From: Streptococcus toyakuensis
GTDB taxonomy: Bacteria > Bacillota > Bacilli > Lactobacillales > Streptococcaceae
Length of the DNA stretch: 64,000 nucleotides
Assembly: GCF_024346585.1 (NCBI RefSeq)
Contig: NZ_AP024523.1
Coordinates: 1,683,001 to 1,747,000 of the forward strand
Reading direction: 5' to 3'
The notes below the pieces were generated by a model. That model saw nothing but the letters and a program-made list of their open reading frames with translations, did not search any database and was not told where the DNA came from. A program made the translations under genes and the position numbers. Below, piece by piece: positions 1 to 64,000 of this stretch (position 1 is the stretch's first letter; each line of letters begins with the position of its first letter).

Positions 1-455
1 CCTACATTCTTAATAAAGCGAATAGGTTGGTCACTGAGACAGGTCTTAGCATCCAAACCACTTGGATTCATATGGGCAATCATCTCAGCCCGATTGACCA
101 AGATTTCTAGTACATCATGAGGTAGTTCTGCCTGATAGTAGTCAAATACCGCACGAATGGCCGCTATGCTAATAGCAGCTGACGAACCCATTCCCCGTTT
201 TTCAGGGATAGCCGAGTCAATCTCACAGCGAATGCAGGCTTCTTTGATATCCAAATACTCAAGCGAAGCATAAACTGCCATGGACATGGTATCCTCCTCA
301 TAGAGACGCCAAGGTCTCACTGCAGGAACTACCTTACAAGTCACCTCCACCTCCAAAAGAGGCAGGGAAATGGCAGGATAACCGTAAACGACAGCATGCT
401 CCCCTATTAAAATTATCTTACTATGTGCCTGACCGACACCAACTTTTTTTGTCAT
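1..455 (-). CDS. mvk: Mevalonate kinase, 5' part (C-terminus beyond the window)
   Basis: This is the first ~151 codons of a GHMP-family kinase that phosphorylates mevalonate in the mevalonate route to isopentenyl diphosphate, in the cytosol. The N-terminus reads MTKKVGVGQAHSKIILIGEH, the usual mevalonate-kinase opening. The GHMP ATP-binding loop EKRGMGSSAA lies near residue 90. The start is the ATG at 453-455, preceded on the minus strand by a GGAAAA stretch. In pneumococcus this gene heads the mvaK1-mvaD-mvaK2 operon, which would continue to the left of position 1. The family call is firm; only the C-terminus is unseen. Confidence 0.93.
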   Translation of the reverse strand, partial: MTKKVGVGQAHSKIILIGEHAVVYGYPAISLPLLEVEVTCKVVPAVRPWRLYEEDTMSMAVYASLEYLDIKEACIRCEIDSAIPEKRGMGSSAAISIAAIRAVFDYYQAELPHDVLEILVNRAEMIAHMNPSGLDAKTCLSDQPIRFIKNV

Positions 456-540
456 ATTTTCCTTTTATTAGACGAAAAAGCCGTCTCATTTTTTCATACA
501 AGTATTGCTTCTCTCCTATCTATTTTATTATATTTTCACA

Positions 541-575
541 AAAAAAGCGATTGTTTCCATTCACAATCGCTTTTC
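541..575 (-). terminator. Rho-independent terminator of the adhesin gene
   Basis: A perfect 12-bp inverted repeat, AAAAGCGATTGT / ACAATCGCTTTT with an 8-nt loop, lies between the adhesin stop codon and the mvk start. A/T runs on both sides let it work in either direction, but by position it ends the adhesin transcript. Confidence 0.8.
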
Positions 576-630
576 CCATTATAGGGATATATTTCCATCA
601 TTTCATTATTTAAACGATTTCTAGCATATC

Positions 631-3600
631 CTATTCTTCTCGTTTTTTAGAAAATACCGTAAAGGCACCTAGGATAGATAAGCCACCTAGAGCTACCAAC
701 CATTCATCTTGTTGACTACCTGTCTGAGGTAATTCATCCTTCTTGTGCACTTCAGTACTTCCTTGATTCCAATCTTCTGAAGAAATTGAGGTCGGAGTTG
801 GTGTTGGTTGCGGTTCTGGTTTCGGTTCTGGCTTAGGCTCCGGCTTAGGCTCTGGTTTCGATTCTGGCTTAGGCTCTGGTTTCGGTTCTGGCTTAGGCTC
901 TGGCTTTGGTTCAGGCTTAGGCTCTGGTTTTGGCTCCGGCTTAGGCTCCGGTTTTGGTTCAGGCTTAGGCTCTGGTTTCGGTTCTGGCTTAGGAGTCGGT
1001 GCGTTAGCCACGAATACCCATGTTCCTACAAACTCTACATCTGCTTTATTTACTTGTTTATTTTCAGCATCGTAGCTCTTGAATACCCATGTTCCATCAT
1101 TTTCTGTATCAACATACTCTGTTTTTGTTGGTTGAATTGTTGTTACATTTGATTTATCTACATAACGGTTTTGGTCGGTTGGTTTATAGTTTTCGATTGC
1201 TTCTGGCAATGTCTTACCTGGTGTCCCACTTTCAAATTTGTAGATTACACCGTATTTATTAGCCTCGAATACCCATGTTCCTATAAACTCTACATCTGCT
1301 TTATTTACTGCTTTATTTTCAGTATCGTAGCTCTTGAAAACCCATTTACCATCGTTTTCCGCATCTACGTACTCTGTTTTTGTCGGTTGAGTCGCAACTA
1401 CATTTGCTTTATCTGCATAACGATTTTGGTCGGTTGGTTTATAGCCTTCTATCGCTTCTGGCAATGTCTTACCTGGTGTCCCACTTACAAATTTGTAGGT
1501 TACACCGTATTTTTTAGCCTCGAATACCCATGTTCCTACAAACTCTACATCTGCTTTATTTACCTGTTTATTTTCAGCATCGTAACTCTTAAATACCCAT
1601 TTTCCATCTTCTTCTGCAACTGGGTACTCTTTTGTAGTTGGTTGAATCGCATCTACATTTGATTTATCTACATAACGGTTTTGGTCTGTTGGTTTATAGC
1701 CTTCTATTGCTGCTGGCAATGTCTTACCTGGTGTCCCACTTTCAAATTTATAGGTTACACCGTATTTATTAGCTTCGAATACCCATGTTCCTATAAACTC
1801 TACATCTGCTTTATTTACTTGTTTATTTTCAGCATCGTAGCTCTTGAATACCCATTTACCATCATTTTCTGTATCAACGTACTCTGTTTTTGTTGGTTGA
1901 ATTGTTGTTACATTTGATTTATCTACATAACGGTTTTGGTCTATTGGTTTATAGTTTTCGATTGCTGCTGGTAATGTCTTACCTGGTGTCCCACTTTGGA
2001 ATTTGTATGTTACACCGTATTTATTAGCCACGAATACCCATGTTCCTACAAACTCTACATCTGCTTTATTTACCTGTTTATTTTCAGCATCGTAGCTCTT
2101 GAATACCCATTTCCCATCGTTTTCTGCATCAACATACTCTGTTTTTGTTGGTTGAATTGTTGTTACATTTGATTTATCTACATAACGGTTTTGGTCTGTT
2201 GGTTTATAGCCTTCTATTGCTGCTGGCAATGTCTTACCTGGTGTCCCACTTTCAAATTTATATGTTACACCATATTTATTAGATTCGAATACCCATGTTC
2301 CTATAAATTCTACATCTGCTTTATTTACTTGTTTATTTTCAGCATCGTAACTTTTGAATACCCATTTCCCATCGTTTTCTGCATCTATATACTCTGTAGT
2401 TGTCGGTTGTGTTGGTGTTACATTCGCTTCATTTTCGTAAGTAGCTGTATCTTTTGGCTTATAGTTTTCGATTACTGCTGGTAATACTTTTCCCTCTGTT
2501 CCACTTTGGAATCGGTAGGATACATTATAAAATGTAACATAACCTAGTTCTAAAACGTTAGCTTCTACTTTGTTAATAGGTAAATTTGTAGCTGAATCCA
2601 GGCTTAACCAGCCACTACCGATTCTACCTGCACTTGGATGAACATTACCCTCAACAGAACCTGTTACTTTTAGTACTGTATTTCCATTTGTATCTGCTAA
2701 CTCTTTGGCTTTATCTTGATTAATACGAACAACCATCTGATTGATTTCTTCATCACTCTTATTAGGGAATAAAGCTTTAAGTTCTGTTGATGTAAGAGAT
2801 CGAAGTGTCATATTGCGCAGAATTGTTTCAGCAATAGACTTACCTTCATCCGGTTTTACTACACTCTCAGCTATACTCTCATTTCGTTCATTTTCCGGTC
2901 TATTACTATCATATCCGTTTAAAGATCTAAGAATCATTCTAAATGTTATATTATGGTTACCTTTAGTTTCAACACCAAATGTGACTCTAGGGTCCGTATT
3001 ACTAACGATTGAATTAAAGCTATCTTTTGTATTTCCTAAGGCTGTCCCTTCTTTTGAATACACATTTAGGATTTCCTTCGTTCCATCTTCCTTAATTCCA
3101 AGAGCATACAATGGTCTCCATGAGTAACCATTAAACTCTGCATATAATTTTTCCGGAACAACTAAATCTTTGTCTAAATTCACATTTAAGTCTACATAGG
3201 TGTAAGTTTTTTTCTTTTCATCTAATTTAAAATTATTATCCTTGTATGTGTTGGATAAAACCGGACCAACATATCCTACATGAGGATTTCTATACACAGT
3301 CATCGCTGTAGTTTTATCCATTTCAAACTCAGCTTTTAAAACCACTTCATTCACTTTTGTAGTATCATTATTGTCCGGTTTATACTCATCAATGATACGG
3401 CGGGTATTTTTTTCTTTGTCTTTTATTTCTTTATTTAAATTAGTATTAGGTAATACTTCTTCTGATTCTACATTCGTATCAATATGAACCTTATTATCAT
3501 TAATGGCAAATTTATTCATTCCACCTATAATCGCAAATCCCATAGAAAATTTATCAGCAGGGAAAGGTGTATCTTGGTCATTTAGACTGGCATAAACACC

Positions 3601-4305
3601 ATATAGCTTAGAATCAGCTGACAAGCCATTCGGAAAGGCTGTAGCTATAGTGTCTTCTGCCGAGAACAGTCTTGCACCATCTGCAATTTTCCCATTTACT
3701 GGCGGCATATCAGACCAACCAAGAAAAGTTTTTGCAGCGCCACGGAAAAGACCTGGATTAGATAAGGGACTCCCTAATTTATCTGTAGCATTCTTATATG
3801 TATTTTCAGTATCTTTTTTTTCGTGTGATTCACTTGTCCATTGACCAATAAGACTTACTTTACCATCATAATTTGCTGGTTCTGTTGCTCTTTCAAGCCC
3901 TCTAGGTTTCTCATTATTATTTCTTGCTTCAACATTATCTTCTGGCTTAATAGGCCCATTTTCTGTTAATGCAGCTCTATTATTTCCATTACTCTCAGTT
4001 GATGCAGCTGTATCTGTATCTGTATTTGTATTTTCTATTTCTGTGTCACCAGTATTAGCACCAGAAGTGCCTAGTGTGCTTGTTGTACTTGCTGAACTTG
4101 CTGAACCTGGTGTACTTGGTGGGGCTGGTGTGCCTGATACTGGTTCGCCTACTCCTGGTCCATCCGCTTGAACAGTCGCCACACCAGTTGCAAAAAACAA
4201 CACCGAAGCTACTGCTACACTAGCTACTCCCAAATGATGTTTTCTAATAGAATAGCGTAAAACTTTTTCCCCGTTTTCTTCACATTTTCTTGACTTAAAG
4301 TTCAT
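631..4305 (-). CDS. YSIRK/LPXTG cell-wall anchored surface protein with six SHIRT-type repeats
   Basis: A sortase-anchored surface protein of about 1224 aa, probably an adhesin. In order it has a YSIRK-type signal peptide ([10 protein letters not shown], residues ~17-50), a Ser/Thr-rich linker (~60-120), a non-repetitive presumed ligand-binding region (~125-630), six tandem ~85-aa repeats (~635-1145), a Pro-Glu-Pro-Lys stalk, and a C-terminal LPQTG, hydrophobic segment and KKREE tail. The repeats ([17 protein letters not shown] ... VEFIGTWVF) resemble SHIRT domains, known from streptococcal 'periscope' adhesins in which repeat number sets how far the head projects. The ligand is unknown. I chose the ATG at 4303-4305 because a GAGG sits 7 nt upstream; an ATG at 4317 is the alternative. 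It is monocistronic with its own promoter and terminator. Confidence 0.9.
800..1000 (-). repeat. Pro-Glu-Pro-Lys coding repeat (wall-spanning stalk)
   Basis: About 16 copies of a 12-nt unit encode (PEPK)n between the last SHIRT repeat and the LPQTG motif. One unit reads PESK. The motif is typical of the peptidoglycan-spanning region of LPXTG proteins and prone to slippage-driven length change. Confidence 0.85.
1005..2530 (-). repeat. Six tandem 255-bp coding repeats (SHIRT-type)
   Basis: The anchor encoding KYGVTYKF recurs at about 2278, 2023, 1768, 1513 and 1258, an exact 255-bp period. The first repeat (near 2525) is the most divergent, and copies 2-6 are nearly identical. Such high nucleotide identity favours copy-number change by recombination and may collapse in short-read assemblies. 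Confidence 0.88.
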
Positions 4306-4343
4306 TTTCAACCTCATTTCTTTTTTACAAATGGGTACTTATA

Positions 4344-4352
4344 CCCCCCCCC
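4344..4352 (-). repeat. Nine-base C/G homopolymer in the adhesin 5' UTR
   Basis: Nine consecutive C on the + strand (G9 in the mRNA) lie about 40 nt upstream of the adhesin start and about 95 nt downstream of the predicted -10. It is outside the coding sequence, so length change would alter leader structure rather than reading frame. Confidence 0.75.
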
Positions 4353-4446
4353 TTAAATATTTAAGCATTTAAAGAAGGTTCGATTTTTAAGCCTAAAATT
4401 GTAATTGTTATGGTGCTTTCAAAAAAACACTTGATATTACACTAAC

Positions 4447-4475
4447 ATTATATACCTTTTTCTAAAACATGTCAT
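4447..4475 (-). promoter_or_regulatory. Sigma-70 promoter of the adhesin gene
   Basis: On the minus strand a -35 ATGACA (4470-4475), 17-bp spacer and -10 TATAAT (4447-4452) lie about 140 nt upstream of the adhesin start. This gives an unusually long 5' leader containing the G9 tract. The 379-bp gap 4306-4684 holds this promoter, the leader and the hairpin at 4538-4595. Confidence 0.65.
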
Positions 4476-4537
4476 GTAAAACTGGGCAAAAACTCAATTT
4501 TGTTAAAAATAAGTAAATAAGTAAATCTTTCCACAAT

Positions 4538-4595
4538 AAACCGCATATTATCAAGTTTTTGCCAATTTTTTTGACGCCTGATAATATGCGGTTTT
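4538..4595 (-). terminator. Long hairpin, probable terminator of the choline-binding protein gene
   Basis: A perfect 16-bp inverted repeat (arms 4538-4553 and 4579-4594, AAACCGCATATTATCA and its complement) lies 90 nt downstream of the choline-binding protein stop. There is no strong T-run on the minus side, so it may act as an RNA-stabilising stem instead. A related hairpin with the same arm and loop motif is at 53118-53160. Confidence 0.5.
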
Positions 4596-4684
4596 CTGAT
4601 TTTAAAAACTTTTTATCCAGTATCACTTCGTGAAGCTGCACTCTTACTTAAAATTTATCTCAAATTACAAAATACTATCATTAT

Positions 4685-5680
4685 TTATCGAACCCATTCG
4701 CCATTATAGTTGACGGAGTAGCCATCTACAGTGGTATTCACTGCCAAAGCACCTGAACTGTAAGCATAGTACCATTTGCCATTGACCTGGAACCAGCCTG
4801 TCGTCATATCACCATTTTTATTATCTAAGTAATACCATGTTGATCCATCTTGATACCAACCAGTTGTCATAGCTCCTGATGAACGAAGGTAGTACCAACG
4901 GTTACCAACATATACCCAACCTGTTTTCATATCACCATTTTGCTGGTCTAAGTAGTACCAAGTTGAGCCTTCCTGATACCAACCCGTCGCCATGGCCCCC
5001 GATGAACGGAGATAGTACCACTTGTTACCAAGATATTGCCAACCTGTTTGCATTGCAGCACTTGTTGAATCCAGATAGTACCAAGTTGAATTATCATTGA
5101 TCCAGCCACGCACTAGCTCCCCAACCGTCAAACTGTCGATACGAGCATCGAAGCTACCATCCTCCTGTAAATAATACCAATGCCCTTCGTCAGAAATCCA
5201 ACCAGTTTTTAAAGTGTGATAGCTACGCTGATCTTCAAAATAATAGACTCGTTTCTCTGCTGGACTATCATATTGTTCCCCATGATGTTTGTTGGTATTT
5301 GTAGCAGTTTTTGCTTCTAAAACTTGCTTACCAACAAATTCTTGTAGTACCCCATCTTGACCAAAGTAAAACCAATCTGGTCTAAAAGCAATATCTTGCC
5401 TTAGAGAAGAACCAATCGTAACCCCTTCGTGTGGAGCAGGTATATATTGCCAGCCGACAACCATCTCTCCAGATAAAGAATCAAAATAATAGTATTTTCC
5501 ATCAATCACTCGCCAGTAGGTTTCTTTGAGGTTCCCCTTCTTATAGTAGGTTCTACCATTTTCTTGGATAAATTGCCAGCCTTCTGAATCAGCATCATCC
5601 GCCAATACTGCACTTGTCGCTAGCAAACCAAAGAAAAAGACTGCTAATGCGATTTGCATCAATTTTTTTATTATTTTCAT
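4685..5680 (-). CDS. Choline-binding surface protein, CbpF/CbpC-like
   Basis: A secreted protein of 331 aa. Residues 1-27 are a signal peptide (MKIIKKLMQIALAVFFFGLL). Modified and then canonical choline-binding repeats follow (GWQYLGNKWYYLRSSGAMATGWYQ, tandem ~20-aa units from residue ~190 to ~310), and a conserved tail ends in YNGEWVR. The repeats hold the protein on phosphorylcholine of teichoic acids. The N-terminal half (GWQFIQENGRTYYKKG; FRPDWFYFGQDGVLQEF) matches the pneumococcal CbpF/CbpC/CbpJ group; CbpF is reported to inhibit the autolysin LytC. The position beside ritR is where pneumococcus carries cbpC/cbpJ, so the exact paralogue is uncertain. I chose the ATG at 5678-5680, with GGAGGATAGG just upstream, over an ATG at 5725 that would precede the promoter -10. 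Confidence 0.88.
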   Translation of the reverse strand: MKIIKKLMQIALAVFFFGLLATSAVLADDADSEGWQFIQENGRTYYKKGNLKETYWRVIDGKYYYFDSLSGEMVVGWQYIPAPHEGVTIGSSLRQDIAFRPDWFYFGQDGVLQEFVGKQVLEAKTATNTNKHHGEQYDSPAEKRVYYFEDQRSYHTLKTGWISDEGHWYYLQEDGSFDARIDSLTVGELVRGWINDNSTWYYLDSTSAAMQTGWQYLGNKWYYLRSSGAMATGWYQEGSTWYYLDQQNGDMKTGWVYVGNRWYYLRSSGAMTTGWYQDGSTWYYLDNKNGDMTTGWFQVNGKWYYAYSSGALAVNTTVDGYSVNYNGEWVR

Positions 5681-5701
5681 TAGACCTATCCTCCATAACT
5701 G

Positions 5702-5730
5702 ATTGTAGCAAAGACCCGACTGCATGTCAA
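5702..5730 (-). promoter_or_regulatory. Sigma-70 promoter of the choline-binding protein gene
   Basis: On the minus strand TTGACA (5725-5730), a 17-bp spacer and TACAAT (5702-5707) lie about 22 nt upstream of the start codon. It is a near-consensus promoter, just inside the left end of the IS insertion. Confidence 0.75.
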
Positions 5731-5768
5731 TATATAGAAATCTTTCAAAAAAAGCAGTTACATAACTG

Positions 5769-7204
5769 TGAACTGCACCCCAAAAGTTAGACAGAAAAAA
5801 TCTAACTTTTGGGGTATTTTTATTATGAAATTAACTTATGATGATAAAGTTCAGATCTATGAACTTAGAAAACAAGGATATAGCTTAGAGAAGCTTTCAA
5901 ATAAATTTGGGATAAACAATTCTAATATTAGGTACATGATTAAATTGATTGATCGTTATGGAATAGAGTTCGTCAAAAAAGAAAAAAATCGTTACTATTC
6001 TCCTGAATTAAAACAAGAAATGATTGATAAAGTTCTACATGAAAACTGGTCTCAAGATAGAGTTTCTCTCGAATATGCTCTCCCAAATCGTGGTATGCTT
6101 CCAAATTGGATGGCACAATACAAGAAAAACGGGTATACTATTGTTGAGAAAACAAAAGGGAGACCATCTAAAATGGGACGTAAACCAAAGAAGAAACCCG
6201 AAGAGATGACAGAGTTAGAACGACTTCAAGCAGAAAACGAGTATCTGAGAGCGGAGAATGCTGTCCTAAAAAAGTTGAGAGAACTCCGCTTGAAGGAGGA
6301 AAAAGAGAAAGAAGAAAGACAGAAATTGTTCAAGAATTAATCACTGATTTTTCGTTAGATATTCTTCTAAAAACCATTAAACTCGCTCGTTCGACCTACT
6401 ACTATCATTTGAAACAGCTAGACAAACCAGATAAGGATCAAAAGCTTAAAGCTGAAATTCAAGCTATTTTTACCGAACAAAAAGGAAATTACGGATATCG
6501 TCGAATCCATTTAGAATTAAGAAATCGTGGTTATGTGGTCAATCATAAAAGAGTTCAACGCTTGATGAAAGTGCTCAATTTACAAGCTAGAATCCGCAAG
6601 AAACGCAAGTATTCTTCTCATAAAGGAGATGTTGGCAAGAAAGCAGACAACCTTATTCAACGCCAATTTGAAGCAGCTAAACCAATGGAAAAGTGTTATA
6701 CGGACGTGACAGAATTTGCCATTCCAGCAAGCGCTCAAAAGCTTTACTTATCACCAGTTTTAGATGGCTTTAATAGCGAAATTATCGCCTATAATCTTTC
6801 AACTTCACCCAACTTAGAACAAGTAAAAACAATGTTGGAACAAGCATTCACAGAGAAGCGCTACGAGAATACGATTCTCCATAGTGACCAAGGCTGGCAA
6901 TATCAACACGATTCTTATCATCAGTTTCTAGAGGGTAAGGGAATTCAAGCATCCATGTCACGTAAAGGTAACAGCCCAGACAACGGCATGATGGAATCTT
7001 TCTTTGGCATTCTGAAATCGGAGATGTTTTATGGTTATGAGAAGTCATTTCAGTCGCTTAAGCAATTGGAACAAGCCATTGTAGACTATATTGATTACTA
7101 CAACAATAAACGAATTAAGGTAAAACTAAAAGGACTTAGCCCTGTGCAATACAGAACTAAATCCTTTGGATAAATTAATTGTCTAACTTTTTGGGGTCAG
7201 TACA
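5769..7204 (+). mobile_element. Complete IS3-family (IS150-group) insertion sequence
   Basis: The element is 1436 bp with imperfect terminal inverted repeats (left TGAACTGCACCCCAAAAGTT; right, read inward, TGTACTGACCCCAAAAAGTT). It is flanked by a 3-bp direct repeat CTG (5766-5768 and 7205-7207), consistent with IS3-family target duplication. A second inverted repeat just inside the left end (AAAAGTTAGA / TCTAACTTTT) forms a hairpin before the transposase start, a common guard against read-through from outside. Both transposase frames and the frameshift site look intact, so it may still be active. Confidence 0.92.
5825..7173 (+). CDS. IS3-family transposase OrfAB (programmed -1 frameshift)
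   Basis: OrfA (5825-6340, 171 aa) has an N-terminal helix-turn-helix ([20 protein letters not shown]) and a C-terminal leucine-zipper-like coiled coil ([20 protein letters not shown]). OrfB continues in the -1 frame to 7173, with an HTH_21 segment and an rve/DDE integrase core: D in YTDVTEF, D in LHSDQGWQ, E in NGMMESFFG. The slippery heptamer A_AAA_AAG at 6268-6274 lies where OrfA codons CTA AAA AAG can slip to the open OrfB frame, giving a fused protein of about 449 aa. The ATG at 5825 was chosen because it follows the terminal hairpin. Confidence 0.9.
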
Positions 7205-7218
7205 CTGCAACTGCTTTT

Positions 7219-7908
7219 CTATTCTTGCATGGTGTAACCAACACCACGAACGGTTTTAATGTAGCTTTTCTGACCTTTTACATCAAGCTTGCTACGTAGA
7301 TAACGGATATAGACATCCACGATATTGGTTTCGGTCGCACTTTCATACTTCCAGACACTTTCCAACAACTGCTCACGAGTCAGAACTTTCTTGCTTCCCA
7401 TAAGAGTAGCCAAAAGGTCATACTCACGGCGCGTCAGAGCAATCATCTCCTCGCCACGATAAACGGTATGATGCTCTACATCCATACGCAGATTGCGATA
7501 AGACGTTGGAACCTTCATCTGACTACAGTGTTGATCTATAAAGTCCCGACCTCGGAAAATCGCTGAAATACGAGCTACCAGATTCTCAATAAGGACTGGC
7601 TTATAGATGTAAGAAACAGCAAAGCGTTGGATTGTCTCAATATGGTCTTGCAATTCTTCGCGATGATCCAAGACCATGATGACTGAAGCTGGCTTAGTCC
7701 GACTCAGCTTGTCTGCAAAATCCTGGGCCGTCATATCCCCCAGATGAGCATTCAATAAAATCAAGTCATAGTCTGTTTGAAGAGCCATGGAGAGGGCTTT
7801 TTGCCCCTCCTCAACCTGATCAACTCGGTATTGCTCTTTTTGGAGTTCCAAACTTAAAAAGTGAGCTAGATTTCGTTCTTTCTCAAGTAATAAAATCCGT
7901 TTCCCCAT
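7219..7908 (-). CDS. ritR: RitR, orphan OmpR-family response regulator (iron/redox)
   Basis: A 229-aa regulator with an N-terminal receiver fold (1-~118) and a C-terminal winged-helix DNA-binding domain (~135-229, ending VRGVGYTM). The usual phospho-acceptor aspartate is Asn53 (LILLN), and Cys128 is present in the linker (IDQHC). Both are hallmarks of pneumococcal RitR, which represses iron uptake (piu) and switches by cysteine oxidation and dimerisation rather than phosphorylation. No histidine kinase gene is nearby, in keeping with an orphan. It starts 11 bp after gnd and is probably cotranscribed with it. Its terminator has been split by the IS, which may change its 3' end. Confidence 0.95.
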   Translation of the reverse strand: MGKRILLLEKERNLAHFLSLELQKEQYRVDQVEEGQKALSMALQTDYDLILLNAHLGDMTAQDFADKLSRTKPASVIMVLDHREELQDHIETIQRFAVSYIYKPVLIENLVARISAIFRGRDFIDQHCSQMKVPTSYRNLRMDVEHHTVYRGEEMIALTRREYDLLATLMGSKKVLTREQLLESVWKYESATETNIVDVYIRYLRSKLDVKGQKSYIKTVRGVGYTMQE

Positions 7909-7919
7909 GGCAGACCTAC

Positions 7920-9344
7920 TTATTTTTCGTCATACCAAGAGTAGTGGAAGGTTCCTTCTTTGTCTTTACGTTGGTAAGTGTGGGCACCAAAGTAGTCACG
8001 TTGCGCTTGGATCAAGTTAGCTGGAAGGTCAGCTGAACGGTAGCTATCAAAGTAAGTAATAGCTGCTGAGAAAGTTGGCACTGGTACACCAGCTTGAACA
8101 GCAAGAGCTACAATATCACGCACTGCTTGTTGGTACTTAGCAGTAACATCCAAGAAGTACTCATCCAAAAGAAGGTTGGCAAGGTCTGCATCACGGTTGT
8201 AAGCATCTGTAATCTTTTGCAAGAAACGAGAACGGATGATACAGCCATCACGCCAGATAGATGCGATGTCTGCAAATGGCAAGTTCCAGTTGTTTTCTTT
8301 AGAAGCTACACGCAATTGCGCAAAACCTTGTGCATATGAAATGATTTTTGAGAAGTAAAGGGCTTGACGAATCTTTTCAATCAACTCAGCCTTGTCTCCT
8401 TCAAATTTGAAGGTAGCTGGTTTTGGAAGAACCTTGCTAGCATGCACACGTTCTTCTTTGTAAGTAGAGATGTAACGTGCAAATACTGACTCAGTGATGA
8501 GTGACAATGGCACACCAAGGTCAAGTGATGATTGGCTAGTCCATTTACCAGTTCCCTTGTTACCTGCAGCATCAAGGATGTAGTCTACGATTGGTCCATC
8601 TTGACCTTCATCGTCTTTACGGCTCAAGATATCAGCTGTGATTTCGATCAAGTAGCTGTCCAATTCACCCTTGTTCCACTCAGTAAAGATTTCAGCCATA
8701 TCTTCTGCTGAAAGACCTAGCAAGTGTTGCATCAAGTCATAGCTTTCTGCGATCAATTGCATATCACCATACTCGATACCATTGTGAACCATTTTCACAT
8801 AGTGACCAGCTCCATCAGGACCGATGTAAGTCACACATGGTTTGCCATCTTCTGGTGCTTTAGCTGAGATTTCTTCAAGAACATCCGCAACCAATTCGTA
8901 GGCCTCTTTTTGTCCACCAGGCATGATAGAAGGACCTTCAAGGGCACCTTTTTCACCACCAGAAACTCCAGTACCGATAAAGTTGATACCTGAGTTTGCC
9001 AATTCTTCATTACGACGGATTGTATCTTTGTAGAAAGTGTTTCCACCGTCAATCAAGATATCACCCTTGTCAAGGTGTGGAAGAAGGGCTTGAATTGTAG
9101 CATCTGTACCAGGTCCAGCTTGAACCATGAGCATGATACGACGAGGTTTTTCGATTGAGTTTACAAAACTTTCAACATCATAGCTTGGTACAAAGTTCTT
9201 TTCAGGATGGCAAGCAATTACATCTTCAGTTTTTTCTTTACTACGGTTGTAAATAGCAACTGTGTAACCACGAGATTCAATATTAAGGGCAAGGTTACGA
9301 CCCATTACGGCCATACCTACGACACCAAAGTTAGCTTTTGTCAT
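7920..9344 (-). CDS. gnd: 6-phosphogluconate dehydrogenase (decarboxylating)
   Basis: This 474-aa cytosolic enzyme of the oxidative pentose phosphate pathway converts 6-phosphogluconate and NADP+ to ribulose 5-phosphate, CO2 and NADPH. The N-terminal Rossmann motif [16 protein letters not shown] is followed by NRSKEKT, which reads the NADP phosphate. The catalytic region has [19 protein letters not shown] and [13 protein letters not shown], and the C-terminal tail is intact. A GAGGAGTGTC ribosome-binding site precedes the ATG. It lies just upstream of ritR, as in pneumococcus. Confidence 0.97.
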
Positions 9345-9419
9345 TTGACACTCCTCTTGTTTAATTTGTTTTATTTTATCATTTTTACTTTTGAAAAGAA
9401 AGAATTTTGTAACGACTGC

Positions 9420-10826
9420 TTAGTAGTCCAAAGCATCCGCATGTCCAGAACCATTTCCAACAAAGTATCCTGTCTTACAGTTAAGGGTAAAGAGATAGGT
9501 TCCATCTGGCTTGTAGAGGTTGTAATAACCATTGCCATTAACGATATTGACACGTTCAAGGATGTATTGGTTACCAGTGATATAACCACGTGAGCGTGAA
9601 GTCGCTAAAATTTGTTCCAAAACACCATCCGCGAAATCCCAGGCAGAGTTATTGCTATCATCAATAGCTGATTGGTTATAAGAAACACGACTCGCACTTC
9701 TTTGAACAGCAACTCCTGCACTTGATACACCCATATTGACTTCACTGCGGGTACTTCTAGTTTCAGTTGATGCCGTATTTGAACTACTTGGGCTTGTTTC
9801 ACTAGCAGTATTTTCACTTGCTTGACGAGAACTTGAGCTGCTAGTTTCACTTGAACTTGAGCTTGAAGCACTTGTTTGCTGGCTCTTACCAAGACTGATA
9901 GCCTTATCTAGAACTTTATCAAGCTCCGTATTTCCAGTTTTAATATCTGTAAATTTAGCATCCGATTTGACTTTAGCATTGGTATCCAAGACACCATCCA
10001 CAATAGCTGGTTTTTCAAATTGTGCATTGACATCTTGAATGGCCTTGATTTGCGTTGCTAGACTATCATACTTAGATTTGGCAAGGGTATGTTCACGACT
10101 ACCTTCCAGCTTATCAAGCAAGGTCTTAAGTTGACTCAGTTTATCAAACTGACTATTTTTCAAAGCAGTTTTATTGCTATCTGTATAGAAGCCATCATAT
10201 AAATTATTGAATTCTTCTACATCTGACTGCGTATTTGTAGTTGATTGAGAAGTCTGGATTTCCTTGGTCGAACGGGTCACTTGACGATAGACATAATAAG
10301 CACTGACACAGATAACCACTGATACGAGCGCCAAAGCGGTCAAAACAAAACCTTTTTTACTTTTCTTTTCTGGGTCCTCTTGATCCAGACGAGAAAGTTT
10401 TTTCTCCTCTTCCACTTCCCCAGTCATTTCTGCTGAATTTTCATCCTCTAGTACTATAGGATCCCAGTCTTTATCCTCATCGTCCAGAGGCAGTGGAGGT
10501 AAGATAGCTTCAGACGATAGAACTTCCTCTGAATAGGCTTCTGACTCCTCTACAGCTTCACGCACTTCTTGGATTAAATCGTCCAGACTTTGAGTTTCGA
10601 TTAACTCCTCTTTTTTGTATTGGCGAGTCGCAAACTTATCTGCTTCGATTTCATCTTTGTGTTGCTTGACATACTTGTCCAAAATGGAATCTTCAGGCAA
10701 GACTCCTGCTTCCACTTCTTCATTTTTACGAATAGCTTGACCAACTGTTAACTCTTTTGCTTCATCAAAATCAAATCGCGGTTCTTGGTTTTCTTTTTTA
10801 TGACGATTCCGTCTTTTCTTACTCAT
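9420..10826 (-). CDS. mapZ: MapZ (LocZ), mid-cell anchor for the Z-ring
   Basis: A 468-aa bitopic membrane protein that marks the division site in streptococci and recruits FtsZ. A charged cytoplasmic N-terminus (1-158) precedes one transmembrane helix (~159-180, [22 protein letters not shown]), an extracellular coiled-coil domain, a Ser/Thr-rich linker (~330-395) and a C-terminal peptidoglycan-binding domain. Thr67 and Thr78, the residues reported to be phosphorylated by StkP in pneumococcus, are both present. It follows rlmL by 12 bp, so the two are probably cotranscribed. Confidence 0.93.
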
Positions 10827-10838
10827 GAGTTTTCCTTC

Positions 10839-11996
10839 CTACTTTACTTCCTGACGTTTAACACGCTGACCAAAATATTGATACAAATCAACTTTTAAAG
10901 TTCCGTTGTACAACTTACGTTTCTTATCCGCCTGACTACCGTACTTGGTCTCAAAGGCTTCATCACTGGTTAAGATAAACTTGCTCCACGTTTTCAGAGG
11001 AGCAAATACTTGACCCATCTCAGCATAAAGCTTGGTAACCCCTGCATCATCTGACAAGCGTTCACCATAAGGTGGGTTAGAGATAATCACTCCATTGATT
11101 TTATCAGAACGCAAATCCTGCACGCGCATCTGCTTAAAGGTAATATCTCCTACAACACCTGCTGCCTGAGCATTAGCCTTAGCAATTTCCACCATACGTG
11201 CATCGATATCACATCCCATGATATCCAGTTCCAGCTCACGATCCACTTTCTTAGCCGCCTCTGTGCGCACTTCTTGGATCAAGCGATCGCTAATCCAGTT
11301 CCACTCCTCAAAGGCAAAGGAGCGACGAAGACCAGGCGCCATCTTTCTAGCAATCATAACTGCCTCGATACAGAAAGTTCCCGAACCACAGGTAGGATCA
11401 ATCAAAGGCTTGTCTGGATACCAGTTAGAAAGTTGCAAAATGGCTGCTGCCATGTTTTCCTTGATAGGAGCGCCACCTTTTTCTGTACGATAACCACGTT
11501 TAAAGAGGCTAGTCCCTGTCGTATCAATCATGACAGTTGCTATGTCTTTCAGAATAGAGACCTCAATTTTAAACTCTGGACCAGTTTCCATCAGAGGAAC
11601 TCCTTCTGGACGAGCATAATGTTTCTGCAATTTCTTGACAACGGCCTTCTTTGAAATAGCCTGAACACTGGGTTCATTGTGTAATTTAGATTTCACACAT
11701 TTAGCTTTTGAAATTGGGAACCGAGCTCCAAGCGGTAAATAATTTTCCCAATCTAAGGCGAAAACTCCTTGAAAGAGCTCCTCAAAAGTCTTAGCTGGGA
11801 ACGTTCCTACGATAATTTTGATACGGTCTGCTGCCCGAAGCCAGAGGTTGGTTTCGATAATGGCTCTCACATCTCCTTGAAAACGAACACGTCCATTTTC
11901 AACCTGACAATCGTAGCCAAGCTCTCGCACTTCACGTCCCACAACAGCCTCAAGACCCGCCGCAGCAGTCGCGATTAAATTAAATTCTTTTTTCAT
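10839..11996 (-). CDS. rlmL: RlmL/YpsC-type 23S rRNA guanine-N2 methyltransferase
   Basis: A 385-aa class I SAM-dependent methyltransferase. It has an N-terminal THUMP RNA-binding domain (~1-160), then the SAM-binding loop DPTCGSGTFCIEA (~190) and the NPPY catalytic motif (ISNPPYGERL, ~305), typical of amino-group methylation. By family it modifies a 23S rRNA guanine (the G2445 type); older annotations call it an N6-adenine DNA methylase. It is shorter than E. coli RlmKL because it lacks the RlmK half. It lies downstream of rnpB and upstream of mapZ on one strand. Confidence 0.85.
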   Translation of the reverse strand: MKKEFNLIATAAAGLEAVVGREVRELGYDCQVENGRVRFQGDVRAIIETNLWLRAADRIKIIVGTFPAKTFEELFQGVFALDWENYLPLGARFPISKAKCVKSKLHNEPSVQAISKKAVVKKLQKHYARPEGVPLMETGPEFKIEVSILKDIATVMIDTTGTSLFKRGYRTEKGGAPIKENMAAAILQLSNWYPDKPLIDPTCGSGTFCIEAVMIARKMAPGLRRSFAFEEWNWISDRLIQEVRTEAAKKVDRELELDIMGCDIDARMVEIAKANAQAAGVVGDITFKQMRVQDLRSDKINGVIISNPPYGERLSDDAGVTKLYAEMGQVFAPLKTWSKFILTSDEAFETKYGSQADKKRKLYNGTLKVDLYQYFGQRVKRQEVK

Positions 11997-12033
11997 TTTC
12001 AGTCTTATAAGACCTTTCTATATGTCCACTTTA

Positions 12034-12070
12034 AAAAATGAGGTTGAGAAAATTTCTCAGCCCCAACCTA
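12034..12070 (-). terminator. Terminator of RNase P RNA
   Basis: On the minus strand AGGTTGGGGCTGAGAAA folds back on TTTTCTCAACCTCA and is followed by TTTTTTAAAG. It begins a few bases after the closing arm of the P1 helix of rnpB. Confidence 0.75.
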
Positions 12071-12073
12071 TAT

Positions 12074-12464
12074 GCAATTTTCTATAAGCCATGTTTTGTT
12101 CCAGAAGTGACTAGGACCACTTCCTTTGATAATCATCTGTCTACCACTAACAGCCTATAGCTGATAGCAGTCAGAGTACTACGTTCGTTTCCGTGCACTC
12201 CATGCCCCGACCGAAATTTGGGTTGCTAGCTTGAGGGGTTTACCGCGTTCCACTCTCTCCGTTTCCAGAAAGACTCCGTCACTGTGGCACTTTCAAGCCT
12301 ACTCTGACCTATCCGAAGACTTAGCCATTTCAACTGCCGTAACGATTTCTCGTCCCTAGGCTTATGGTTTCGCCTAGCACAAACACTACAGGCATCACAG
12401 CCTGTGCTAGCATGGACTTTCCTCATGAAAAGAAATTCTCCTCACGCGATTATCCAAAAATTGC
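12074..12464 (-). ncRNA. rnpB: RNase P RNA, Bacillus type (type B)
   Basis: The catalytic RNA of RNase P, which matures tRNA 5' ends. Recognisable conserved blocks on the minus strand are GAGGAAAGTCCATGCTAGCA (near 12425), a CGAAACCATAAGCCTAGGGA segment, GGTAAACCCC (near 12240) and, near the 3' end, a TAGACAGATGATTATCAAAG block. The ends were set by the P1 helix: GCAATTTT at 12457-12464 pairs with AAAATTGC at 12074-12081. It lies between gpsB and rlmL, its usual place in pneumococcus. The 201-bp open frame inside it is chance. Confidence 0.95.
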
Positions 12465-12481
12465 ACTTTTCAAATAAGCTC

Positions 12482-12811
12482 TTATAAATCAGAGTTATCC
12501 AAAATTTGTTTCCCAAATACTTCTTTCTCAAGACGATTCAAACGTTTCAAAATATCAAAATTCGTCATAGAGCTTGTAGTTGCCGCTTCAAGAGATTCTG
12601 CTTGAACTGGTGAAGCCTTCGGTTTACGAGACAATTCTTCCTTCAACTCTGCAATTTCTTGACGGAGAGACTTGACTAAGGCAGCATAAGTTTCATAGTC
12701 CTTGATGACATCGTCCAAAAATTCATCAACTTCAACCTTACTATATCCACGAACTTCACGTCCAAACTCTTGCTCAAAAATATCTTTTGCTGAAAAAATA
12801 ATACTTGCCAT
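12482..12811 (-). CDS. gpsB: GpsB, DivIVA-like cell-division regulator
   Basis: A 109-aa membrane-associated cytoplasmic protein that coordinates septal and peripheral peptidoglycan synthesis, binding penicillin-binding proteins and supporting StkP. The N-terminal DivIVA-type domain ([21 protein letters not shown], residues ~12-33) continues into a coiled coil, and a short C-terminal helix ([17 protein letters not shown]) forms the multimer. I chose the ATG at 12811 ([12 protein letters not shown], the family N-terminus) over one 12 nt upstream; GGAGAGAGAG serves as ribosome-binding site. Confidence 0.94.
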
Positions 12812-12843
12812 CTCTCTCTCCATTCTCGGTTTCTAATAGTATT

Positions 12844-12873
12844 ATTATATAAAAAAAGGCAAACAAAAATCAA
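12844..12873 (-). promoter_or_regulatory. Sigma-70 promoter of gpsB
   Basis: Minus-strand TTGATT (12868-12873), an 18-bp spacer and TATAAT (12844-12849) lie about 33 nt upstream of the gpsB start. Confidence 0.6.
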
Positions 12874-12883
12874 GGTCAAAGCC

Positions 12884-13411
12884 TTACTTTTCAGAAAAAT
12901 TTTCTGCTAGCTCATTTAAGTCTTCAAACGTTAACCTTTTTATGCGATAACCTTCCTGATTTTTCATCAAATTGTCTATAAATTTTAATTTGGTCTCATT
13001 TTCTGAGTCATAGAAAAAATAAGCTAAGTCAGTATTTTCCAGCAAAAATCGTTGGTAGTCTCGTAGTTGCCCCATATGTTCATATTTAGGATAGGCATAT
13101 TTGACAAAATCGACCTGCTTAAATTGGCTCAGTTTCATCTGATTGCCTTCATTCCAATTTTCCCCATGGGTTTCAAAAGCAAAAATGGTGGCCAACTGGA
13201 AACCGTATTCGGTCTTCATTTCCTGAGCAACCTCTAAAACCCAATATTCAAAGCCCAAAGTCCCTGTAAATACAAGCCAAGTCACCCCATCTTCTGCCAT
13301 AGCTTCTAAATCCCTACGTATCGCTTTTTTAATCAATTTAAGACGAGGATCCTTGTCAGAAAACAAACCCAAGTCAAAATTAGAATATCCCATAATTAAA
13401 GCTGTAGTCAT
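12884..13411 (-). CDS. YpsA-like DUF1273 protein
   Basis: A 175-aa protein of the SLOG-superfamily DUF1273/YpsA group ([15 protein letters not shown] at the N-terminus; [18 protein letters not shown] near residue 50, the nucleotide-binding-like Gly-rich segment). Bacillus YpsA is linked to cell division; the biochemical role is unknown. It is encoded next to gpsB in many Firmicutes, as here. The ATG at 13411 was chosen because AAAGAAAGGTG precedes it; an upstream extension to 13495 would run through the recU promoter and start region. Confidence 0.85.
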
Positions 13412-13436
13412 TTTTACACCTTTCTTTCTATTTTTA

Positions 13437-13445
13437 TGGTATAAT
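13437..13445 (+). promoter_or_regulatory. Extended -10 promoter of recU-pbp1a
   Basis: TGGTATAAT (TGnTATAAT) lies 32 nt upstream of the recU ATG. There is no good -35, as is common for streptococcal extended -10 promoters. Confidence 0.65.
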
Positions 13446-13477
13446 AGAGTGATGTTATTGTACCAATAAGGAGAAAT

Positions 13478-14074
13478 ATGGTCAACTATCCTCATAAAAT
13501 TTCATCAAAAAAAAGCCAAACATCCATTTCTCAACCAAAAAATTTCGCAAATCGAGGAATGACTTTTGAAAAGATGATTAACGCTACAAACGACTACTAT
13601 CTGACGCATGGTATGGCAGTTATCCATAAAAAGCCAACGCCTGTTCAGATTGTTCGAGTAGACTATCCTCAACGTAGTCGAGCCAAAATTGTAGAAGCCT
13701 ACTTTAGACAAGCTTCCACAACAGATTACTCTGGCGTATATAGAGGACATTACATTGACTTTGAAGCCAAGGAAACGCGGCAAAAAAATGCTATCCCAAT
13801 GAAGAACTTCCATCTTCACCAGATTCAACATATGGAACAAGTTCTAGAACAGCAGGGCATTTGCTTCGTACTACTTCATTTTTCTTCTCGACAAGAAACT
13901 TATTTGTTGCCAGCACTTGATTTGATTCGCTTTTATCATCAAGATAAGGGCCAAAAATCAATGCCACTTGGATATATTCAAGAATACGGATATTTAATAA
14001 AGCAAGGAGCTTTCCCTCAAATTCCCTATCTCGATATTATCAAAGAACGTTTACTAGGTGGTAAAACAAGATGA
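13478..14074 (+). CDS. recU: RecU Holliday-junction resolvase
   Basis: A 198-aa cytoplasmic endonuclease that resolves Holliday junctions in recombination and chromosome segregation. The PD-(D/E)XK-like core is visible as [13 protein letters not shown] (acidic residue plus E-x-K, ~residues 90-103) and the family motif [28 protein letters not shown] precedes the ATG. Its stop codon overlaps the pbp1a start (ATGA at 14071-14074), so the two genes are translationally coupled, as in other Gram-positive bacteria. Confidence 0.95.
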
Positions 14075-16224
14075 ATAAACAAACTATTCTGCGATTCTTA
14101 AAGTATATTGGAATTACATTTCTTACCTTATTTATCGCATTATTTCTATTAGGTGGAGGTGTCTTCCTCTACTTTGTTAGCAAGGCTCCAGCCTTATCTG
14201 AAAGTAAATTAGTTGCGACAACCTCTAGCAAGATTTATGACAACAAAAACGAACTGATTGCTGACCTTGGATCTGAACGTCGCGTAAATGCCCAAGCAAA
14301 TGAAATTCCTACTGACTTAGTCAAGGCAATTGTGTCTATCGAAGACCACCGTTTTTTTGATCATAGAGGTGTTGATACTATTCGTATCATGGGAGCAGCA
14401 TTGAGAAATCTACAAGGAGGAGGTCTACAAGGTGCCTCAACCTTGACACAACAATTAATTAAGTTGACCTATTTCTCAACTTCCACTTCTGATCAGACCA
14501 TTTCACGTAAAGCCCAGGAAGCTTGGTTGGCTGTTCAATTAGAACAAAAAGCCACAAAACAAGAAATCCTGACCTACTATGTGAATAAAGTTTACATGTC
14601 TAACGGAAACTATGGAATGCAGACGGCTGCCCAAAACTATTACGGCAAAGATTTGCGAGAACTATCATTACCTCAACTTGCCCTACTAGCAGGAATGCCA
14701 CAGGCTCCGAATCAATACGATCCCTATTCTCATCCAGAAGCTGCCCTTGACCGTCGTAACTTGGTACTTTCAGAGATGAAAGGTCAAGGCTACATTTCTG
14801 CCGAACAGTATGAGAAGGCTATTAATACCCCTATTACTGATGGACTCCAAAGTTTGAAATCGGTCAATAGCTATCCAGCATATATGGACAATTATCTCAA
14901 AGAGGTTATCGACCAAGTAGAACAAGAAACTGGCTATAACCTTCTAACTACTGGGATGGATGTTTACACAAATGTAGACCAAGAAGCTCAAAAACATCTG
15001 TGGGATATCTACAACTCCGATCAATACGTCTCTTACCCTGACGATGATTTGCAAGTCGCATCTACGGTCGTAGATGTTTCAAATGGTAAAGTCATCGCAC
15101 AACTTGGTGCTCGTCATCAAGCAAGTAATGTTTCATTCGGTACCAACCAGGCCGTAGAAACCAATCGTGACTGGGGATCATCAATGAAACCAATCACTGA
15201 CTATGCTCCCGCTTTAGAATATGGAGTCTATGACTCTACTGCTTCTATTGTACATGATGTCCCTTATAACTATCCTGGCACTGATACTCCACTCTACAAC
15301 TGGGATCATGTCTACTTTGGAAACATTACAATCCAGTATGCTCTTCAACAATCACGAAATGTCACAGCCGTTGAGACTTTGAATAAGGTCGGTCTAGATA
15401 GAGCTAAAACCTTCCTTAATGGTCTTGGTATCGACTATCCAAGCATGTATTATGCAAACGCCATTTCAAGTAATACAACTGAATCCAACAAAAAATATGG
15501 TGCTAGCAGTGAAAAAATGGCCGTTGCCTATGCTGCTTTTGCCAATGGTGGTATCTACCACAAACCAATGTATATCAATAAAGTTATCTTTAGTGATGGT
15601 AGTTCAAAAGAATTTTCTGATCCTGGATCACGCGCCATGAAGGAAACAACTGCCTACATGATGACAGAAATGATGAAAACAGTATTATACTCTGGTATAG
15701 GTCGAGATGCTTATATTTCATGGCTTCCACAAGCAGGTAAGACGGGTACTTCTAACTATACTGATGAAGAAATCGAAAAATATGTCAAAAACACTGGCTA
15801 CGTAGCTCCAGATGAATCGTTTGTAGGATATACTCCTAAGTATTCTATGGCTGTATGGACTGGATACTCAAACCGTTTTACTCCAATAGTTGGAGATGAT
15901 TTCCTAGTTGCTGCCAAAGTTTATCGCTCAATGATATCGTATTTATCAGAAGATGAGCAACCTGAAGATTGGACGATGCCAGATGGCCTGTTCCGAAATG
16001 GCGAATTTGTATTCAAAAATGGAGCTCGCCCAATATGGACTGAACCCTCTACTCAACAATCCTCAACAGCTGAAAGTTCAACTACACAGGCAAGTACTAC
16101 GATTGGTCAACAACCCAATAATGCTCCAGCAACCGATCCTAATCAAGGACAAGCTGTTCAACCGACACAACCAGTACAACCAACGCCACAAAATCCACAA
16201 GTTCAACAGCAACCACAACAGTAA
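14071..16224 (+). CDS. pbp1a: Penicillin-binding protein 1A (class A), resistance-type allele
   Basis: A bifunctional peptidoglycan synthase of 717 aa. It has a short cytoplasmic N-terminus, one transmembrane helix (~12-35), a GT51 glycosyltransferase domain ([10 protein letters not shown] at ~91; GASTLTQQL at ~121), a transpeptidase domain and a Gln/Pro/Thr-rich extracellular tail. The active-site serine motif is S370-S-M-K where susceptible pneumococci have STMK, that is T371S. Residues 574-577 are NTGY instead of TSQF. Both changes are well known in beta-lactam-resistant pneumococcal PBP1a. The SRN motif (QQSRNVTA) and KTGT (GKTGTSNY) are intact. It is convergent with aliA, as in pneumococcus. 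Confidence 0.97.
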
Positions 16225-16234
16225 GATAAAAGAA

Positions 16235-16266
16235 AATTCTGAGAATAAAGGCTCAGGATTTTTTCT
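16235..16266 (+). terminator. Terminator of pbp1a
   Basis: AATTCTGAG / GCTCAGGATT with a 7-nt loop, followed by TTTTTTCTTC, starts 11 nt after the pbp1a stop. Confidence 0.75.
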
Positions 16267-16330
16267 TCAACAAAATAGGATCTATCATATCTAAAAGCGA
16301 TGATCGGCACCAATTCATTTTCGATAAACC

Positions 16331-16362
16331 AAAAGAAGTTAGCGAATAACTAACTTCTTTTT
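16331..16362. terminator. Bidirectional terminator between pbp1a and aliA
   Basis: A 12-bp inverted repeat AAAAGAAGTTAG / CTAACTTCTTTT with a 7-nt loop has an A-run on one side and a T-run on the other, directly after the aliA stop. It serves aliA and backs up the pbp1a terminator. Confidence 0.8.
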
Positions 16363-16365
16363 ATC

Positions 16366-18345
16366 TTATTTCACATGTTTTGCGAGCTCTTCTTGCGCTT
16401 TTTTATTGGATTCTTCTTTTTCTTTCATCCATTTATCTTGAGCTTTTTGGTATTCATCTGCTGTGACTGCCTTGTCTTGAAGTTCAAGGTATTTATACAA
16501 GAGTGGCTCACTTGTACCTTTATTTCCTGACAATGCAAATGGTATTGTAAATGGTACCATCTTAGACAAGATTGGACGCCCTGTACGAGATGTAGTTGGA
16601 ATAATCAAAGCACTATCTGTCAACCAAGCTTGGGCCGCAGCGTATTTATCATATCGTTTAGAAACATCTGTAGCCTCATCACCAGCTTCTGTAACCAATT
16701 TTTCGTAGTCATATAGACCTACTTTTTTAGCAGCTACATTATCTTTCCCTGAGTCAAACCCTAAATATGTTTTAGTACTTTCTCCTACAGATGGTTTGAT
16801 AATATCAAGGTAGGTTGATGGATCGGCAAAGTCAGGACTCCAACCGACATTATCTGATAAATCCCAGTCTTCGCCAGCAGCATTTTCAGCAAAATATGTA
16901 ATATTGTTTACTTCGTCTTTTTGTAGTTGTTGAATATCAATAATAACATTATCAGTTCCTAAAGTTGCTTCCAAGGATTGTTTCATAGATTGGACGCGCT
17001 GAACTTTTGTAGTTGCTGTTTGGTCAACAGGCATATCTAGATGAATTGGGAATTGTACTCCCTCAGCTTGTAGGGCTGATTTGGCTTTAGCAAATTCTGC
17101 CTTGGCTTTCTCAGGATTGTAAAGGCCATCCTGAGAATCTGCAAGATTAACATCCTTCCATTCATCCCCATAAGTGACCAATTTCTCTTTGACCATATCG
17201 CCAAAGTTTTTACCATCTGCTTGGACAAATGTTGGTGGAACAAAGAGATTACGTAAGATTTTGCTTGCTCCAGTTTGTCCATTCAACTGAGAGGCATAGG
17301 CTGTACGGTCAAATCCGAAAGCAATAGCCTGACGGAAATCCTTATTTAAGAGAGCCTTTTTAGTAGATGTCTTTTGTTCTTCGCTGGTCTTAGATGTGTA
17401 CTTATAAGATTGGCGATCAATATTTGTACCAACTATATAAGTCGTAGAGTCTTGTTGGGTATATACAATATTGTCTTTCATCTCTTTCTCAAGCTCTGTA
17501 AAACTTGCATTTGTTGGAAAGAGACGAGCTGCCGTAAAGCTTCCATCTTTAAAGTTTTCTGCTGGTTTGCTGGTATCTTGACCATCCCAGAATGACAATT
17601 TGACCTTATCAATATGTACATTATCCTTATCCCAGTAGTTCGGATTCTTCACAAATTCAACAGAGGATTTAGTCACAAGAGATTTCAACAAATAAGGACC
17701 ATTATACAAGAGACTACTTGGATCTGTTGCTTTGGCAAAATCATCCCCTTTTGAGTTCAAAAACTCTTCATTAACTGGCGCAAGCACACCCATGGTTATT
17801 TTAGAATTCCAAAAACTTTCTGGTTTGTTCAACGTGTATTGAATCGTTTGATCGTCAAGGGCTTTAATTCCAACTTGAGAGAAATCTTTATTTTCCCCTT
17901 TAGCATAAGCATCCAGACCTTTGATCGAATCTTGTACCAAGTAAAGAGCTTCTGATTTCTTATCCGTTGCATATTTAAGTCCTGTCACAAAGTCCTGAGC
18001 CTTAACAGGAGCATACTCTTCTCCTTCGGATGTGTACCATTTTGCGTCCTTACGAATAGTGTAGGTGTAAGTCAAACCATCTTTAGATACTGACCAGTCT
18101 TCTGCCAATGAAGGAATAAGGTTCCCGTATTTATCATTTTCAAGCAATCCGTCAATCACATTACTAGTAATATCAGATGTTGAAGCTTTACCAGTTGTTA
18201 AATAATTAAGATTATCAGGATCTTTCTCGTATGTAAATGCAAAAGTCTGCTCACCTTTAGCACCAGAACCACCAGAACAAGCAGCTAAAACACCCGCTGC
18301 TAATAAAGTCACTCCCACAAGAGCCAATACTTTTCTTGTTTTCAT
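16366..18345 (-). CDS. aliA: AliA, oligopeptide-binding lipoprotein
   Basis: An extracellular substrate-binding lipoprotein of about 659 aa (SBP_bac_5 family) that hands oligopeptides to the Ami ABC permease. The signal peptide ends in a lipobox (LAAC at ~22), and the body shows family segments PSLAEDWSVSKDGLTYTYTI and NKDFRQAIAFGFDRTAYASQ. Its place next to the capsule site and facing pbp1a identifies it as AliA rather than AmiA or AliB. I chose the ATG at 18345 (MKTRKVLALVG), preceded by AAGGAGAAG, over an ATG 54 nt upstream. Confidence 0.92.
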   Translation of the reverse strand: MKTRKVLALVGVTLLAAGVLAACSGGSGAKGEQTFAFTYEKDPDNLNYLTTGKASTSDITSNVIDGLLENDKYGNLIPSLAEDWSVSKDGLTYTYTIRKDAKWYTSEGEEYAPVKAQDFVTGLKYATDKKSEALYLVQDSIKGLDAYAKGENKDFSQVGIKALDDQTIQYTLNKPESFWNSKITMGVLAPVNEEFLNSKGDDFAKATDPSSLLYNGPYLLKSLVTKSSVEFVKNPNYWDKDNVHIDKVKLSFWDGQDTSKPAENFKDGSFTAARLFPTNASFTELEKEMKDNIVYTQQDSTTYIVGTNIDRQSYKYTSKTSEEQKTSTKKALLNKDFRQAIAFGFDRTAYASQLNGQTGASKILRNLFVPPTFVQADGKNFGDMVKEKLVTYGDEWKDVNLADSQDGLYNPEKAKAEFAKAKSALQAEGVQFPIHLDMPVDQTATTKVQRVQSMKQSLEATLGTDNVIIDIQQLQKDEVNNITYFAENAAGEDWDLSDNVGWSPDFADPSTYLDIIKPSVGESTKTYLGFDSGKDNVAAKKVGLYDYEKLVTEAGDEATDVSKRYDKYAAAQAWLTDSALIIPTTSRTGRPILSKMVPFTIPFALSGNKGTSEPLLYKYLELQDKAVTADEYQKAQDKWMKEKEESNKKAQEELAKHVK

Positions 18346-18464
18346 AGTCTTCTCCTTTGTTTTTTTATTCATTATAGACCCTTTTTCTAATCCTGTCAAT
18401 ACAATTTTCAGAATTTTTGAAAATTATTTTTTAAACAATAAGGTTGTAAAAATATGAATACTAT

Positions 18465-18496
18465 CAAAAAACCTCGACTACACTAGGTAGTCAAGG
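18465..18496 (-). terminator. Terminator downstream of glf
   Basis: On the minus strand CCTTGACTAC / GTAGTCGAGG with a 5-nt loop is followed by TTTTTTGATAG. It lies between glf and aliA, so aliA is probably transcribed separately. Confidence 0.7.
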
Positions 18497-18544
18497 AATG
18501 ATCAATCATATTACTAAATAGCTACTGTAAACAGTTTTAGTTGT

Positions 18545-19648
18545 TTAATCTAACTCATTTCTTACACACTGCAAGGCAGCTCCGATTACCTGGTGCATAT
18601 CGTAATAACGATAATGTCCTAAGCGGCCACCAAAGATAACATTGCCTTGCTCATCAGCCAATTTTTTATATGATTTATACAAATGATTATTACGATCATT
18701 ATTAACTGGATAATAAGGCTCATCACCTTTTTCCCATGTTTTAGAATGTTCTTTAGTAATGATCGTCTTTGCTTGATTCCCAAACTCAAAATGTTTGTGT
18801 TCAATAATGCGAGTATATGGGGTATCTGAATCTGTATAGTTCACAACTGCATTTCCTTGGTAATTCTCCATATCCAAGGTCTCGTTTTCAAAACGAAGAC
18901 TACGGTACTCTAGTTCACCCAACTTATAGTCGAAGAATTCATCAATCATACCAGTAAAGACAATCTTAGGGAAATCCTTCATATATTGCTCTTTATTCGC
19001 AAAGAAATCAACATTTGTTTCTACATCAATGTTTTCATGATCCAACATTTTTTCAACTATTTGAGTGTAACCACCAATTGGAATCCCTTGATAGGTATCA
19101 TTAAAATAGTTGTTATCATAGGTCAGACGTACTGGCAAACGGCGAATGATAAAGGCTGGAAGTTCCGTAGTTGGCTTGCCCCACTGTTTCTCTGTATAAT
19201 CTTTGATTAATTTTTCGTAGATGTCTGTACCTACAAGAGAAATAGCCTGTTCTTCCAAATTTTCAGGAGTTTTGCCATTTAAAACAGCACGTTGCTCATC
19301 AATCTTAGCCTGTGCTTCTGCTGGCGTTACAACTCCCCAAAGTTTATTGAAGGTATTCATATTAAAAGGAAGGTTATAAATCTCACCCTTATAATTAGCA
19401 ACAGGGGAGTTTGTGTAACGGTTAAATTCTGCAAACTGATTTACATAATCCCAAATCTCCTTATCAGAAGTATGAAAAATATGAGCACCATACTGATGAA
19501 CTTGAATTCCTTCCTCTTCACGAGTATAGATATTACCCGCGATATGATTTCGTTTTTCAATGACTTTTACTTTTTTTCCTTTTAGGGCTGCTTCATGGGC
19601 AAAGACTGCACCAAAAAGACCAGCACCAACGACAAGATAATCGTACAT
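18545..19648 (-). CDS. glf: UDP-galactopyranose mutase
   Basis: A 367-aa FAD enzyme that interconverts UDP-galactopyranose and UDP-galactofuranose, the donor for galactofuranose in capsules. The N-terminal FAD-binding motif VVGAGLFGAVFAHEA and the UGM signature segments (GAHIFHTSDKEIWDYV; FNRYTNSPVANYKG; KDYTEKQWGKP) are all present, and the length is normal. It is one of the serotype-specific genes at the 3' end of some pneumococcal capsule loci. No glycosyltransferase, Wzx or Wzy remains nearby, so its product has no visible use in this window. It appears to be a relic that is still open. Confidence 0.94.
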   Translation of the reverse strand: MYDYLVVGAGLFGAVFAHEAALKGKKVKVIEKRNHIAGNIYTREEEGIQVHQYGAHIFHTSDKEIWDYVNQFAEFNRYTNSPVANYKGEIYNLPFNMNTFNKLWGVVTPAEAQAKIDEQRAVLNGKTPENLEEQAISLVGTDIYEKLIKDYTEKQWGKPTTELPAFIIRRLPVRLTYDNNYFNDTYQGIPIGGYTQIVEKMLDHENIDVETNVDFFANKEQYMKDFPKIVFTGMIDEFFDYKLGELEYRSLRFENETLDMENYQGNAVVNYTDSDTPYTRIIEHKHFEFGNQAKTIITKEHSKTWEKGDEPYYPVNNDRNNHLYKSYKKLADEQGNVIFGGRLGHYRYYDMHQVIGAALQCVRNELD

Positions 19649-19737
19649 AACTCCCTCCTTTTATTTTTAACAAACTGTTGTAGCAATTGTACAAGATGGA
19701 TAACTTTAATCGATGTTACAATTGCATGTTTTACATC

Positions 19738-19848
19738 TCAAGTCCGTACTTCTTGTCCATAAGCTTCTGTCAAAAGGACCTTGCTTTCTTGCTTAGATTT
19801 TAAAACATCATCCACACCAAATACGATATACGAATGAATATCAATCAT
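19738..19848 (-). pseudogene. wzh: Truncated wzh (cpsB), 5' remnant
   Basis: Starting at the ATG 19846-19848, six bases past the wzg stop, the minus strand encodes MIDIHSYIVFGVDDVLKSKQ and continues to a stop at codon 37. This matches the N-terminus of the Wzh/CpsB phosphotyrosine phosphatase (MIDIHSHIVFDVDDGPKS in intact copies, from memory). The metal-binding HSH motif is changed to HSY. The remaining ~200 codons are missing, so the gene is dead. Confidence 0.82.
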
Positions 19849-19854
19849 TGTGTC

Positions 19855-21300
19855 TTATTTTCCTTCCATCACATCATTGATTGCAGCCTTGACTGACTCT
19901 AAACTGCTATCACTTATCTCCATCATGTAAAGGTTGCTATCAGGCATGGCATAGGATGGCAAATCCATACGCCCTGTTCCTTTAAGATCTTGCGAATTAA
20001 TCTTATAAGTTCCACCACTCTCAAGTTGGGCATTGGCCAGGTTCATCATGGTTTCAAGTGGCATATTGGTTTGCACGGAATCTTGTAGACCCTTTATAAT
20101 ACTGTCATAATTTTTCAAAGCTTCTGTCGAAGTTAACTTTTGCAAAATAGCGACAATAACTTTTTGCTGGTTACGACCACGATCTCGGTCTCCATCTGCC
20201 AATGAATAACGCTCACGTACAAAGCTAAGAGCTTGCTCCGAGTCAAGATGAACATTCCCTACAGGATAGAACTTCCCATTTGTATGAGCAGTAAATTCTT
20301 GATCATTATGAACATCAACTCCACCGAGAAGATCTATTAATTTCAAGAAAGAAGTGAAATTCAAACGAGCGTAATAGTTCAAGTCAATACCGTAGAGATT
20401 TTCCAGTGTATGAATGGAAGCATCTACTCCATAAATCCCCGCATGGGTCAACTTATCTTTTTGGTTGTTACCACCATCTGCAATTGGAACATAGGAATCA
20501 CGAGGTGTCGTTGTCAAGAGAATCTTTTTAGTTTCGCGATTAACTGTCATAATGATATTGACATCAGACCGAGAAACCGAACTGATTGGACCGTAAGTAT
20601 CAATTCCACTGATATAAACGTTGAAACTGTCACCTTTGACATCTTTTGGAGTTTCAACCGTCTTGGTTAACTCTTTGGTGTAGATTTTCTTAATCTTTGA
20701 AGCATAGTCAGGATATTCCGATTCGATAATGTTTTCAAAGACACTGTTTAGAATGATTGCCTTTGTATCACCGGCTAGCAAGCTCTTATAGGCCGCAAGA
20801 TAGGAGCTACTTTCTTCGACTGTCAATTCCTTATTTTGATTAGCCTTAAGATCATTCATCAACTGTTGGATATTATCCTTATCCGTCCCAGTAGGTCCCA
20901 TCACACTAGTTACCTGACTGATATTCTCAATTGGACTATCTGCTAGCACAGCAATACTCATCGAATAATTTGAGTAATTCGATGTTGCATTCAGGCGACT
21001 GGTAAATCCAATGAACTGCCCTACAGCAAAGAGAGAAGTACCATTGATTAACACACCAAGTAGTAATAAAATCAACGTTAGATTTTGAACTTTCTTTGAC
21101 CGAATTAAAAAGAAGCACAAGATAGCTAAGGCTACAATTAAGACAGTGACCACTATATTGAGATATCGGAAGGCTAGCATATTATACTTGAAAATCAAAA
21201 ACAACAAAAAGACTGCTAGTAATGCATAGATAGCTAGCAACCCCCAACTAATCAATATTTTTGTTTTACCCTGACGAGCTCGCTTAGAAGATCTACTCAC
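19855..21300 (-). CDS. wzg: Wzg (CpsA), LytR-CpsA-Psr family protein
   Basis: First gene of pneumococcal capsule operons; 481 aa, the full family length. It has three N-terminal membrane segments within residues ~15-105 ([20 protein letters not shown] and following), an accessory domain, and the LCP catalytic domain ([48 protein letters not shown]) that transfers glycopolymers from lipid carrier to peptidoglycan. The GTG start at 21300 fits the family N-terminus MSR. With the rest of the operon missing it could only act on other polymers such as teichoic acid; LCP paralogues are known to be partly redundant. Confidence 0.93.
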
Positions 21301-21334
21301 GATATACCTCTATTATCAATTTTTATTTCATTTT

Positions 21335-21343
21335 ATTATATCA
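21335..21343 (-). promoter_or_regulatory. -10 of the capsule (wzg) promoter
   Basis: On the minus strand TGATATAAT (extended -10, core 21335-21340) sits about 35 nt upstream of the wzg GTG, the position of the cps promoter in encapsulated strains. So the promoter survives although the operon is gone. Confidence 0.6.
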
Positions 21344-21457
21344 TAAAAAAATACACTTGTGAGATAAATCCGCTTAGGTAAGGCGTTTTCATCTTCTTTC
21401 CGAAACATTCTTTTTGATTTGCAAACAATTACATCAATAAATTTACTATATAAACAT

Positions 21458-21482
21458 CAAAAAGGTCCCTTACGGAACCTCA
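21458..21482 (-). terminator. Terminator after the second AliB-like gene
   Basis: Minus-strand AGGTTCC-GTAA-GGGACCT followed by TTTTTGATG, eight bases past the stop codon. It insulates wzg from upstream transcription. Confidence 0.75.
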
Positions 21483-21489
21483 TTCATCT

Positions 21490-23448
21490 TTATTTAACAT
21501 GATTTTCTGCTTCTTTTTGAGCTTTTTCGATTGCTTTTTTACTTTCTTGCTCCCATTTAGTCTTAGCTTCTTCATACTGTTTGGTTGTCACAGTATCTTT
21601 TTGCAGTTTCATGTACTTGTAGTTATTGCCATCACCCTTGATGCCGACCAGTGAATAGCCTCTTGTAAATGGCGTTACTTTGGTTACAGATGCTGTACCA
21701 CCACTTGACATTGCTGACATAATCAGAGAATTGTCAATCATCCAAGCCTGTGCTTCAGCATATTTTTCATAGCGTTTGGCTACATCTTTATTTTCGCTAT
21801 CTGCATCTTTGAGCATCTTGGTGTAAGTATCAAGTCCCAAGCTAGCAATCTTAGCTTTATCTTCTTGAGCATCTAGACCAAAAATCTTGAGATAGAATCC
21901 ATCCTCTGTATTGAAAGGATTGAGGTAAGTTGATGGATCTTGGTAGTCACCTACCCAACCATCAAAGTTCAAATCATAGTCACGATCAGCTGGCGTTGGT
22001 GCTAAGAAGGCTACGTTATTAAAATCATCTGTTGAAAGTTGCTGAACATCAATGACAATGTTATCAGCACCTAAAACTGACTCAAGGGTCTGCTTAACTG
22101 AGTTCATGCCTGTCACAGCATTTTTACTTGTTTGATCAACAGCTACATCCAAGTGAATAGGGAAAGTCACACCTTGACTTGCCAATTCTTTTTTAGCTTC
22201 CGCAAATTTTGCTTGGGCTTTTTCTTTGTTAAAATAGGCATCCTGAGCATCTGCCAAGTTAATACCTGACCATTCTGTGCCATAGTTGACCAATTTAGAA
22301 GCGACTACTTCTCCAAAAGTCTTGTCTCCAACTTGGACAAATGTAGGAGGTACTAGGGTGTTACGAAGGGTCTTGCTAGCCGCTTCTTCCCCATTTGACT
22401 GAGCAGAATAGGCTGTGCGGTCCAAGGCAAAGTTCACCGCTTGGCGGAAGTTCTTGTTCAAAACAGCTGTCTCAGTTGACTTCTTCTGCTCATCTGTTGT
22501 CTTAGCAGTGTGATTGTAGGCCTTACGGTTGACGTTAAAATTGAAATACCAAGAAGTCTTGTCCTGCAAGCTATAGACGATATTATCCTTATATTTCTCC
22601 TTGGTCTTAGCAAAGTTAGAACTATTTGGATAAACACCTGCGATTGAATAAGCTCCACTTTCAAAGTTACGGATGGTCAATTCTTGGTCTGAACCATCAA
22701 AATAGGCCAATTTTACGTGTTCAATCGATACTTTGTCATGATCATAATAATGCGGATTTTTCACATACTCGATCGATGATTTTGATGTGAAATCTTTTAA
22801 CAAATAAGGTCCGCTGTAGAGAATGCTATCTGGAGATAGGGTACCAAAATCTTTCCCTTTTGAGTTTAGAAACTCTTCATTCACTGGGAAAAGAATACTG
22901 TTGGTTGTTTTTGAGTTCCAGTAAGGTTCTGGGCGCGCCAAAGTATACTCAACAGTCTGGTCGTCAATGGCCTTCACCCCAACCTTAGAAAAGTCAGAAT
23001 CCGCTCCTGTAATATAATCATTCAAGCCCTTGATTGAGTTTTGAATCAAGTCAATGGCCTGGGATTTATTATCCACTGCGTATTTGATACCTGTCACAAA
23101 ATCTTGTGCCTTGACTGGGGCATACTCTTCACCGTCAGCCGTAAACCATTTGGCATCTTTTCTCAGTTTATAGGTATAAGTCAGACCGTCGCTTGAAACA
23201 GACCAGTCCTCTGCCAAAGATGGAACTAGGTTTCCGTGGTTGTCATTTTCAAGCAAACCATCAACTAGGTTAGTAATAATAGCTGTATTATCAGCGTAGT
23301 AGTCTAATAAGTAGTTAAATGTAGTTGGGTTTCCACTAAAGGTTGATGAGTAAGTTTTTGTATCTGAACCTGATTGTCCGCAAGCAGTTAACAGCAAGGC
23401 AGCTGCAACAGTCAGACCTGCACTAAGGATACGCTTTTTTGTAGTCAT
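21490..23448 (-). CDS. aliD: AliB-like oligopeptide-binding lipoprotein (AliD type, ORF2)
   Basis: A 652-aa SBP_bac_5 lipoprotein with signal peptide and lipobox LTAC (residues ~19-23). It shares blocks with AliA (PSLAEDWSVSSDGLTYTYKL; LNKNFRQAVNFALDRTAYSA). In non-encapsulated pneumococci and relatives, two AliB-like proteins occupy the capsule site; the second from dexB is called AliD. They bind peptides from other bacteria, use the Ami permease, and affect competence and colonisation. Assignment as AliD rather than AliC rests on gene order, which I could not check by alignment. It has its own terminator. Confidence 0.78.
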   Translation of the reverse strand: MTTKKRILSAGLTVAAALLLTACGQSGSDTKTYSSTFSGNPTTFNYLLDYYADNTAIITNLVDGLLENDNHGNLVPSLAEDWSVSSDGLTYTYKLRKDAKWFTADGEEYAPVKAQDFVTGIKYAVDNKSQAIDLIQNSIKGLNDYITGADSDFSKVGVKAIDDQTVEYTLARPEPYWNSKTTNSILFPVNEEFLNSKGKDFGTLSPDSILYSGPYLLKDFTSKSSIEYVKNPHYYDHDKVSIEHVKLAYFDGSDQELTIRNFESGAYSIAGVYPNSSNFAKTKEKYKDNIVYSLQDKTSWYFNFNVNRKAYNHTAKTTDEQKKSTETAVLNKNFRQAVNFALDRTAYSAQSNGEEAASKTLRNTLVPPTFVQVGDKTFGEVVASKLVNYGTEWSGINLADAQDAYFNKEKAQAKFAEAKKELASQGVTFPIHLDVAVDQTSKNAVTGMNSVKQTLESVLGADNIVIDVQQLSTDDFNNVAFLAPTPADRDYDLNFDGWVGDYQDPSTYLNPFNTEDGFYLKIFGLDAQEDKAKIASLGLDTYTKMLKDADSENKDVAKRYEKYAEAQAWMIDNSLIMSAMSSGGTASVTKVTPFTRGYSLVGIKGDGNNYKYMKLQKDTVTTKQYEEAKTKWEQESKKAIEKAQKEAENHVK

Positions 23449-23561
23449 CTTCTTTCTCCTTTATGTTAGTTTTTATAACATAGGTTTATTTTACCAAAAT
23501 AGTGGGAATTTGTAAAGTTAATTGAATTTCTAGAATGAAAGTTTATAAACTTTAGTCATAA

Positions 23562-23608
23562 AAAAACAAAGGATTTCTGTCTTTCATACAGTCCTCCCTT
23601 GTTTTTAT
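23562..23608 (-). terminator. Terminator after the first AliB-like gene
   Basis: On the minus strand AAAACAAGGGAGGACTGT pairs imperfectly with ACAGAAATCCTTTGTTTT around a 7-nt loop, ending in seven T. It lies in the gap between the two AliB-like genes, so each is separately transcribed. Confidence 0.75.
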
Positions 23609-23674
23609 GCGATTTATCATTTAAATATCAATGAATTAACTGATAACCTAACGAAAGCAAGAATCTCATTCACG

Positions 23675-25642
23675 TTATTTTATGTGCTTTTCTAAATCCT
23701 TTTGATACTGAGCATTCGATTCCAGTTTTTCCTTTTGCCACTTTTTGAAGGCCGCATCATACTCTTTAGTTGTCACAATATCATTTTGAAGTTCCATTCC
23801 TTTAAAAATAAATGGATCCCCCTTAATACCGACCTGTGAATAAGCTTTGGTAAATGGAACAGTACGACTAACCATAGGAGAGCCCCCTGAAGAAGCAACT
23901 GGAATAAGAAGTGAACTATCAGTAACCCAAGCCTGTGCTTTAGCATACTTTTTGTATCGTTTATCAAGATTACTTGTCTCAGAAGCCGCATCATCCAAGA
24001 GCTTCTTGTATTCATCCAAGCCAACTTTTGCCACAACTTCAGGATCCTTGCCCTTTGTTATACCTAGATGTTTCAAGGCAGAACCCTTCTTAGCATCTAA
24101 AATATTGAGATAGGTTGCTGGATCTTGGTAATCTGGTCCCCAACCTGTTCCGTTCAAATCATAATCTTTTTGGGTTGGAACTTTAGCTTGAGAAGTAATA
24201 CTTTCCTTCTCATTATCTGTCATTTGAAGAACATCTATAATCACATTCTCCGTTCCAAGCGTTTCTTCAATTGATTGTTTTAGCGAATTGGTTTGTTGCA
24301 CCGCAACTACATCTGTCTGTTCTACTGGCACATCTAGATGAATCGGGAAAGTCACTCCCTTAGCTTGCAATTCTGACTTCGCTTTTTCAAATGCAGACTT
24401 GGCCTTTGTTGGATTGTAAATTGTATCCTTACCATCTGTGAGAGTCACATCTTTCCACTGTTCTCCATATTTCAGTAGTTCATCCTGAGCCAACTGTCCG
24501 AAGGTCTTCCCAGCTACTTGAACGTAATTATCTGGCACTAGACTATTACGAATAATCTTATCCGCACCCTCTTCACCGTTTAATTGAGCTGTATAGGCGT
24601 GGCGATTGAAGGCAAAATTAATTGCTTGACGGAAGTTCTTATTGAGAAGAGCTTCTTTTGTTGATGTTTTTTGTGACTCATCTGTTTTAGCTGTTTTATT
24701 GTAAGACTGGCGGTTTACGTTCACAGTGAGGTAGTAGCTTGTTGCCTCTTGTGGACTATAGACAATCTTATCTCCGTACTCTTTCTTAGTTGACTCAAAG
24801 TTTGAGCTTGCTGGAAAAAGACGTGCAGTGGTATAGGCACCTTGTGTAAAGCTACGAATTAAGGATTCTTGATCTGAACCATCATAGAATGTCAATTTAA
24901 CATTATCAATTTTGACATTGTCCTTATCCCAATAGTTAGGATTTTTTTCATATTCAATCACAGATTTAGAAATCAAAGATTTCAAAAAATATGGGCCATT
25001 GTAAAGAATACTTGATGGAGTTGGCGCTCCGTAATCCTTGCCTGTTGCATTCAAAAATTCTTCATTTACAGGAAGCATGGTTGCTGTGGTTACTTTAGAG
25101 TTCCAAAAACTTTCCGGTTTATTAAGGGTATATTCTACCGTATAATCATCAAGAGCCTTCACACCTACAGTTGAGAAGTCGTTTGTCTCACCACTAACAT
25201 AAGCCTCCAATCCTTTGATGGATTTCTCAACCAAAGAAAGACCATCGGATTTTCCGTCTGCTGCATGCTTTAATCCGGTGACAAAATCCTGAGCTTTAAC
25301 TTCCGCATACTCTTCTCCTTCTGAAGTATACCACTTCACACCTTTACGTAGTTTGTAAGTATAAGTCAAGCCATCTTTAGAAACTGACCAATCCTCTGCT
25401 AGAGAAGGAATGAGATTCCCATATTTATCATTCTCTAAAAGACCGTCGACGACATTACCTATTACGTCAGAAGTTGAACTTTTACTTGTAACGCTATAAT
25501 CCAAGGATGATGGATCAACAGCATAAACATAAGAGAATGTTTTGGGAGCATCTGCATTCTTTTCACTTTTCCCACAAGCTGTTAAAAGAATGGCTGTACT
25601 CAAGGTCACTCCTGCTCCTAAGAGCCACTTTTTCGATTTCAT
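23675..25642 (-). CDS. aliC: AliB-like oligopeptide-binding lipoprotein (AliC type, ORF1)
   Basis: A 655-aa extracellular peptide-binding lipoprotein (SBP_bac_5), first gene after dexB. Lipobox LTAC at ~20-23; body includes PSLAEDWSVSKDGLTYTYKL, LNKNFRQAINFAFNRHAYTA and a C-terminal lysine-rich helix (KLESNAQYQKDLEKHIK). No peptide permease is encoded nearby, in line with use of the Ami transporter elsewhere. It and the next gene are diverged paralogues of aliA, and the three copies lie within 9 kb. The name AliC rests on gene order. Confidence 0.78.
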   Translation of the reverse strand: MKSKKWLLGAGVTLSTAILLTACGKSEKNADAPKTFSYVYAVDPSSLDYSVTSKSSTSDVIGNVVDGLLENDKYGNLIPSLAEDWSVSKDGLTYTYKLRKGVKWYTSEGEEYAEVKAQDFVTGLKHAADGKSDGLSLVEKSIKGLEAYVSGETNDFSTVGVKALDDYTVEYTLNKPESFWNSKVTTATMLPVNEEFLNATGKDYGAPTPSSILYNGPYFLKSLISKSVIEYEKNPNYWDKDNVKIDNVKLTFYDGSDQESLIRSFTQGAYTTARLFPASSNFESTKKEYGDKIVYSPQEATSYYLTVNVNRQSYNKTAKTDESQKTSTKEALLNKNFRQAINFAFNRHAYTAQLNGEEGADKIIRNSLVPDNYVQVAGKTFGQLAQDELLKYGEQWKDVTLTDGKDTIYNPTKAKSAFEKAKSELQAKGVTFPIHLDVPVEQTDVVAVQQTNSLKQSIEETLGTENVIIDVLQMTDNEKESITSQAKVPTQKDYDLNGTGWGPDYQDPATYLNILDAKKGSALKHLGITKGKDPEVVAKVGLDEYKKLLDDAASETSNLDKRYKKYAKAQAWVTDSSLLIPVASSGGSPMVSRTVPFTKAYSQVGIKGDPFIFKGMELQNDIVTTKEYDAAFKKWQKEKLESNAQYQKDLEKHIK

Positions 25643-25768
25643 AGGTAATCTCCTTTAAGAAAGTATTTTCACTATTATACCTTATTTTTTTATAAATACA
25701 AGAATTTTAGTGCGATTTGTTAGAAAATTCTAACAAATATTTTTAAAAGAGTTTTTTACACAACTTTT

Positions 25769-25803
25769 AGCAAAAAACCTCAAACTCTAAGGCTCAAGGT
25801 TCT
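25769..25803 (-). terminator. Terminator of dexB
   Basis: Minus-strand AACCTTGAGCC / GAGTTTGAGGTT with wobble pairs, followed by TTTTTTGC, directly after the dexB stop. Confidence 0.6.
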
Positions 25804-25809
25804 CACTTT

Positions 25810-27429
<1,620 letters not shown>

Positions 27430-27477
27430 TCATTATTTTAATAATCTACAGTCTATGATAGCGCTTTTCAGATTTTT

Positions 27478-27492
27478 ATGCAAGCGTTTGCC
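27478..27492. promoter_or_regulatory. Probable CcpA-binding cre site
   Basis: ATGCAAGCGTTTGCC fits the cre consensus WTGNAARCGNWWNCA at all but the last position. It lies 58 bp upstream of dexB in the divergent gap with the DUF1846 gene, so carbon catabolite repression of dexB is likely. Confidence 0.65.
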
Positions 27493-27572
27493 TAATCTTT
27501 TTGATTCCTTTTTTAACTCCATAGTTTCCTAACTTCCATTTTTTTATTATAATAGAGGTCAGAGGTAAAAAA

Positions 27573-29057
27573 ATGAAAAAACAAGCTTTTAGTTCTGAAC
27601 AATATTTGAATCTACAGCGCGACCACATTTTGGAGCGTATTAACCAATTTGACGGCAAACTCTACTTGGAGTTTGGTGGCAAAATGTTAGAAGATTTCCA
27701 CGCCGCTCGTGTCCTTCCTGGTTATGAGCCTGACAACAAAATCAAGCTCTTACAAGAATTGAAAGAGCAGGTTGAGGTTGTGATTGCTATTAATGCTAGC
27801 AATATCGAGCATTCCAAAGCACGTGGTGACTTGGGTATTTCTTATGACCAAGAAGTTCTTCGTTTGATTGACAAATTCAATGAATTAGGAATTTTTGTTG
27901 GCTCCGTTGTCATCACACAGTACGCTGGTCAACCAGCTGCAGATGCCTTCCGCAACCAACTTGAGAAAAACGGAATTGATTCTTATCTTCACTATCCAAT
28001 CAAAGGATATCCGACAGATATGGATCATATCATTTCTCCAGAAGGAATGGGAAAAAATGACTACATCAAAACTAGTCGCAACTTGATTGTCGTAACTGCT
28101 CCTGGACCTGGTTCTGGAAAATTGGCAACTTGTATGTCAAATATGTACCATGACCAAATCAATGGTATCAAGTCTGGCTACGCTAAATTTGAAACCTTCC
28201 CAGTTTGGAATCTTCCCCTTCATCACCCAGTCAATTTGGCCTACGAGGCTGCTACAGCTGACCTTGATGATGTCAACATGATTGACCCTTTCCATCTCCA
28301 AACCTATGGAGAAACCACTGTCAACTACAACCGTGATATCGAAATTTTCCCAGTGCTCAAGCGCATGTTAGAACGCATTCTAGGTGAATCTCCATACTCT
28401 TCACCGACAGATATGGGGGTCAACATGGTTGGTTTCGCTATTACAGATAATGAGGCTGCTATCGAAGCTTCTAAACAAGAAATCATCCGCCGCTACTATC
28501 AAACGGTCCTTGATTTTAAAGCCGAAAAAATTGGCGAAGCTGCTGTCAAGAAAATTGAGTTACTTATGAATGACCTCGGTATCACACCAGCAGACCGTAA
28601 GGTTGCTGTTGCTGCACGCCAAAAAGCTGAAGAAACTGGCGGACCAGCCCTATCCCTTGAATTGCCAAATGGGGAAATCGTCACAGGTAAGAACTCAGAG
28701 CTCTTTGGCCCTACAGCCGCTGCTCTTATCAACGCCATCAAGAAATCAGCTGACATCGCTAAAGAAGTAAAACTAATCGAACCTGAAGTTGTCAAACCGA
28801 TTCAAGGTCTTAAAATCGATCATCTGGGTAGCCGCAATCCACGCCTTCATTCAAATGAAATCCTGATTGCACTTGCTATCACAGCTACAGAAAATCCTGA
28901 TGCTGCTCGTGCTATGGAAGAACTTGGCAACCTCAAAGGAAGCGAAGCCCACTCAACCATCATCTTAACCGATGAAGACAAGAATGTCCTTCGTAAACTA
29001 GGGATCAACGTAACCTTTGATCCTTACTACCAATACGACCGCTTGTATCGTAAATAA
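27573..29057 (+). CDS. DUF1846 family protein
   Basis: A 494-aa cytoplasmic protein of the conserved DUF1846 family, found in many Firmicutes. Visible segments are the N-terminal [27 protein letters not shown] (positions ~10-36), the glycine-rich [18 protein letters not shown] (~170-187) and the C-terminal half with [21 protein letters not shown] nucleotide-binding role is suggested by the fold, but no reaction is established as far as I know. TATAAT at 27548-27553 and AGAGGTAAAAAA precede the start. It is monocistronic with its own terminator. Confidence 0.85.
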
Positions 29058-29062
29058 AGATT

Positions 29063-29091
29063 TGAACCTCTCCACCCTCGGAGAGGTTTTC
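29063..29091 (+). terminator. Terminator of the DUF1846 gene
   Basis: AACCTCTCC-ACCC-TCGGAGAGGTT followed by TTCTCTCT, six bases past the stop. Confidence 0.75.
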
Positions 29092-29115
29092 TCTCTGTCT
29101 CAAGAGCTGGCTTTA

Positions 29116-29124
29116 TGTTATAAT
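29116..29124 (+). promoter_or_regulatory. Extended -10 promoter of luxS
   Basis: TGTTATAAT (TGnTATAAT) lies 27 nt upstream of the luxS start codon, with AAAGGA just before the ATG. Confidence 0.65.
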
Positions 29125-29151
29125 GAAAGAAGAAAACTGAAAGGATTTACC

Positions 29152-29634
29152 ATGTCAAAAGAAGTTATTGTTGAAAGTTTTGAACTTGACCACACCATTG
29201 TTAAAGCACCCTATGTTCGCTTGATTGGGGAAGAAACAGGACCAAAGGGAGACATCATCTCCAATTATGACATTCGCTTAGTACAACCCAATGAAGACTC
29301 AATCCCTACCGCTGGTCTGCACACTATCGAGCACCTCTTAGCCAAACTCATCCGTACCCGCATTGACGGTATGATTGACTGTTCACCATTTGGTTGCCGC
29401 ACAGGTTTCCACATGATTATGTGGGGGCGTCACACCAGTGCTGAAATCGCGGCCGTCATCAAGGATTCGCTCAAGGAAATCGCTGAGACTACTACTTGGG
29501 AAGATGTCCCTGGAACAACCATCGAATCTTGCGGAAACTACAAGGACCACAGCCTCTTTTCTGCTAAAGAATGGGCTAAACTCATTCTAGAACAAGGAAT
29601 CTCTGACGATGCCTTTGAACGTCATGTCATCTAA
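29152..29634 (+). CDS. luxS: S-ribosylhomocysteine lyase
   Basis: A 160-aa cytosolic metalloenzyme that cleaves S-ribosylhomocysteine to homocysteine and DPD, the precursor of autoinducer-2. The metal ligands are in place: H57 and H61 in HTIEH, C127 in ESCGNY; the catalytic Cys is C82 in PFGCRTGF. The ATG at 29152 ([14 protein letters not shown]) gives the family length. It lies convergent to clpL, as in pneumococcus. Confidence 0.97.
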
Positions 29635-29639
29635 TAATA

Positions 29640-29675
29640 AAAAAGAAACCAGCTTTTGAACTGGTTCCTTTTTTT
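29640..29675. terminator. Bidirectional terminator between luxS and clpL
   Basis: AAAGAAACCAG-CTTTTGAA-CTGGTTCCTTT, with A-run and T-run on the two sides, lies between the convergent stop codons. Confidence 0.75.
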
Positions 29676-29692
29676 ATTTTCAAAATCTTGAT

Positions 29693-31798
29693 TTAGGCTT
29701 TTTCACGAATAACTAAACCACCATCTTCCATATCTGCTTCCAGATGTTTAGCATCTAGGTGATCCAAGTGGAAGTCTGTCACCTTATCCCGAATTTCTTG
29801 TTCAACCACGCGACGGAGTGGACGAACACCCATGACTTCGTCATAACCTTCTTCTGTGATATAGTCCTTAGCTGCTTGACTGACTACCAAGTCAATGTCT
29901 TTCTTAGAAAGCGTCTTGTTAACTTCAACCAACATAAGGTCTACAATCTTAGAAAGATCTTCTTTGCTCAAGTGTGAGAATTCGATGACAGCATTGAAAC
30001 GGTTAAGGAATTCTGGACGGAAGTAAGGTTTCAAACGATCCATCAATTCTGGTTTATCAGCATCTTCTGTCAAGTTAGCTTCGTAACCAAAGCCTGCGTT
30101 TGAAGTTGCGATTATCACCGTATTCTTGAAGTTGACAGTGTTACCTTGACCATCTGTCAAACGACCATCATCCAAAACTTGAAGGAGAAGGGTGATGACT
30201 TGAGGGTCAGCCTTTTCAATTTCGTCGAGAAGGACGATTGAGTATGGATTGCGACGGACGCGTTCTGTCAAGGTATTGTTGTTGTCATCGTAACCAACAT
30301 AACCTGCAGTTGTACCAATCAATTTAGATACGGCTGTGCGGTCGCTGTATTCTGACATGTCCAAACGGATGATAGCATCTTTCGTTCCGAACATATCAAG
30401 AGCCAATTGTTTAGCCAACTCAGTCTTACCGACACCAGTAGGACCTACAAAGAGGAAGCTACCGATTGGACGGTTACCTTCATCAAAACCAGCACGGTTA
30501 CGACGGATAGCTTTTGCTACTGCTTCAACGGCCTTATCTTGACCAATAACTTTCGTCTGCAAACGATGACCCATATCTTTCAAACGTTCGATGTCCGTAG
30601 CCCCCATTTGAGATACTGGAATACCCGTCATACGTTCTACAGATTCAGCCACATCGTTGACACTTGCAGTCACTTTCATATCTTCTGTATGGTTTTCGAT
30701 TTTCTTTTCCAATTCTGCAATGCGTGTTTTATAGTTTAGAGCTGCTTCAAAATCTTCTGCCTCAACTGCTTTTTCTTGCTTGTCTTTTTCTACCTCAATT
30801 TCACGTTCAACAGCATGAACATCTGTTACTGGATGCTGAGCTGCCAAGTGAGCCGCCGTAACATCGACAAGGTCGATAGCCTTATCTGGCAAGCTACGTT
30901 GAGGAATATACTGAACAGAATAATCAACGGCAGCTTTTAAGACTTCATCTGGCAAAATAACATTGTGGTGTTGTTGATAGAGATCACGAATTCCTTGAAG
31001 GATTTTAAAAGTATCCTCTGCTGATGGAGCATTAACCTTCACTTCGTTGAAACGACGAGCAAGGGCTGCATTTTTCAAGATAGTATTACGGTATTCATCT
31101 TGAGTAGTTGCGCCAATCACTGTCAATTCTCCACGTGAAAGAGCTGGTTTCAAGATATCAGCAAGACCTTTAGACCCTTGACCATCACCTGTGCTACCAG
31201 CACCGAGAATTTGGTGAATTTCGTCGAAGAAGAGGATAATATTTCCAGCTTCTTTGACTTCGTTTACCAAGTTTTGAATGTTTTCTTCAAAGCTACCACG
31301 GTATTGAGTACCAGCTTCAAGTCCAGAAATATCAATAGAAATGATCTCTTTGTTCTTGATTGCTGCAGGAACGTCGCCGTTCACGATAGCTTGGGCCAAT
31401 CCTTCTACTACTGCAGTTTTACCAACACCAGCATCACCGACGAGAACTGGATTATTCTTTGTGCGACGAGAAAGAATTTCAGAAGTTTCTTGGATTTCTT
31501 TATTACGTCCAATAACCGGATCTAACTTACCTTCACGTGCTTCTGCAGTCAAGTTTCGACCTAGTTTTGCAAGGACACCGTCTTGTTTCATACCTGAAGA
31601 CTGTTGTTTCATTTGTCCATCAGCTTCTGCATTTCCTGGCAATTGACCCGTTGCACGATAGTGAGCGAACTCTTCAGGCGTTACTTCACGGCCGTTAATC
31701 AAGTAACGACGGTTTTCTGAACTATATCCACGCATACCACCCATCAATTGGTTAAATAAATCATCCATGTTGTTAAAATTATTAAAGTTGTTGTTCAT
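29693..31798 (-). CDS. clpL: ClpL, Hsp100 ATPase / chaperone
   Basis: A 701-aa cytosolic Hsp100 protein lacking the long ClpB/ClpC N-domain. A short Asn/Phe-rich N-terminus precedes AAA-1 (Walker [11 protein letters not shown]; Walker [10 protein letters not shown]), a short middle region with a coiled coil (~330-380), and AAA-2 (Walker [11 protein letters not shown]; Walker [12 protein letters not shown]). ClpL refolds aggregated proteins in heat shock and is linked to penicillin tolerance. It has no ClpP-docking tripeptide that I can identify. A CtsR operator lies just upstream, so it belongs to the class III heat-shock regulon. Confidence 0.95.
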
Positions 31799-31834
31799 AT
31801 TCTTTACCTCTTTTTGTTATTTATTATTACTGAT

Positions 31835-31851
31835 ATTGACTATCTTTGACT
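31835..31851 (-). promoter_or_regulatory. CtsR operator of clpL
   Basis: On the minus strand AGTCAAA-GAT-AGTCAAT matches the CtsR direct heptad repeat (RGTCAAA-NAN-RGTCAAA) with one mismatch. It is 37 bp upstream of the clpL start and would overlap its promoter. Confidence 0.82.
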
Positions 31852-31875
31852 TTTTCTTTAAAAAATTTAGACTAG

Positions 31876-31965
31876 CTAAATCGCTACTCTACGTACTATT
31901 TCTGGTTTTTCTTTTTCAAGCAGGAGTAGACTATCTTTACTTCTAAAGATTTCTAGATTAAACAT
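31876..31965 (-). CDS. Possible 29-aa leader peptide upstream of clpL
   Basis: The minus strand has an ATG at 31965 with a strong ribosome-binding site (AGAGGTGGGG, 3-9 nt upstream) and 29 codons (MFNLEIFRSKDSLLLLEKEK and nine more). The peptide is rich in charged residues and leucine, with no signal peptide. It sits between a BOX element and the clpL CtsR site. Translation is suggested only by the ribosome-binding site; a short remnant of a longer gene is the alternative. Confidence 0.38.
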   Translation of the reverse strand: MFNLEIFRSKDSLLLLEKEKPEIVRRVAI

Positions 31966-31996
31966 AGACCCCACCTCTTTCTATTTTACTTTAAAT

Positions 31997-32110
31997 AATA
32001 CTCTTCGAAAATCTCTTCAAACAACGTCAGCTCTATCTGCAACCTCAGAACAGTGTTTTGAGCAACCTGCGCTAGCTTCCTAGTTTACTCTTTGATTTTC
32101 ATTAAGTATA
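31997..32110 (+). repeat. BOX element (boxA-boxC type, no boxB)
   Basis: It starts with AATACTCTTCGAAAATCTCT (boxA) and ends with TTTGATTTTCATTAAGTATA (boxC), with the CAGAACAGTGTTTTGAGCAA core between. It is the pneumococcal/mitis-group intergenic BOX repeat with no clear boxB module and some decay. The 447-bp gap 31799-32245 holds this repeat, the CtsR site, the small ORF and the mraY terminator. Confidence 0.88.
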
Positions 32111-32215
32111 AGTGTTCTAGCAAGGCTTTCATTTACCTTACGTTCATAATATACTACATTAGTCAGAAAAGGTCAAGAGATTTGACTTTAATTGACCAAT
32201 ATTTTTTAGAATGCA

Positions 32216-32243
32216 AAAACACCCTGAAATATCAGGGTGCTAT
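32216..32243 (-). terminator. Terminator of the rsmH-ftsL-pbpX-mraY operon
   Basis: Minus-strand AGCACCCTGATATTTCAGGGTG followed by TTTTTGCATTC, directly after the mraY stop. Confidence 0.8.
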
Positions 32244-32245
32244 TC

Positions 32246-33226
32246 TTACATCAAATACAAAATTGCTAGGGTCAGGAGACTTGCTAGAAGTCCCACTCCC
32301 CAAAAGAAGAAGTCAACCTTCCACTCGCTCCAAGGATTTCCTTTACCAGACAATCCTCCAAGCTCAAAATGGTGATGCACAGGCGTCATGCGGAAAATAC
32401 GTTTGCCACCAGTCATTTTGAAATAACTGACTTGCATCATGACTGAAGTTGTTTCAAAAACATAAACAATTCCGATAATCAAGAGAGTCCATTCTTGGTG
32501 GAGGGCCATAGAGATAGCTGCCAGCATTCCACCGAGAGCTAAACTTCCCACATCCCCCATAAAGACCTTAGCAGGCTTATGGTTAAAGACAAAGAAACCA
32601 AGCAAACCACCAATCATGGCAAGAATCACTAGAAGAATATCCATCTGACCTTGCACATAGGCAATAACTCCATAGGCAGACAAACTAATCACGACTGAAA
32701 TACTAGCCAGACCGTCAATGCCGTCAGTCAAGTTGACTGCGTTTGAAAAACCAACTAGCCAGAAAAGGGCGAAGACAATATAGAAAATCCCTAGATGCAC
32801 TTGGTAACCAAAGACTGAAAGCATATCGCCACCGCGCTCATAGAAAAGGTAGAAAACGACCCCACCTAGGAGCTGAAGAGCCAATTTCTGCTTGGGATTT
32901 AGCCCCTCATTGATTTTGCGGAAGACCTTGAGGAAGTCATCTAAAAATCCGATTAAACCATAAAGAACCAAGATGAACAAAATCATTCCCACATTATTGC
33001 TGAGTTGGTTACTAAATAGGGCAAGAAAGAAGGCAACTAAAACAGAAGCAATTAAGAAAACCAAACCTCCCATTGTAGGAGTCCCAGCTTTTGCCTGGTG
33101 CTGTTTAACATCCTCATGCATCTGCTGGCCTGTAATTTGCGCCTTTCTATAAAATTGGATAAAGGCCGGAATTCCTACTAAAGTTAGTAAAAATGTCACA
33201 ATTCCAGCACTAATAGAAATAAACAT
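32246..33226 (-). CDS. mraY: Phospho-N-acetylmuramoyl-pentapeptide transferase
   Basis: A 326-aa polytopic membrane enzyme (about ten helices) that makes lipid I from UDP-MurNAc-pentapeptide and undecaprenyl phosphate. Signatures are [14 protein letters not shown] (~45-58), the Asp-rich [10 protein letters not shown] (~92), [10 protein letters not shown] (~165, catalytic Asp), [12 protein letters not shown] (~222) and the C-terminal [14 protein letters not shown]. It follows pbpX with one base between, last gene of the division operon. Confidence 0.96.
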
Positions 33227-33227
33227 A

Positions 33228-35483
33228 TTAGTCTCCTAAAGTTAATTTAATTTTTTTAATGTTTTTGATAGCTGTATTAGTCCGAACATCTTGCTTCTGA
33301 ACAACGGAACCTGAACCTTCAAATTCCAGTTCAATATCCAACCATTTAGCAAAGGTCTCGGCAGTCTCTTTTTTCCAGCCATACATGTCTGGAATTTCTT
33401 CTACCTTATCCGATAAAAGGAGAACTTGTTGGTTTGGTGCAAGATTGGTCCCTTCTTCTACAGAAGTCTCTTTAATCTTTGTTCCAGTACCTACAACGAT
33501 TGGTTGCACAATATTTCGGCGTAAGGCTTCCGCCAACTCACCAGGTGAAATATCCTTGATGCTAGGCATTGCATAAGAAGATTCTGTCGTAACTTTATCT
33601 AAATTTTTGGCTGGAGATTGAAGATTGAGAGATTCTTTCATAGCTGAAGCCCGCTCCAAGATTGGGGTGGCAAATTCTCCCAACTGGATACCTGAATAAT
33701 GCTCAGGCTGTTGAACCGTTACATACAAGATAAAATCAGGATTTTCAGCAGGATTCATAGTCACAACTGAGAAAATATAATTGGTAGAACCAACCAAGTA
33801 TCCTCCATTTTTCTCATCAGCGATTTGAGCCGTACCGGATTTAACTGCTACATTTTGTCCAGGAACTGTTATAATTGGCTTTCCTGTGTAGTGATTATAC
33901 ATAGTTCCATATAGAGGGTCCGTCCCAACTAAGATCATGTGATTTCGAGTTGTGCTTGCTGTCTCTTTGGAAACAGGATTTCCTACTATTTCTTTTTGTG
34001 ACTTACGTACAGACTGATTGTTAGTATCATAAATAGCACTTATAAATTTTGGCTCCAGCATAACTCCATCATTAGCAATAGCTGTAAAGGCACGAAGCAT
34101 TTGTGTTTGTGTCACTGAAATTCCTTGCCCAAATGAGCTTTGAGCAATACTAACAATATTATCAGCTGGAAGTTGACCAGCGTATTCATCTGTCAAGCCA
34201 AAGCGAGTTGGAACCCCAAATTTAAAGCGTTTTAGATAATCCAACCAAGTAGCATCTCCCATTTTTTGTTCAAGTAGACTCATTCCAACATTACTGGAGT
34301 GAGCGAAACCTTGTAAGAAAGTCATCATCCCACCAGTAGTCAAACCTTCATTAACATCCCAATCTCGAGTCGTCACATCCGCCATTTTAAATTTACTGCT
34401 ATTGAAGTATTCTCCACTTGGGAAGGTATTATTATCAATAGAAGAAGCTAACGTCATAACCTTCATGCCTGATCCTGGTTCATAGTTACTTTGATAAAGA
34501 ATATCACGCCAAACAAAGTCCTCAGTGATTCCTTCTTTAGTATCTGCATTAAAGGTAGGTCGTTGGGTGGTAGCGAGGATTTCACCGGTCTTTGCACTGA
34601 CCAAGGTCGCGGTCATATACTTACCTTTTAATTTTTCTAGAAAGGCATCCATCTGAGTTTCCATGAAAGATTGTAGCGGACTAGACAATGTTGTATAAAC
34701 ATCCTTGCCATCCACAGTTTGTTGCGATACCAGTTCTGTACCTGGTACGATATTTCCTACACGGTCTTTTTCATAGGTAATAATACCGTCTGTCCCTGCA
34801 AGAATACTGTTCAAGGAACTCTCCATTCCAGAGGTTCCCAGCAAACTCTTGCTGCCATCTTCATTTTCATGGAGCTGAGCTAGTCCGATAAAACTAGAAG
34901 CAAATTGTCCATTTGGATAACTTCTGTTAGGGCTAGTTGTAAAGTCAATCCCTTCCACACTAGCATCTTTCAAATCTTTTTTAATCGCCATCATATTGGC
35001 ATAGGTAATCCCATTTCCTTTTGCACCAAAGGAAACTTGGGTCAGATTTGGTTGAGCTAATTGCTCTTTCACATAAGCTTCATCCATGTCTAAATACTTA
35101 TGGAAGACTTCAGCTACCTTATTAAACTGCGAATCCTCTACATAAAGAATTTTCCCCGTTGCTGACTTGTATTTTTTATCAATAACAGCATACACGTTAT
35201 AAGAGGTCGCATCTTCAGCGATAGGCACTCCATTTCGGTCATAGATAGTTCCACGCTTGGCAGGAACTGTTCGGGTTGTTTGGTGAACCTTTTTAGCTTC
35301 TTTTACTAAGTCAGTACCAAATATATTACCTTTCGCGATAATATAAGCAAAATTGGCCAAAAAGAGACCAAAAAGGGCAACCGCTACAAAGCTGAGGTAC
35401 TTACCAACTATCCTACGGTTTTTTGCTGGAGATTTACGATTTTTGATCGCAAATCGGGTTATTTTTTCTTTCCACTGTTTCAT
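33228..35483 (-). CDS. pbpX: Penicillin-binding protein 2x (class B), altered active-site motifs
   Basis: A 751-aa septal transpeptidase working with FtsW. It has a cytoplasmic tail, one transmembrane helix (~28-50), a dimerisation domain, a transpeptidase domain and two C-terminal PASTA domains. The active-site motif is S338-G-M-K; susceptible pneumococci have STMK at 337-340 (this copy has one extra N-terminal residue), so the Thr338 equivalent is Gly. The KSGT motif is preceded by Val (AVKSGTAQ) instead of Leu, matching the known L546V change. SSN (HSSNVGM) is intact. Thr338 substitutions are central to PBP2x-mediated beta-lactam resistance. Many further differences from the R6 sequence (from memory) suggest a mosaic or mitis-type allele. 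Confidence 0.96.
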
Positions 35484-35486
35484 TTC

Positions 35487-35804
35487 TTACTCCGCTGCTC
35501 GGATATTTTCGTTATTTAGCTGCAAATCCTTGGAATTTGCAATCTCTTTCAAACGTTCTGAACGAATCAATTCATTGACCTCTTGCTTGGCATCGTCTAG
35601 CTCTGTTTTCTTTTCTTCGATTTGAGCATTGACCTTGGTCAATTCATTCTGAACTTGTAATAGCTTGGTCTGCATAAACACAACGCTAATTGCCAGGATA
35701 ATCATTGTTGCAGCAATCGAAACATAGAAGGCCTTTTCCACACGTGAAAAACCTTTAAACTTCGTTTGCAATAACTGGCTTGTTTTTTCGATTCTTTCTG
35801 CCAT
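35487..35804 (-). CDS. ftsL: FtsL, divisome scaffold protein
   Basis: A 105-aa bitopic membrane protein with a cytoplasmic basic N-terminus, one helix (VEKAFYVSIAATMIILAISVVF, ~26-47) and an extracellular coiled coil (LLQVQNELTKVNAQIEEKK). It forms a complex with DivIC and DivIB. It sits between rsmH and pbpX, three bases before pbpX. Confidence 0.92.
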   Translation of the reverse strand: MAERIEKTSQLLQTKFKGFSRVEKAFYVSIAATMIILAISVVFMQTKLLQVQNELTKVNAQIEEKKTELDDAKQEVNELIRSERLKEIANSKDLQLNNENIRAAE

Positions 35805-35814
35805 GTTTTTCCTC

Positions 35815-36765
35815 TTACTTGTGAATTTTTCTGGCCACGCGCAACTTGGCAGAGTGCGAGCGGTTATTGGCTTCTAATTCTTCTGCACTTGGCAAGATTG
35901 GCTTACGGGATACCAATTCCATCTTGGGCTTGAGATCATCTGGGATGAAAGGCAAACCTTTGGGAACTTCCACTGTTGAAGCTTCCTTGAACAATTGCTT
36001 GGTCAAGCGGTCTTCTAGCGAATGGAAGGTAATCACTGAAATTCTACCATCTAGAGCCAACATCTCCATGGCCTGCTGGATGGACTCATCTGCCGCTCCC
36101 AGTTCATCATTGACTTCAATTCGAATAGCCTGGAAAATCTGCTTGGCAGGATGGCCCTTCTTCTTGAGCTCCTTGGCAGGTTTGGCAGACTTGATAATTT
36201 CTGCTAACTCAGTCGTTGTCTCGATTGGCTTGACTTCACGTGCTTGTTCGATCTTACGCGCAATCTGTTTAGAGAATTTATCCTCACCATACTTGAAGAA
36301 AATTCGAACCAAGTCATGATAGTCATAGTGGTTCACTACCTCATAGGCTGTCAGACTAGCATCCTGATTCATGCGCATGTCCAGTGGCGCATCCTTTTTA
36401 TAAGAAAAACCACGCTCACGCTGGTCCAATTGAGGACTAGACACTCCCAAGTCATAACAAATTCCATCAATTTCCTGAACACCAGCTTCGCGCAAACGTG
36501 CCTGTAAATGACGGAAGTTATCCTTGATAAAAGTCACCATCCCTTTTTCGATATAGGGTGCCAAGCGTTTTTGCGCATTATCAATGGCATTCTGGTCTTG
36601 GTCAAAGGCATAGAGATGGCCTTTTTCACTTAATTTACTTAATAAATATTCGCTATGGCCCGCTCCACCCAAAGTCGCATCAACGTAGATACCGTCAGGC
36701 TTTACGTCGAGCATATCAATCGTTTCGTGGAGTAAGACCGTTACATGATGAAATTCTTTTGTCAT
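35815..36765 (-). CDS. rsmH: 16S rRNA (cytosine1402-N4)-methyltransferase
   Basis: A 316-aa SAM-dependent enzyme methylating N4 of C1402 in the ribosomal P site. N-terminal [14 protein letters not shown], the SAM motif [15 protein letters not shown] (~30-44), the [11 protein letters not shown] block (~105) and [13 protein letters not shown] (~250) are all present. It is the first gene of the rsmH-ftsL-pbpX-mraY operon in the streptococcal dcw cluster. Confidence 0.96.
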
Positions 36766-36774
36766 ATCTTATCT

Positions 36775-36811
36775 ATTTTACCACAAATCTGACTAGCTTG
36801 CACTAGTCAGA
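36775..36811 (-). promoter_or_regulatory. Promoter of the division operon with overlapping palindrome
   Basis: The minus strand has an extended -10 (TGGTAAAAT, core 36775-36780) 10 bp before the rsmH ATG, which implies a very short leader. A perfect 9-bp inverted repeat, TCTGACTAG / CTAGTCAGA (36788-36811, 6-nt loop), covers the spacer and -35 region. Possible readings are a regulator operator or a terminator stem for leftward transcription. Confidence 0.45.
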
Positions 36812-36848
36812 CAAATAGGCCAAAAAAAGTAAGATTTCTTTAAGAAAT

Positions 36849-36890
36849 ATGTCAAATATGCTTGACATTCTCTCTATAGAAGAATATAAT
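36849..36890 (+). promoter_or_regulatory. Promoter and operator of the XRE-DUF3278 operon
   Basis: A near-consensus sigma-70 promoter: TTGACA (36862-36867), exactly 17 bp, TATAAT (36885-36890). A perfect inverted repeat ATGTCAA / TTGACAT (36849-36855 and 36862-36868, 6-bp spacer) overlaps the -35, and GTCAAATAT recurs at 36894-36902 after the -10. The layout suggests autorepression by the XRE regulator encoded next. Confidence 0.75.
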
Positions 36891-36930
36891 GTAGTCAAAT
36901 ATATACGACATGAATCAGAAAGGAGAACAG

Positions 36931-37125
36931 ATGAATCGTGTGAAAGAATTTCGCAAGGAACTGGGCATTTCCCAGCTCGAGCTCGCCAAGGATATCGGTG
37001 TCTCGAGACAAACCATCAACATGATTGAGAACGACAAGTACAATCCAACTCTGGAACTCTGTCTCAATCTCGCCCGTAGCCTCCAAACTGACCTCAACAG
37101 TCTCTTTTGGGAGGATAATTTTTAA
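36931..37125 (+). CDS. XRE-family transcriptional regulator
   Basis: A 64-aa single-domain helix-turn-helix protein (RKELGISQLELAKDIGVSRQ forms helices 2-3), of the YozG/Cro-like group that often pairs with small membrane proteins. I chose the ATG at 36931, preceded by AAAGGAG at 36919-36925, over an in-frame ATG at 36910. It is first in an apparent operon with three membrane-protein genes, probably repressing its own promoter. Confidence 0.85.
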   Translation: MNRVKEFRKELGISQLELAKDIGVSRQTINMIENDKYNPTLELCLNLARSLQTDLNSLFWEDNF

Positions 37126-37140
37126 AAAAGGAGCCAACTC

Positions 37141-37683
37141 ATGAAAAAAGAAACCTTCACTGAAAAACTGATCAAACGCACATACGGTATCTCTGGTCCC
37201 CTTGACGAATACAAACGGCGTGAGGCCGATCGTATTGGGAACCAAGTCTTTATCATCCTCTTTTATCTGATGATTTTCGGAAATCTTATTCCACTCCTTC
37301 TGGCCTATAAATACCCTCAAGAAGTGGCTCTAATCTATCCTCCTCTGATTCTAGTGATTGCCCTCATCGCTGCTGGCTATGTCACCTACCAAATGAAAAA
37401 AACAGGGATTACAGCTATTGATCCAGATATGCTGAATGAGAAAGAAAGCAAGCAACTATACTACCCAGGTCTTAAAGCAGGTTTGTTCTTTGGTCTATGG
37501 ATGTTTTTTATAACTCCTCTTCTCAGTATACTCATAGGTGAAGGTCAGGACTATTTTCATTCTCTCCTAACTATAAGAAATGGTGTATCAAGCATTCTCG
37601 GTTCTATCTTCTTCGGAGCGAGCATACAGTTCCTCATCTCCCGTCGCATTGCAAAAACTAAAAAAGAGCAAGATGAGGATTAG
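37141..37683 (+). CDS. DUF3278 family membrane protein (first copy)
   Basis: A 180-aa protein with four predicted helices in two pairs (~32-52, ~60-80; ~112-132, ~150-168) and a charged C-terminus (RRIAKTKKEQDED). The N-terminus FTEKLIKRTYGISGPLDEYKR is the family signature and recurs in the third gene of the operon. Function unknown; the XRE plus DUF3278 pairing is common in streptococci. AAAAAGGAG precedes the ATG. Confidence 0.75.
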   Translation: MKKETFTEKLIKRTYGISGPLDEYKRREADRIGNQVFIILFYLMIFGNLIPLLLAYKYPQEVALIYPPLILVIALIAAGYVTYQMKKTGITAIDPDMLNEKESKQLYYPGLKAGLFFGLWMFFITPLLSILIGEGQDYFHSLLTIRNGVSSILGSIFFGASIQFLISRRIAKTKKEQDED

Positions 37684-37693
37684 GAGGTGCCCT

Positions 37694-38029
37694 ATGAAAT
37701 CACTAGTAACTTTACTTACCTATCATCTTTTGTTTGCTTCTCTACTCACCTTCATCATCGTTTCAGGGAACTTGCCAATCTACGATATAGTCCTCCTTCC
37801 AGTCTTTGTTCCAGCACTCAACAAAGGATTGACTTATCTAAAGATAGATTCCCAAAAAACGCGCATACTCAACCTAGCACTATGCTTTACGATTCTATCC
37901 TTTCTATCCTTACCACAGCTGACGCTCATTTCAAGCAATTGGAAATATTATATACTGCTAACTATCGCCATCCTTTCTTCTATTACTTATCTTTATTATC
38001 TCTATCAATTCGTAAAAGAAACAAAATAG
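37694..38029 (+). CDS. Small hydrophobic membrane protein
   Basis: A 111-aa protein with about four closely spaced helices and little soluble sequence (MKSLVTLLTYHLLFASLLTF at the start; YYLYQFVKETK at the end). I do not recognise a family. AGGAGGTGCCCT gives a strong ribosome-binding site for the ATG at 37694; an in-frame upstream extension would overlap the previous gene. It lies between the two DUF3278 genes and probably works with them. Confidence 0.7.
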   Translation: MKSLVTLLTYHLLFASLLTFIIVSGNLPIYDIVLLPVFVPALNKGLTYLKIDSQKTRILNLALCFTILSFLSLPQLTLISSNWKYYILLTIAILSSITYLYYLYQFVKETK

Positions 38030-38055
38030 CATCGTTCATTTAGGAGAAATCACCC

Positions 38056-38634
38056 ATGAAAAAAGAAGACTTAACAACTCGCCTACTTCGAAATTTCTTT
38101 CATATCCAAGGGCCTTTTGATGAATGCCGTCAAGAGGTTATCTACAAGGCTTGCGCCCGTTCCATGATCCAAATCTTTTACTCTTCCTTCATTCTCTTCC
38201 TGTTCTATATTTTGTTCGGAAGCTTTATAGAAATTGTTCGAAATGTTATGCCCTACATCTATTTTGGACTCATTTTGTTCATGAGTATAAAAGCTCAAAA
38301 AGCCGTCCAAGAGCTTCATCTTGAAAAGGATGACAAATCAGAAATCATTCTCAAAACCTACAGCAAAGCCCAAATCAAATTCCGAAGCTGGATTGTGTTT
38401 ATCGGTATTCAGATTGGCCTCTTTACCTTACTCATCTTTCATAAAGTCTTCGTTCAGCAGATGTCCCTTTCAGATTTTGTGAAGTTGCTCATGCAATTCG
38501 ATAAAAGTGGTCCTTTCCTAATGTACGGTCTGATTATCGGTAGCATTTTTGGAACCCTGACCTACGGCTTTCTATCCCTACAGGAGGAGAAAACTCCTAA
38601 AAATACCAAACAGAAGGAGAAAAGCAAGCAGTGA
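38056..38634 (+). CDS. DUF3278 family membrane protein (second copy)
   Basis: A 192-aa paralogue of the protein at 37141-37683: same N-terminus (LTTRLLRNFFHIQGPFDECRQ), four helices in two pairs and a lysine-rich tail (KTPKNTKQKEKSKQ). TAGGAGAAA precedes the ATG. Its stop codon overlaps the GTG of the glutathione peroxidase gene by a few bases, suggesting that gene was once translationally coupled to it. Function unknown. Confidence 0.75.
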   Translation: MKKEDLTTRLLRNFFHIQGPFDECRQEVIYKACARSMIQIFYSSFILFLFYILFGSFIEIVRNVMPYIYFGLILFMSIKAQKAVQELHLEKDDKSEIILKTYSKAQIKFRSWIVFIGIQIGLFTLLIFHKVFVQQMSLSDFVKLLMQFDKSGPFLMYGLIIGSIFGTLTYGFLSLQEEKTPKNTKQKEKSKQ

Positions 38635-39107
38635 CTTCACTATACGATTTTTCAGTCTTGAATCAAGACCATCAATAAACTCCACTAGAGACCTATCGTG
38701 GTAAGGTTCTCTTGGTTGTCAACACTGCTACTGGATGTGGTTTAACGCCCCAGTACCAAGGACTTCAAGAACTCTATGATCGCTATCAAGAACAAGGTTT
38801 TGAGATTTTAGACTTCCCTTGCAATCAGTTTATGGGACAAGCACCAGGCAGCGCAGAGGAAATCAACGCCTTCTGTAGCCTACATTACCAGACCACCTTC
38901 CCACGTTTTGCCAAAATCAAGGTCAACGGTAAGGAAGCAGATCCTCTCTATGTTTGGTTGAAAGAACAAAAATCTGGCCCGCTGGGAAAACGAGTCGAAT
39001 GGAATTTCGCTAAGTTTCTCATCGGTCGAGATGGGCAGGTTTTTGAACGCTTCTCTTCAAAAACAGACCCAAAACAAATTGAAGAGGCGATACAAAAACT
39101 ACTATAA
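38631..39107 (+). pseudogene. gpo: Glutathione peroxidase, interrupted by an in-frame stop
   Basis: From the GTG at 38631 the frame reads TSLYDFSVLNQDHQ, then TAA at 38676-38678 (codon 16), then continues intact as TPLETYRGKVLLVVNTATGCG to the stop at 39107. The peroxidase tetrad is otherwise preserved: Cys in NTATGCGLT, Gln in FPCNQFMG, Trp-Asn in VEWNFAKF. The active residue is Cys, and the stop is UAA rather than UGA, so selenocysteine decoding is excluded. No other start before strand beta-1 keeps the fold, so the gene is probably recently inactivated. In pneumococcus it neighbours a GH31 gene, as here once the cassette at 39.2-42.9 kb is removed. Confidence 0.85.
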
Positions 39108-39115
39108 TTTCACAA

Positions 39116-39162
39116 TCTCACTATTATTAGTTCTCCTTTAGCCTAAGAATAGTGGGATTTTT
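39116..39162 (+). terminator. Terminator of the gpo region
   Basis: CTCACTATTATT / AAGAATAGTGGG with an 18-nt loop, then ATTTTTTGATG, ten bases after the gpo stop. Confidence 0.6.
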
Positions 39163-39183
39163 TGATGGGCTTTGACTTAAATA

Positions 39184-39221
39184 GAAAAACACCCCATGAT
39201 ATGAACCATGAAGTGTTGTAA
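39184..39221 (-). terminator. Terminator of the umuC cassette
   Basis: Minus-strand AACACTTCATGGTTCATATC / ATGGGGTGTT followed by TTTTCTATTT, about 30 nt past the last gene of the leftward cassette. Confidence 0.6.
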
Positions 39222-39249
39222 AAATGATACATTCATAGCAGACAAGGCA

Positions 39250-39543
39250 CTACTGACTGCTATTCTTGACTCCTGAATATGTATAGGTCCTATTTCTGGG
39301 ACACGCTTTTTCCGTTACCACCCTAAAATAAAAGCTATGCTCCCGCCCATCCTTGGCATTTTCCTTGTTTAAGACAAAGTAATTTTTCTGATTCAAGGCC
39401 ATGGTGCGTAGGATGTCATCAATCAAGAAAGTCAGAGGTACATTCATGGCAGAGTATTTTTGAAAATCCTCTTCAAAACGAATATAGTCATCTGAAAAAT
39501 AATCCATCTGCAGTTTGTTTTCATACAGCTCTTTTCTAGTCAT
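39250..39543 (-). CDS. Small protein of the UmuC/YolD cassette
   Basis: A 97-aa protein, hydrophilic, with no signal peptide or motif I recognise (RKELYENKLQMDYFSDDYIR near the N-terminus). It overlaps the YolD-like gene by 8 bp and is last in the cassette, so it is probably cotranscribed and translationally coupled. Similar small genes follow yolD-like genes in streptococcal mobile elements. Function unknown. Confidence 0.65.
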   Translation of the reverse strand: MTRKELYENKLQMDYFSDDYIRFEEDFQKYSAMNVPLTFLIDDILRTMALNQKNYFVLNKENAKDGREHSFYFRVVTEKACPRNRTYTYSGVKNSSQ

Positions 39544-39898
39544 AAACTCCCTCCTCCCACAGCCGAATTTCTAGGATATCTGCAACCTCTATCAACCTAT
39601 ATCCCTCGTTTGTCCTAATAGATAGAGTCTGAGGTGATAACTCTTTCACCACACCGATGATAGTCGCCTTCTGCCTCTTTTCCTTAACCACAAAGAATCC
39701 CTTTAGCTGGCTAATATAAAGCTGAGAAAGCAAGTGCAACTTCTCATCTGGAGTCAAATCCGTCGAAAAATCAACACGGCTTTTTTCTTCACTGAGCGAA
39801 CTGGTGTGTTCTGAAAGGTAAAATCCCATCCACTTCTGCATACCTGGATCTTGATAATATCGCGCAGATTGAAAGGGTAAATAAGAACGATCAATCAT
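39536..39898 (-). CDS. YolD-like protein
   Basis: A 120-aa YolD-family protein, a common small partner of Gram-positive Y-family polymerases and regarded as a functional counterpart of UmuD. The C-terminal half forms the YolD beta-barrel (TIIGVVKELSPQTLSIRTNE, YRLIEVADILEI). Its ATG overlaps the polymerase stop (ATGA), so it is translationally coupled to it. Confidence 0.78.
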   Translation of the reverse strand: MIDRSYLPFQSARYYQDPGMQKWMGFYLSEHTSSLSEEKSRVDFSTDLTPDEKLHLLSQLYISQLKGFFVVKEKRQKATIIGVVKELSPQTLSIRTNEGYRLIEVADILEIRLWEEGVYD

Positions 39899-41310
39899 TT
39901 TAATCCATCTAATCCTCCAGCAGAATGTCCCCCAATCAGCTTGCTTCTAGCAAGACTCCTAGAGGCTTCTTCCAGTGCATTGGCTCTTAAAAGGGAAGTG
40001 AAACCAAATTGTTCCCGAATGGAGTCAATGGCCGTCTGGAGCCTTTCTTCTTTTTCTAACTTGTCAACATCATCAAAGAGAGATATCAAACCAAAGTACT
40101 CATCCACAAATCCTGAATAGTTAACTCCGACACTTCTGACCGCTCCAGAAGTGTATTTGTTATGAAATAACTTCAAAACATAATTCGTTAAGACAGCTGT
40201 ATTATTGGTCGGTTCGACCTTCATTTGTGTGTGAATAGACGACCTGACCTCCTGTTTAGAGAAACCGACATAGATAGAGACAAGGGTTGTTTTCTTGCCA
40301 GACCTTCTCAATCTAATAGCCACCTGCTCCGCCATTTCTCGAAGAATAATTTCAATATCCCGTAGCTTCACGTAGTCTCTCGGCAAGATTTGAGAATTCC
40401 CCAAGCCCTTGGATTTGGCTTTATAGGGCTTATGAACATTGCTCTCATCAATCCCGTTGGCATGAAACCACAAACGCAGACCAGCCTGACCCAGAACTTT
40501 CTTTAGCTGGTCGGGATTGCTGGTTGCCAATTCCTTGATGGAAAAAATCCCCAGAGCATGCAAGCGTTTCTCCATCCGCCTGCCAATTCCCCAAAAGTCG
40601 GTCATCTTGGGAATGGACCAGACCTTCTCTTCCACATCCTGGTAAGACCAGTTGGCCCTCATGGTCGGAGTGTGCTTGGCCTCATTATCCAGAGCCAACT
40701 TGGCCAGTAAAGGATTGGCATTTGACATGCCCACTGTAGAGTAGATTCCTGTCTGCCTCCAAATATCCCTCTGAATACGGGCAGAAAGCATATCCAGCTT
40801 GTTTTTGCGAGAGAGACTCTTATCTGGGATGAAATAGTTGAGCGAACTAGTCAGGTCAATAAAGCCCTCATCGATAGAGTAAGGATAAATATCATCTGGA
40901 CTGCCATAGTTTTGAAAGATTCTCTGGATTTCCATATTGACTGCGATGTACTCATCCATCCTGGGTGGCACAATCAAGGTCACTTGAGCCCAATCTTCGA
41001 TGTAGCGAACATAGTCTGAGTTGGTAGGTAGCCCTTGCTTTCGAGCATTGTAATAGGAAAATTTTCGCGTTTTGATATCAAAAGGCAAATCATAGGCCCG
41101 ACCAACATTTGACTGGCCAAAAATCTTCTTAAACATGGGAGAGGAGGCTAGGATAAGACCAGTTGAGTTATCCGCGCGACTCATGACACAAAGCGAGGTT
41201 TTCAGCGGATGTAAGCCCCTTTTCACGCACTCAACACTGGCATAAAAGGATTTCATATCGACAAAGGCAATGTCACTTTTGGGCTCTCTGGAATAATCAA
41301 AGTAGCCCAT
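39895..41310 (-). CDS. Y-family DNA polymerase, UmuC/UvrX-like
   Basis: A 471-aa error-prone translesion polymerase of the UmuC/UvrX group. Catalytic acids are in FVDMKSFYASVE (~17-28) and YSIDEGFIDL (~143-152). A helix-hairpin-helix thumb (DFWGIGRRMEKRLHALGIFS) and a little-finger domain follow. It is normal length, with no C-terminal break. Pneumococcus generally lacks LexA and a classical SOS response; such polymerases there come from mobile elements. The neighbouring S24 regulator suggests damage-inducible expression. Confidence 0.9.
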   Translation of the reverse strand: MGYFDYSREPKSDIAFVDMKSFYASVECVKRGLHPLKTSLCVMSRADNSTGLILASSPMFKKIFGQSNVGRAYDLPFDIKTRKFSYYNARKQGLPTNSDYVRYIEDWAQVTLIVPPRMDEYIAVNMEIQRIFQNYGSPDDIYPYSIDEGFIDLTSSLNYFIPDKSLSRKNKLDMLSARIQRDIWRQTGIYSTVGMSNANPLLAKLALDNEAKHTPTMRANWSYQDVEEKVWSIPKMTDFWGIGRRMEKRLHALGIFSIKELATSNPDQLKKVLGQAGLRLWFHANGIDESNVHKPYKAKSKGLGNSQILPRDYVKLRDIEIILREMAEQVAIRLRRSGKKTTLVSIYVGFSKQEVRSSIHTQMKVEPTNNTAVLTNYVLKLFHNKYTSGAVRSVGVNYSGFVDEYFGLISLFDDVDKLEKEERLQTAIDSIREQFGFTSLLRANALEEASRSLARSKLIGGHSAGGLDGLK

Positions 41311-41313
41311 TGG

Positions 41314-42000
41314 CTAGCCCTCCATCGGCACAAAGTTCCCAACGATAATCCCCACAATCCGAGGATCTTCCTCATAGGAGATGAAAATATCCTTGTATTT
41401 AGGATTGATAGAGACCAGACGCAATCCATTCTCCTCTCGATAGACCCGTTTGATATAGGTCTGGTTGTTGCAAACCACTGCATAAACCGCCCCGTCATAG
41501 TCAAATCCTGTCTCTCGAATCAGAGCCACTGAACCATTTTGGTATTTAGGTTCCATGGAGTCCCCAGACACCCATGACGCAAAATCATGAGCCAACTCCT
41601 CATTAAAGTAAACCGTATCAAAATTCTGATCATCGTAGACCGAAGCCCCAATCCCTGCTGACATGCGTTCATAAACACGGTACTCGTAGAGGCGCTCTGG
41701 CATAGCTGTCACTTTCTGGGCTTGCTCCTCTTGAGATAGGTTGCGAGCATAGTGAACAACCTTCTCCTGCCCTTGCTTGGAGAGGCTATGGTAGAGACGG
41801 ACAATCTCGATCTGAGTAAAATATCCTTTTGGTACTTTTAAAATATTCTCTAGCTGAAACACCTTCTCCTTGGACGGTTCCTTGACTCCACGTTCCCAAG
41901 CTGAGTAAGCCTGAAAGCTAATCCCAAGTTGCTCTGCAATTTCCTTCTGTGTCAGTTTTAACTCTTTCCTCCGAGCCTTTAATTTTTCTGGCTGATACAT
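41314..42000 (-). CDS. HTH / S24 peptidase regulator (HdiR/LexA-like)
   Basis: A 228-aa repressor: N-terminal XRE helix-turn-helix (LTQKEIAEQLGISFQAYSAW, ~18-37), linker, then an S24 auto-protease domain. The catalytic Ser is in WVSGDSMEPKYQNG (~140) and the Lys in QTYIKRVYREENG (~182). An Ala-Gly cleavage site is visible in ERMSAGIGA (~114). Proteins of this type (lactococcal HdiR) cleave themselves on DNA damage and derepress umuC. It is encoded first, 3 bp before the polymerase, with a palindromic operator upstream. Confidence 0.88.
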   Translation of the reverse strand: MYQPEKLKARRKELKLTQKEIAEQLGISFQAYSAWERGVKEPSKEKVFQLENILKVPKGYFTQIEIVRLYHSLSKQGQEKVVHYARNLSQEEQAQKVTAMPERLYEYRVYERMSAGIGASVYDDQNFDTVYFNEELAHDFASWVSGDSMEPKYQNGSVALIRETGFDYDGAVYAVVCNNQTYIKRVYREENGLRLVSINPKYKDIFISYEEDPRIVGIIVGNFVPMEG

Positions 42001-42080
42001 ACTTCACCTCCTATTATGATGATTTAATGGACATTATCTCCCTTAGAAAGACTAATCGATGCTTGAATCCATATTTTTAA

Positions 42081-42103
42081 AACTCAACCAATTTGGTTTA
42101 GTT
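42081..42103 (-). promoter_or_regulatory. Operator-like palindrome upstream of the S24 regulator
   Basis: A 23-bp near-perfect palindrome with arms AACTCAACCAA and TTGGTTTAGTT around one T (one mismatched pair) lies about 80 bp upstream of the regulator start. TATAAT (minus strand, 42107-42112) is beside it. It is the likely binding site for autorepression and SOS-type induction. Confidence 0.65.
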
Positions 42104-42162
42104 TTATTATATAAAAAAAGTAGACAAATGTCCACTAGGAAAAGCAGAAACATCGTGAGTTT

Positions 42163-42315
42163 TATACTCAATGAAAATCAAAGAGCAAACTAGGAAACTA
42201 GCCGCAGTTTGCTCAGAACACTGTTTTGAGGTTGTAGATAAGACTGACGAAGTCAGTCACATATATACGGCAAGGCGACGTTGACGCGGTTTGAATTTGA
42301 TTTTCGAAGAGTATT
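42163..42315 (-). repeat. BOX element (boxA-boxB-boxC)
   Basis: Read on the minus strand, it starts with AATACTCTTCGAAAATCAAA, contains the boxB-type GACTTCGTCAGTCTTATC hairpin and ends in TTTGATTTTCATTGAGTATA. At 153 bp it is a complete copy, opposite in orientation to the one at 31997. Confidence 0.9.
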
Positions 42316-42316
42316 A

Positions 42317-42388
42317 ATCAAACTAAAAGGACCTAGCCCTATACAATACAGAACTAAATCCTTTGAATAAATAATTGATCTAGCTTTT
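42317..42388 (+). mobile_element. Remnant of the 3' end of an IS3-family transposase gene
   Basis: The sequence from CAAACTAAAAGGACCTAGCC to just past TCCTTTGAATAAATAATTGA is about 85-90% identical by eye to 7122-7195, the end of OrfB and start of the right terminal repeat of the IS at 5769-7204. The terminal repeat is degraded (TTGATCTAGCTTTT). The rest of the element is gone. Confidence 0.85.
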
Positions 42389-42417
42389 AAAATCCCTACA
42401 GAAATTCCAGTTTTTCT

Positions 42418-42930
42418 CTATTTGATACCGGACATTAGTTTTTCAATACGTGGAACGTAGAAGAGTAAGATAATACCGAATACAATCGTAATTCCTCCAA
42501 CAATTCCATAGTAAGCTACTTCAGTTTCGCTTGTATAAAATTTTACAATTTGAGCATTGATAGCTTGGGAAGCTGCATTACTCAAGAACCAGATAGACAT
42601 CATTTGTGCTTGGAAGGATTTTGGTGCCAGCTTATTAGTAACTGATAGACCAATAGGCGAAATCAACATTTCCCCCACAATCACAATAGCCCAACTCATA
42701 ATCAACCAGAAAGGACTGACCTTAACATCTGTCCCAAAGATCATCCCTGGTAACATCATCCACAAGAAGGATAAACCTGCTGCAAATAAACCGTAAGCAA
42801 ATTTCTTAGAAGAGGACGGTTGCTTTTTACCCATTTTCCCCCACAACCATGCAAAAATCGGCACATAAATCATAATGAAAAGTGGAAGTTACTTTGAAAA
42901 ATCACCTTTAAAAATTTGCTCTTGTTTAGT
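42418..42930 (-). pseudogene. dtpT: C-terminal fragment of a POT-family di/tripeptide transporter
   Basis: The open part (42418-42873) encodes about 150 aa of the C-terminal third of a DtpT-type proton-coupled peptide transporter: four to five helices, PIFAWLWGKMGKK, SPIGLSVTNKLAPKSFQAQM and VPRIEKLM at the end. Reading further upstream in frame passes a TAA (near 42885), preceded by QEQIFKGDFSK, probably a more distant piece of the same gene. The N-terminal ~300 residues are absent, so it cannot transport. It is a scar beside BOX and IS debris. Confidence 0.82.
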
Positions 42931-42983
42931 TTAAAAAATATTTCAAACCTTGAAACATACTTATCCTTTCCTCTTCAGTAAAC

Positions 42984-43045
42984 AAAAAACATCCCTATGC
43001 CAAACTTGTAATTACTAAAATACAAGCCAATAAGCATAGAGATGT
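42984..43045 (-). terminator. Terminator of the GH31/ABC operon
   Basis: Two nested stems (minus strand ACATCTCTATGC / GCATAGGGATGT outside, CTTGTA / TACAAG inside) are followed by TTTTTTGTTTAC, about 50 nt past the GH31 stop codon. Confidence 0.72.
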
Positions 43046-43093
43046 AAAACCATTACACATTAAATAATAGAAATTGTGTACGAAATGTCTCAA

Positions 43094-45307
43094 TTAGTTT
43101 TCATTAGTAAATATCATTTCCAACAAACGCCCTCTCAATTCCTTATCCTGATGATGCAAGATATTCATTAACTCATGAGAATTTTTGGCATTGATGAATT
43201 GATTTAACAATCTATCTTTTAATTCATATGGAAGAGAAGCCGTCTTTAGTAGTCTAAAAACTTCATCATTTAGGGATAGCCTTTTATTATCTTTACATTC
43301 AAATCTAGCTGTATCATTCTTATTTGGCAATTCAATCATAGACACATTCGTTCCTTTAAAATGAATTCTATGCCTTCTATTACTTGGAACGATACTAGAA
43401 TCTCCTTGTAATGTTAACTCTACCATCCCCATTTCCCAGTTGATTGATAATCTTGTTTTATATCTTTGACCATTTTGATCTTCAATCATTTCAAAAGAAT
43501 GTTGTTTGCCTGGGAATACATACCAATCTACAATTTCAGGTAAATCAACACCCATATCTATCTCGGAACCAACCAAAGGAATGATTGCACCACTTTTTGC
43601 AAACACAGGTATCGTCGAAATGTCTCTATAAACACTTAACTTCACACCACCTGTGTACTTTTTCTCTGAAAAGAAGTCATACCATTCACCTTCAGGGAAC
43701 CATACATCCACTTTTGCAGATTGGAATGCCAAATCCATCTTTTCTACAATGGGAGCCACCATCAGTTCTGTTCCAAAAAAGTATTGATTTGGAACATTAT
43801 AGCTCTCATCATTCTCTGGGTAGAAATAATACATTGGGCTGATTAATGGGGCACCTTCCTCGTGTGTCTTTACATTCATAGTATATAGATAGGGAATCAT
43901 CTGATGTCTCAAACGAAGGTATTTCTTCATAATCTTAGATGTTGTTTCTGAAAAAAACCAAGGTTCTTTACTATTAAAGGGACTTCTAGAACTATGTAAG
44001 CGAGTAATCGGACTAAAAACGCCAAACTGTAGCCATCTGGTTTGTAGCTCTTCGTCATAATCCCCTAGCATGTGTCCACCGATATCATGACTCCACCAAC
44101 TATAACCGATATTAGATGCTGTCGCTGTAAAATAAGGTTGAAATCTTAAGGAATTCCAACTAATAATAGTATCTCCTGAAAAACCAACAGGGTAGCGGTG
44201 ACTACCCGGCCCTGCATATCTTGATAAAATCAAACCACCTTCTGCATTTTTACAACTATCCTGATAATGATAATGGTTTAAAAGCCATAGTGGATCCAAC
44301 ATGCCTTGTGTCCCTTGTTGCCAGTCAATCCACCAAAAATCTACTCCCTGCTTTTCTAGCTCATAATGAACATCTTTAAAGTAAGCTTCCCTAAAAGAAG
44401 GATTAAAAAAATCAAAAATAGCAGGTTCTTCTAGTTCTACATTTAACCCCAATCGTTTGGCGACTCGAGGATAAGCTTCTTCATAAGCCCGTATACCATC
44501 AGCAGGATGGACATTTAAGGAGAGTTTTAACTTTCTATCATGAAGTTGTTGCAATAACTGTTCTGGATTAGGTATTAAGTTTTTATTCCAACTATATCCT
44601 GTCCAGCCACTTCCAAAACGGGCTGGAATGTCAGTTATATGCCAATCCATATCTAACACACCGATAGATAATGGAATTTTCTCTGTTTTAAATCTGTCTA
44701 TTAAATCCAAGTATTCATCCGACGTATAAGGCCAATATCTACTCCACCAATTGCCTAAAGCATATCGTGGCAACAAGGGTGTTGAACCAGTCAAATGGTA
44801 AAAGTCTCTGATTGCTCCTCTATAATCATGCCCATAGGCAAAGAAATAGAGGTCAATTTGATTTTCTCTCTCAATATAACCAGACTGTTCATCCCAAATA
44901 AATCCTTGAGAATCATCCAATAAGGCTATACCATTTCGGCTAATAATTCCATCTTCTAACGAGATTGCTCCATCTGCCTTATCCAGAGTCCGAGCTGTTC
45001 CTTTTAACGTTTCAATAGATTCACCAAAATACCAGCGACTACCATATACGGCAAAATTTCCTTTTAATTCTATAAATAAATTTTCGGGGTTAAATTCTCC
45101 TTTATTAAAGTGCAGATGAAAATAGTCCGTCATAATATCTAGTACGTTTGATGTCTCGATACAATCTAACGAAACTTGGCCAAAATCTCTATTATAGATA
45201 AGTTGTGTCGTTCTATCCTCAAAACTTCCAGTTTGAGAGTATTCTAACCTTACTAACTTGTCTGTTAATACAGAGATTCGATAAAACTCTCCCTTAAAAA
45301 TTTTCAA
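43094..45307 (-). CDS. Glycoside hydrolase family 31 enzyme
   Basis: A 737-aa retaining alpha-glycosidase, probably alpha-glucosidase or alpha-xylosidase. An N-terminal beta-sandwich precedes the (beta/alpha)8 barrel. The nucleophile Asp is probably in GVDFWWIDWQQG (~residue 324), and the acid/base Asp in YPVGFSGDTIISWNS (~385). There is no signal peptide, so it acts on imported oligosaccharides. It overlaps the YesL-like gene by 4 bp and is last in the ABC operon. The exact sugar cannot be read from sequence; its resemblance to the pneumococcal gene next to gpo is from memory. Confidence 0.88.
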   Translation of the reverse strand: MKIFKGEFYRISVLTDKLVRLEYSQTGSFEDRTTQLIYNRDFGQVSLDCIETSNVLDIMTDYFHLHFNKGEFNPENLFIELKGNFAVYGSRWYFGESIETLKGTARTLDKADGAISLEDGIISRNGIALLDDSQGFIWDEQSGYIERENQIDLYFFAYGHDYRGAIRDFYHLTGSTPLLPRYALGNWWSRYWPYTSDEYLDLIDRFKTEKIPLSIGVLDMDWHITDIPARFGSGWTGYSWNKNLIPNPEQLLQQLHDRKLKLSLNVHPADGIRAYEEAYPRVAKRLGLNVELEEPAIFDFFNPSFREAYFKDVHYELEKQGVDFWWIDWQQGTQGMLDPLWLLNHYHYQDSCKNAEGGLILSRYAGPGSHRYPVGFSGDTIISWNSLRFQPYFTATASNIGYSWWSHDIGGHMLGDYDEELQTRWLQFGVFSPITRLHSSRSPFNSKEPWFFSETTSKIMKKYLRLRHQMIPYLYTMNVKTHEEGAPLISPMYYFYPENDESYNVPNQYFFGTELMVAPIVEKMDLAFQSAKVDVWFPEGEWYDFFSEKKYTGGVKLSVYRDISTIPVFAKSGAIIPLVGSEIDMGVDLPEIVDWYVFPGKQHSFEMIEDQNGQRYKTRLSINWEMGMVELTLQGDSSIVPSNRRHRIHFKGTNVSMIELPNKNDTARFECKDNKRLSLNDEVFRLLKTASLPYELKDRLLNQFINAKNSHELMNILHHQDKELRGRLLEMIFTNEN

Positions 45308-45948
45308 TTTGTTGTCCTCCTTTTAGTAAATTTCTTTACCTTATCAAACATTTTATTTGTTATCGTTACATTCATCAATCCGCAAAAAGCAAATCCCCCA
45401 AATGTAAATACGTAAATAGCTGTTAAAACTCGTTCTGGACTACTAAAACTCATATACAGTATAGAAATATTAAATAAAACCAACATGATAGCTTGTATTG
45501 GATTTAAAATACAAATTAATACGCTATTTACAATACTATTTTTTAGATTATCTTTAAATAGACCAATATAGGGAAAAACAACACTCATAAAAAGTATTAT
45601 AACAAATAAAAAGGGCAACACTAACAATAAACTATACTCTGAAAGTAAACTTGAATAGCCCCAAAGACAATAGTTCACATATAAAAGTAATTCTATTAGG
45701 AGGATAAACAACCAAATAAAAGTTGATTGTTTAAAATTTTGTCTAAAGATCCGAAAATAATGATAAGCAATATCGGTATCTTTACCTTTTAAAATACGAT
45801 ACCACATTGTCGTAAGAGAAGTTAGTGATGCCCCAATTGTAACTATTGGAATACAACTAACAATAAATAGAGTATTTAAAATAATTAAATCTGTCAAAAA
45901 AGTTAAAATTCTAACCACTTTTCCATCTAATGAAAATAATTTTTGCAT
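45304..45948 (-). CDS. YesL/DUF624 family membrane protein
   Basis: A 214-aa protein with six predicted helices (DLIILNTLFIVSCIPIVTIG near the start is the family signature). YesL-type proteins go with YesM/YesN regulators and LplB/LplC-type sugar permeases in Firmicutes; their molecular role is not known. It starts about 200 bp after the binding-protein gene and overlaps the GH31 gene (ATGA). Confidence 0.82.
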   Translation of the reverse strand: MQKLFSLDGKVVRILTFLTDLIILNTLFIVSCIPIVTIGASLTSLTTMWYRILKGKDTDIAYHYFRIFRQNFKQSTFIWLFILLIELLLYVNYCLWGYSSLLSEYSLLLVLPFLFVIILFMSVVFPYIGLFKDNLKNSIVNSVLICILNPIQAIMLVLFNISILYMSFSSPERVLTAIYVFTFGGFAFCGLMNVTITNKMFDKVKKFTKRRTTN

Positions 45949-46065
45949 AATATATTCTCCATAAAATCAATCGTCTTAACTCTATATTTTAGAATGTCAG
46001 TTGTACAAAAATATTACCTAAATTATTTAAAAAACATTTCCAAATTTCTTTAAAAATTAGAATAA

Positions 46066-46104
46066 AGGAAGCGAGATAATCTGATGTCATCAGTCTCGCT
46101 TCCT
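46066..46104 (-). terminator. Intercistronic hairpin after the binding-protein gene
   Basis: An 11-bp perfect inverted repeat AGGAAGCGAGA / TCTCGCTTCCT (46066-46076 and 46094-46104) encloses a smaller palindrome CTGATG / CATCAG. Only a weak T-rich tail follows on the minus strand. It is probably an attenuator or mRNA stabiliser keeping the binding protein more abundant than YesL and GH31. Confidence 0.6.
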
Positions 46105-46152
46105 GTAATTAGCTAGTCCCTTGTTCATACAACCAAGAGTTCATATAAAGTA

Positions 46153-47718
46153 TTACTCTTTTACTTCTTTTTGGTAACGATTATATGCTTCCTGTTGAAT
46201 CTTCATAAATTCGTCCAATCCCATATTCTTAAGAGTTTCTTTGTATGAGTCCCATTCTTTTTCTATGCCACCTTCAACTACCCATTTAGATGCTTGTTGT
46301 TTGACATAAGATTCAATGCTAACATAGATTGATGATAATTTGTTAAGCTCTTCTTGTGAATAAATCACATTAGGGTAAGCTGGCAACGCAAATTGTTTCA
46401 AATCTTGGTCCATCTTCAATTTCAATCCATCACCTTGTGTTTGATCGATTTCTACGCGACTATTGATATCATCGCTTACGTATTTAGGACCAAAATCTCG
46501 AAGTGAATTAATCCATGCCCATTCATCAGCTGATTTACCATCTTTAGGAGGTAACACTTTAAACTTATCACCATTCTTTTCAGTAGCTATTCCAAATGAT
46601 CCATAGAAATTCTGAATACTTGCTTCATCTGTATATAATTTATCCAACCATTTCAATAATTTAGCAGGGTTTTTGCTCTTATTTGTAATCAAAATTTCAT
46701 TGCGACCGTAGTTGTAATGATCTGGATCAGAAAAGACATATTGTTTTCCATCCATACCTTTTAAAGCAGGTAGAGCAATATATTCACTTGAATGTAATCC
46801 AAACGTTGCATCTGCTGTCCAACCACTAGAAACACCTACTCTAGATACTCCCTTATCCATACGTTTTGCTACACTCATAGAGGTATCTTCTGTAAAGATT
46901 TCCGGATCAATCAAACCTTTTTTATAAGATTCGTGCATTGCTGCAATCCCTTGTTTATAACTTTCTTCTGTACGAAGGTAGACTGGTTTTCCATCTTTTA
47001 CAGACATTTCATATGTATTATCTGCCCCTAAACGATTATTGAACGGAAGAATATATGAGAATGTTGGATCAAAATTTCCTGCTCCGAATGGAATTTCATC
47101 AGAAGTGTCTCCATTTCCGTTCGCATCTTTATCCTTAAATTCTTGTAATACTTTTACTAAATCATCATAAGTTTCTGGAACCTTTAATCCTAAATTATCT
47201 AGCCACTTTTTATTAATAAATAGCTGATTAGCTACTGTAGGACGCATCGGTAATTTTTTAGGCAGGCTATAGATATGGCCATCTGGTGAAGTAATCATAG
47301 CTTTAATCTTAGGTTCTTTCTCCATAGCCTTAGTTAAATTGGGCATATTTTCCTTGATTAAATCTTCCAATGGAATAAATAGAGATTGGTTCTGAGCAAT
47401 TTCTGAATCTGTAAAAGCATTTGAACCTAAAAATGCATCTGGTAAATCTCCACTAGCAACCAACACAGATTTCTTATCTGCCCAATCTGCAGCTACAAGT
47501 GTATCCCATTTAACATCAATACCTGCTTCCTTGGCAGAATCTGTTAGAAAACCTTTATGATAATCTTCTCCCCAGTCAGACCAACGAACAGTTGTGATTT
47601 TATAAGAATCTTCTCCAGACTTATCGTCCTTATTCGCATTATTGGAATTTGCACAGGCTGTTAAGCCAGCAAGTGTAACTGTTCCTAAGAACAAATATGT
47701 AAATGATTTATTTTTCAT
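46153..47718 (-). CDS. Sugar-binding lipoprotein of an ABC importer (LplA/YtcQ type)
   Basis: A 521-aa extracellular solute-binding protein. The signal peptide ends in lipobox LTAC (~residues 18-21), followed by an Asn/Asp/Lys-rich linker and a family 1-type body (ITTVRWSDWGEDYHKGF; KLPMRPTVANQLFINKKWLD). Large size and the LplB/LplC-type permeases place it in the CUT1-related group for oligosaccharides. No ATPase gene is present here, so a shared ATPase such as MsmK elsewhere probably energises it. Confidence 0.88.
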   Translation of the reverse strand: MKNKSFTYLFLGTVTLAGLTACANSNNANKDDKSGEDSYKITTVRWSDWGEDYHKGFLTDSAKEAGIDVKWDTLVAADWADKKSVLVASGDLPDAFLGSNAFTDSEIAQNQSLFIPLEDLIKENMPNLTKAMEKEPKIKAMITSPDGHIYSLPKKLPMRPTVANQLFINKKWLDNLGLKVPETYDDLVKVLQEFKDKDANGNGDTSDEIPFGAGNFDPTFSYILPFNNRLGADNTYEMSVKDGKPVYLRTEESYKQGIAAMHESYKKGLIDPEIFTEDTSMSVAKRMDKGVSRVGVSSGWTADATFGLHSSEYIALPALKGMDGKQYVFSDPDHYNYGRNEILITNKSKNPAKLLKWLDKLYTDEASIQNFYGSFGIATEKNGDKFKVLPPKDGKSADEWAWINSLRDFGPKYVSDDINSRVEIDQTQGDGLKLKMDQDLKQFALPAYPNVIYSQEELNKLSSIYVSIESYVKQQASKWVVEGGIEKEWDSYKETLKNMGLDEFMKIQQEAYNRYQKEVKE

Positions 47719-47727
47719 GTTTTTCTC

Positions 47728-48633
47728 CTATTCTTTCAAGGCGCCAATCATTACGCCTTGATTAAAATGTTTTTGAACAAAGGGATATAGCAACATTATC
47801 GGAGCGGTTGAAATAACAATTGCTGCATATTTCATCATATCAGCTTTGATACGAAGATCTGATGCCACTTCTCCTGTTGCTTGCGATTGTAACATTTGAT
47901 TACTAATTAGTAAACGTCGTAAAATTAATTGCAATGGCTGTAAATTTTCATTCGTTAAATAAATTAAAGCATTAAACCACGAATTCCAAATACCAACTGC
48001 AGTCCAAAGTCCAATAACTGCTATAATAGCTTTTGATAAAGGAACGACTATCTTAATAAAATAACGAATTGTACCACATCCATCAATTTGCGCAGCCTCC
48101 CACATCCCGTCTGGAATACTATTATTAAAGAAAGTTCTAGCAACAATAATATTGTATGATGAAACCGCAAAAGGTATTACCATTACCCAAAATGTATCAA
48201 TTAGGCCAACATTCTTTACTGTTAAGTAGGTAGGAATCAAGCCACCTGATACGAACATAGGGATTATGTATAGAATACTCATCCATTTTCTACCAACTAA
48301 TTCTTTTCTAGATAAAGCATAACCAGCTGGAATATTGACTACTAAAGCAACTAAGGTACCAACAACAGTATATAAAATGGTATTTAGATAGCTACGTAAG
48401 AATAAAGGTTGTTGAATAAGACGTAAATATCCATCTAATTTCCATTCTCTAGGAATAAACCATACCTTTCCATTTGCAACATCTGAAGGATTACTAAAAG
48501 ATGCAATCACTACAAACCATAACGGATAAACAATTAACAGGATAAGGAAAATTGCTAAACCATAGGTAACTATATCAAATAATAATTCAGAGTTTGTTTT
48601 TCTTGATTTATGAAACCATCTCACTTGAAGCAC
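47728..48633 (-). CDS. ABC sugar permease (LplC/YtcP type)
   Basis: A 301-aa integral membrane protein with six helices. The EAA loop is clear: MWEAAQIDGCGTIRYFIKIVVPLSK (~185-209), which docks the ATPase. N-terminal LFDIVTYGLAIFLILLIVYPLW is typical of the LplC/YtcP group. It is the second permease of the operon, 9 bp downstream of the first. Confidence 0.9.
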   Translation of the reverse strand: MLQVRWFHKSRKTNSELLFDIVTYGLAIFLILLIVYPLWFVVIASFSNPSDVANGKVWFIPREWKLDGYLRLIQQPLFLRSYLNTILYTVVGTLVALVVNIPAGYALSRKELVGRKWMSILYIIPMFVSGGLIPTYLTVKNVGLIDTFWVMVIPFAVSSYNIIVARTFFNNSIPDGMWEAAQIDGCGTIRYFIKIVVPLSKAIIAVIGLWTAVGIWNSWFNALIYLTNENLQPLQLILRRLLISNQMLQSQATGEVASDLRIKADMMKYAAIVISTAPIMLLYPFVQKHFNQGVMIGALKE

Positions 48634-48641
48634 TCCTTCCT

Positions 48642-49559
48642 TTAAAAAAGACCCGTTCTAGTATATCTTTTCGAGAACCAGTTGACAGATAACAAAATTA
48701 TTAGATTGACTACGGTGTTAAATAACCCAATAGCTGTCGAATAACTATACTGAAAGTTCACCATACCAACTTTATAAACATAGGTCGAAATTATCTCACT
48801 TCCTGCTAAATTAAGAGGATTCTGTAATAGTAACACTTTCTCAAACCCTACACTTAATAAACTACCTGCTCTTAATATTAATAAGATCATAGCAGTCGGC
48901 AAAAGTAATGGTAATTCTATATGCCTAATTTTTTGTAATCTAGAGGCACCATCCATAGTTGCAGCCTCATAATATGTAGGATCAATTGCAGAAAGCGCTG
49001 CTAGATAAATAATACTATCCCAACCAATATGTTGCCATACATCACTCCAAACATAAACACCTGCAAAATTACTAGGTTTTGATAAAAAATCTGGAATAGT
49101 GATTCCAACAGACTTAAATACATTCGCTAACAAACCACTGGTAGGAGATAAAAATAAGATGATCATCCCACACATAACCATTGTAGAGATAAAATGAGGT
49201 AAGTAAGTTGTCACTTGAAATATTTTTCTAAATTTCCCAACTCTTAACTGATTGCTAATTATAGCTAGTATAATAGGCAAGGGGAATCCTACTACAATAC
49301 TATAAAGTGAAATTTTTAATGTATTGAACATAGTTGTCCCGAATTGGAATGATGAGAAAAATTGAGTAAAGTACTTAAATCCTACCCACTGACTAGCAAA
49401 GATACCATTGGCTGGTGAATAGTCTTTAAATGCAATAATTAGTCCCAACATGGGAATATAGGAAAATAAAATTAATAGCATTATTGAAGGAAAAAGTAAT
49501 ATATATAACGGAATACTATGCTTTAATTTTATTTTATGAAGTTGAGATGCTACTTTCAT
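48642..49559 (-). CDS. ABC sugar permease (LplB type)
   Basis: A 305-aa membrane protein with six helices and an EAA loop YYEAATMDGASRLQKIRHIELPLLLP (~205-230). N-terminal IPLYILLFPSIMLLILFSYIPM is the LplB signature. It is the first gene of the operon, divergent from the sensor kinase across a 202-bp gap. Confidence 0.9.
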   Translation of the reverse strand: MKVASQLHKIKLKHSIPLYILLFPSIMLLILFSYIPMLGLIIAFKDYSPANGIFASQWVGFKYFTQFFSSFQFGTTMFNTLKISLYSIVVGFPLPIILAIISNQLRVGKFRKIFQVTTYLPHFISTMVMCGMIILFLSPTSGLLANVFKSVGITIPDFLSKPSNFAGVYVWSDVWQHIGWDSIIYLAALSAIDPTYYEAATMDGASRLQKIRHIELPLLLPTAMILLILRAGSLLSVGFEKVLLLQNPLNLAGSEIISTYVYKVGMVNFQYSYSTAIGLFNTVVNLIILLSVNWFSKRYTRTGLF

Positions 49560-49733
49560 GTTTTTCCTCCCATCTGATTTTCTACGATTATTTTACACCA
49601 TATAGAATTCCCTTAATAGAACTTTTTGGACTAGGTTTATCAATTTTTCAGTTTTTTAATTTTAAAAACTATTACTTTTCCGACATCTTGATAAAACATA
49701 TCTGTTTTGTTACATGATATCGTATTTTCAAAG

Positions 49734-49742
49734 TGCTATAAT
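49734..49742 (+). promoter_or_regulatory. Extended -10 promoter of the two-component system
   Basis: TGCTATAAT lies 19 nt upstream of the kinase ATG, with AGAGGAGAA as ribosome-binding site between them. Confidence 0.6.
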
Positions 49743-49761
49743 TTTAAGAGGAGAATAGTAT

Positions 49762-51432
49762 ATGAAATTAAATCACGACTTATCAAAAAAACATTCCATT
49801 CATTTTTTCTTTAAACTCCTACTTGTACTACTATTGATAAATATTTTAATCAATATTGCTATGAGTAACATAACCAGAAATTTTATTAAAAACCAAAATA
49901 TAGTACACCTACGTAGTTCAATTGAAATTTATGCTGATTCTGTTAATGAGAAATTGCATTCTGTAGAACGCTTTATGTACTCAACAATAACGCATAATGA
50001 ATCTTTAGAGAACTTAAATCATGTACAAACGTTTCTTGAGTATCAAGAAACTCTTAAAAAAGTTCAAACTAGCTTTACAGAGTTTGAATATCAAAATGAA
50101 ACTCATATGACATTCTTATTAGAAACCGATAGTACTGATCATTTTATAAATGTCTCCAATCTTTATATTCCATATGAAGATTATCTACTGTTAAAATCAA
50201 ATCTAAAATCATTGCGTAGTGATATAAGTGACCGTAAATGGAAAAATGTAACTACTAAAAACAGCGAATACTTAGTTAAATCTGTTCATTACGAAGGAAA
50301 AATCATTTATGCCGTCATATCTTCAGAAGATATCCTAAAACCTCTAAGAAAACTCAATATTGGAAATAATGGTAAACTTTCCCTAAAAGAGCCTAACAAT
50401 ATACCCTCCGAAAACTACCTGATTCATGCTCAAAATGAAAAAACGCATTTACCTTTCGATATTTATGTTTTAGTCGATTATGCCGAAGTCTTTAGAAATA
50501 TCACACTCTTAGAAGTATTTTTATCAGCCGTTCCTATCATTATCACCATTTTATCAATCATCATTATCCTGTATATTCGTCAGTGGATGATTAAACCAAT
50601 AACAAGACTCACTGAACGACTCTCTCAACTTGGGGACTCCATCCCCCCTTCTGAATTTTTTATATCTGAAGGTATACTAGAAATTGATAAGGCAAATGAT
50701 AAACTTAATAAAGTAATATTTGACATGCAAGAATTAAAAATACGGGAATACCATTCACAACTAGAACTTAAGAAGATAGAACTTAATTATCTTAAGAACC
50801 AAATTCGTCCGCATTTCTACTTAAATATGTTATCAATGATTCATAGTATGCTTCAAACAAAAAACTATAAGGAAATTGAAGAGTTAACTATCCTAACTTC
50901 AAATTATCTCCGTCATTTATTTATGGCTAATCAAGATTTTTCAGAACTTAAAGATGAAGTTCAGCATATTAGAGATTATTTAGAAATACAACGAATTCGA
51001 TATGGAAATAGCATCTACTTTTCACTAGACTACAATGATGACCTACAAAATACTCTTGTTCCATCGTTACTGTTACAAACATTTATTGAAAACACAATCA
51101 AACACGGTTTTTCATTTCAGGATTTATTTACAATTTTGCTATCGATAAAAAAAGTAAAAACTGAGAACTCAGATTATATTCAGATTTGTATCGAGGATAA
51201 TGGTCCAGGTTTCTCTGAAGAAATTTTATCAAAACTAAATCAGAAACAGTCTCTAATAACAGAAGATGGACATCATATCGGGATCACAAACACCATCGAA
51301 CGTTTAAATCTTCTCTATCCCAACGACTATACTATTACATTTAAAAATAATGAAGAAGGTGGAGCTAAAATTCTTTTACTCATTCCATACAAGATTATAG
51401 ACGGAGGTTATAATGAACATCTTATTAGTTGA
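49762..51432 (+). CDS. YesM-type sensor histidine kinase
   Basis: A 556-aa membrane kinase. Helix 1 (~12-33), an extracellular sensor domain (~35-245), helix 2 (~248-275, LSAVPIIITILSIIIILYIR), HAMP and linker, then a His_kinase/HATPase pair. The phospho-acceptor His is in NQIRPHFYLNMLSM (~353); the ATP-binding N box is TFIENTIKHGF (~441) and the G box EDNGPGFSEE (~480). It overlaps the response regulator by 20 bp. It probably senses the sugar handled by the divergent operon. Confidence 0.9.
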   Translation: MKLNHDLSKKHSIHFFFKLLLVLLLINILINIAMSNITRNFIKNQNIVHLRSSIEIYADSVNEKLHSVERFMYSTITHNESLENLNHVQTFLEYQETLKKVQTSFTEFEYQNETHMTFLLETDSTDHFINVSNLYIPYEDYLLLKSNLKSLRSDISDRKWKNVTTKNSEYLVKSVHYEGKIIYAVISSEDILKPLRKLNIGNNGKLSLKEPNNIPSENYLIHAQNEKTHLPFDIYVLVDYAEVFRNITLLEVFLSAVPIIITILSIIIILYIRQWMIKPITRLTERLSQLGDSIPPSEFFISEGILEIDKANDKLNKVIFDMQELKIREYHSQLELKKIELNYLKNQIRPHFYLNMLSMIHSMLQTKNYKEIEELTILTSNYLRHLFMANQDFSELKDEVQHIRDYLEIQRIRYGNSIYFSLDYNDDLQNTLVPSLLLQTFIENTIKHGFSFQDLFTILLSIKKVKTENSDYIQICIEDNGPGFSEEILSKLNQKQSLITEDGHHIGITNTIERLNLLYPNDYTITFKNNEEGGAKILLLIPYKIIDGGYNEHLIS

Positions 51433-52951
51433 TGACGATCGTTTTATCATTGAAGCTTTACGAGAGAAAATAAATTGGGCTAAACTACACATTGACATTG
51501 TTTATGTTGCCTATAGCCTCACTCAAGCTCAAAATATTATTAGAGAGCATCCTATTGATCTCATGATAAGCGATATAGAAATGCCTCAAGGCAGCGGCCT
51601 CGAACTCTTATCTTGGATTAGAAATGAAAAATATGATATAAAAACAATTTTTTTAACTAATTACGCCGACTTCAACTATGCTCAAAAAGCAATTGAATTG
51701 CAAAGCTTTGAATACTATCTAAAACCCATTAACTTTGAAAAATTAGAATTTATTATTCAAAAAGCCATTAGTAAAATTGAGAATCATAACTTAAATGGAA
51801 AAAATGATTCACTTTTACAAATAGAAGATAATTTCTGGTATGATTACCTTAGAAAACCTCAAATTTCTCGCATTGATGAACTAGAAAACATAGCGAGCAA
51901 ACAAGATTTTATTCTTAAACAACACCAGTATTTTTTCCTCGCAGTTTTAACCATTAATCTTAATGAAGAAGATTATTCTGTAGAAACTCCATCATGGACT
52001 TCTCAACTAAAAAGAGAACTTCAAATAATTTCACAACCTTCTTATAATCTGATAAGTCTATTCAAAATGGAAAGCCAGGTCGATCAATATGTTTGTCTCT
52101 TTAGAGTAGACTCTTCCAAACGTAGTGACAAACTGGCATATGAAATTCATTCTCAAATTTCCAATAACTTTAGTAAATACTCAAACATTATATATAAGAG
52201 TTGCCATAAAATATCCGATATTTTATTTCATACCAAAGAACTCTACACTTATAATGAACAATATGTTTCTTATTGGAATACTATTACATGTGTTCCACAT
52301 AGTTTCCCAACTTCCTTTAAAACAGAAACTCTTTCAATTACTTTTTTAGACACCTTAAGTGAATACGAATTAAGAGAAAAAATTAATTCACTTGCCTATA
52401 ATTCTCAAATTCCTACTTTCACACTACAACAAATTTTACTAGATTGGATTCAACAAATAGGGATATATCTAGATCAAAATGGAATTTCAGCACATAAATT
52501 ATTCCAAAATAGCACTCATGATTTCCTATTCCAACGACGTTTTCATTCAATTGAATCATTTCAAGATTACTTTGATTATTACTGGTCACATGCTAAGAAA
52601 TTTGCAACAAACATTGAAAACCAAAAAAATAGTATTCAACGCATCGTCGAATACATAGATCATCACTACTATGAAGATATAAATCGTTCTATCTTAGCAG
52701 ATGTTGTTTATCTCAGTGCAGATCATTTAGCTAGAATTTTTAAAAAAGAAACTGGAGAAACTCTTGTTAAATATATAACGGATAAGCGCATTAATGCTGC
52801 TAAATCTCTCCTATCTCAAACAAATATCTCGATATCACAAGTATCTTGTCAAGTAGGGTATGATAATTATTCTTACTTTACTAAAATTTTTAAACAAAGG
52901 ACTGGACTTTCTCCTGGAGATTACCGTAAAACTTATCAAAACAAAATGTAA
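51413..52951 (+). CDS. YesN-type response regulator (AraC family)
   Basis: A 512-aa regulator: receiver domain (phospho-acceptor Asp in DLMISDIEMPQGSG, ~residue 54), a long middle region, and a C-terminal AraC DNA-binding domain with two helix-turn-helix motifs (NRSILADVVYLSADHLARIF; ISISQVSCQVGYDNYSYFTK; ending FKQRTGLSPGDYRK). Translationally coupled to the kinase by overlap. By analogy it activates the divergent permease/GH31 operon. Confidence 0.9.
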   Translation: MNILLVDDDRFIIEALREKINWAKLHIDIVYVAYSLTQAQNIIREHPIDLMISDIEMPQGSGLELLSWIRNEKYDIKTIFLTNYADFNYAQKAIELQSFEYYLKPINFEKLEFIIQKAISKIENHNLNGKNDSLLQIEDNFWYDYLRKPQISRIDELENIASKQDFILKQHQYFFLAVLTINLNEEDYSVETPSWTSQLKRELQIISQPSYNLISLFKMESQVDQYVCLFRVDSSKRSDKLAYEIHSQISNNFSKYSNIIYKSCHKISDILFHTKELYTYNEQYVSYWNTITCVPHSFPTSFKTETLSITFLDTLSEYELREKINSLAYNSQIPTFTLQQILLDWIQQIGIYLDQNGISAHKLFQNSTHDFLFQRRFHSIESFQDYFDYYWSHAKKFATNIENQKNSIQRIVEYIDHHYYEDINRSILADVVYLSADHLARIFKKETGETLVKYITDKRINAAKSLLSQTNISISQVSCQVGYDNYSYFTKIFKQRTGLSPGDYRKTYQNKM

Positions 52952-53117
52952 GCAATCTAAATCATTGAAATGATAAGTAAAATTCAAGGTCTGTAGTAAT
53001 TTTTGAAATTCTACAGTTTTTCCAAAGATAGCTCCATAAACTTATTTGAAATTGCTGATAAGGTAACTTCTTAAAAAGTCAGTTTGAGAAAAACAGCCAG
53101 CAAATATTTCTAGGATA

Positions 53118-53166
53118 AAACGTATACTATCAAGTTTTTTATTCCTGATAGTATGCGCTTTTTATT
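53118..53166 (+). terminator. Terminator of the two-component operon
   Basis: A 15-bp stem with two mismatches (G-U on RNA), arms AAACGTATACTATCA and TGATAGTATGCGCTT, followed by TTTTTATTT. It resembles the hairpin at 4538-4595 in arm and loop. The 395-bp gap 52952-53346 otherwise holds only the next promoter; from 52952 to 53110 I see nothing else. Confidence 0.7.
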
Positions 53167-53258
53167 TGAATACTTGCTACAAAACCTCACAAGATTTACT
53201 ATCATGCCATACCAAAATGGACTATTTTTTGATTATAGAAAAAGATTATTTTTAAATG

Positions 53259-53328
53259 TTTAGAAATAATAAAATAAATTCCAATTTATTTCTAAATATT
53301 TGAAAATAATGTCTATTTGTATTATACT
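53259..53328 (+). promoter_or_regulatory. Promoter and possible operator of the AAA/DUF4143 gene
   Basis: TTGAAA (53300-53305), 17 bp and TATACT (53323-53328) form a good sigma-70 promoter 19 nt before the ATG. Immediately upstream is a perfect 11-bp inverted repeat TTTAGAAATAA / TTATTTCTAAA (53259-53269, 53286-53296), a candidate operator. Confidence 0.65.
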
Positions 53329-53346
53329 ATCTTTGAGGTATCTATT

Positions 53347-54555
53347 ATGAACTATATTAAAAGACCACATTATTTAGATTTTTTAAGAAGACATCGTGAC
53401 CGACAAATCATCAAAGTTGTGAGTGGAGTTAGACGAGCTGGTAAATCTGTTCTCTTTCAACTCTATAAAGAGGAGTTACTAGCAACTGGGGTAGACGAGG
53501 ATCAAATCATATCCATCAATTTTGAGGATCTGAGTTACTATGACCTCCGACATTTTCAAACATTATACGCTTATATAAAAGATCAATTAGTTAGCGAGAA
53601 AACATACTATATCTTTTTAGATGAAATTCAACATGTTGAGAAATTTGAACTGGTAGCAGATAGTCTATTCATCCTACCAAATGTTGACCTCTATTTGACT
53701 GGATCAAACGCCTACTTTATGAGCAGCCAATTAGCAACAAACTTGACTGGTCGGTATGTTGAGATAGAGGTTCTTCCTTTGTCATTTGAAGAATATCTAT
53801 CAGGTCAATCTCTCACAGAAAATCTGAATACAACAGAAATTTTTAACAATTATCTCTTTAGTGCTTTCCCTTACTTATTGCAAACATCATCTTACGCTGA
53901 AAAAATTGATTATCTAAGAGGAATATATAACTCAATACTGTTAAATGATATTGTAACTAGATTAGGAAATCCAAATCCTACTATTATTGAACGCATTGTC
54001 CGAACCCTTCTCAGTAGTACAGGTAGCTTAATATCAACAAATAAGATTCGCAATACCCTGGTCAGCCAAAACGTTTCAATCTCCCATAATACTTTGGAAA
54101 ATTATTTGACGACTTTGACAGATAGTTTGCTTTTTTATTCCGTTCCACGTTTTGATGTAAAAGGTAGAGCATTATTGCAACGCTTAGAAAAATATTATCC
54201 CGTTGATTTAGGTTTACGACATCTCTTATTACCAGACCACAAAGAAGACATTGGGCATATCTTGGAAAATATGGTATATTTAGAATTGAGACGTAGATAT
54301 TCACAAGTATATGTTGGTAATTTAGATAAATATGAGGTTGATTTTGTTGTTGTAACTGATCTTGGTCACTACACTTATTATCAAGTCAGTGAAACAACAC
54401 TTGCTCCAGAAACACTAGAAAGAGAACTTAGACCACTAGAAGCCATTAAAGATCAATTCCCAAAATATCTATTAACAATGGATACGATTCAGCCAACAGC
54501 CAATTACAATGGTATTGAGAAGAAAAATATCATAGATTGGTTACTAGAAAAGTAG
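53347..54555 (+). CDS. AAA ATPase with DUF4143 domain
   Basis: A 402-aa protein of the bacterial/archaeal AAA_14-DUF4143 group. The Walker A VSGVRRAGKSVLF (~27-39) and Walker B YYIFLDEIQ (~90-98) are intact, the sensor-like LTGSNAY follows (~118), and the C-terminal DUF4143 region contains a PD-(D/E)XK-like stretch (YEVDFVVVTDLG, then YYQVSETT). Such genes are widespread singletons in accessory regions and their role is unknown; nuclease or nucleotide-dependent regulation is guessed. I chose the ATG at 53347 because the promoter overlaps the longer frame. It lies outside the rpsI island. Confidence 0.8.
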   Translation: MNYIKRPHYLDFLRRHRDRQIIKVVSGVRRAGKSVLFQLYKEELLATGVDEDQIISINFEDLSYYDLRHFQTLYAYIKDQLVSEKTYYIFLDEIQHVEKFELVADSLFILPNVDLYLTGSNAYFMSSQLATNLTGRYVEIEVLPLSFEEYLSGQSLTENLNTTEIFNNYLFSAFPYLLQTSSYAEKIDYLRGIYNSILLNDIVTRLGNPNPTIIERIVRTLLSSTGSLISTNKIRNTLVSQNVSISHNTLENYLTTLTDSLLFYSVPRFDVKGRALLQRLEKYYPVDLGLRHLLLPDHKEDIGHILENMVYLELRRRYSQVYVGNLDKYEVDFVVVTDLGHYTYYQVSETTLAPETLERELRPLEAIKDQFPKYLLTMDTIQPTANYNGIEKKNIIDWLLEK

Positions 54556-54574
54556 ATAGGCACTGAACACATAA

Positions 54575-54715
54575 ATTGAGACAAAAGAATAATGCTCCTG
54601 TTGACATTTAGTGAAACTATAAACAGGAGTGTTTTATTATGACCTAAAAAGATTATTCAGTAGAAACTAATATTAGACTAAAAATCAATGGTGGAAACTC
54701 TTGATTTTTAGACAA
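54575..54715 (+). mobile_element. Possible left-end remnant of an insertion sequence
   Basis: The hairpin at 54594-54636 runs straight into ATGACC-TAA followed by codons that would read KDYSVETNIR, similar in style to an IS3 OrfA start, then an 11-bp inverted repeat CTAAAAATCAA / TTGATTTTTAG (54678-54711). The layout (terminal sequence, hairpin, ATG) resembles the IS at 5769. It carries a stop at codon 3 and lacks everything downstream. Weak call. Confidence 0.3.
54594..54636 (+). terminator. Terminator of the AAA/DUF4143 gene
   Basis: GCTCCTGTT / AACAGGAGTG with a 19-nt loop, then TTTTATTATG, about 40 nt past the stop codon. Confidence 0.6.
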
Positions 54716-54752
54716 AAAAAGACATCCAAGAGAAAATTCTTGAATGTCTGTA
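54714..54752 (-). terminator. Terminator at the left island border, probably the original rpsI terminator
   Basis: Minus-strand AGACATTCAAGAATTTTCTC / TTGGATGTCT followed by seven T. It lies directly outside the left attachment site. If the island is removed it falls straight after the rpsI 3' end, the spot for an rpsI terminator. It now also follows the HEPN gene. Confidence 0.6.
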
Positions 54753-54800
54753 AACGTTGATATAATCGTATTGATTAACGTTTTGAGGCAACTGACCTTG
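54751..54800 (-). other. Attachment-like site A (left end of the rpsI island)
   Basis: AAACGTTGATATAATCGTAT then TGATTAACGTTTTGA copies the last bases of rpsI and its flank (site C at 58122-58160) with two mismatches. It is followed on the island side by GGCAACTGACCTTGTCAG, which recurs in modified form at site B. It is interpreted as attL of an element integrated at the 3' end of rpsI. Confidence 0.75.
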
Positions 54801-54867
54801 TCAGGTTGCAGCCACATTTGTAAGCGACTAAAGTCGCAACAACTGTGTCAATTGTTCCAATTTCCAT
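54775..54867 (-). CDS. Possible 30-aa ORF overlapping attachment site A
   Basis: The minus strand encodes MEIGTIDTVVATLVAYKCGC followed by ten residues ending in SVASKR, whose last codons lie in the attachment core. An AGGATG lies about 7 nt upstream of the ATG. Site B shows a related ending (AKSVALKR, then stop), and rpsI itself ends QFSKR. The shared tail is explained by the att core, so coding use is uncertain. Confidence 0.35.
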   Translation of the reverse strand: MEIGTIDTVVATLVAYKCGCNLTRSVASKR

Positions 54868-54904
54868 GAAAACATCCTAAATCATTGAGCTAATGGCTTG
54901 AGGT

Positions 54905-56356
54905 TTAGAATTTTTTATATTTATATTTCATATCCAATTCTTGATAAATATAATATCTCAGCACTTCTTGAAGAAGCAATTTTGTTTCATACATCTCCCT
55001 GATATCTGTTATCATTTCTGGATAGTTATCTTTCGAATCACCATGAGTATAGTAATTTCGTGTTTGAATTAATTTTATTATTAGTAATTCTCTCTCACTA
55101 TTCGAAAAAATTTTAGACAGATTAAGCTCATCAATTGAATCGAATAAATTTTTTAAACGTTCGGCAAGGTTAGGCTCTTTTTGATTAAATTTCAATTTAT
55201 TTCTAAATTTTCTTCTTACCTCTTCTAAAAGATGTGTGTTTATAAAGTCAAACAAAGATTGTCTAGCTTTTTCTTCAACATCAGATAAACATTTCGGATT
55301 TTTAAAATTCTTAAAATTTCTAGAGTAAACTTCCAAATTCCTAATAGCATCAACCAACTGATCTTCCAAATATAAATCACCATGAAGATTTTTTGAAAAT
55401 TGTCTCACTATAAATTCAAGTTCCTCAGATTTATCAAACCAATGATTTAAAATATGTTCAAAACTATCTTCTAATGCCCTCAAAGAAATATCTTGCTGAG
55501 AATACGATTTCCATTTTTGGGATTTTCTAGAATGCTGAACAAAGAATTTGCCTTTTATAAGTGGCATACGCTTACCATCTATCATTTTATAAAGAACAAG
55601 AAATTCAATACTAGTAAAAGACAATGGTATATTTGATAAAATCTCAATAAATTCCTTAAACTTATGTGAAGCTTGATAAAATTCATCAAAATATCTTATA
55701 TTTAAATCAGCTGAAATAAGTTTAATAAAATAATCACTGGTAAATGACGTAGTTGTATATGAAGAATGGAGTATTGCCACATCTTCAAAGTTCATTCCTA
55801 GTGATCTTATTAACACTTTTGTTGGTTGATATTCACTTACTGCACTTTCAAAAATAGTTTGATTGTCTCTATATTTAACAGTTACCAATGATTTTTCAAT
55901 CCATTCCTCAATATGTTCAAAGCTAAAATTATATTCCTTGATTTTTTCAGAATCTAATTCATTAATTAAATCTTTAAAGGCCTCAGAACTATAATCAAAA
56001 TTTCCAAGCTCATTATAAAATACACTGTAAATTTTAAAATTTTTTACTCTATATCTAGTTATCGGAAATCCAGGAGATGAGGAATGTACCATTGGTTCAC
56101 CATAAGTATTTAAAATTAAAATATTACCATTACTGGAGAAACCATATATCTTTTCCAAACACTTACCAAAACCGAATGAAATGCCTGATTCCTCTTCAAA
56201 TCCACCAAATAATTCTAATACAATTTCACTAGGAGAATAATGTAAAATACCGCTCAAGTTATCCTTACTAACTATATCGTCGGAACGTTCTGAAAAATAC
56301 CCTTTTATTTCAAACTCTTTATTCCAAGTGTAATCTTTAAATTTCATATTATCCAT
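54905..56356 (-). CDS. ApeA-like HEPN-domain protein (probable abortive-infection RNase)
   Basis: A 483-aa soluble protein. The N-terminal ~300 residues form a beta-rich domain resembling the ApeA N-terminal domain (FEIKGYFSERSDD; GILHYSPSEIVLELFG; YSVFYNELGNFDY). The C-terminal ~170 residues are helical and carry the HEPN nuclease motif R433-NYYT-H438 (R-X4-H) in QTRNYYTHGD. HEPN domains with this motif are usually metal-independent RNases; ApeA-type proteins are known anti-phage effectors. No signal peptide or membrane segment. It lies 73 bp downstream of a zinc-ribbon gene on the same strand, inside the rpsI island. The HEPN motif is seen; the ApeA family label is recognition without a search. 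The gene is AT-rich relative to the core flanks. Confidence 0.78.
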   Translation of the reverse strand: MDNMKFKDYTWNKEFEIKGYFSERSDDIVSKDNLSGILHYSPSEIVLELFGGFEEESGISFGFGKCLEKIYGFSSNGNILILNTYGEPMVHSSSPGFPITRYRVKNFKIYSVFYNELGNFDYSSEAFKDLINELDSEKIKEYNFSFEHIEEWIEKSLVTVKYRDNQTIFESAVSEYQPTKVLIRSLGMNFEDVAILHSSYTTTSFTSDYFIKLISADLNIRYFDEFYQASHKFKEFIEILSNIPLSFTSIEFLVLYKMIDGKRMPLIKGKFFVQHSRKSQKWKSYSQQDISLRALEDSFEHILNHWFDKSEELEFIVRQFSKNLHGDLYLEDQLVDAIRNLEVYSRNFKNFKNPKCLSDVEEKARQSLFDFINTHLLEEVRRKFRNKLKFNQKEPNLAERLKNLFDSIDELNLSKIFSNSERELLIIKLIQTRNYYTHGDSKDNYPEMITDIREMYETKLLLQEVLRYYIYQELDMKYKYKKF

Positions 56357-56429
56357 TCTGATTGCTTTTCAAAAATCTTCACAACTTTCTAAACTATGAT
56401 TTTTATGTCGGTACTACCTTTTAATTGTA

Positions 56430-57545
56430 TTAGACCAGCTTCCAATTCTCATCATTCGAGTTATCAATCAGAATATTTCTTTTATTACTCAGTAATTCAT
56501 CACTCACAAAATATTGCCCTAGTCTCTCTACAAAACCACAATTCTGACAAGTATATAGATAATCTTCTTTTATTTCCCTCACTAAATTGATATTGAACTT
56601 ATATATCCTCCCGCATTCTTCACATGTCATGCTAAGATTATCACCATTAAATATGAAATCAAAAATACTTTCTAATTCTTTATTTTCTTCTCCAGATAAA
56701 GCTAAAATTATCTTGAAATTTCTAATATACCGGTTAAGGGTAACTATTTCTAAATCAATATCAAAATATTTCTCAAATATAGCAATAGCTACTTCTACTA
56801 AATAAATTAGAATGTAGGGTGTTTTCTCATAGAACAAATGCCAAAAATCATCCCAAATCTTATCATCAGAAAATATAAAATTAAGATTTCGCTTTTCCGT
56901 AGGATAATTTTTATTCTTTGTCACCAAATGAATAGATTGATCAAATACACTTGTTAAACTATTTTCTGCCTTTCGATTATATATAATGTCATATAGTAAT
57001 TCAGGATCAAGTAATTCTCTACTAAAATCCAAAAAACCATTTTCATACTGAATCGATTCTTTTGCTTTTAAAAGTAGGTCAATAACAAATTCTTTTTTAC
57101 CCTTCAAATCACTTACGTCATATTCCCTAAGCTCTCCATATTGTATTTTTTCTAAGAAATCATGTGGTTGAACCAATATCCAACTTAAATAAAATAAATT
57201 ATCTTGAAAAGGTTTCCTAGCAAGAGAAAATGCAACAGTAACTTTTCCCCTCTCTATACAACTCAGAGATTCAAATAGATAGTAATTTAAATCACGTAAA
57301 ATTGAAAAAAAGATGTGAGGTATATATACATATTCAGAAATATCTAAATCTTTTTGTCTATCTAGTTCATCAAACAAGTCAATTTCATCATTTATCTCAT
57401 TAGTAAATCTAAAAGATAGACTGGATAATTGATATTTATCAGCTTTAACCAAAATATCAACTAGTATATCGTACAAATATAGCATTAATTGATGACGTTT
57501 TCTATACTTAGTTGGTAATAATTCTGAGATGTGAGATTTAGCCAA
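56430..57545 (-). CDS. Uncharacterised zinc-ribbon protein paired with the HEPN gene
   Basis: About 371 aa, soluble. The N-terminal and central parts are helical (FFSILRDLNYYLFESLSCIE; TVAFSLARKPFQDNLFYLSWIL), a pattern reminiscent of HEPN-like DUF5677 proteins, but no R-X4-6-H motif is visible. The C-terminus has a four-cysteine zinc ribbon, CEEC (~308-311) and CQNC (~333-336), suggesting nucleic-acid or protein binding. The start is probably the TTG at 57545 with GAGGAAAG upstream; no ATG lies near. TATAAT (minus strand, 57585-57590) is a plausible -10. I do not recognise the family. Gene order suggests an operon with the HEPN gene. Confidence 0.68.
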   Translation of the reverse strand: MAKSHISELLPTKYRKRHQLMLYLYDILVDILVKADKYQLSSLSFRFTNEINDEIDLFDELDRQKDLDISEYVYIPHIFFSILRDLNYYLFESLSCIERGKVTVAFSLARKPFQDNLFYLSWILVQPHDFLEKIQYGELREYDVSDLKGKKEFVIDLLLKAKESIQYENGFLDFSRELLDPELLYDIIYNRKAENSLTSVFDQSIHLVTKNKNYPTEKRNLNFIFSDDKIWDDFWHLFYEKTPYILIYLVEVAIAIFEKYFDIDLEIVTLNRYIRNFKIILALSGEENKELESIFDFIFNGDNLSMTCEECGRIYKFNINLVREIKEDYLYTCQNCGFVERLGQYFVSDELLSNKRNILIDNSNDENWKLV

Positions 57546-57584
57546 TATTACTTTCCTCAATTCTTTTTAACTCTACATAACTAT

Positions 57585-57590
57585 ATTATA
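57585..57590 (-). promoter_or_regulatory. -10 of the zinc-ribbon/HEPN operon
   Basis: TATAAT on the minus strand about 40 nt upstream of the TTG start. No clear -35. Confidence 0.45.
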
Positions 57591-57683
57591 CTCTAAAAGT
57601 ACTCAGTCTTTATCTAGAAGGTTCCTATATAACTTAACAATTATTTTAAGTGTAAACCTAGAAAAGCACTTTGCAAATAGCTT

Positions 57684-57740
57684 TGAAATATTGATATAAT
57701 CGTATCAATTAACGCTTTAAAGCAACTGACTTTGCCAGCT
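57684..57740 (-). other. Attachment-like site B (internal)
   Basis: AAATATTGATATAATCGTAT then CAATTAACGCTTTAAAGCAACTGACTTTG is a decayed copy of site A: same 14-bp block TTGATATAATCGTA and same downstream GCAACTGAC. Left of it, TAGCTTTGAAAT resembles the GTGCTTTGAAAC left of site C. It marks a boundary between two element remnants. Confidence 0.65.
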
Positions 57741-57772
57741 CCCAGTCATATTATAGTGTCGTTATAGCAAAA

Positions 57773-58039
57773 GGAAACATCAACAAGCCTTTACACTCTG
57801 ACTATCTCAATAATAAGATGAAAACTATCAGAAAGCGACACCCAGAGCTTACACACGCTACACCACATAAACTACGTCATACGGGAGCAACGCTCGCTAA
57901 ACAGGCTGGAATGAGCTTAGAAGCCATTTCCGAAGCTCTAACACATAGCGACACAGGTACAACACAGATTTATGTCAATACTTCTAATGTAGTCCCTATG
58001 GCAGTCGGTGAATTTGCCTTAAGGTCTCTAAAACAATAA
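57773..58039 (+). pseudogene. C-terminal fragment of a tyrosine-recombinase integrase
   Basis: About 88 codons of the catalytic C-terminus remain: NKPLHSDYLNNKMK, box II ATPHKLRHTGATLAKQAG (H-x-x-R), then ALTHSDTGTTQIYVN with the nucleophile Tyr, and the end at LRSLKQ. The frame stays open upstream to site B but without recognisable integrase sequence, and the catalytic Arg I and N-terminal arm-binding domain are missing. It sits directly beside site C, where an element integrating at rpsI keeps its integrase, so it is the remnant of that enzyme. Confidence 0.85.
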
Positions 58040-58084
58040 GGTGAAAATAAGGTAAACTTTGAGGTGAACTTTTTCAAAAAACAT

Positions 58085-58124
58085 AAAAAAAGCACCCATG
58101 AGGTAAACTCTTGAGTGCTTTGAA
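58085..58124. terminator. Bidirectional terminator at the right island border
   Basis: AAAGCACTCAAGAGTTTACC / CATGGGTGCTTT read on the minus strand, ending in seven T. It serves rpsI now that the island separates it from the older terminator at 54714-54752, and on the + strand follows the integrase remnant. Confidence 0.65.
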
Positions 58125-58160
58125 ACGTTGATAGTATCGTATTGATTAACGTTTTGAGAA
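58122..58160 (-). other. Attachment-like site C (rpsI 3' end)
   Basis: AAACGTTGATAGTATCGTAT then TGATTAACGTTTTGAGA spans the last codons and stop of rpsI. It matches site A at all but two positions over about 36 bp. Integration here leaves rpsI coding sequence intact, the usual strategy of elements targeting gene 3' ends. Confidence 0.75.
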
Positions 58161-58538
58161 TTGTGAAGCTTTACGAGCTTTCTTAAGACCTGGTTTCTTA
58201 CGTTCAACTTTACGTGAGTCACGTGTAAGAAGTCCTGCGCGTTTCAATGAATCGCGGAAGTCTGGGTCTACTTGAAGAAGGGCACGAGCGATACCGTGAC
58301 GGATAGCTCCTGATTGACCAGCGTATCCACCACCTACAACGTTAACGAAAACGTCGTATGAACCTGCAGTTGAAGTAACTGCGAATGGTTGGTTGATAAC
58401 AAGACGAAGGTCAGCGTGTGGGATGTACTCTTCAACATCTTTTTTGTTAACAGTGATTTTACCAGTTCCTGGAACAAGGCGAACGCGTGCAACAGCGTTT
58501 TTACGACGTCCAGTACCTGCATATTGTGCTTGTGACAT
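58146..58538 (-). CDS. rpsI: 30S ribosomal protein S9
   Basis: 130 aa, complete. Family signatures [40 protein letters not shown] and the C-terminal [16 protein letters not shown]...FSKR tail, which reaches the P site. It is cotranscribed with rplM 18 bp upstream. The 3' end is the island attachment site and is not truncated. Confidence 0.98.
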
Positions 58539-58556
58539 ACTTTATTGTTCCTTTCC

Positions 58557-59003
58557 TTAGATAAGTCCTGAAATATCAAGAACTTCTGGTTGTTGTGCAG
58601 CGTGAGTGTGCTCAGCTCCAACAAATACTTTCAACTTCATACCTTGAGCGCGTCCAAGAGTATTGTGTGGAAGCATACCTTTAACTGATTTCTCGATCAA
58701 ACGTACTGCATTTTTAGAACGAAGTTCACCTGCAGAGATTTGTTTCAATCCACCTGGGTGGTTTGAGTGAGTGTAGTAGATTTTATCAGTTGCTTTTTTA
58801 CCAGTCAATTTAACTTTTTCAGCATTGATAACAATCACAAAGTCACCTGTATCAGTGTGTGGTGTAAATGTTGGTTTGTTTTTTCCGCGAAGTACGCTAG
58901 CAACTACTGCAGAAAGACGTCCAAGTGGTACATCAGTTGCGTCAACTACGTACCATTTACGTTCAACTTGGCCTGGTTTAGCCATAAATGTTGTTTTGTT
59001 CAT
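58557..59003 (-). CDS. rplM: 50S ribosomal protein L13
   Basis: 148 aa, complete: [20 protein letters not shown] at the N-terminus, [18 protein letters not shown], and [20 protein letters not shown]. First gene of the rplM-rpsI operon, behind an L13-type RNA leader. AGGAGAAATC precedes the ATG. Confidence 0.98.
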
Positions 59004-59015
59004 GATTTCTCCTAT

Positions 59016-59115
59016 ATATAGTTCGATTTTTGTTTACGGTGATGGGTGTTCCTTCCCATCGAAAAGTATTTGGAAGGTTCCGGGGCCTTTCAAATGGGGT
59101 AAACAATACCGCCTA
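59016..59115 (-). ncRNA. L13 ribosomal-protein leader (autoregulatory 5' UTR)
   Basis: The minus-strand leader between the promoter and rplM has GTAGGCGGTATTGTTTACCC, a GAAAGGCCCCGGAACCTTCC stem and CGATGGGAAGGAACACCCATC, then GTAAAC. The 5' GTTTAC and the 3' GTAAAC can pair to close the structure. This matches the Firmicutes L13 leader, which mediates feedback by the ribosomal protein. Recognised by sequence, not folded by program. Confidence 0.75.
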
Positions 59116-59117
59116 CT

Positions 59118-59147
59118 ATCATACCAAATTTCACCCCTAAAAGTCAA
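59118..59147 (-). promoter_or_regulatory. Promoter of rplM-rpsI
   Basis: Minus-strand TTGACT (59142-59147), 18-bp spacer, and an extended -10 TGGTATGAT (core 59118-59123). Confidence 0.7.
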
Positions 59148-59190
59148 TAGATATGAAAAATATTTTTCTAAATTCCACTCTTTTTATCTC

Positions 59191-59214
59191 TAAAAAACCT
59201 CGCTTTCGCGAGGC
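59191..59214 (-). terminator. Terminator of the NatAB-like ABC operon
   Basis: Minus-strand GCCTCGC-GAAA-GCGAGGT followed by TTTTT, a few bases after the permease stop. Confidence 0.85.
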
Positions 59215-59218
59215 TCTT

Positions 59219-60418
59219 CTATTTATAAGATAAGGCACGTCTAAAGGTTTTCCAAGGACCTAAATCATCTGTTTGCAGAACGAGACTAGCATACATACGT
59301 CCGATAAAGACTGTTGCAGTTACTGCAAAAGCAATCGTAATCGCAAGCGAAATCCAAGCTTCTAACCCATTTGCATAGCCATTAATGGCTCTAAATGGCA
59401 TGAAGAAGGACGAAATAAAGGGAATATATGAACCAATCTTCAAGATGAGATTGTCACCAGCTGCACCTAGAGCTGTCACTCCAAAAAAACCACCTATAAT
59501 CAAAATCATCAAAGGCGACAAGGCTTTTCCTGAATCCTCAGGACGAGAAACCATAGAACCTAGGAAGGCTGCTAAAACAACGTACATAAAGAGGCTAACC
59601 AAGACAAACAATAAGGTGTTGAGCGAGAAAGCCTCTCCTATATGGTTTAAAATACCAGATTGTGCCAAGATTGGTAGGTCTTTAAAGAGAAGAATGGCAG
59701 CAAGTCCACCCACGACGTAAATGCCAATATGGGTCAAAATCACAAGAAGCAGAGCCAGCATGCGAGCGTAGAAATAATGACTAGCTCGGATACTAGAGAA
59801 GACCACCTCCATAATTTTGGTTCCTTTCTCGCTAGCCACTTCCTGAGCAGTGACACTAGCATAGGTAATCAAAATCATATAAAGGAAGAAACCAAGCCCT
59901 GCGGCCGCAAAGGTTTGAATCATTTTTTTATTTTCCTTGGATTCATCAATTTTCTCCGTAAAGTTAACTGTTTGTTCCAAGCGTTTTTCCTGTTCTTGTG
60001 ACAAATTGGCTGCCGAACGATTGAGTTGATCTTGAAGCTCATTTAACTTGCTCGTTACTCCTAGCTTAATAGCAATCTCAAGGGAAGTTTCACCGTGATA
60101 AACTGCCTTCAAGACACTATCCTCTTGGTCAATGGTCAGATAGCCTTTTAATTTTTCATCCTTGATAGCAGCTTGAGCACTTGCTTCATCCTGATAATCA
60201 AAGTTGATACCATTGGTACCCTTAAGCCCATCTTCCACAGATGGCACTGTTGTCACTACTGCCACTTTATCATTTTTAGCCATTGAAGAGCCTTGGAGAT
60301 AGGCAATTCCTACAGAGATTCCTAAAAAGAGGAACGGCGAAATCACCATAAAGAAGAAACTCCACGATTTGACATGTCGAAGATAGGTTTCCTTGATTAC
60401 AACCCACATATTTCTCAT
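59219..60418 (-). CDS. ABC-2 type export permease (NatB-like)
   Basis: A 399-aa membrane protein: one N-terminal helix (~20-40), a large extracellular domain (~45-170), then five or six helices (AAAGLGFFLYMILITYASVT onward), the arrangement of NatB-type Na+ or drug exporters. It overlaps the ATPase gene by 4 bp (ATGA), so the two form one transporter. Substrate not evident from sequence. Confidence 0.85.
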   Translation of the reverse strand: MRNMWVVIKETYLRHVKSWSFFFMVISPFLFLGISVGIAYLQGSSMAKNDKVAVVTTVPSVEDGLKGTNGINFDYQDEASAQAAIKDEKLKGYLTIDQEDSVLKAVYHGETSLEIAIKLGVTSKLNELQDQLNRSAANLSQEQEKRLEQTVNFTEKIDESKENKKMIQTFAAAGLGFFLYMILITYASVTAQEVASEKGTKIMEVVFSSIRASHYFYARMLALLLVILTHIGIYVVGGLAAILLFKDLPILAQSGILNHIGEAFSLNTLLFVLVSLFMYVVLAAFLGSMVSRPEDSGKALSPLMILIIGGFFGVTALGAAGDNLILKIGSYIPFISSFFMPFRAINGYANGLEAWISLAITIAFAVTATVFIGRMYASLVLQTDDLGPWKTFRRALSYK

Positions 60419-61308
60419 ACTTCCACCCCTGATTCTAGTTTAAAGATTTCATCGATTGTTGGCGCTTGCTGGTCAAAAGTTGCGATATATTGACCTTGAG
60501 TCAAGATTGGGAAAAGTTCCCTTCCAGCGCTCTCATCCTCCAAGATCAATTTCCAACTGCCTTGCTTGGTCAAGCTCACCTGTTTGACATGAGGAAGATT
60601 TTCCAATTCTTCCTTGCTTCGTTCACTTGAAACAAAGAGACGCGTTTTCCCGTATTGATTACGGACATCCTGGACTGGCCCATGCAAGACTACACGGCCA
60701 TCTCGGATCATGAGAATATCGTCACAAAGCTCCTCGACGTTGGTCATGACATGGTCAGAAAAGATAATGGTTGCTCCGCGCTCTTTTTCCTGAAAAATGA
60801 CTTGCTTTAGCAATTCAGTATTGACTGGGTCCAATCCACTGAAAGGCTCATCCAAGATAATCAAGTCTGGCTCATGAATCAGAGTAATAATGAGCTGAAT
60901 CTTCTGCTGATTCCCTTTTGACAGACTCTTGATCTTATCAGTCAGTTTCCCTTTCACTTCCAACTTCTTCATCCATTGAGGGAGTTTTTCCTTGATTTCC
61001 TTGGCATCCATACCTTTTAGAGTCGCCAAGTAACGAACTTGTTCAAGGACAGTCAATTTAGGCATAAGACTGCGTTCTTCAGGCAGATAGCCAATCCGAG
61101 CGTAGGTTTCCTGACGAATATTCTGACCATCTAGACTAATTTCTCCTTGATATTCTAAAAACTTCAAAATACTGTGGAAAATTGTTGTCTTCCCAGCACC
61201 GTTTTTCCCGACTAATCCCAAAATACGACCTGGTCGCGCTTGAAAGTCAATACCAAACAAAACTTGCTTGGATCCAAAACTTTTCTCTAGACTTCTTACC
61301 TCTAGCAT
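60415..61308 (-). CDS. ABC transporter ATP-binding protein (NatA-like)
   Basis: 297 aa with a full ABC domain: Walker A GLVGKNGAGKTTIF (~33-46), signature LSKGNQQKIQL (~130-140), Walker B LIILDEPFSGLDP (~150-162), H-loop FSDHV. The C-terminal ~80 residues form the extra domain of the NatA/drug-export group. It energises the permease encoded next. GGAGGTGAAAG precedes the ATG. Confidence 0.93.
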   Translation of the reverse strand: MLEVRSLEKSFGSKQVLFGIDFQARPGRILGLVGKNGAGKTTIFHSILKFLEYQGEISLDGQNIRQETYARIGYLPEERSLMPKLTVLEQVRYLATLKGMDAKEIKEKLPQWMKKLEVKGKLTDKIKSLSKGNQQKIQLIITLIHEPDLIILDEPFSGLDPVNTELLKQVIFQEKERGATIIFSDHVMTNVEELCDDILMIRDGRVVLHGPVQDVRNQYGKTRLFVSSERSKEELENLPHVKQVSLTKQGSWKLILEDESAGRELFPILTQGQYIATFDQQAPTIDEIFKLESGVEV

Positions 61309-61335
61309 CTTTCACCTCCGAAATGTCTTGCACTC

Positions 61336-61364
61336 ATTATACTCCTTTTTGATAGCCTTTACAA
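61336..61364 (-). promoter_or_regulatory. Sigma-70 promoter of the NatAB-like operon
   Basis: Minus-strand TTGTAA (61359-61364), 17 bp, TATAAT (61336-61341), about 27 nt upstream of the ATPase start. Confidence 0.68.
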
Positions 61365-61511
61365 TGATTTCTGTCCATTTTATCATCCTCATTTTAGTAA
61401 AAAATCTTAGGGTACTTTGAGTTATGAGTACATTATACACTGGTAAACTCCAATTTATCTTCACTGTTCCTCAACTGTCTATTTTTGATCCTGAATTGTT
61501 ATTTGAAAAGC

Positions 61512-61536
61512 AAAAATCCACCCCGAAGGATGGATT
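61512..61536 (-). terminator. Terminator of pheT
   Basis: Minus-strand AATCCATCC-TTCG-GGGTGGATT followed by TTTGC, seven bases past the pheT stop. Confidence 0.8.
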
Positions 61537-61542
61537 GATAAG

Positions 61543-63948
61543 TTAACGCACTTCTGCATTGACTTTTTCTTCAAGCGATGCTTGGATTTTTTCCATGTAG
61601 CGTGCGACTTCTTCGTCAGTCAAGCTATCTTCTGGATTTTGGAAGGTCAAGCTATAAGCCATTGACTTCATACCAAGTCCCAATTTTTCGCCTGAGAAGA
61701 CGTCAAAGAGTTTGATATCTGTCAAACGTTTCACACCGGCATCTTGGATAGCGTCCACAACTTCTTGATGAGTCACTTCTGCCTTGAGGAGAAGAGCAAC
61801 ATCACGGCTGACTGCTGGGAATTTGGTGATTTCCACAAATGGAGCAACAGGTTGAAGGGCAGCTTCGATGGCTGAAAGGTCAAGCTCAGCTACATACGTT
61901 TCTGGAATATCGTAAGCCTTAGCAGTGACTGGATGCACTTGCCCAAGGAAACCAAGAACTTGGTCACCGAGTGAAATCACGGCTGTACGTCCTGGGTGGA
62001 GGCTTGCAATCTCAGCTGTTGCTGTATAGGTCACTGCAAGCCCCAAGCGAGTAAAGAGCGCTTCTAGGATTCCCTTAGCATAGAAGAAATCAACTGGAAC
62101 TGCTGCTGTTTGGAAATCTTTTTCAGCAACCAATCCTGTTAAGGCAAAGGCAAAGCTGTTGATCTCATTTGGAAGTTCTTCTTTTGGATTGCCTGTTTGT
62201 TCAAAGACTTTTCCAATCTCGTAAAGGGCCAAGTTTTTATTCTTACGAGCCACATTGTAGGCAACAGTATCAAGGATACCTGAAATCATATTTTGACGGA
62301 GGACAGAACGGTCCACTGTCATTGGCCACATAAGTTCAGTAAGGTTACTTGGTTGAGCTGTAAACTCGACTGCTTTTTCAGGAGTTGTTAGAGCGTAGGT
62401 GATAATTTCTGTCAAACCTGCTCCTTCAGCAATGGTACGAACTTGACGGCGGAGTTTTTGTGTCGCAGTCAATTCACCAGCTGTACCATCGTCTTTTGGA
62501 AGGCTGGTTGGCAAGCGGTCATAACCATAGATACGAGCGATTTCTTCAAAGAGGTCTGCCTCGATAGTGATATCCCAACGACGACGTGGGACGCTGACTG
62601 TAAAGCTATCTGCATTGCCAGAAAGACCAAAGCCAAGACGACGGAAGACGTCTTCTACATCAGCATAAGAAAGTTCAGTTCCGAGGACACGATTAACATC
62701 AGCAAGAGTTGAAGAAACTTCCACATCAGAGGTATCAAGTTCACCCGCTGAAACGATACCCTTACGCACAGTCGCACCTGCAAGCTCTGCAATCATGCTA
62801 GCTGCCGCATCAAGAGCTTCGTTAACAGTTGCCACATTGATCCCTTTTTCAAAGCGAGAAGATGACTCAGAACGAAGGTTGAGGCGACCACTAGTCTTGC
62901 GGATAGATTTGCCATTGAAAACAGCCGCTTCAAGGACAACACGACTAGATTTTTCAGAGATTTCTGTTACTTGACCACCCATAACACCTGCAAGAGCCAC
63001 TGGCTTGTCAGCCACAGTGATGACTAAGTCATTCACGTCCAACTCACGTTCTTCACCGTCCAAGGTCACCAATTTTTCACCAGCACGTGCTTCACGCACA
63101 CGGATGTCATTTCCTTCAAAGGTATCCAAGTCAAAGGCATGCATCGGTTGACCAAAGTAGAGCAAGATATAGTTGGTCACATCCACAACGTTGTTGATTG
63201 GACGAATGCCTTCGTTCATGAGAAGGTTTTGCAACCATTGTGGACTTGGTGCGATAGTCACATTGTCCAAAATGCGGGTTGCATAGTAAGGCGCCTTGTC
63301 TGTTTCAATGCCTACAGAAAGGGCATCTGCTGCACTTCCATTTGTTTCTGTTAAACTGAATTCTTTAAAGTTGACCGCCTTGTCATAGATAGCTGCCACT
63401 TCGTGAGCCACTCCACGCATAGAAAGGGCATCTGCACGGTTTGGTGTGATAGACAGTTCGATGATTTCATCATCCAAGTCTAGATATGAGAAGACTTCAT
63501 CCCCAGGAACGGCATTTTCTGGCAAGATTTGGATGCCATCTGCGAATTCCTTAGGCACAACTGAGTCAGAAATTCCCAATTCACCAAGGGAACAAATCAT
63601 CCCAAGTGACTCAAGACCGCGGATTTTCCCTTTTTTGATCTTGTAATTGTCAGCGATGCGAGCTCCTGGAAGAGCCACCATAACCTTGATACCAGCACGC
63701 ACATTCGGTGCACCACAGACGATTTGACGGGCTTCTTCTTCGCCAACGTTAACCTGACAAACATGGAGGTGAGTTTCTGGCACATCTTCGCAAGACAAGA
63801 CCTCACCGACGACAATTTTTGAGAGACCAGCAGCCGGTGATTCCACACTTTCTACCTCGATCCCTGTAGTTGACATTTTTTCAGCCAACTCTTGTGATGG
63901 CACATCAATGTCCACCAATTCTTTTAACCATTTATAAGATACAAGCAT
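61543..63948 (-). CDS. pheT: Phenylalanine-tRNA ligase beta subunit
   Basis: 801 aa, complete, the beta subunit of the alpha2beta2 enzyme that charges tRNA-Phe. N-terminal tRNA-binding EMAP-like domain ([20 protein letters not shown], ~45-64), B3/B4 editing domain ([38 protein letters not shown]), B5 and a catalytic-like core, and a C-terminal anticodon-recognition fold ([16 protein letters not shown]). ATG at 63948. The 52 bases upstream contain nothing I can assign; pheS should lie beyond the right edge. Confidence 0.97.
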
Positions 63949-64000
63949 AATTCTGATTGTAAGATCCCACCAAGTAAGACCTTTTCAATTCCTTTCTTTT

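Follow-up and report, generated by a model that had tools for sequence, protein, structure and literature searches.

Does the ApeA-like effector gene found beside rpsI in Streptococcus toyakuensis act on its own, or does it belong with the gene that precedes it? ApeA was reportedly described by Gao et al. 2020 as a one-gene system, whereas in the window, that is, the whole stretch of 64,000 nucleotides analysed here, a second conserved gene precedes the effector. The two open reading frames lie on the minus strand and are separated by a 73-nt gap (56357–56429), as the original prediction had it. The downstream ORF, at 54905–56356, encodes 483 aa, and the upstream gene, hereafter the partner, lies at 56430–57545 (371 aa). 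The partner ORF reaches 57560 (376 aa), and alignment with relatives placed its natural, conserved TTG start at 57545. In relatives of the downstream gene, the start corresponds to the codon at 56347, which gives a protein of 480 aa beginning with MKFKDY; if this start is used in the window, the true gap to the partner would be 82 nt. Order and spacing are conserved: among the seven other adjacent pairs found, the gap is 82 nt in four and 69, 81, and 81 nt in the remaining three. Upstream of the pair, on the minus strand at 58146–58538, lies an ORF that we take to be rpsI (ribosomal protein S9) from reading its own sequence and from its position beside rplM. The predicted location at rpsI was thus borne out, and a 73-aa C-terminal remnant of a tyrosine integrase is found between the pair and rpsI (57818–58039, plus strand; Pfam PF00589, E 1.9e-9). 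The same slot in another Streptococcus genome (G154, locus L075) holds a longer integrase-related gene. On the other side, a gene for an AAA_14 and DUF4143 ATPase (53317–54555, plus strand), which matches the PADLOC candidate PDC-S01 (6.7e-151), converges with the two genes; this ATPase gene also adjoins them in L007, L008, and L075.

Profile matches identify the downstream gene as a homologue of ApeA. Its protein matched Pfam PF18862 (ApeA_NTD1) over residues 16–306, with 61.7 bits against a gathering cut-off of 25.5 (E 1e-16), and PF18739 (HEPN_Apea) over residues 336–478, with 69.4 bits against a cut-off of 24.4 (E 5.6e-19). The membership proposed from motifs therefore stood, and the N-terminal half, earlier described as beta-rich, scored to ApeA_NTD1. 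The C-terminal HEPN motif R433-X4-H438, here R433-NYYT-H438, is present and near-invariant: among the 120 ApeA homologues listed, 12 of which were gapped, R433 was kept in 107/108 and H438 in 108/108. On these family grounds, ApeA is a predicted HEPN ribonuclease and would cut RNA. In the tables of a HEPN review, ApeA is given as an ApeA-NTD1 domain of ~300 aa, mostly beta-strand, fused to HEPN (PMC3710099), that is, with the same two-domain architecture and R-X4-H motif as the window effector. A PDB sequence search with both window proteins gave no convincing chain match. Nine of the 120 listed ApeA homologues (P0208, P0223–P0228, P0230, and P0231; 389–396 aa) break off in the linker ahead of the HEPN domain with a frameshift-like tail. 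Eight of these tails finish in AC, seven of them in NTKKGA(K/E)AC, and they may be read as a recurrent loss or switch of the HEPN half.

The effector turned out not to be undescribed, as had been supposed, since it is already catalogued in PADLOC as the candidate PDC-S58. The match was near full-length (residues 4–482 on positions 1–479 of a model of 480; E 3.3e-229), and a match to the Cas13-ApeA model was also obtained (E 1.8e-62). PADLOC models did not cover the partner beyond weak C-terminal matches. Table 3 of PMC11514479 has PDC-S58 for S. thermophilus ST55, and it is absent from the cloned genes enumerated in the available part of that paper.

The partner is a protein of another kind. 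It has a helical body with ERGKV, RKP, and SxHxxT...LNF motifs, followed by a C-terminal C4 zinc ribbon, and the CxxC...CxxC pattern originally noticed in it proved to be conserved among homologues. In the partner alignment A1, C313, C316, C338, and C341 are invariant in 27/27 rows, and so are E97, R115-K116-P117, D120, H211, T214, N227, and F230. A homologue search gave 139 matches, of which 120 were listed, entries named Streptococcus and Gemella being among those listed; of the 116 listed sequences that extend to these columns, 116, 116, 115, and 115 kept the respective cysteines (4/120 were gapped). In a 13-row alignment that includes Vibrio and Pontibacter relatives (A3), RKP, the H and T of HxxT, and N-x-N-x-x-F are invariant while the ribbon is absent from the Vibrio and Pontibacter rows. 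This indicated that what defines the partner family is its helical body and not its ribbon.

Profile searches with the partner returned no full-length family, the matches being weak and all at the C-terminal ribbon. An AF2 model of fair quality was obtained (pLDDT 79.5, pTM 0.84), and a fold search with it gave no convincing match of any kind. DUF5677 (PF18928), which the original prediction had put forward for checking, was absent from the Pfam matches of both window proteins at E ≤ 1 and, for A1 members, from the 25 Pfam families listed out of 56, and hhalign of the A3 family against one single DUF5677 protein gave a probability of 0.4%. Likewise, no HEPN family appeared among the Pfam matches of the window partner or, for A1 members, among the 25 families listed out of 56, and hhalign of partner against ApeA gave a probability of 0.7%. 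In our assessment, the partner belongs to an undescribed protein family.

Are the two genes expressed together? A TATAAT box and a GAGG motif precede the partner start in all nine partner loci that were aligned, whether ApeA follows or not; in the window, the box lies ~40 nt before the start, at 57585–57590 on the minus strand, and a scan for promoter-like sites did not place it among the full ones. A scan for terminator-like sites found none in the 73-nt gap. The sole such site in 54500–58200 is a stem-loop behind apeA (54720–54749, minus strand), for an expectation of 0.9 by chance. Because the two motifs before the partner recur in 9/9 loci, the gap is free of terminator-like sites, and one stands behind apeA, a single transcript is likely, and partner and apeA are likely co-transcribed, with the partner first.

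To see how often the two genes go together, 284 Streptococcus genomes were scanned with A1 (partner) and with the ApeA alignment A2, which matched in 14 and 18 genomes, respectively. The partner was full-length in 11 genomes (with one stop in G217), truncated in 1 (G154), and present as a remnant in 2 (G208, G030). ApeA of the close clade, whose members were at least 77.5% identical in a comparison of six loci, was intact in seven genomes (G000, G029, G032, G066, G070, G136, and G154) and IS-split in one (G126). The partner stood directly upstream in 8/8 of these, fragments not being counted, in the same order and at 69–82 nt; the hosts include Streptococcus sp. LQJ-218 (G029), S. mitis SK608 (G070), S. 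minor (G136), and S. bovimastitidis (G066), as matched by coordinates. The overlap expected by chance between 12 partner and 8 ApeA genomes is ~0.3, the genomes not being independent. Partner and ApeA identities ran in parallel (six loci, 15 pairs of loci, r = 0.97, these pairs not being independent), and the eight linked pairs span at least five different gene neighbourhoods. The expectation that the genes would be neighbours in other genomes was thus confirmed, and for the close clade the description of ApeA as a one-gene system did not hold; three diverged copies and three fragments stand without the partner. The linkage in the close clade argues for a functional tie. At L068 (6242–13245), an IS-like gene pair splits ApeA, a second copy of this pair lies at the ApeA 3′ side, and the partner is open; a gene for a Stk2-like kinase (6.3e-186) lies upstream.

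A repeat search revealed attachment-like repeats just outside the two genes. Copy 1 (54752–54818, plus strand) marks the distal boundary and copy 2 (57686–57752, plus strand) the proximal one, and they are 79% alike over 67 nt, with 7 mismatches in a 36-nt core. A third copy of the core, with 2 mismatches in 36, overlaps the 3′ end of rpsI (58123–58158, plus strand), making rpsI the gene that putatively hosts the attachment site. When up to 9 mismatches in 36 were allowed, the window contained no further copy of the core, and three shuffled windows contained no copy at all. Between the window repeats, we found no integrase or transfer gene, just the pair and short overlapping ORFs. Repeats on both sides, as imperfect copies 2.9–3.0 kb apart, bound the pair in the window and in 3/7 other pair loci (2933 bp apart in L007, 2934 bp in L008, and 2994 bp in L070). 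A single copy, at rpsI, was found in L075, and none was found in L011, L012, and L068.

Integration at rpsI is known from the available text of PMC5090054 (IMESag-rpsI), and CIMEs are defined in that of PMC5704250 as elements that have lost their integration and transfer genes and retain attL and attR. The pair resembles these elements in its integration at the rpsI 3′ end, in its att repeats on both sides, and in having no recombinase inside; it differs from them in that the whole cargo is one two-gene cassette. At rpsI, the pair would thus be an att-flanked, recombinase-less, CIME-like cassette of 2.9 kb, and it is probably mobile among streptococci. Relatives have other cargo in this slot. 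In S. mitis SK608 (L008:2546–7456), type III restriction-modification genes (PADLOC 6.5e-174 and 3.9e-219) adjoin the att-flanked pair. In L080, near 7640–7858 (G030:C23:27639–27857), a stop-ridden partner remnant lies ~370 nt behind rpsI and may be what is left of a cassette that decayed at this site.

What, then, might the two proteins do? The explanation that we favour, with somewhat less than even confidence, is a two-gene abortive-infection cassette in which ApeA is the effector and the partner gates it, by tuning or by triggering its activation. ApeA would be a HEPN ribonuclease (R433/H438) that stays idle until infection and then cuts host and/or phage RNA, so that phage growth stops; that it is an RNase ending infection is what we infer from its family membership. 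The gating would come from the partner, whose gene stands first and is probably transcribed together with apeA, and the partner would be a member of a family that also occurs alone or beside other defence genes, not one invented for ApeA. The pair would travel among streptococci, at rpsI as a CIME-like unit. According to the title of a preprint (Juozapaitis 2026, cited in PMC13405049), deoxydinucleotides activate ApeA. ApeA may thus sense infection by itself, which counts against gating; in that case, the partner may adjust a sensing ability that ApeA has of its own. Also against gating speak the one-gene description of ApeA, the ApeA copies that lack a partner (diverged, fragmentary, or broken, as detailed below), the shortened partner of G154, the S. 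caviae partner that has no ApeA, and the four of seven other pair loci without both repeats. As far as the available parts of PMC4621449 and PMC13405049 go, HEPN-MNT toxin-antitoxin pairs and the HEPN protein of the type IX retron are like the cassette in that a HEPN protein comes with a co-encoded protein, the control being theirs and, for the cassette, proposed by us. Unlike in those systems, none of the partner's family matches points to an MNT, winged-helix, or reverse-transcriptase protein.

Alternatively, and quite plausibly, if on balance doubtfully, the two would be independent defence genes that came to share a cassette by co-transfer, ApeA acting alone and the partner being a defence protein of its own. 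Of the 12 Streptococcus genomes in which the partner is full-length or truncated, four have no ApeA (the partner is open in G016, G178, and G252, and has one stop in G217). In G016 and G178 (by coordinates, S. suis L009 and S. orisratti L010) and in G217, a 174-aa gene or a broken form of it lies 17 nt downstream of the partner, and in G252 (S. caviae, L013) the partner has no companion. The idea that the partner is dedicated to ApeA had therefore to be dropped, and its presence away from ApeA argues for a general accessory. ApeA, for its part, occurs without the partner in three diverged streptococcal genomes (43–49% identity to the paired copies) and in L059:4959–6456, on a 760-kb Limosilactobacillus fermentum record, as a 71%-identical copy broken over two frames between IS genes. 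The split ApeA beside an open partner in L068 and the distant partner relatives near different defence genes also speak for independence. Against it stands the constancy of order, spacing, and co-occurrence in all eight close-clade pairs over their several neighbourhoods, since free association would be expected to shuffle them.

Several observations accompany these loci. The unnamed 174-aa protein is encoded in ApeA's place downstream of the partner at L009:9140–9664, L010:9140–9664, and L069:9101–9732 (broken in L069). Its family matched in 8/279 Streptococcus genomes, five of them without the partner, and in G213 a relative is flanked by a type I specificity gene on one side and by an unnamed gene on the other. 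The diverged, partner-less ApeA clade (L071, L072, L073) has one gene context common to three Streptococcus genomes, with neighbours that we take to be NUDIX, prmA, and rsmE genes. The three streptococcal ApeA fragments (G296, G085, and G086) have no partner alongside.

A classic antitoxin role, in which the partner would hold ApeA inactive in toxin-antitoxin style with the antitoxin gene first, seems improbable to us. Gene order and the short gap are antitoxin-like, an open partner next to a broken ApeA in L068 fits the idea, and the HEPN RNase of the type IX retron is held in a complex until infection, according to the text available of PMC13405049. However, in G154 (L075) an intact ApeA stands with a partner reduced to its C-terminal 189 aa, which argues that the whole partner is not essential. 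In addition, partner-less ApeA is found in the three diverged streptococci and in two Enterococcus plasmid records (L060 and L061, identity about 31%), and the S. caviae partner has no companion. With one ApeA accompanied by half a partner and the diverged copies by none, a strict antitoxin is less likely. Finally, it is very unlikely that the genes came together by accident at a recombination hotspot, functionally unconnected and with a partner that plays no part in defence: rpsI is an integration site and decayed elements accrete at such sites (PMC5090054 and PMC5704250, parts available), but linkage persists where no rpsI was seen in the stretch (L011, L012, L068, and L070), and both proteins have near-invariant motifs over 120 listed homologues each.

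Returning to the partner as a putative gating component of the cassette, we asked where its family occurs elsewhere. In an order-level sample, A1 matched in 8/395 genomes, four of them Streptococcus and two of the other four weak, and in a phylum-level sample A3 matched in 4/398, the window's own genome included and two being weak. The partner family is therefore rare outside streptococci. Some distant relatives lie near defence genes. In B. subtilis DE0224 (L018), a relative broken by a transposase-like gene lies 7 nt behind a gene for an OLD-like nuclease; on a Vibrio plasmid (L058), one lies 141 nt behind PDC-S31; in L081, one stands between PD-T4-7 and the KAP ATPase PDC-S49; and in L017, one is found within a SIR2-HerA cluster. 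About half of the partner-relative loci scanned showed no such defence neighbour. These neighbours form a combinatorial pattern without a measured background and are thus a lead. In L076:7998–11196, a shortened relative adjoins a DEDDh exonuclease/PDC-S48-like gene and a type II methyltransferase gene; this locus is worth noting in view of the reported activation of ApeA by deoxydinucleotides.

A bolder reading, which we consider rather unlikely, is that the partner founds a family of exchangeable defence accessories, with a helical body, RKP, HxxT...NxNxxF, and an optional zinc ribbon, that would plug into unrelated effectors and supply a common infection-sensing or gating step. The effectors would then be ApeA, the S. 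suis-type 174-aa protein, the OLD-like nuclease, SIR2-HerA, PD-T4-7/KAP, and PDC-S31, and the family might be likened to the shared adaptors of other modular immune systems.

What appears new here is the partner gene linked to ApeA, the effector type being already known; in the parts available of the open-licence literature on ApeA, PDC-S58, and HEPN/zinc-ribbon anti-phage systems, we found no account of the two genes as a pair. Should the partner gate ApeA, then ApeA is not always stand-alone, and single-gene callers would miss half of the system in streptococci. The att-flanked 2.9-kb form suggests how other elements may carry a minimal defence unit without a recombinase of its own. More broadly, the partner may serve bacterial immunity as a reusable accessory, and its family, if it truly works with several effectors, would offer a way into a sensing or control step that they share.
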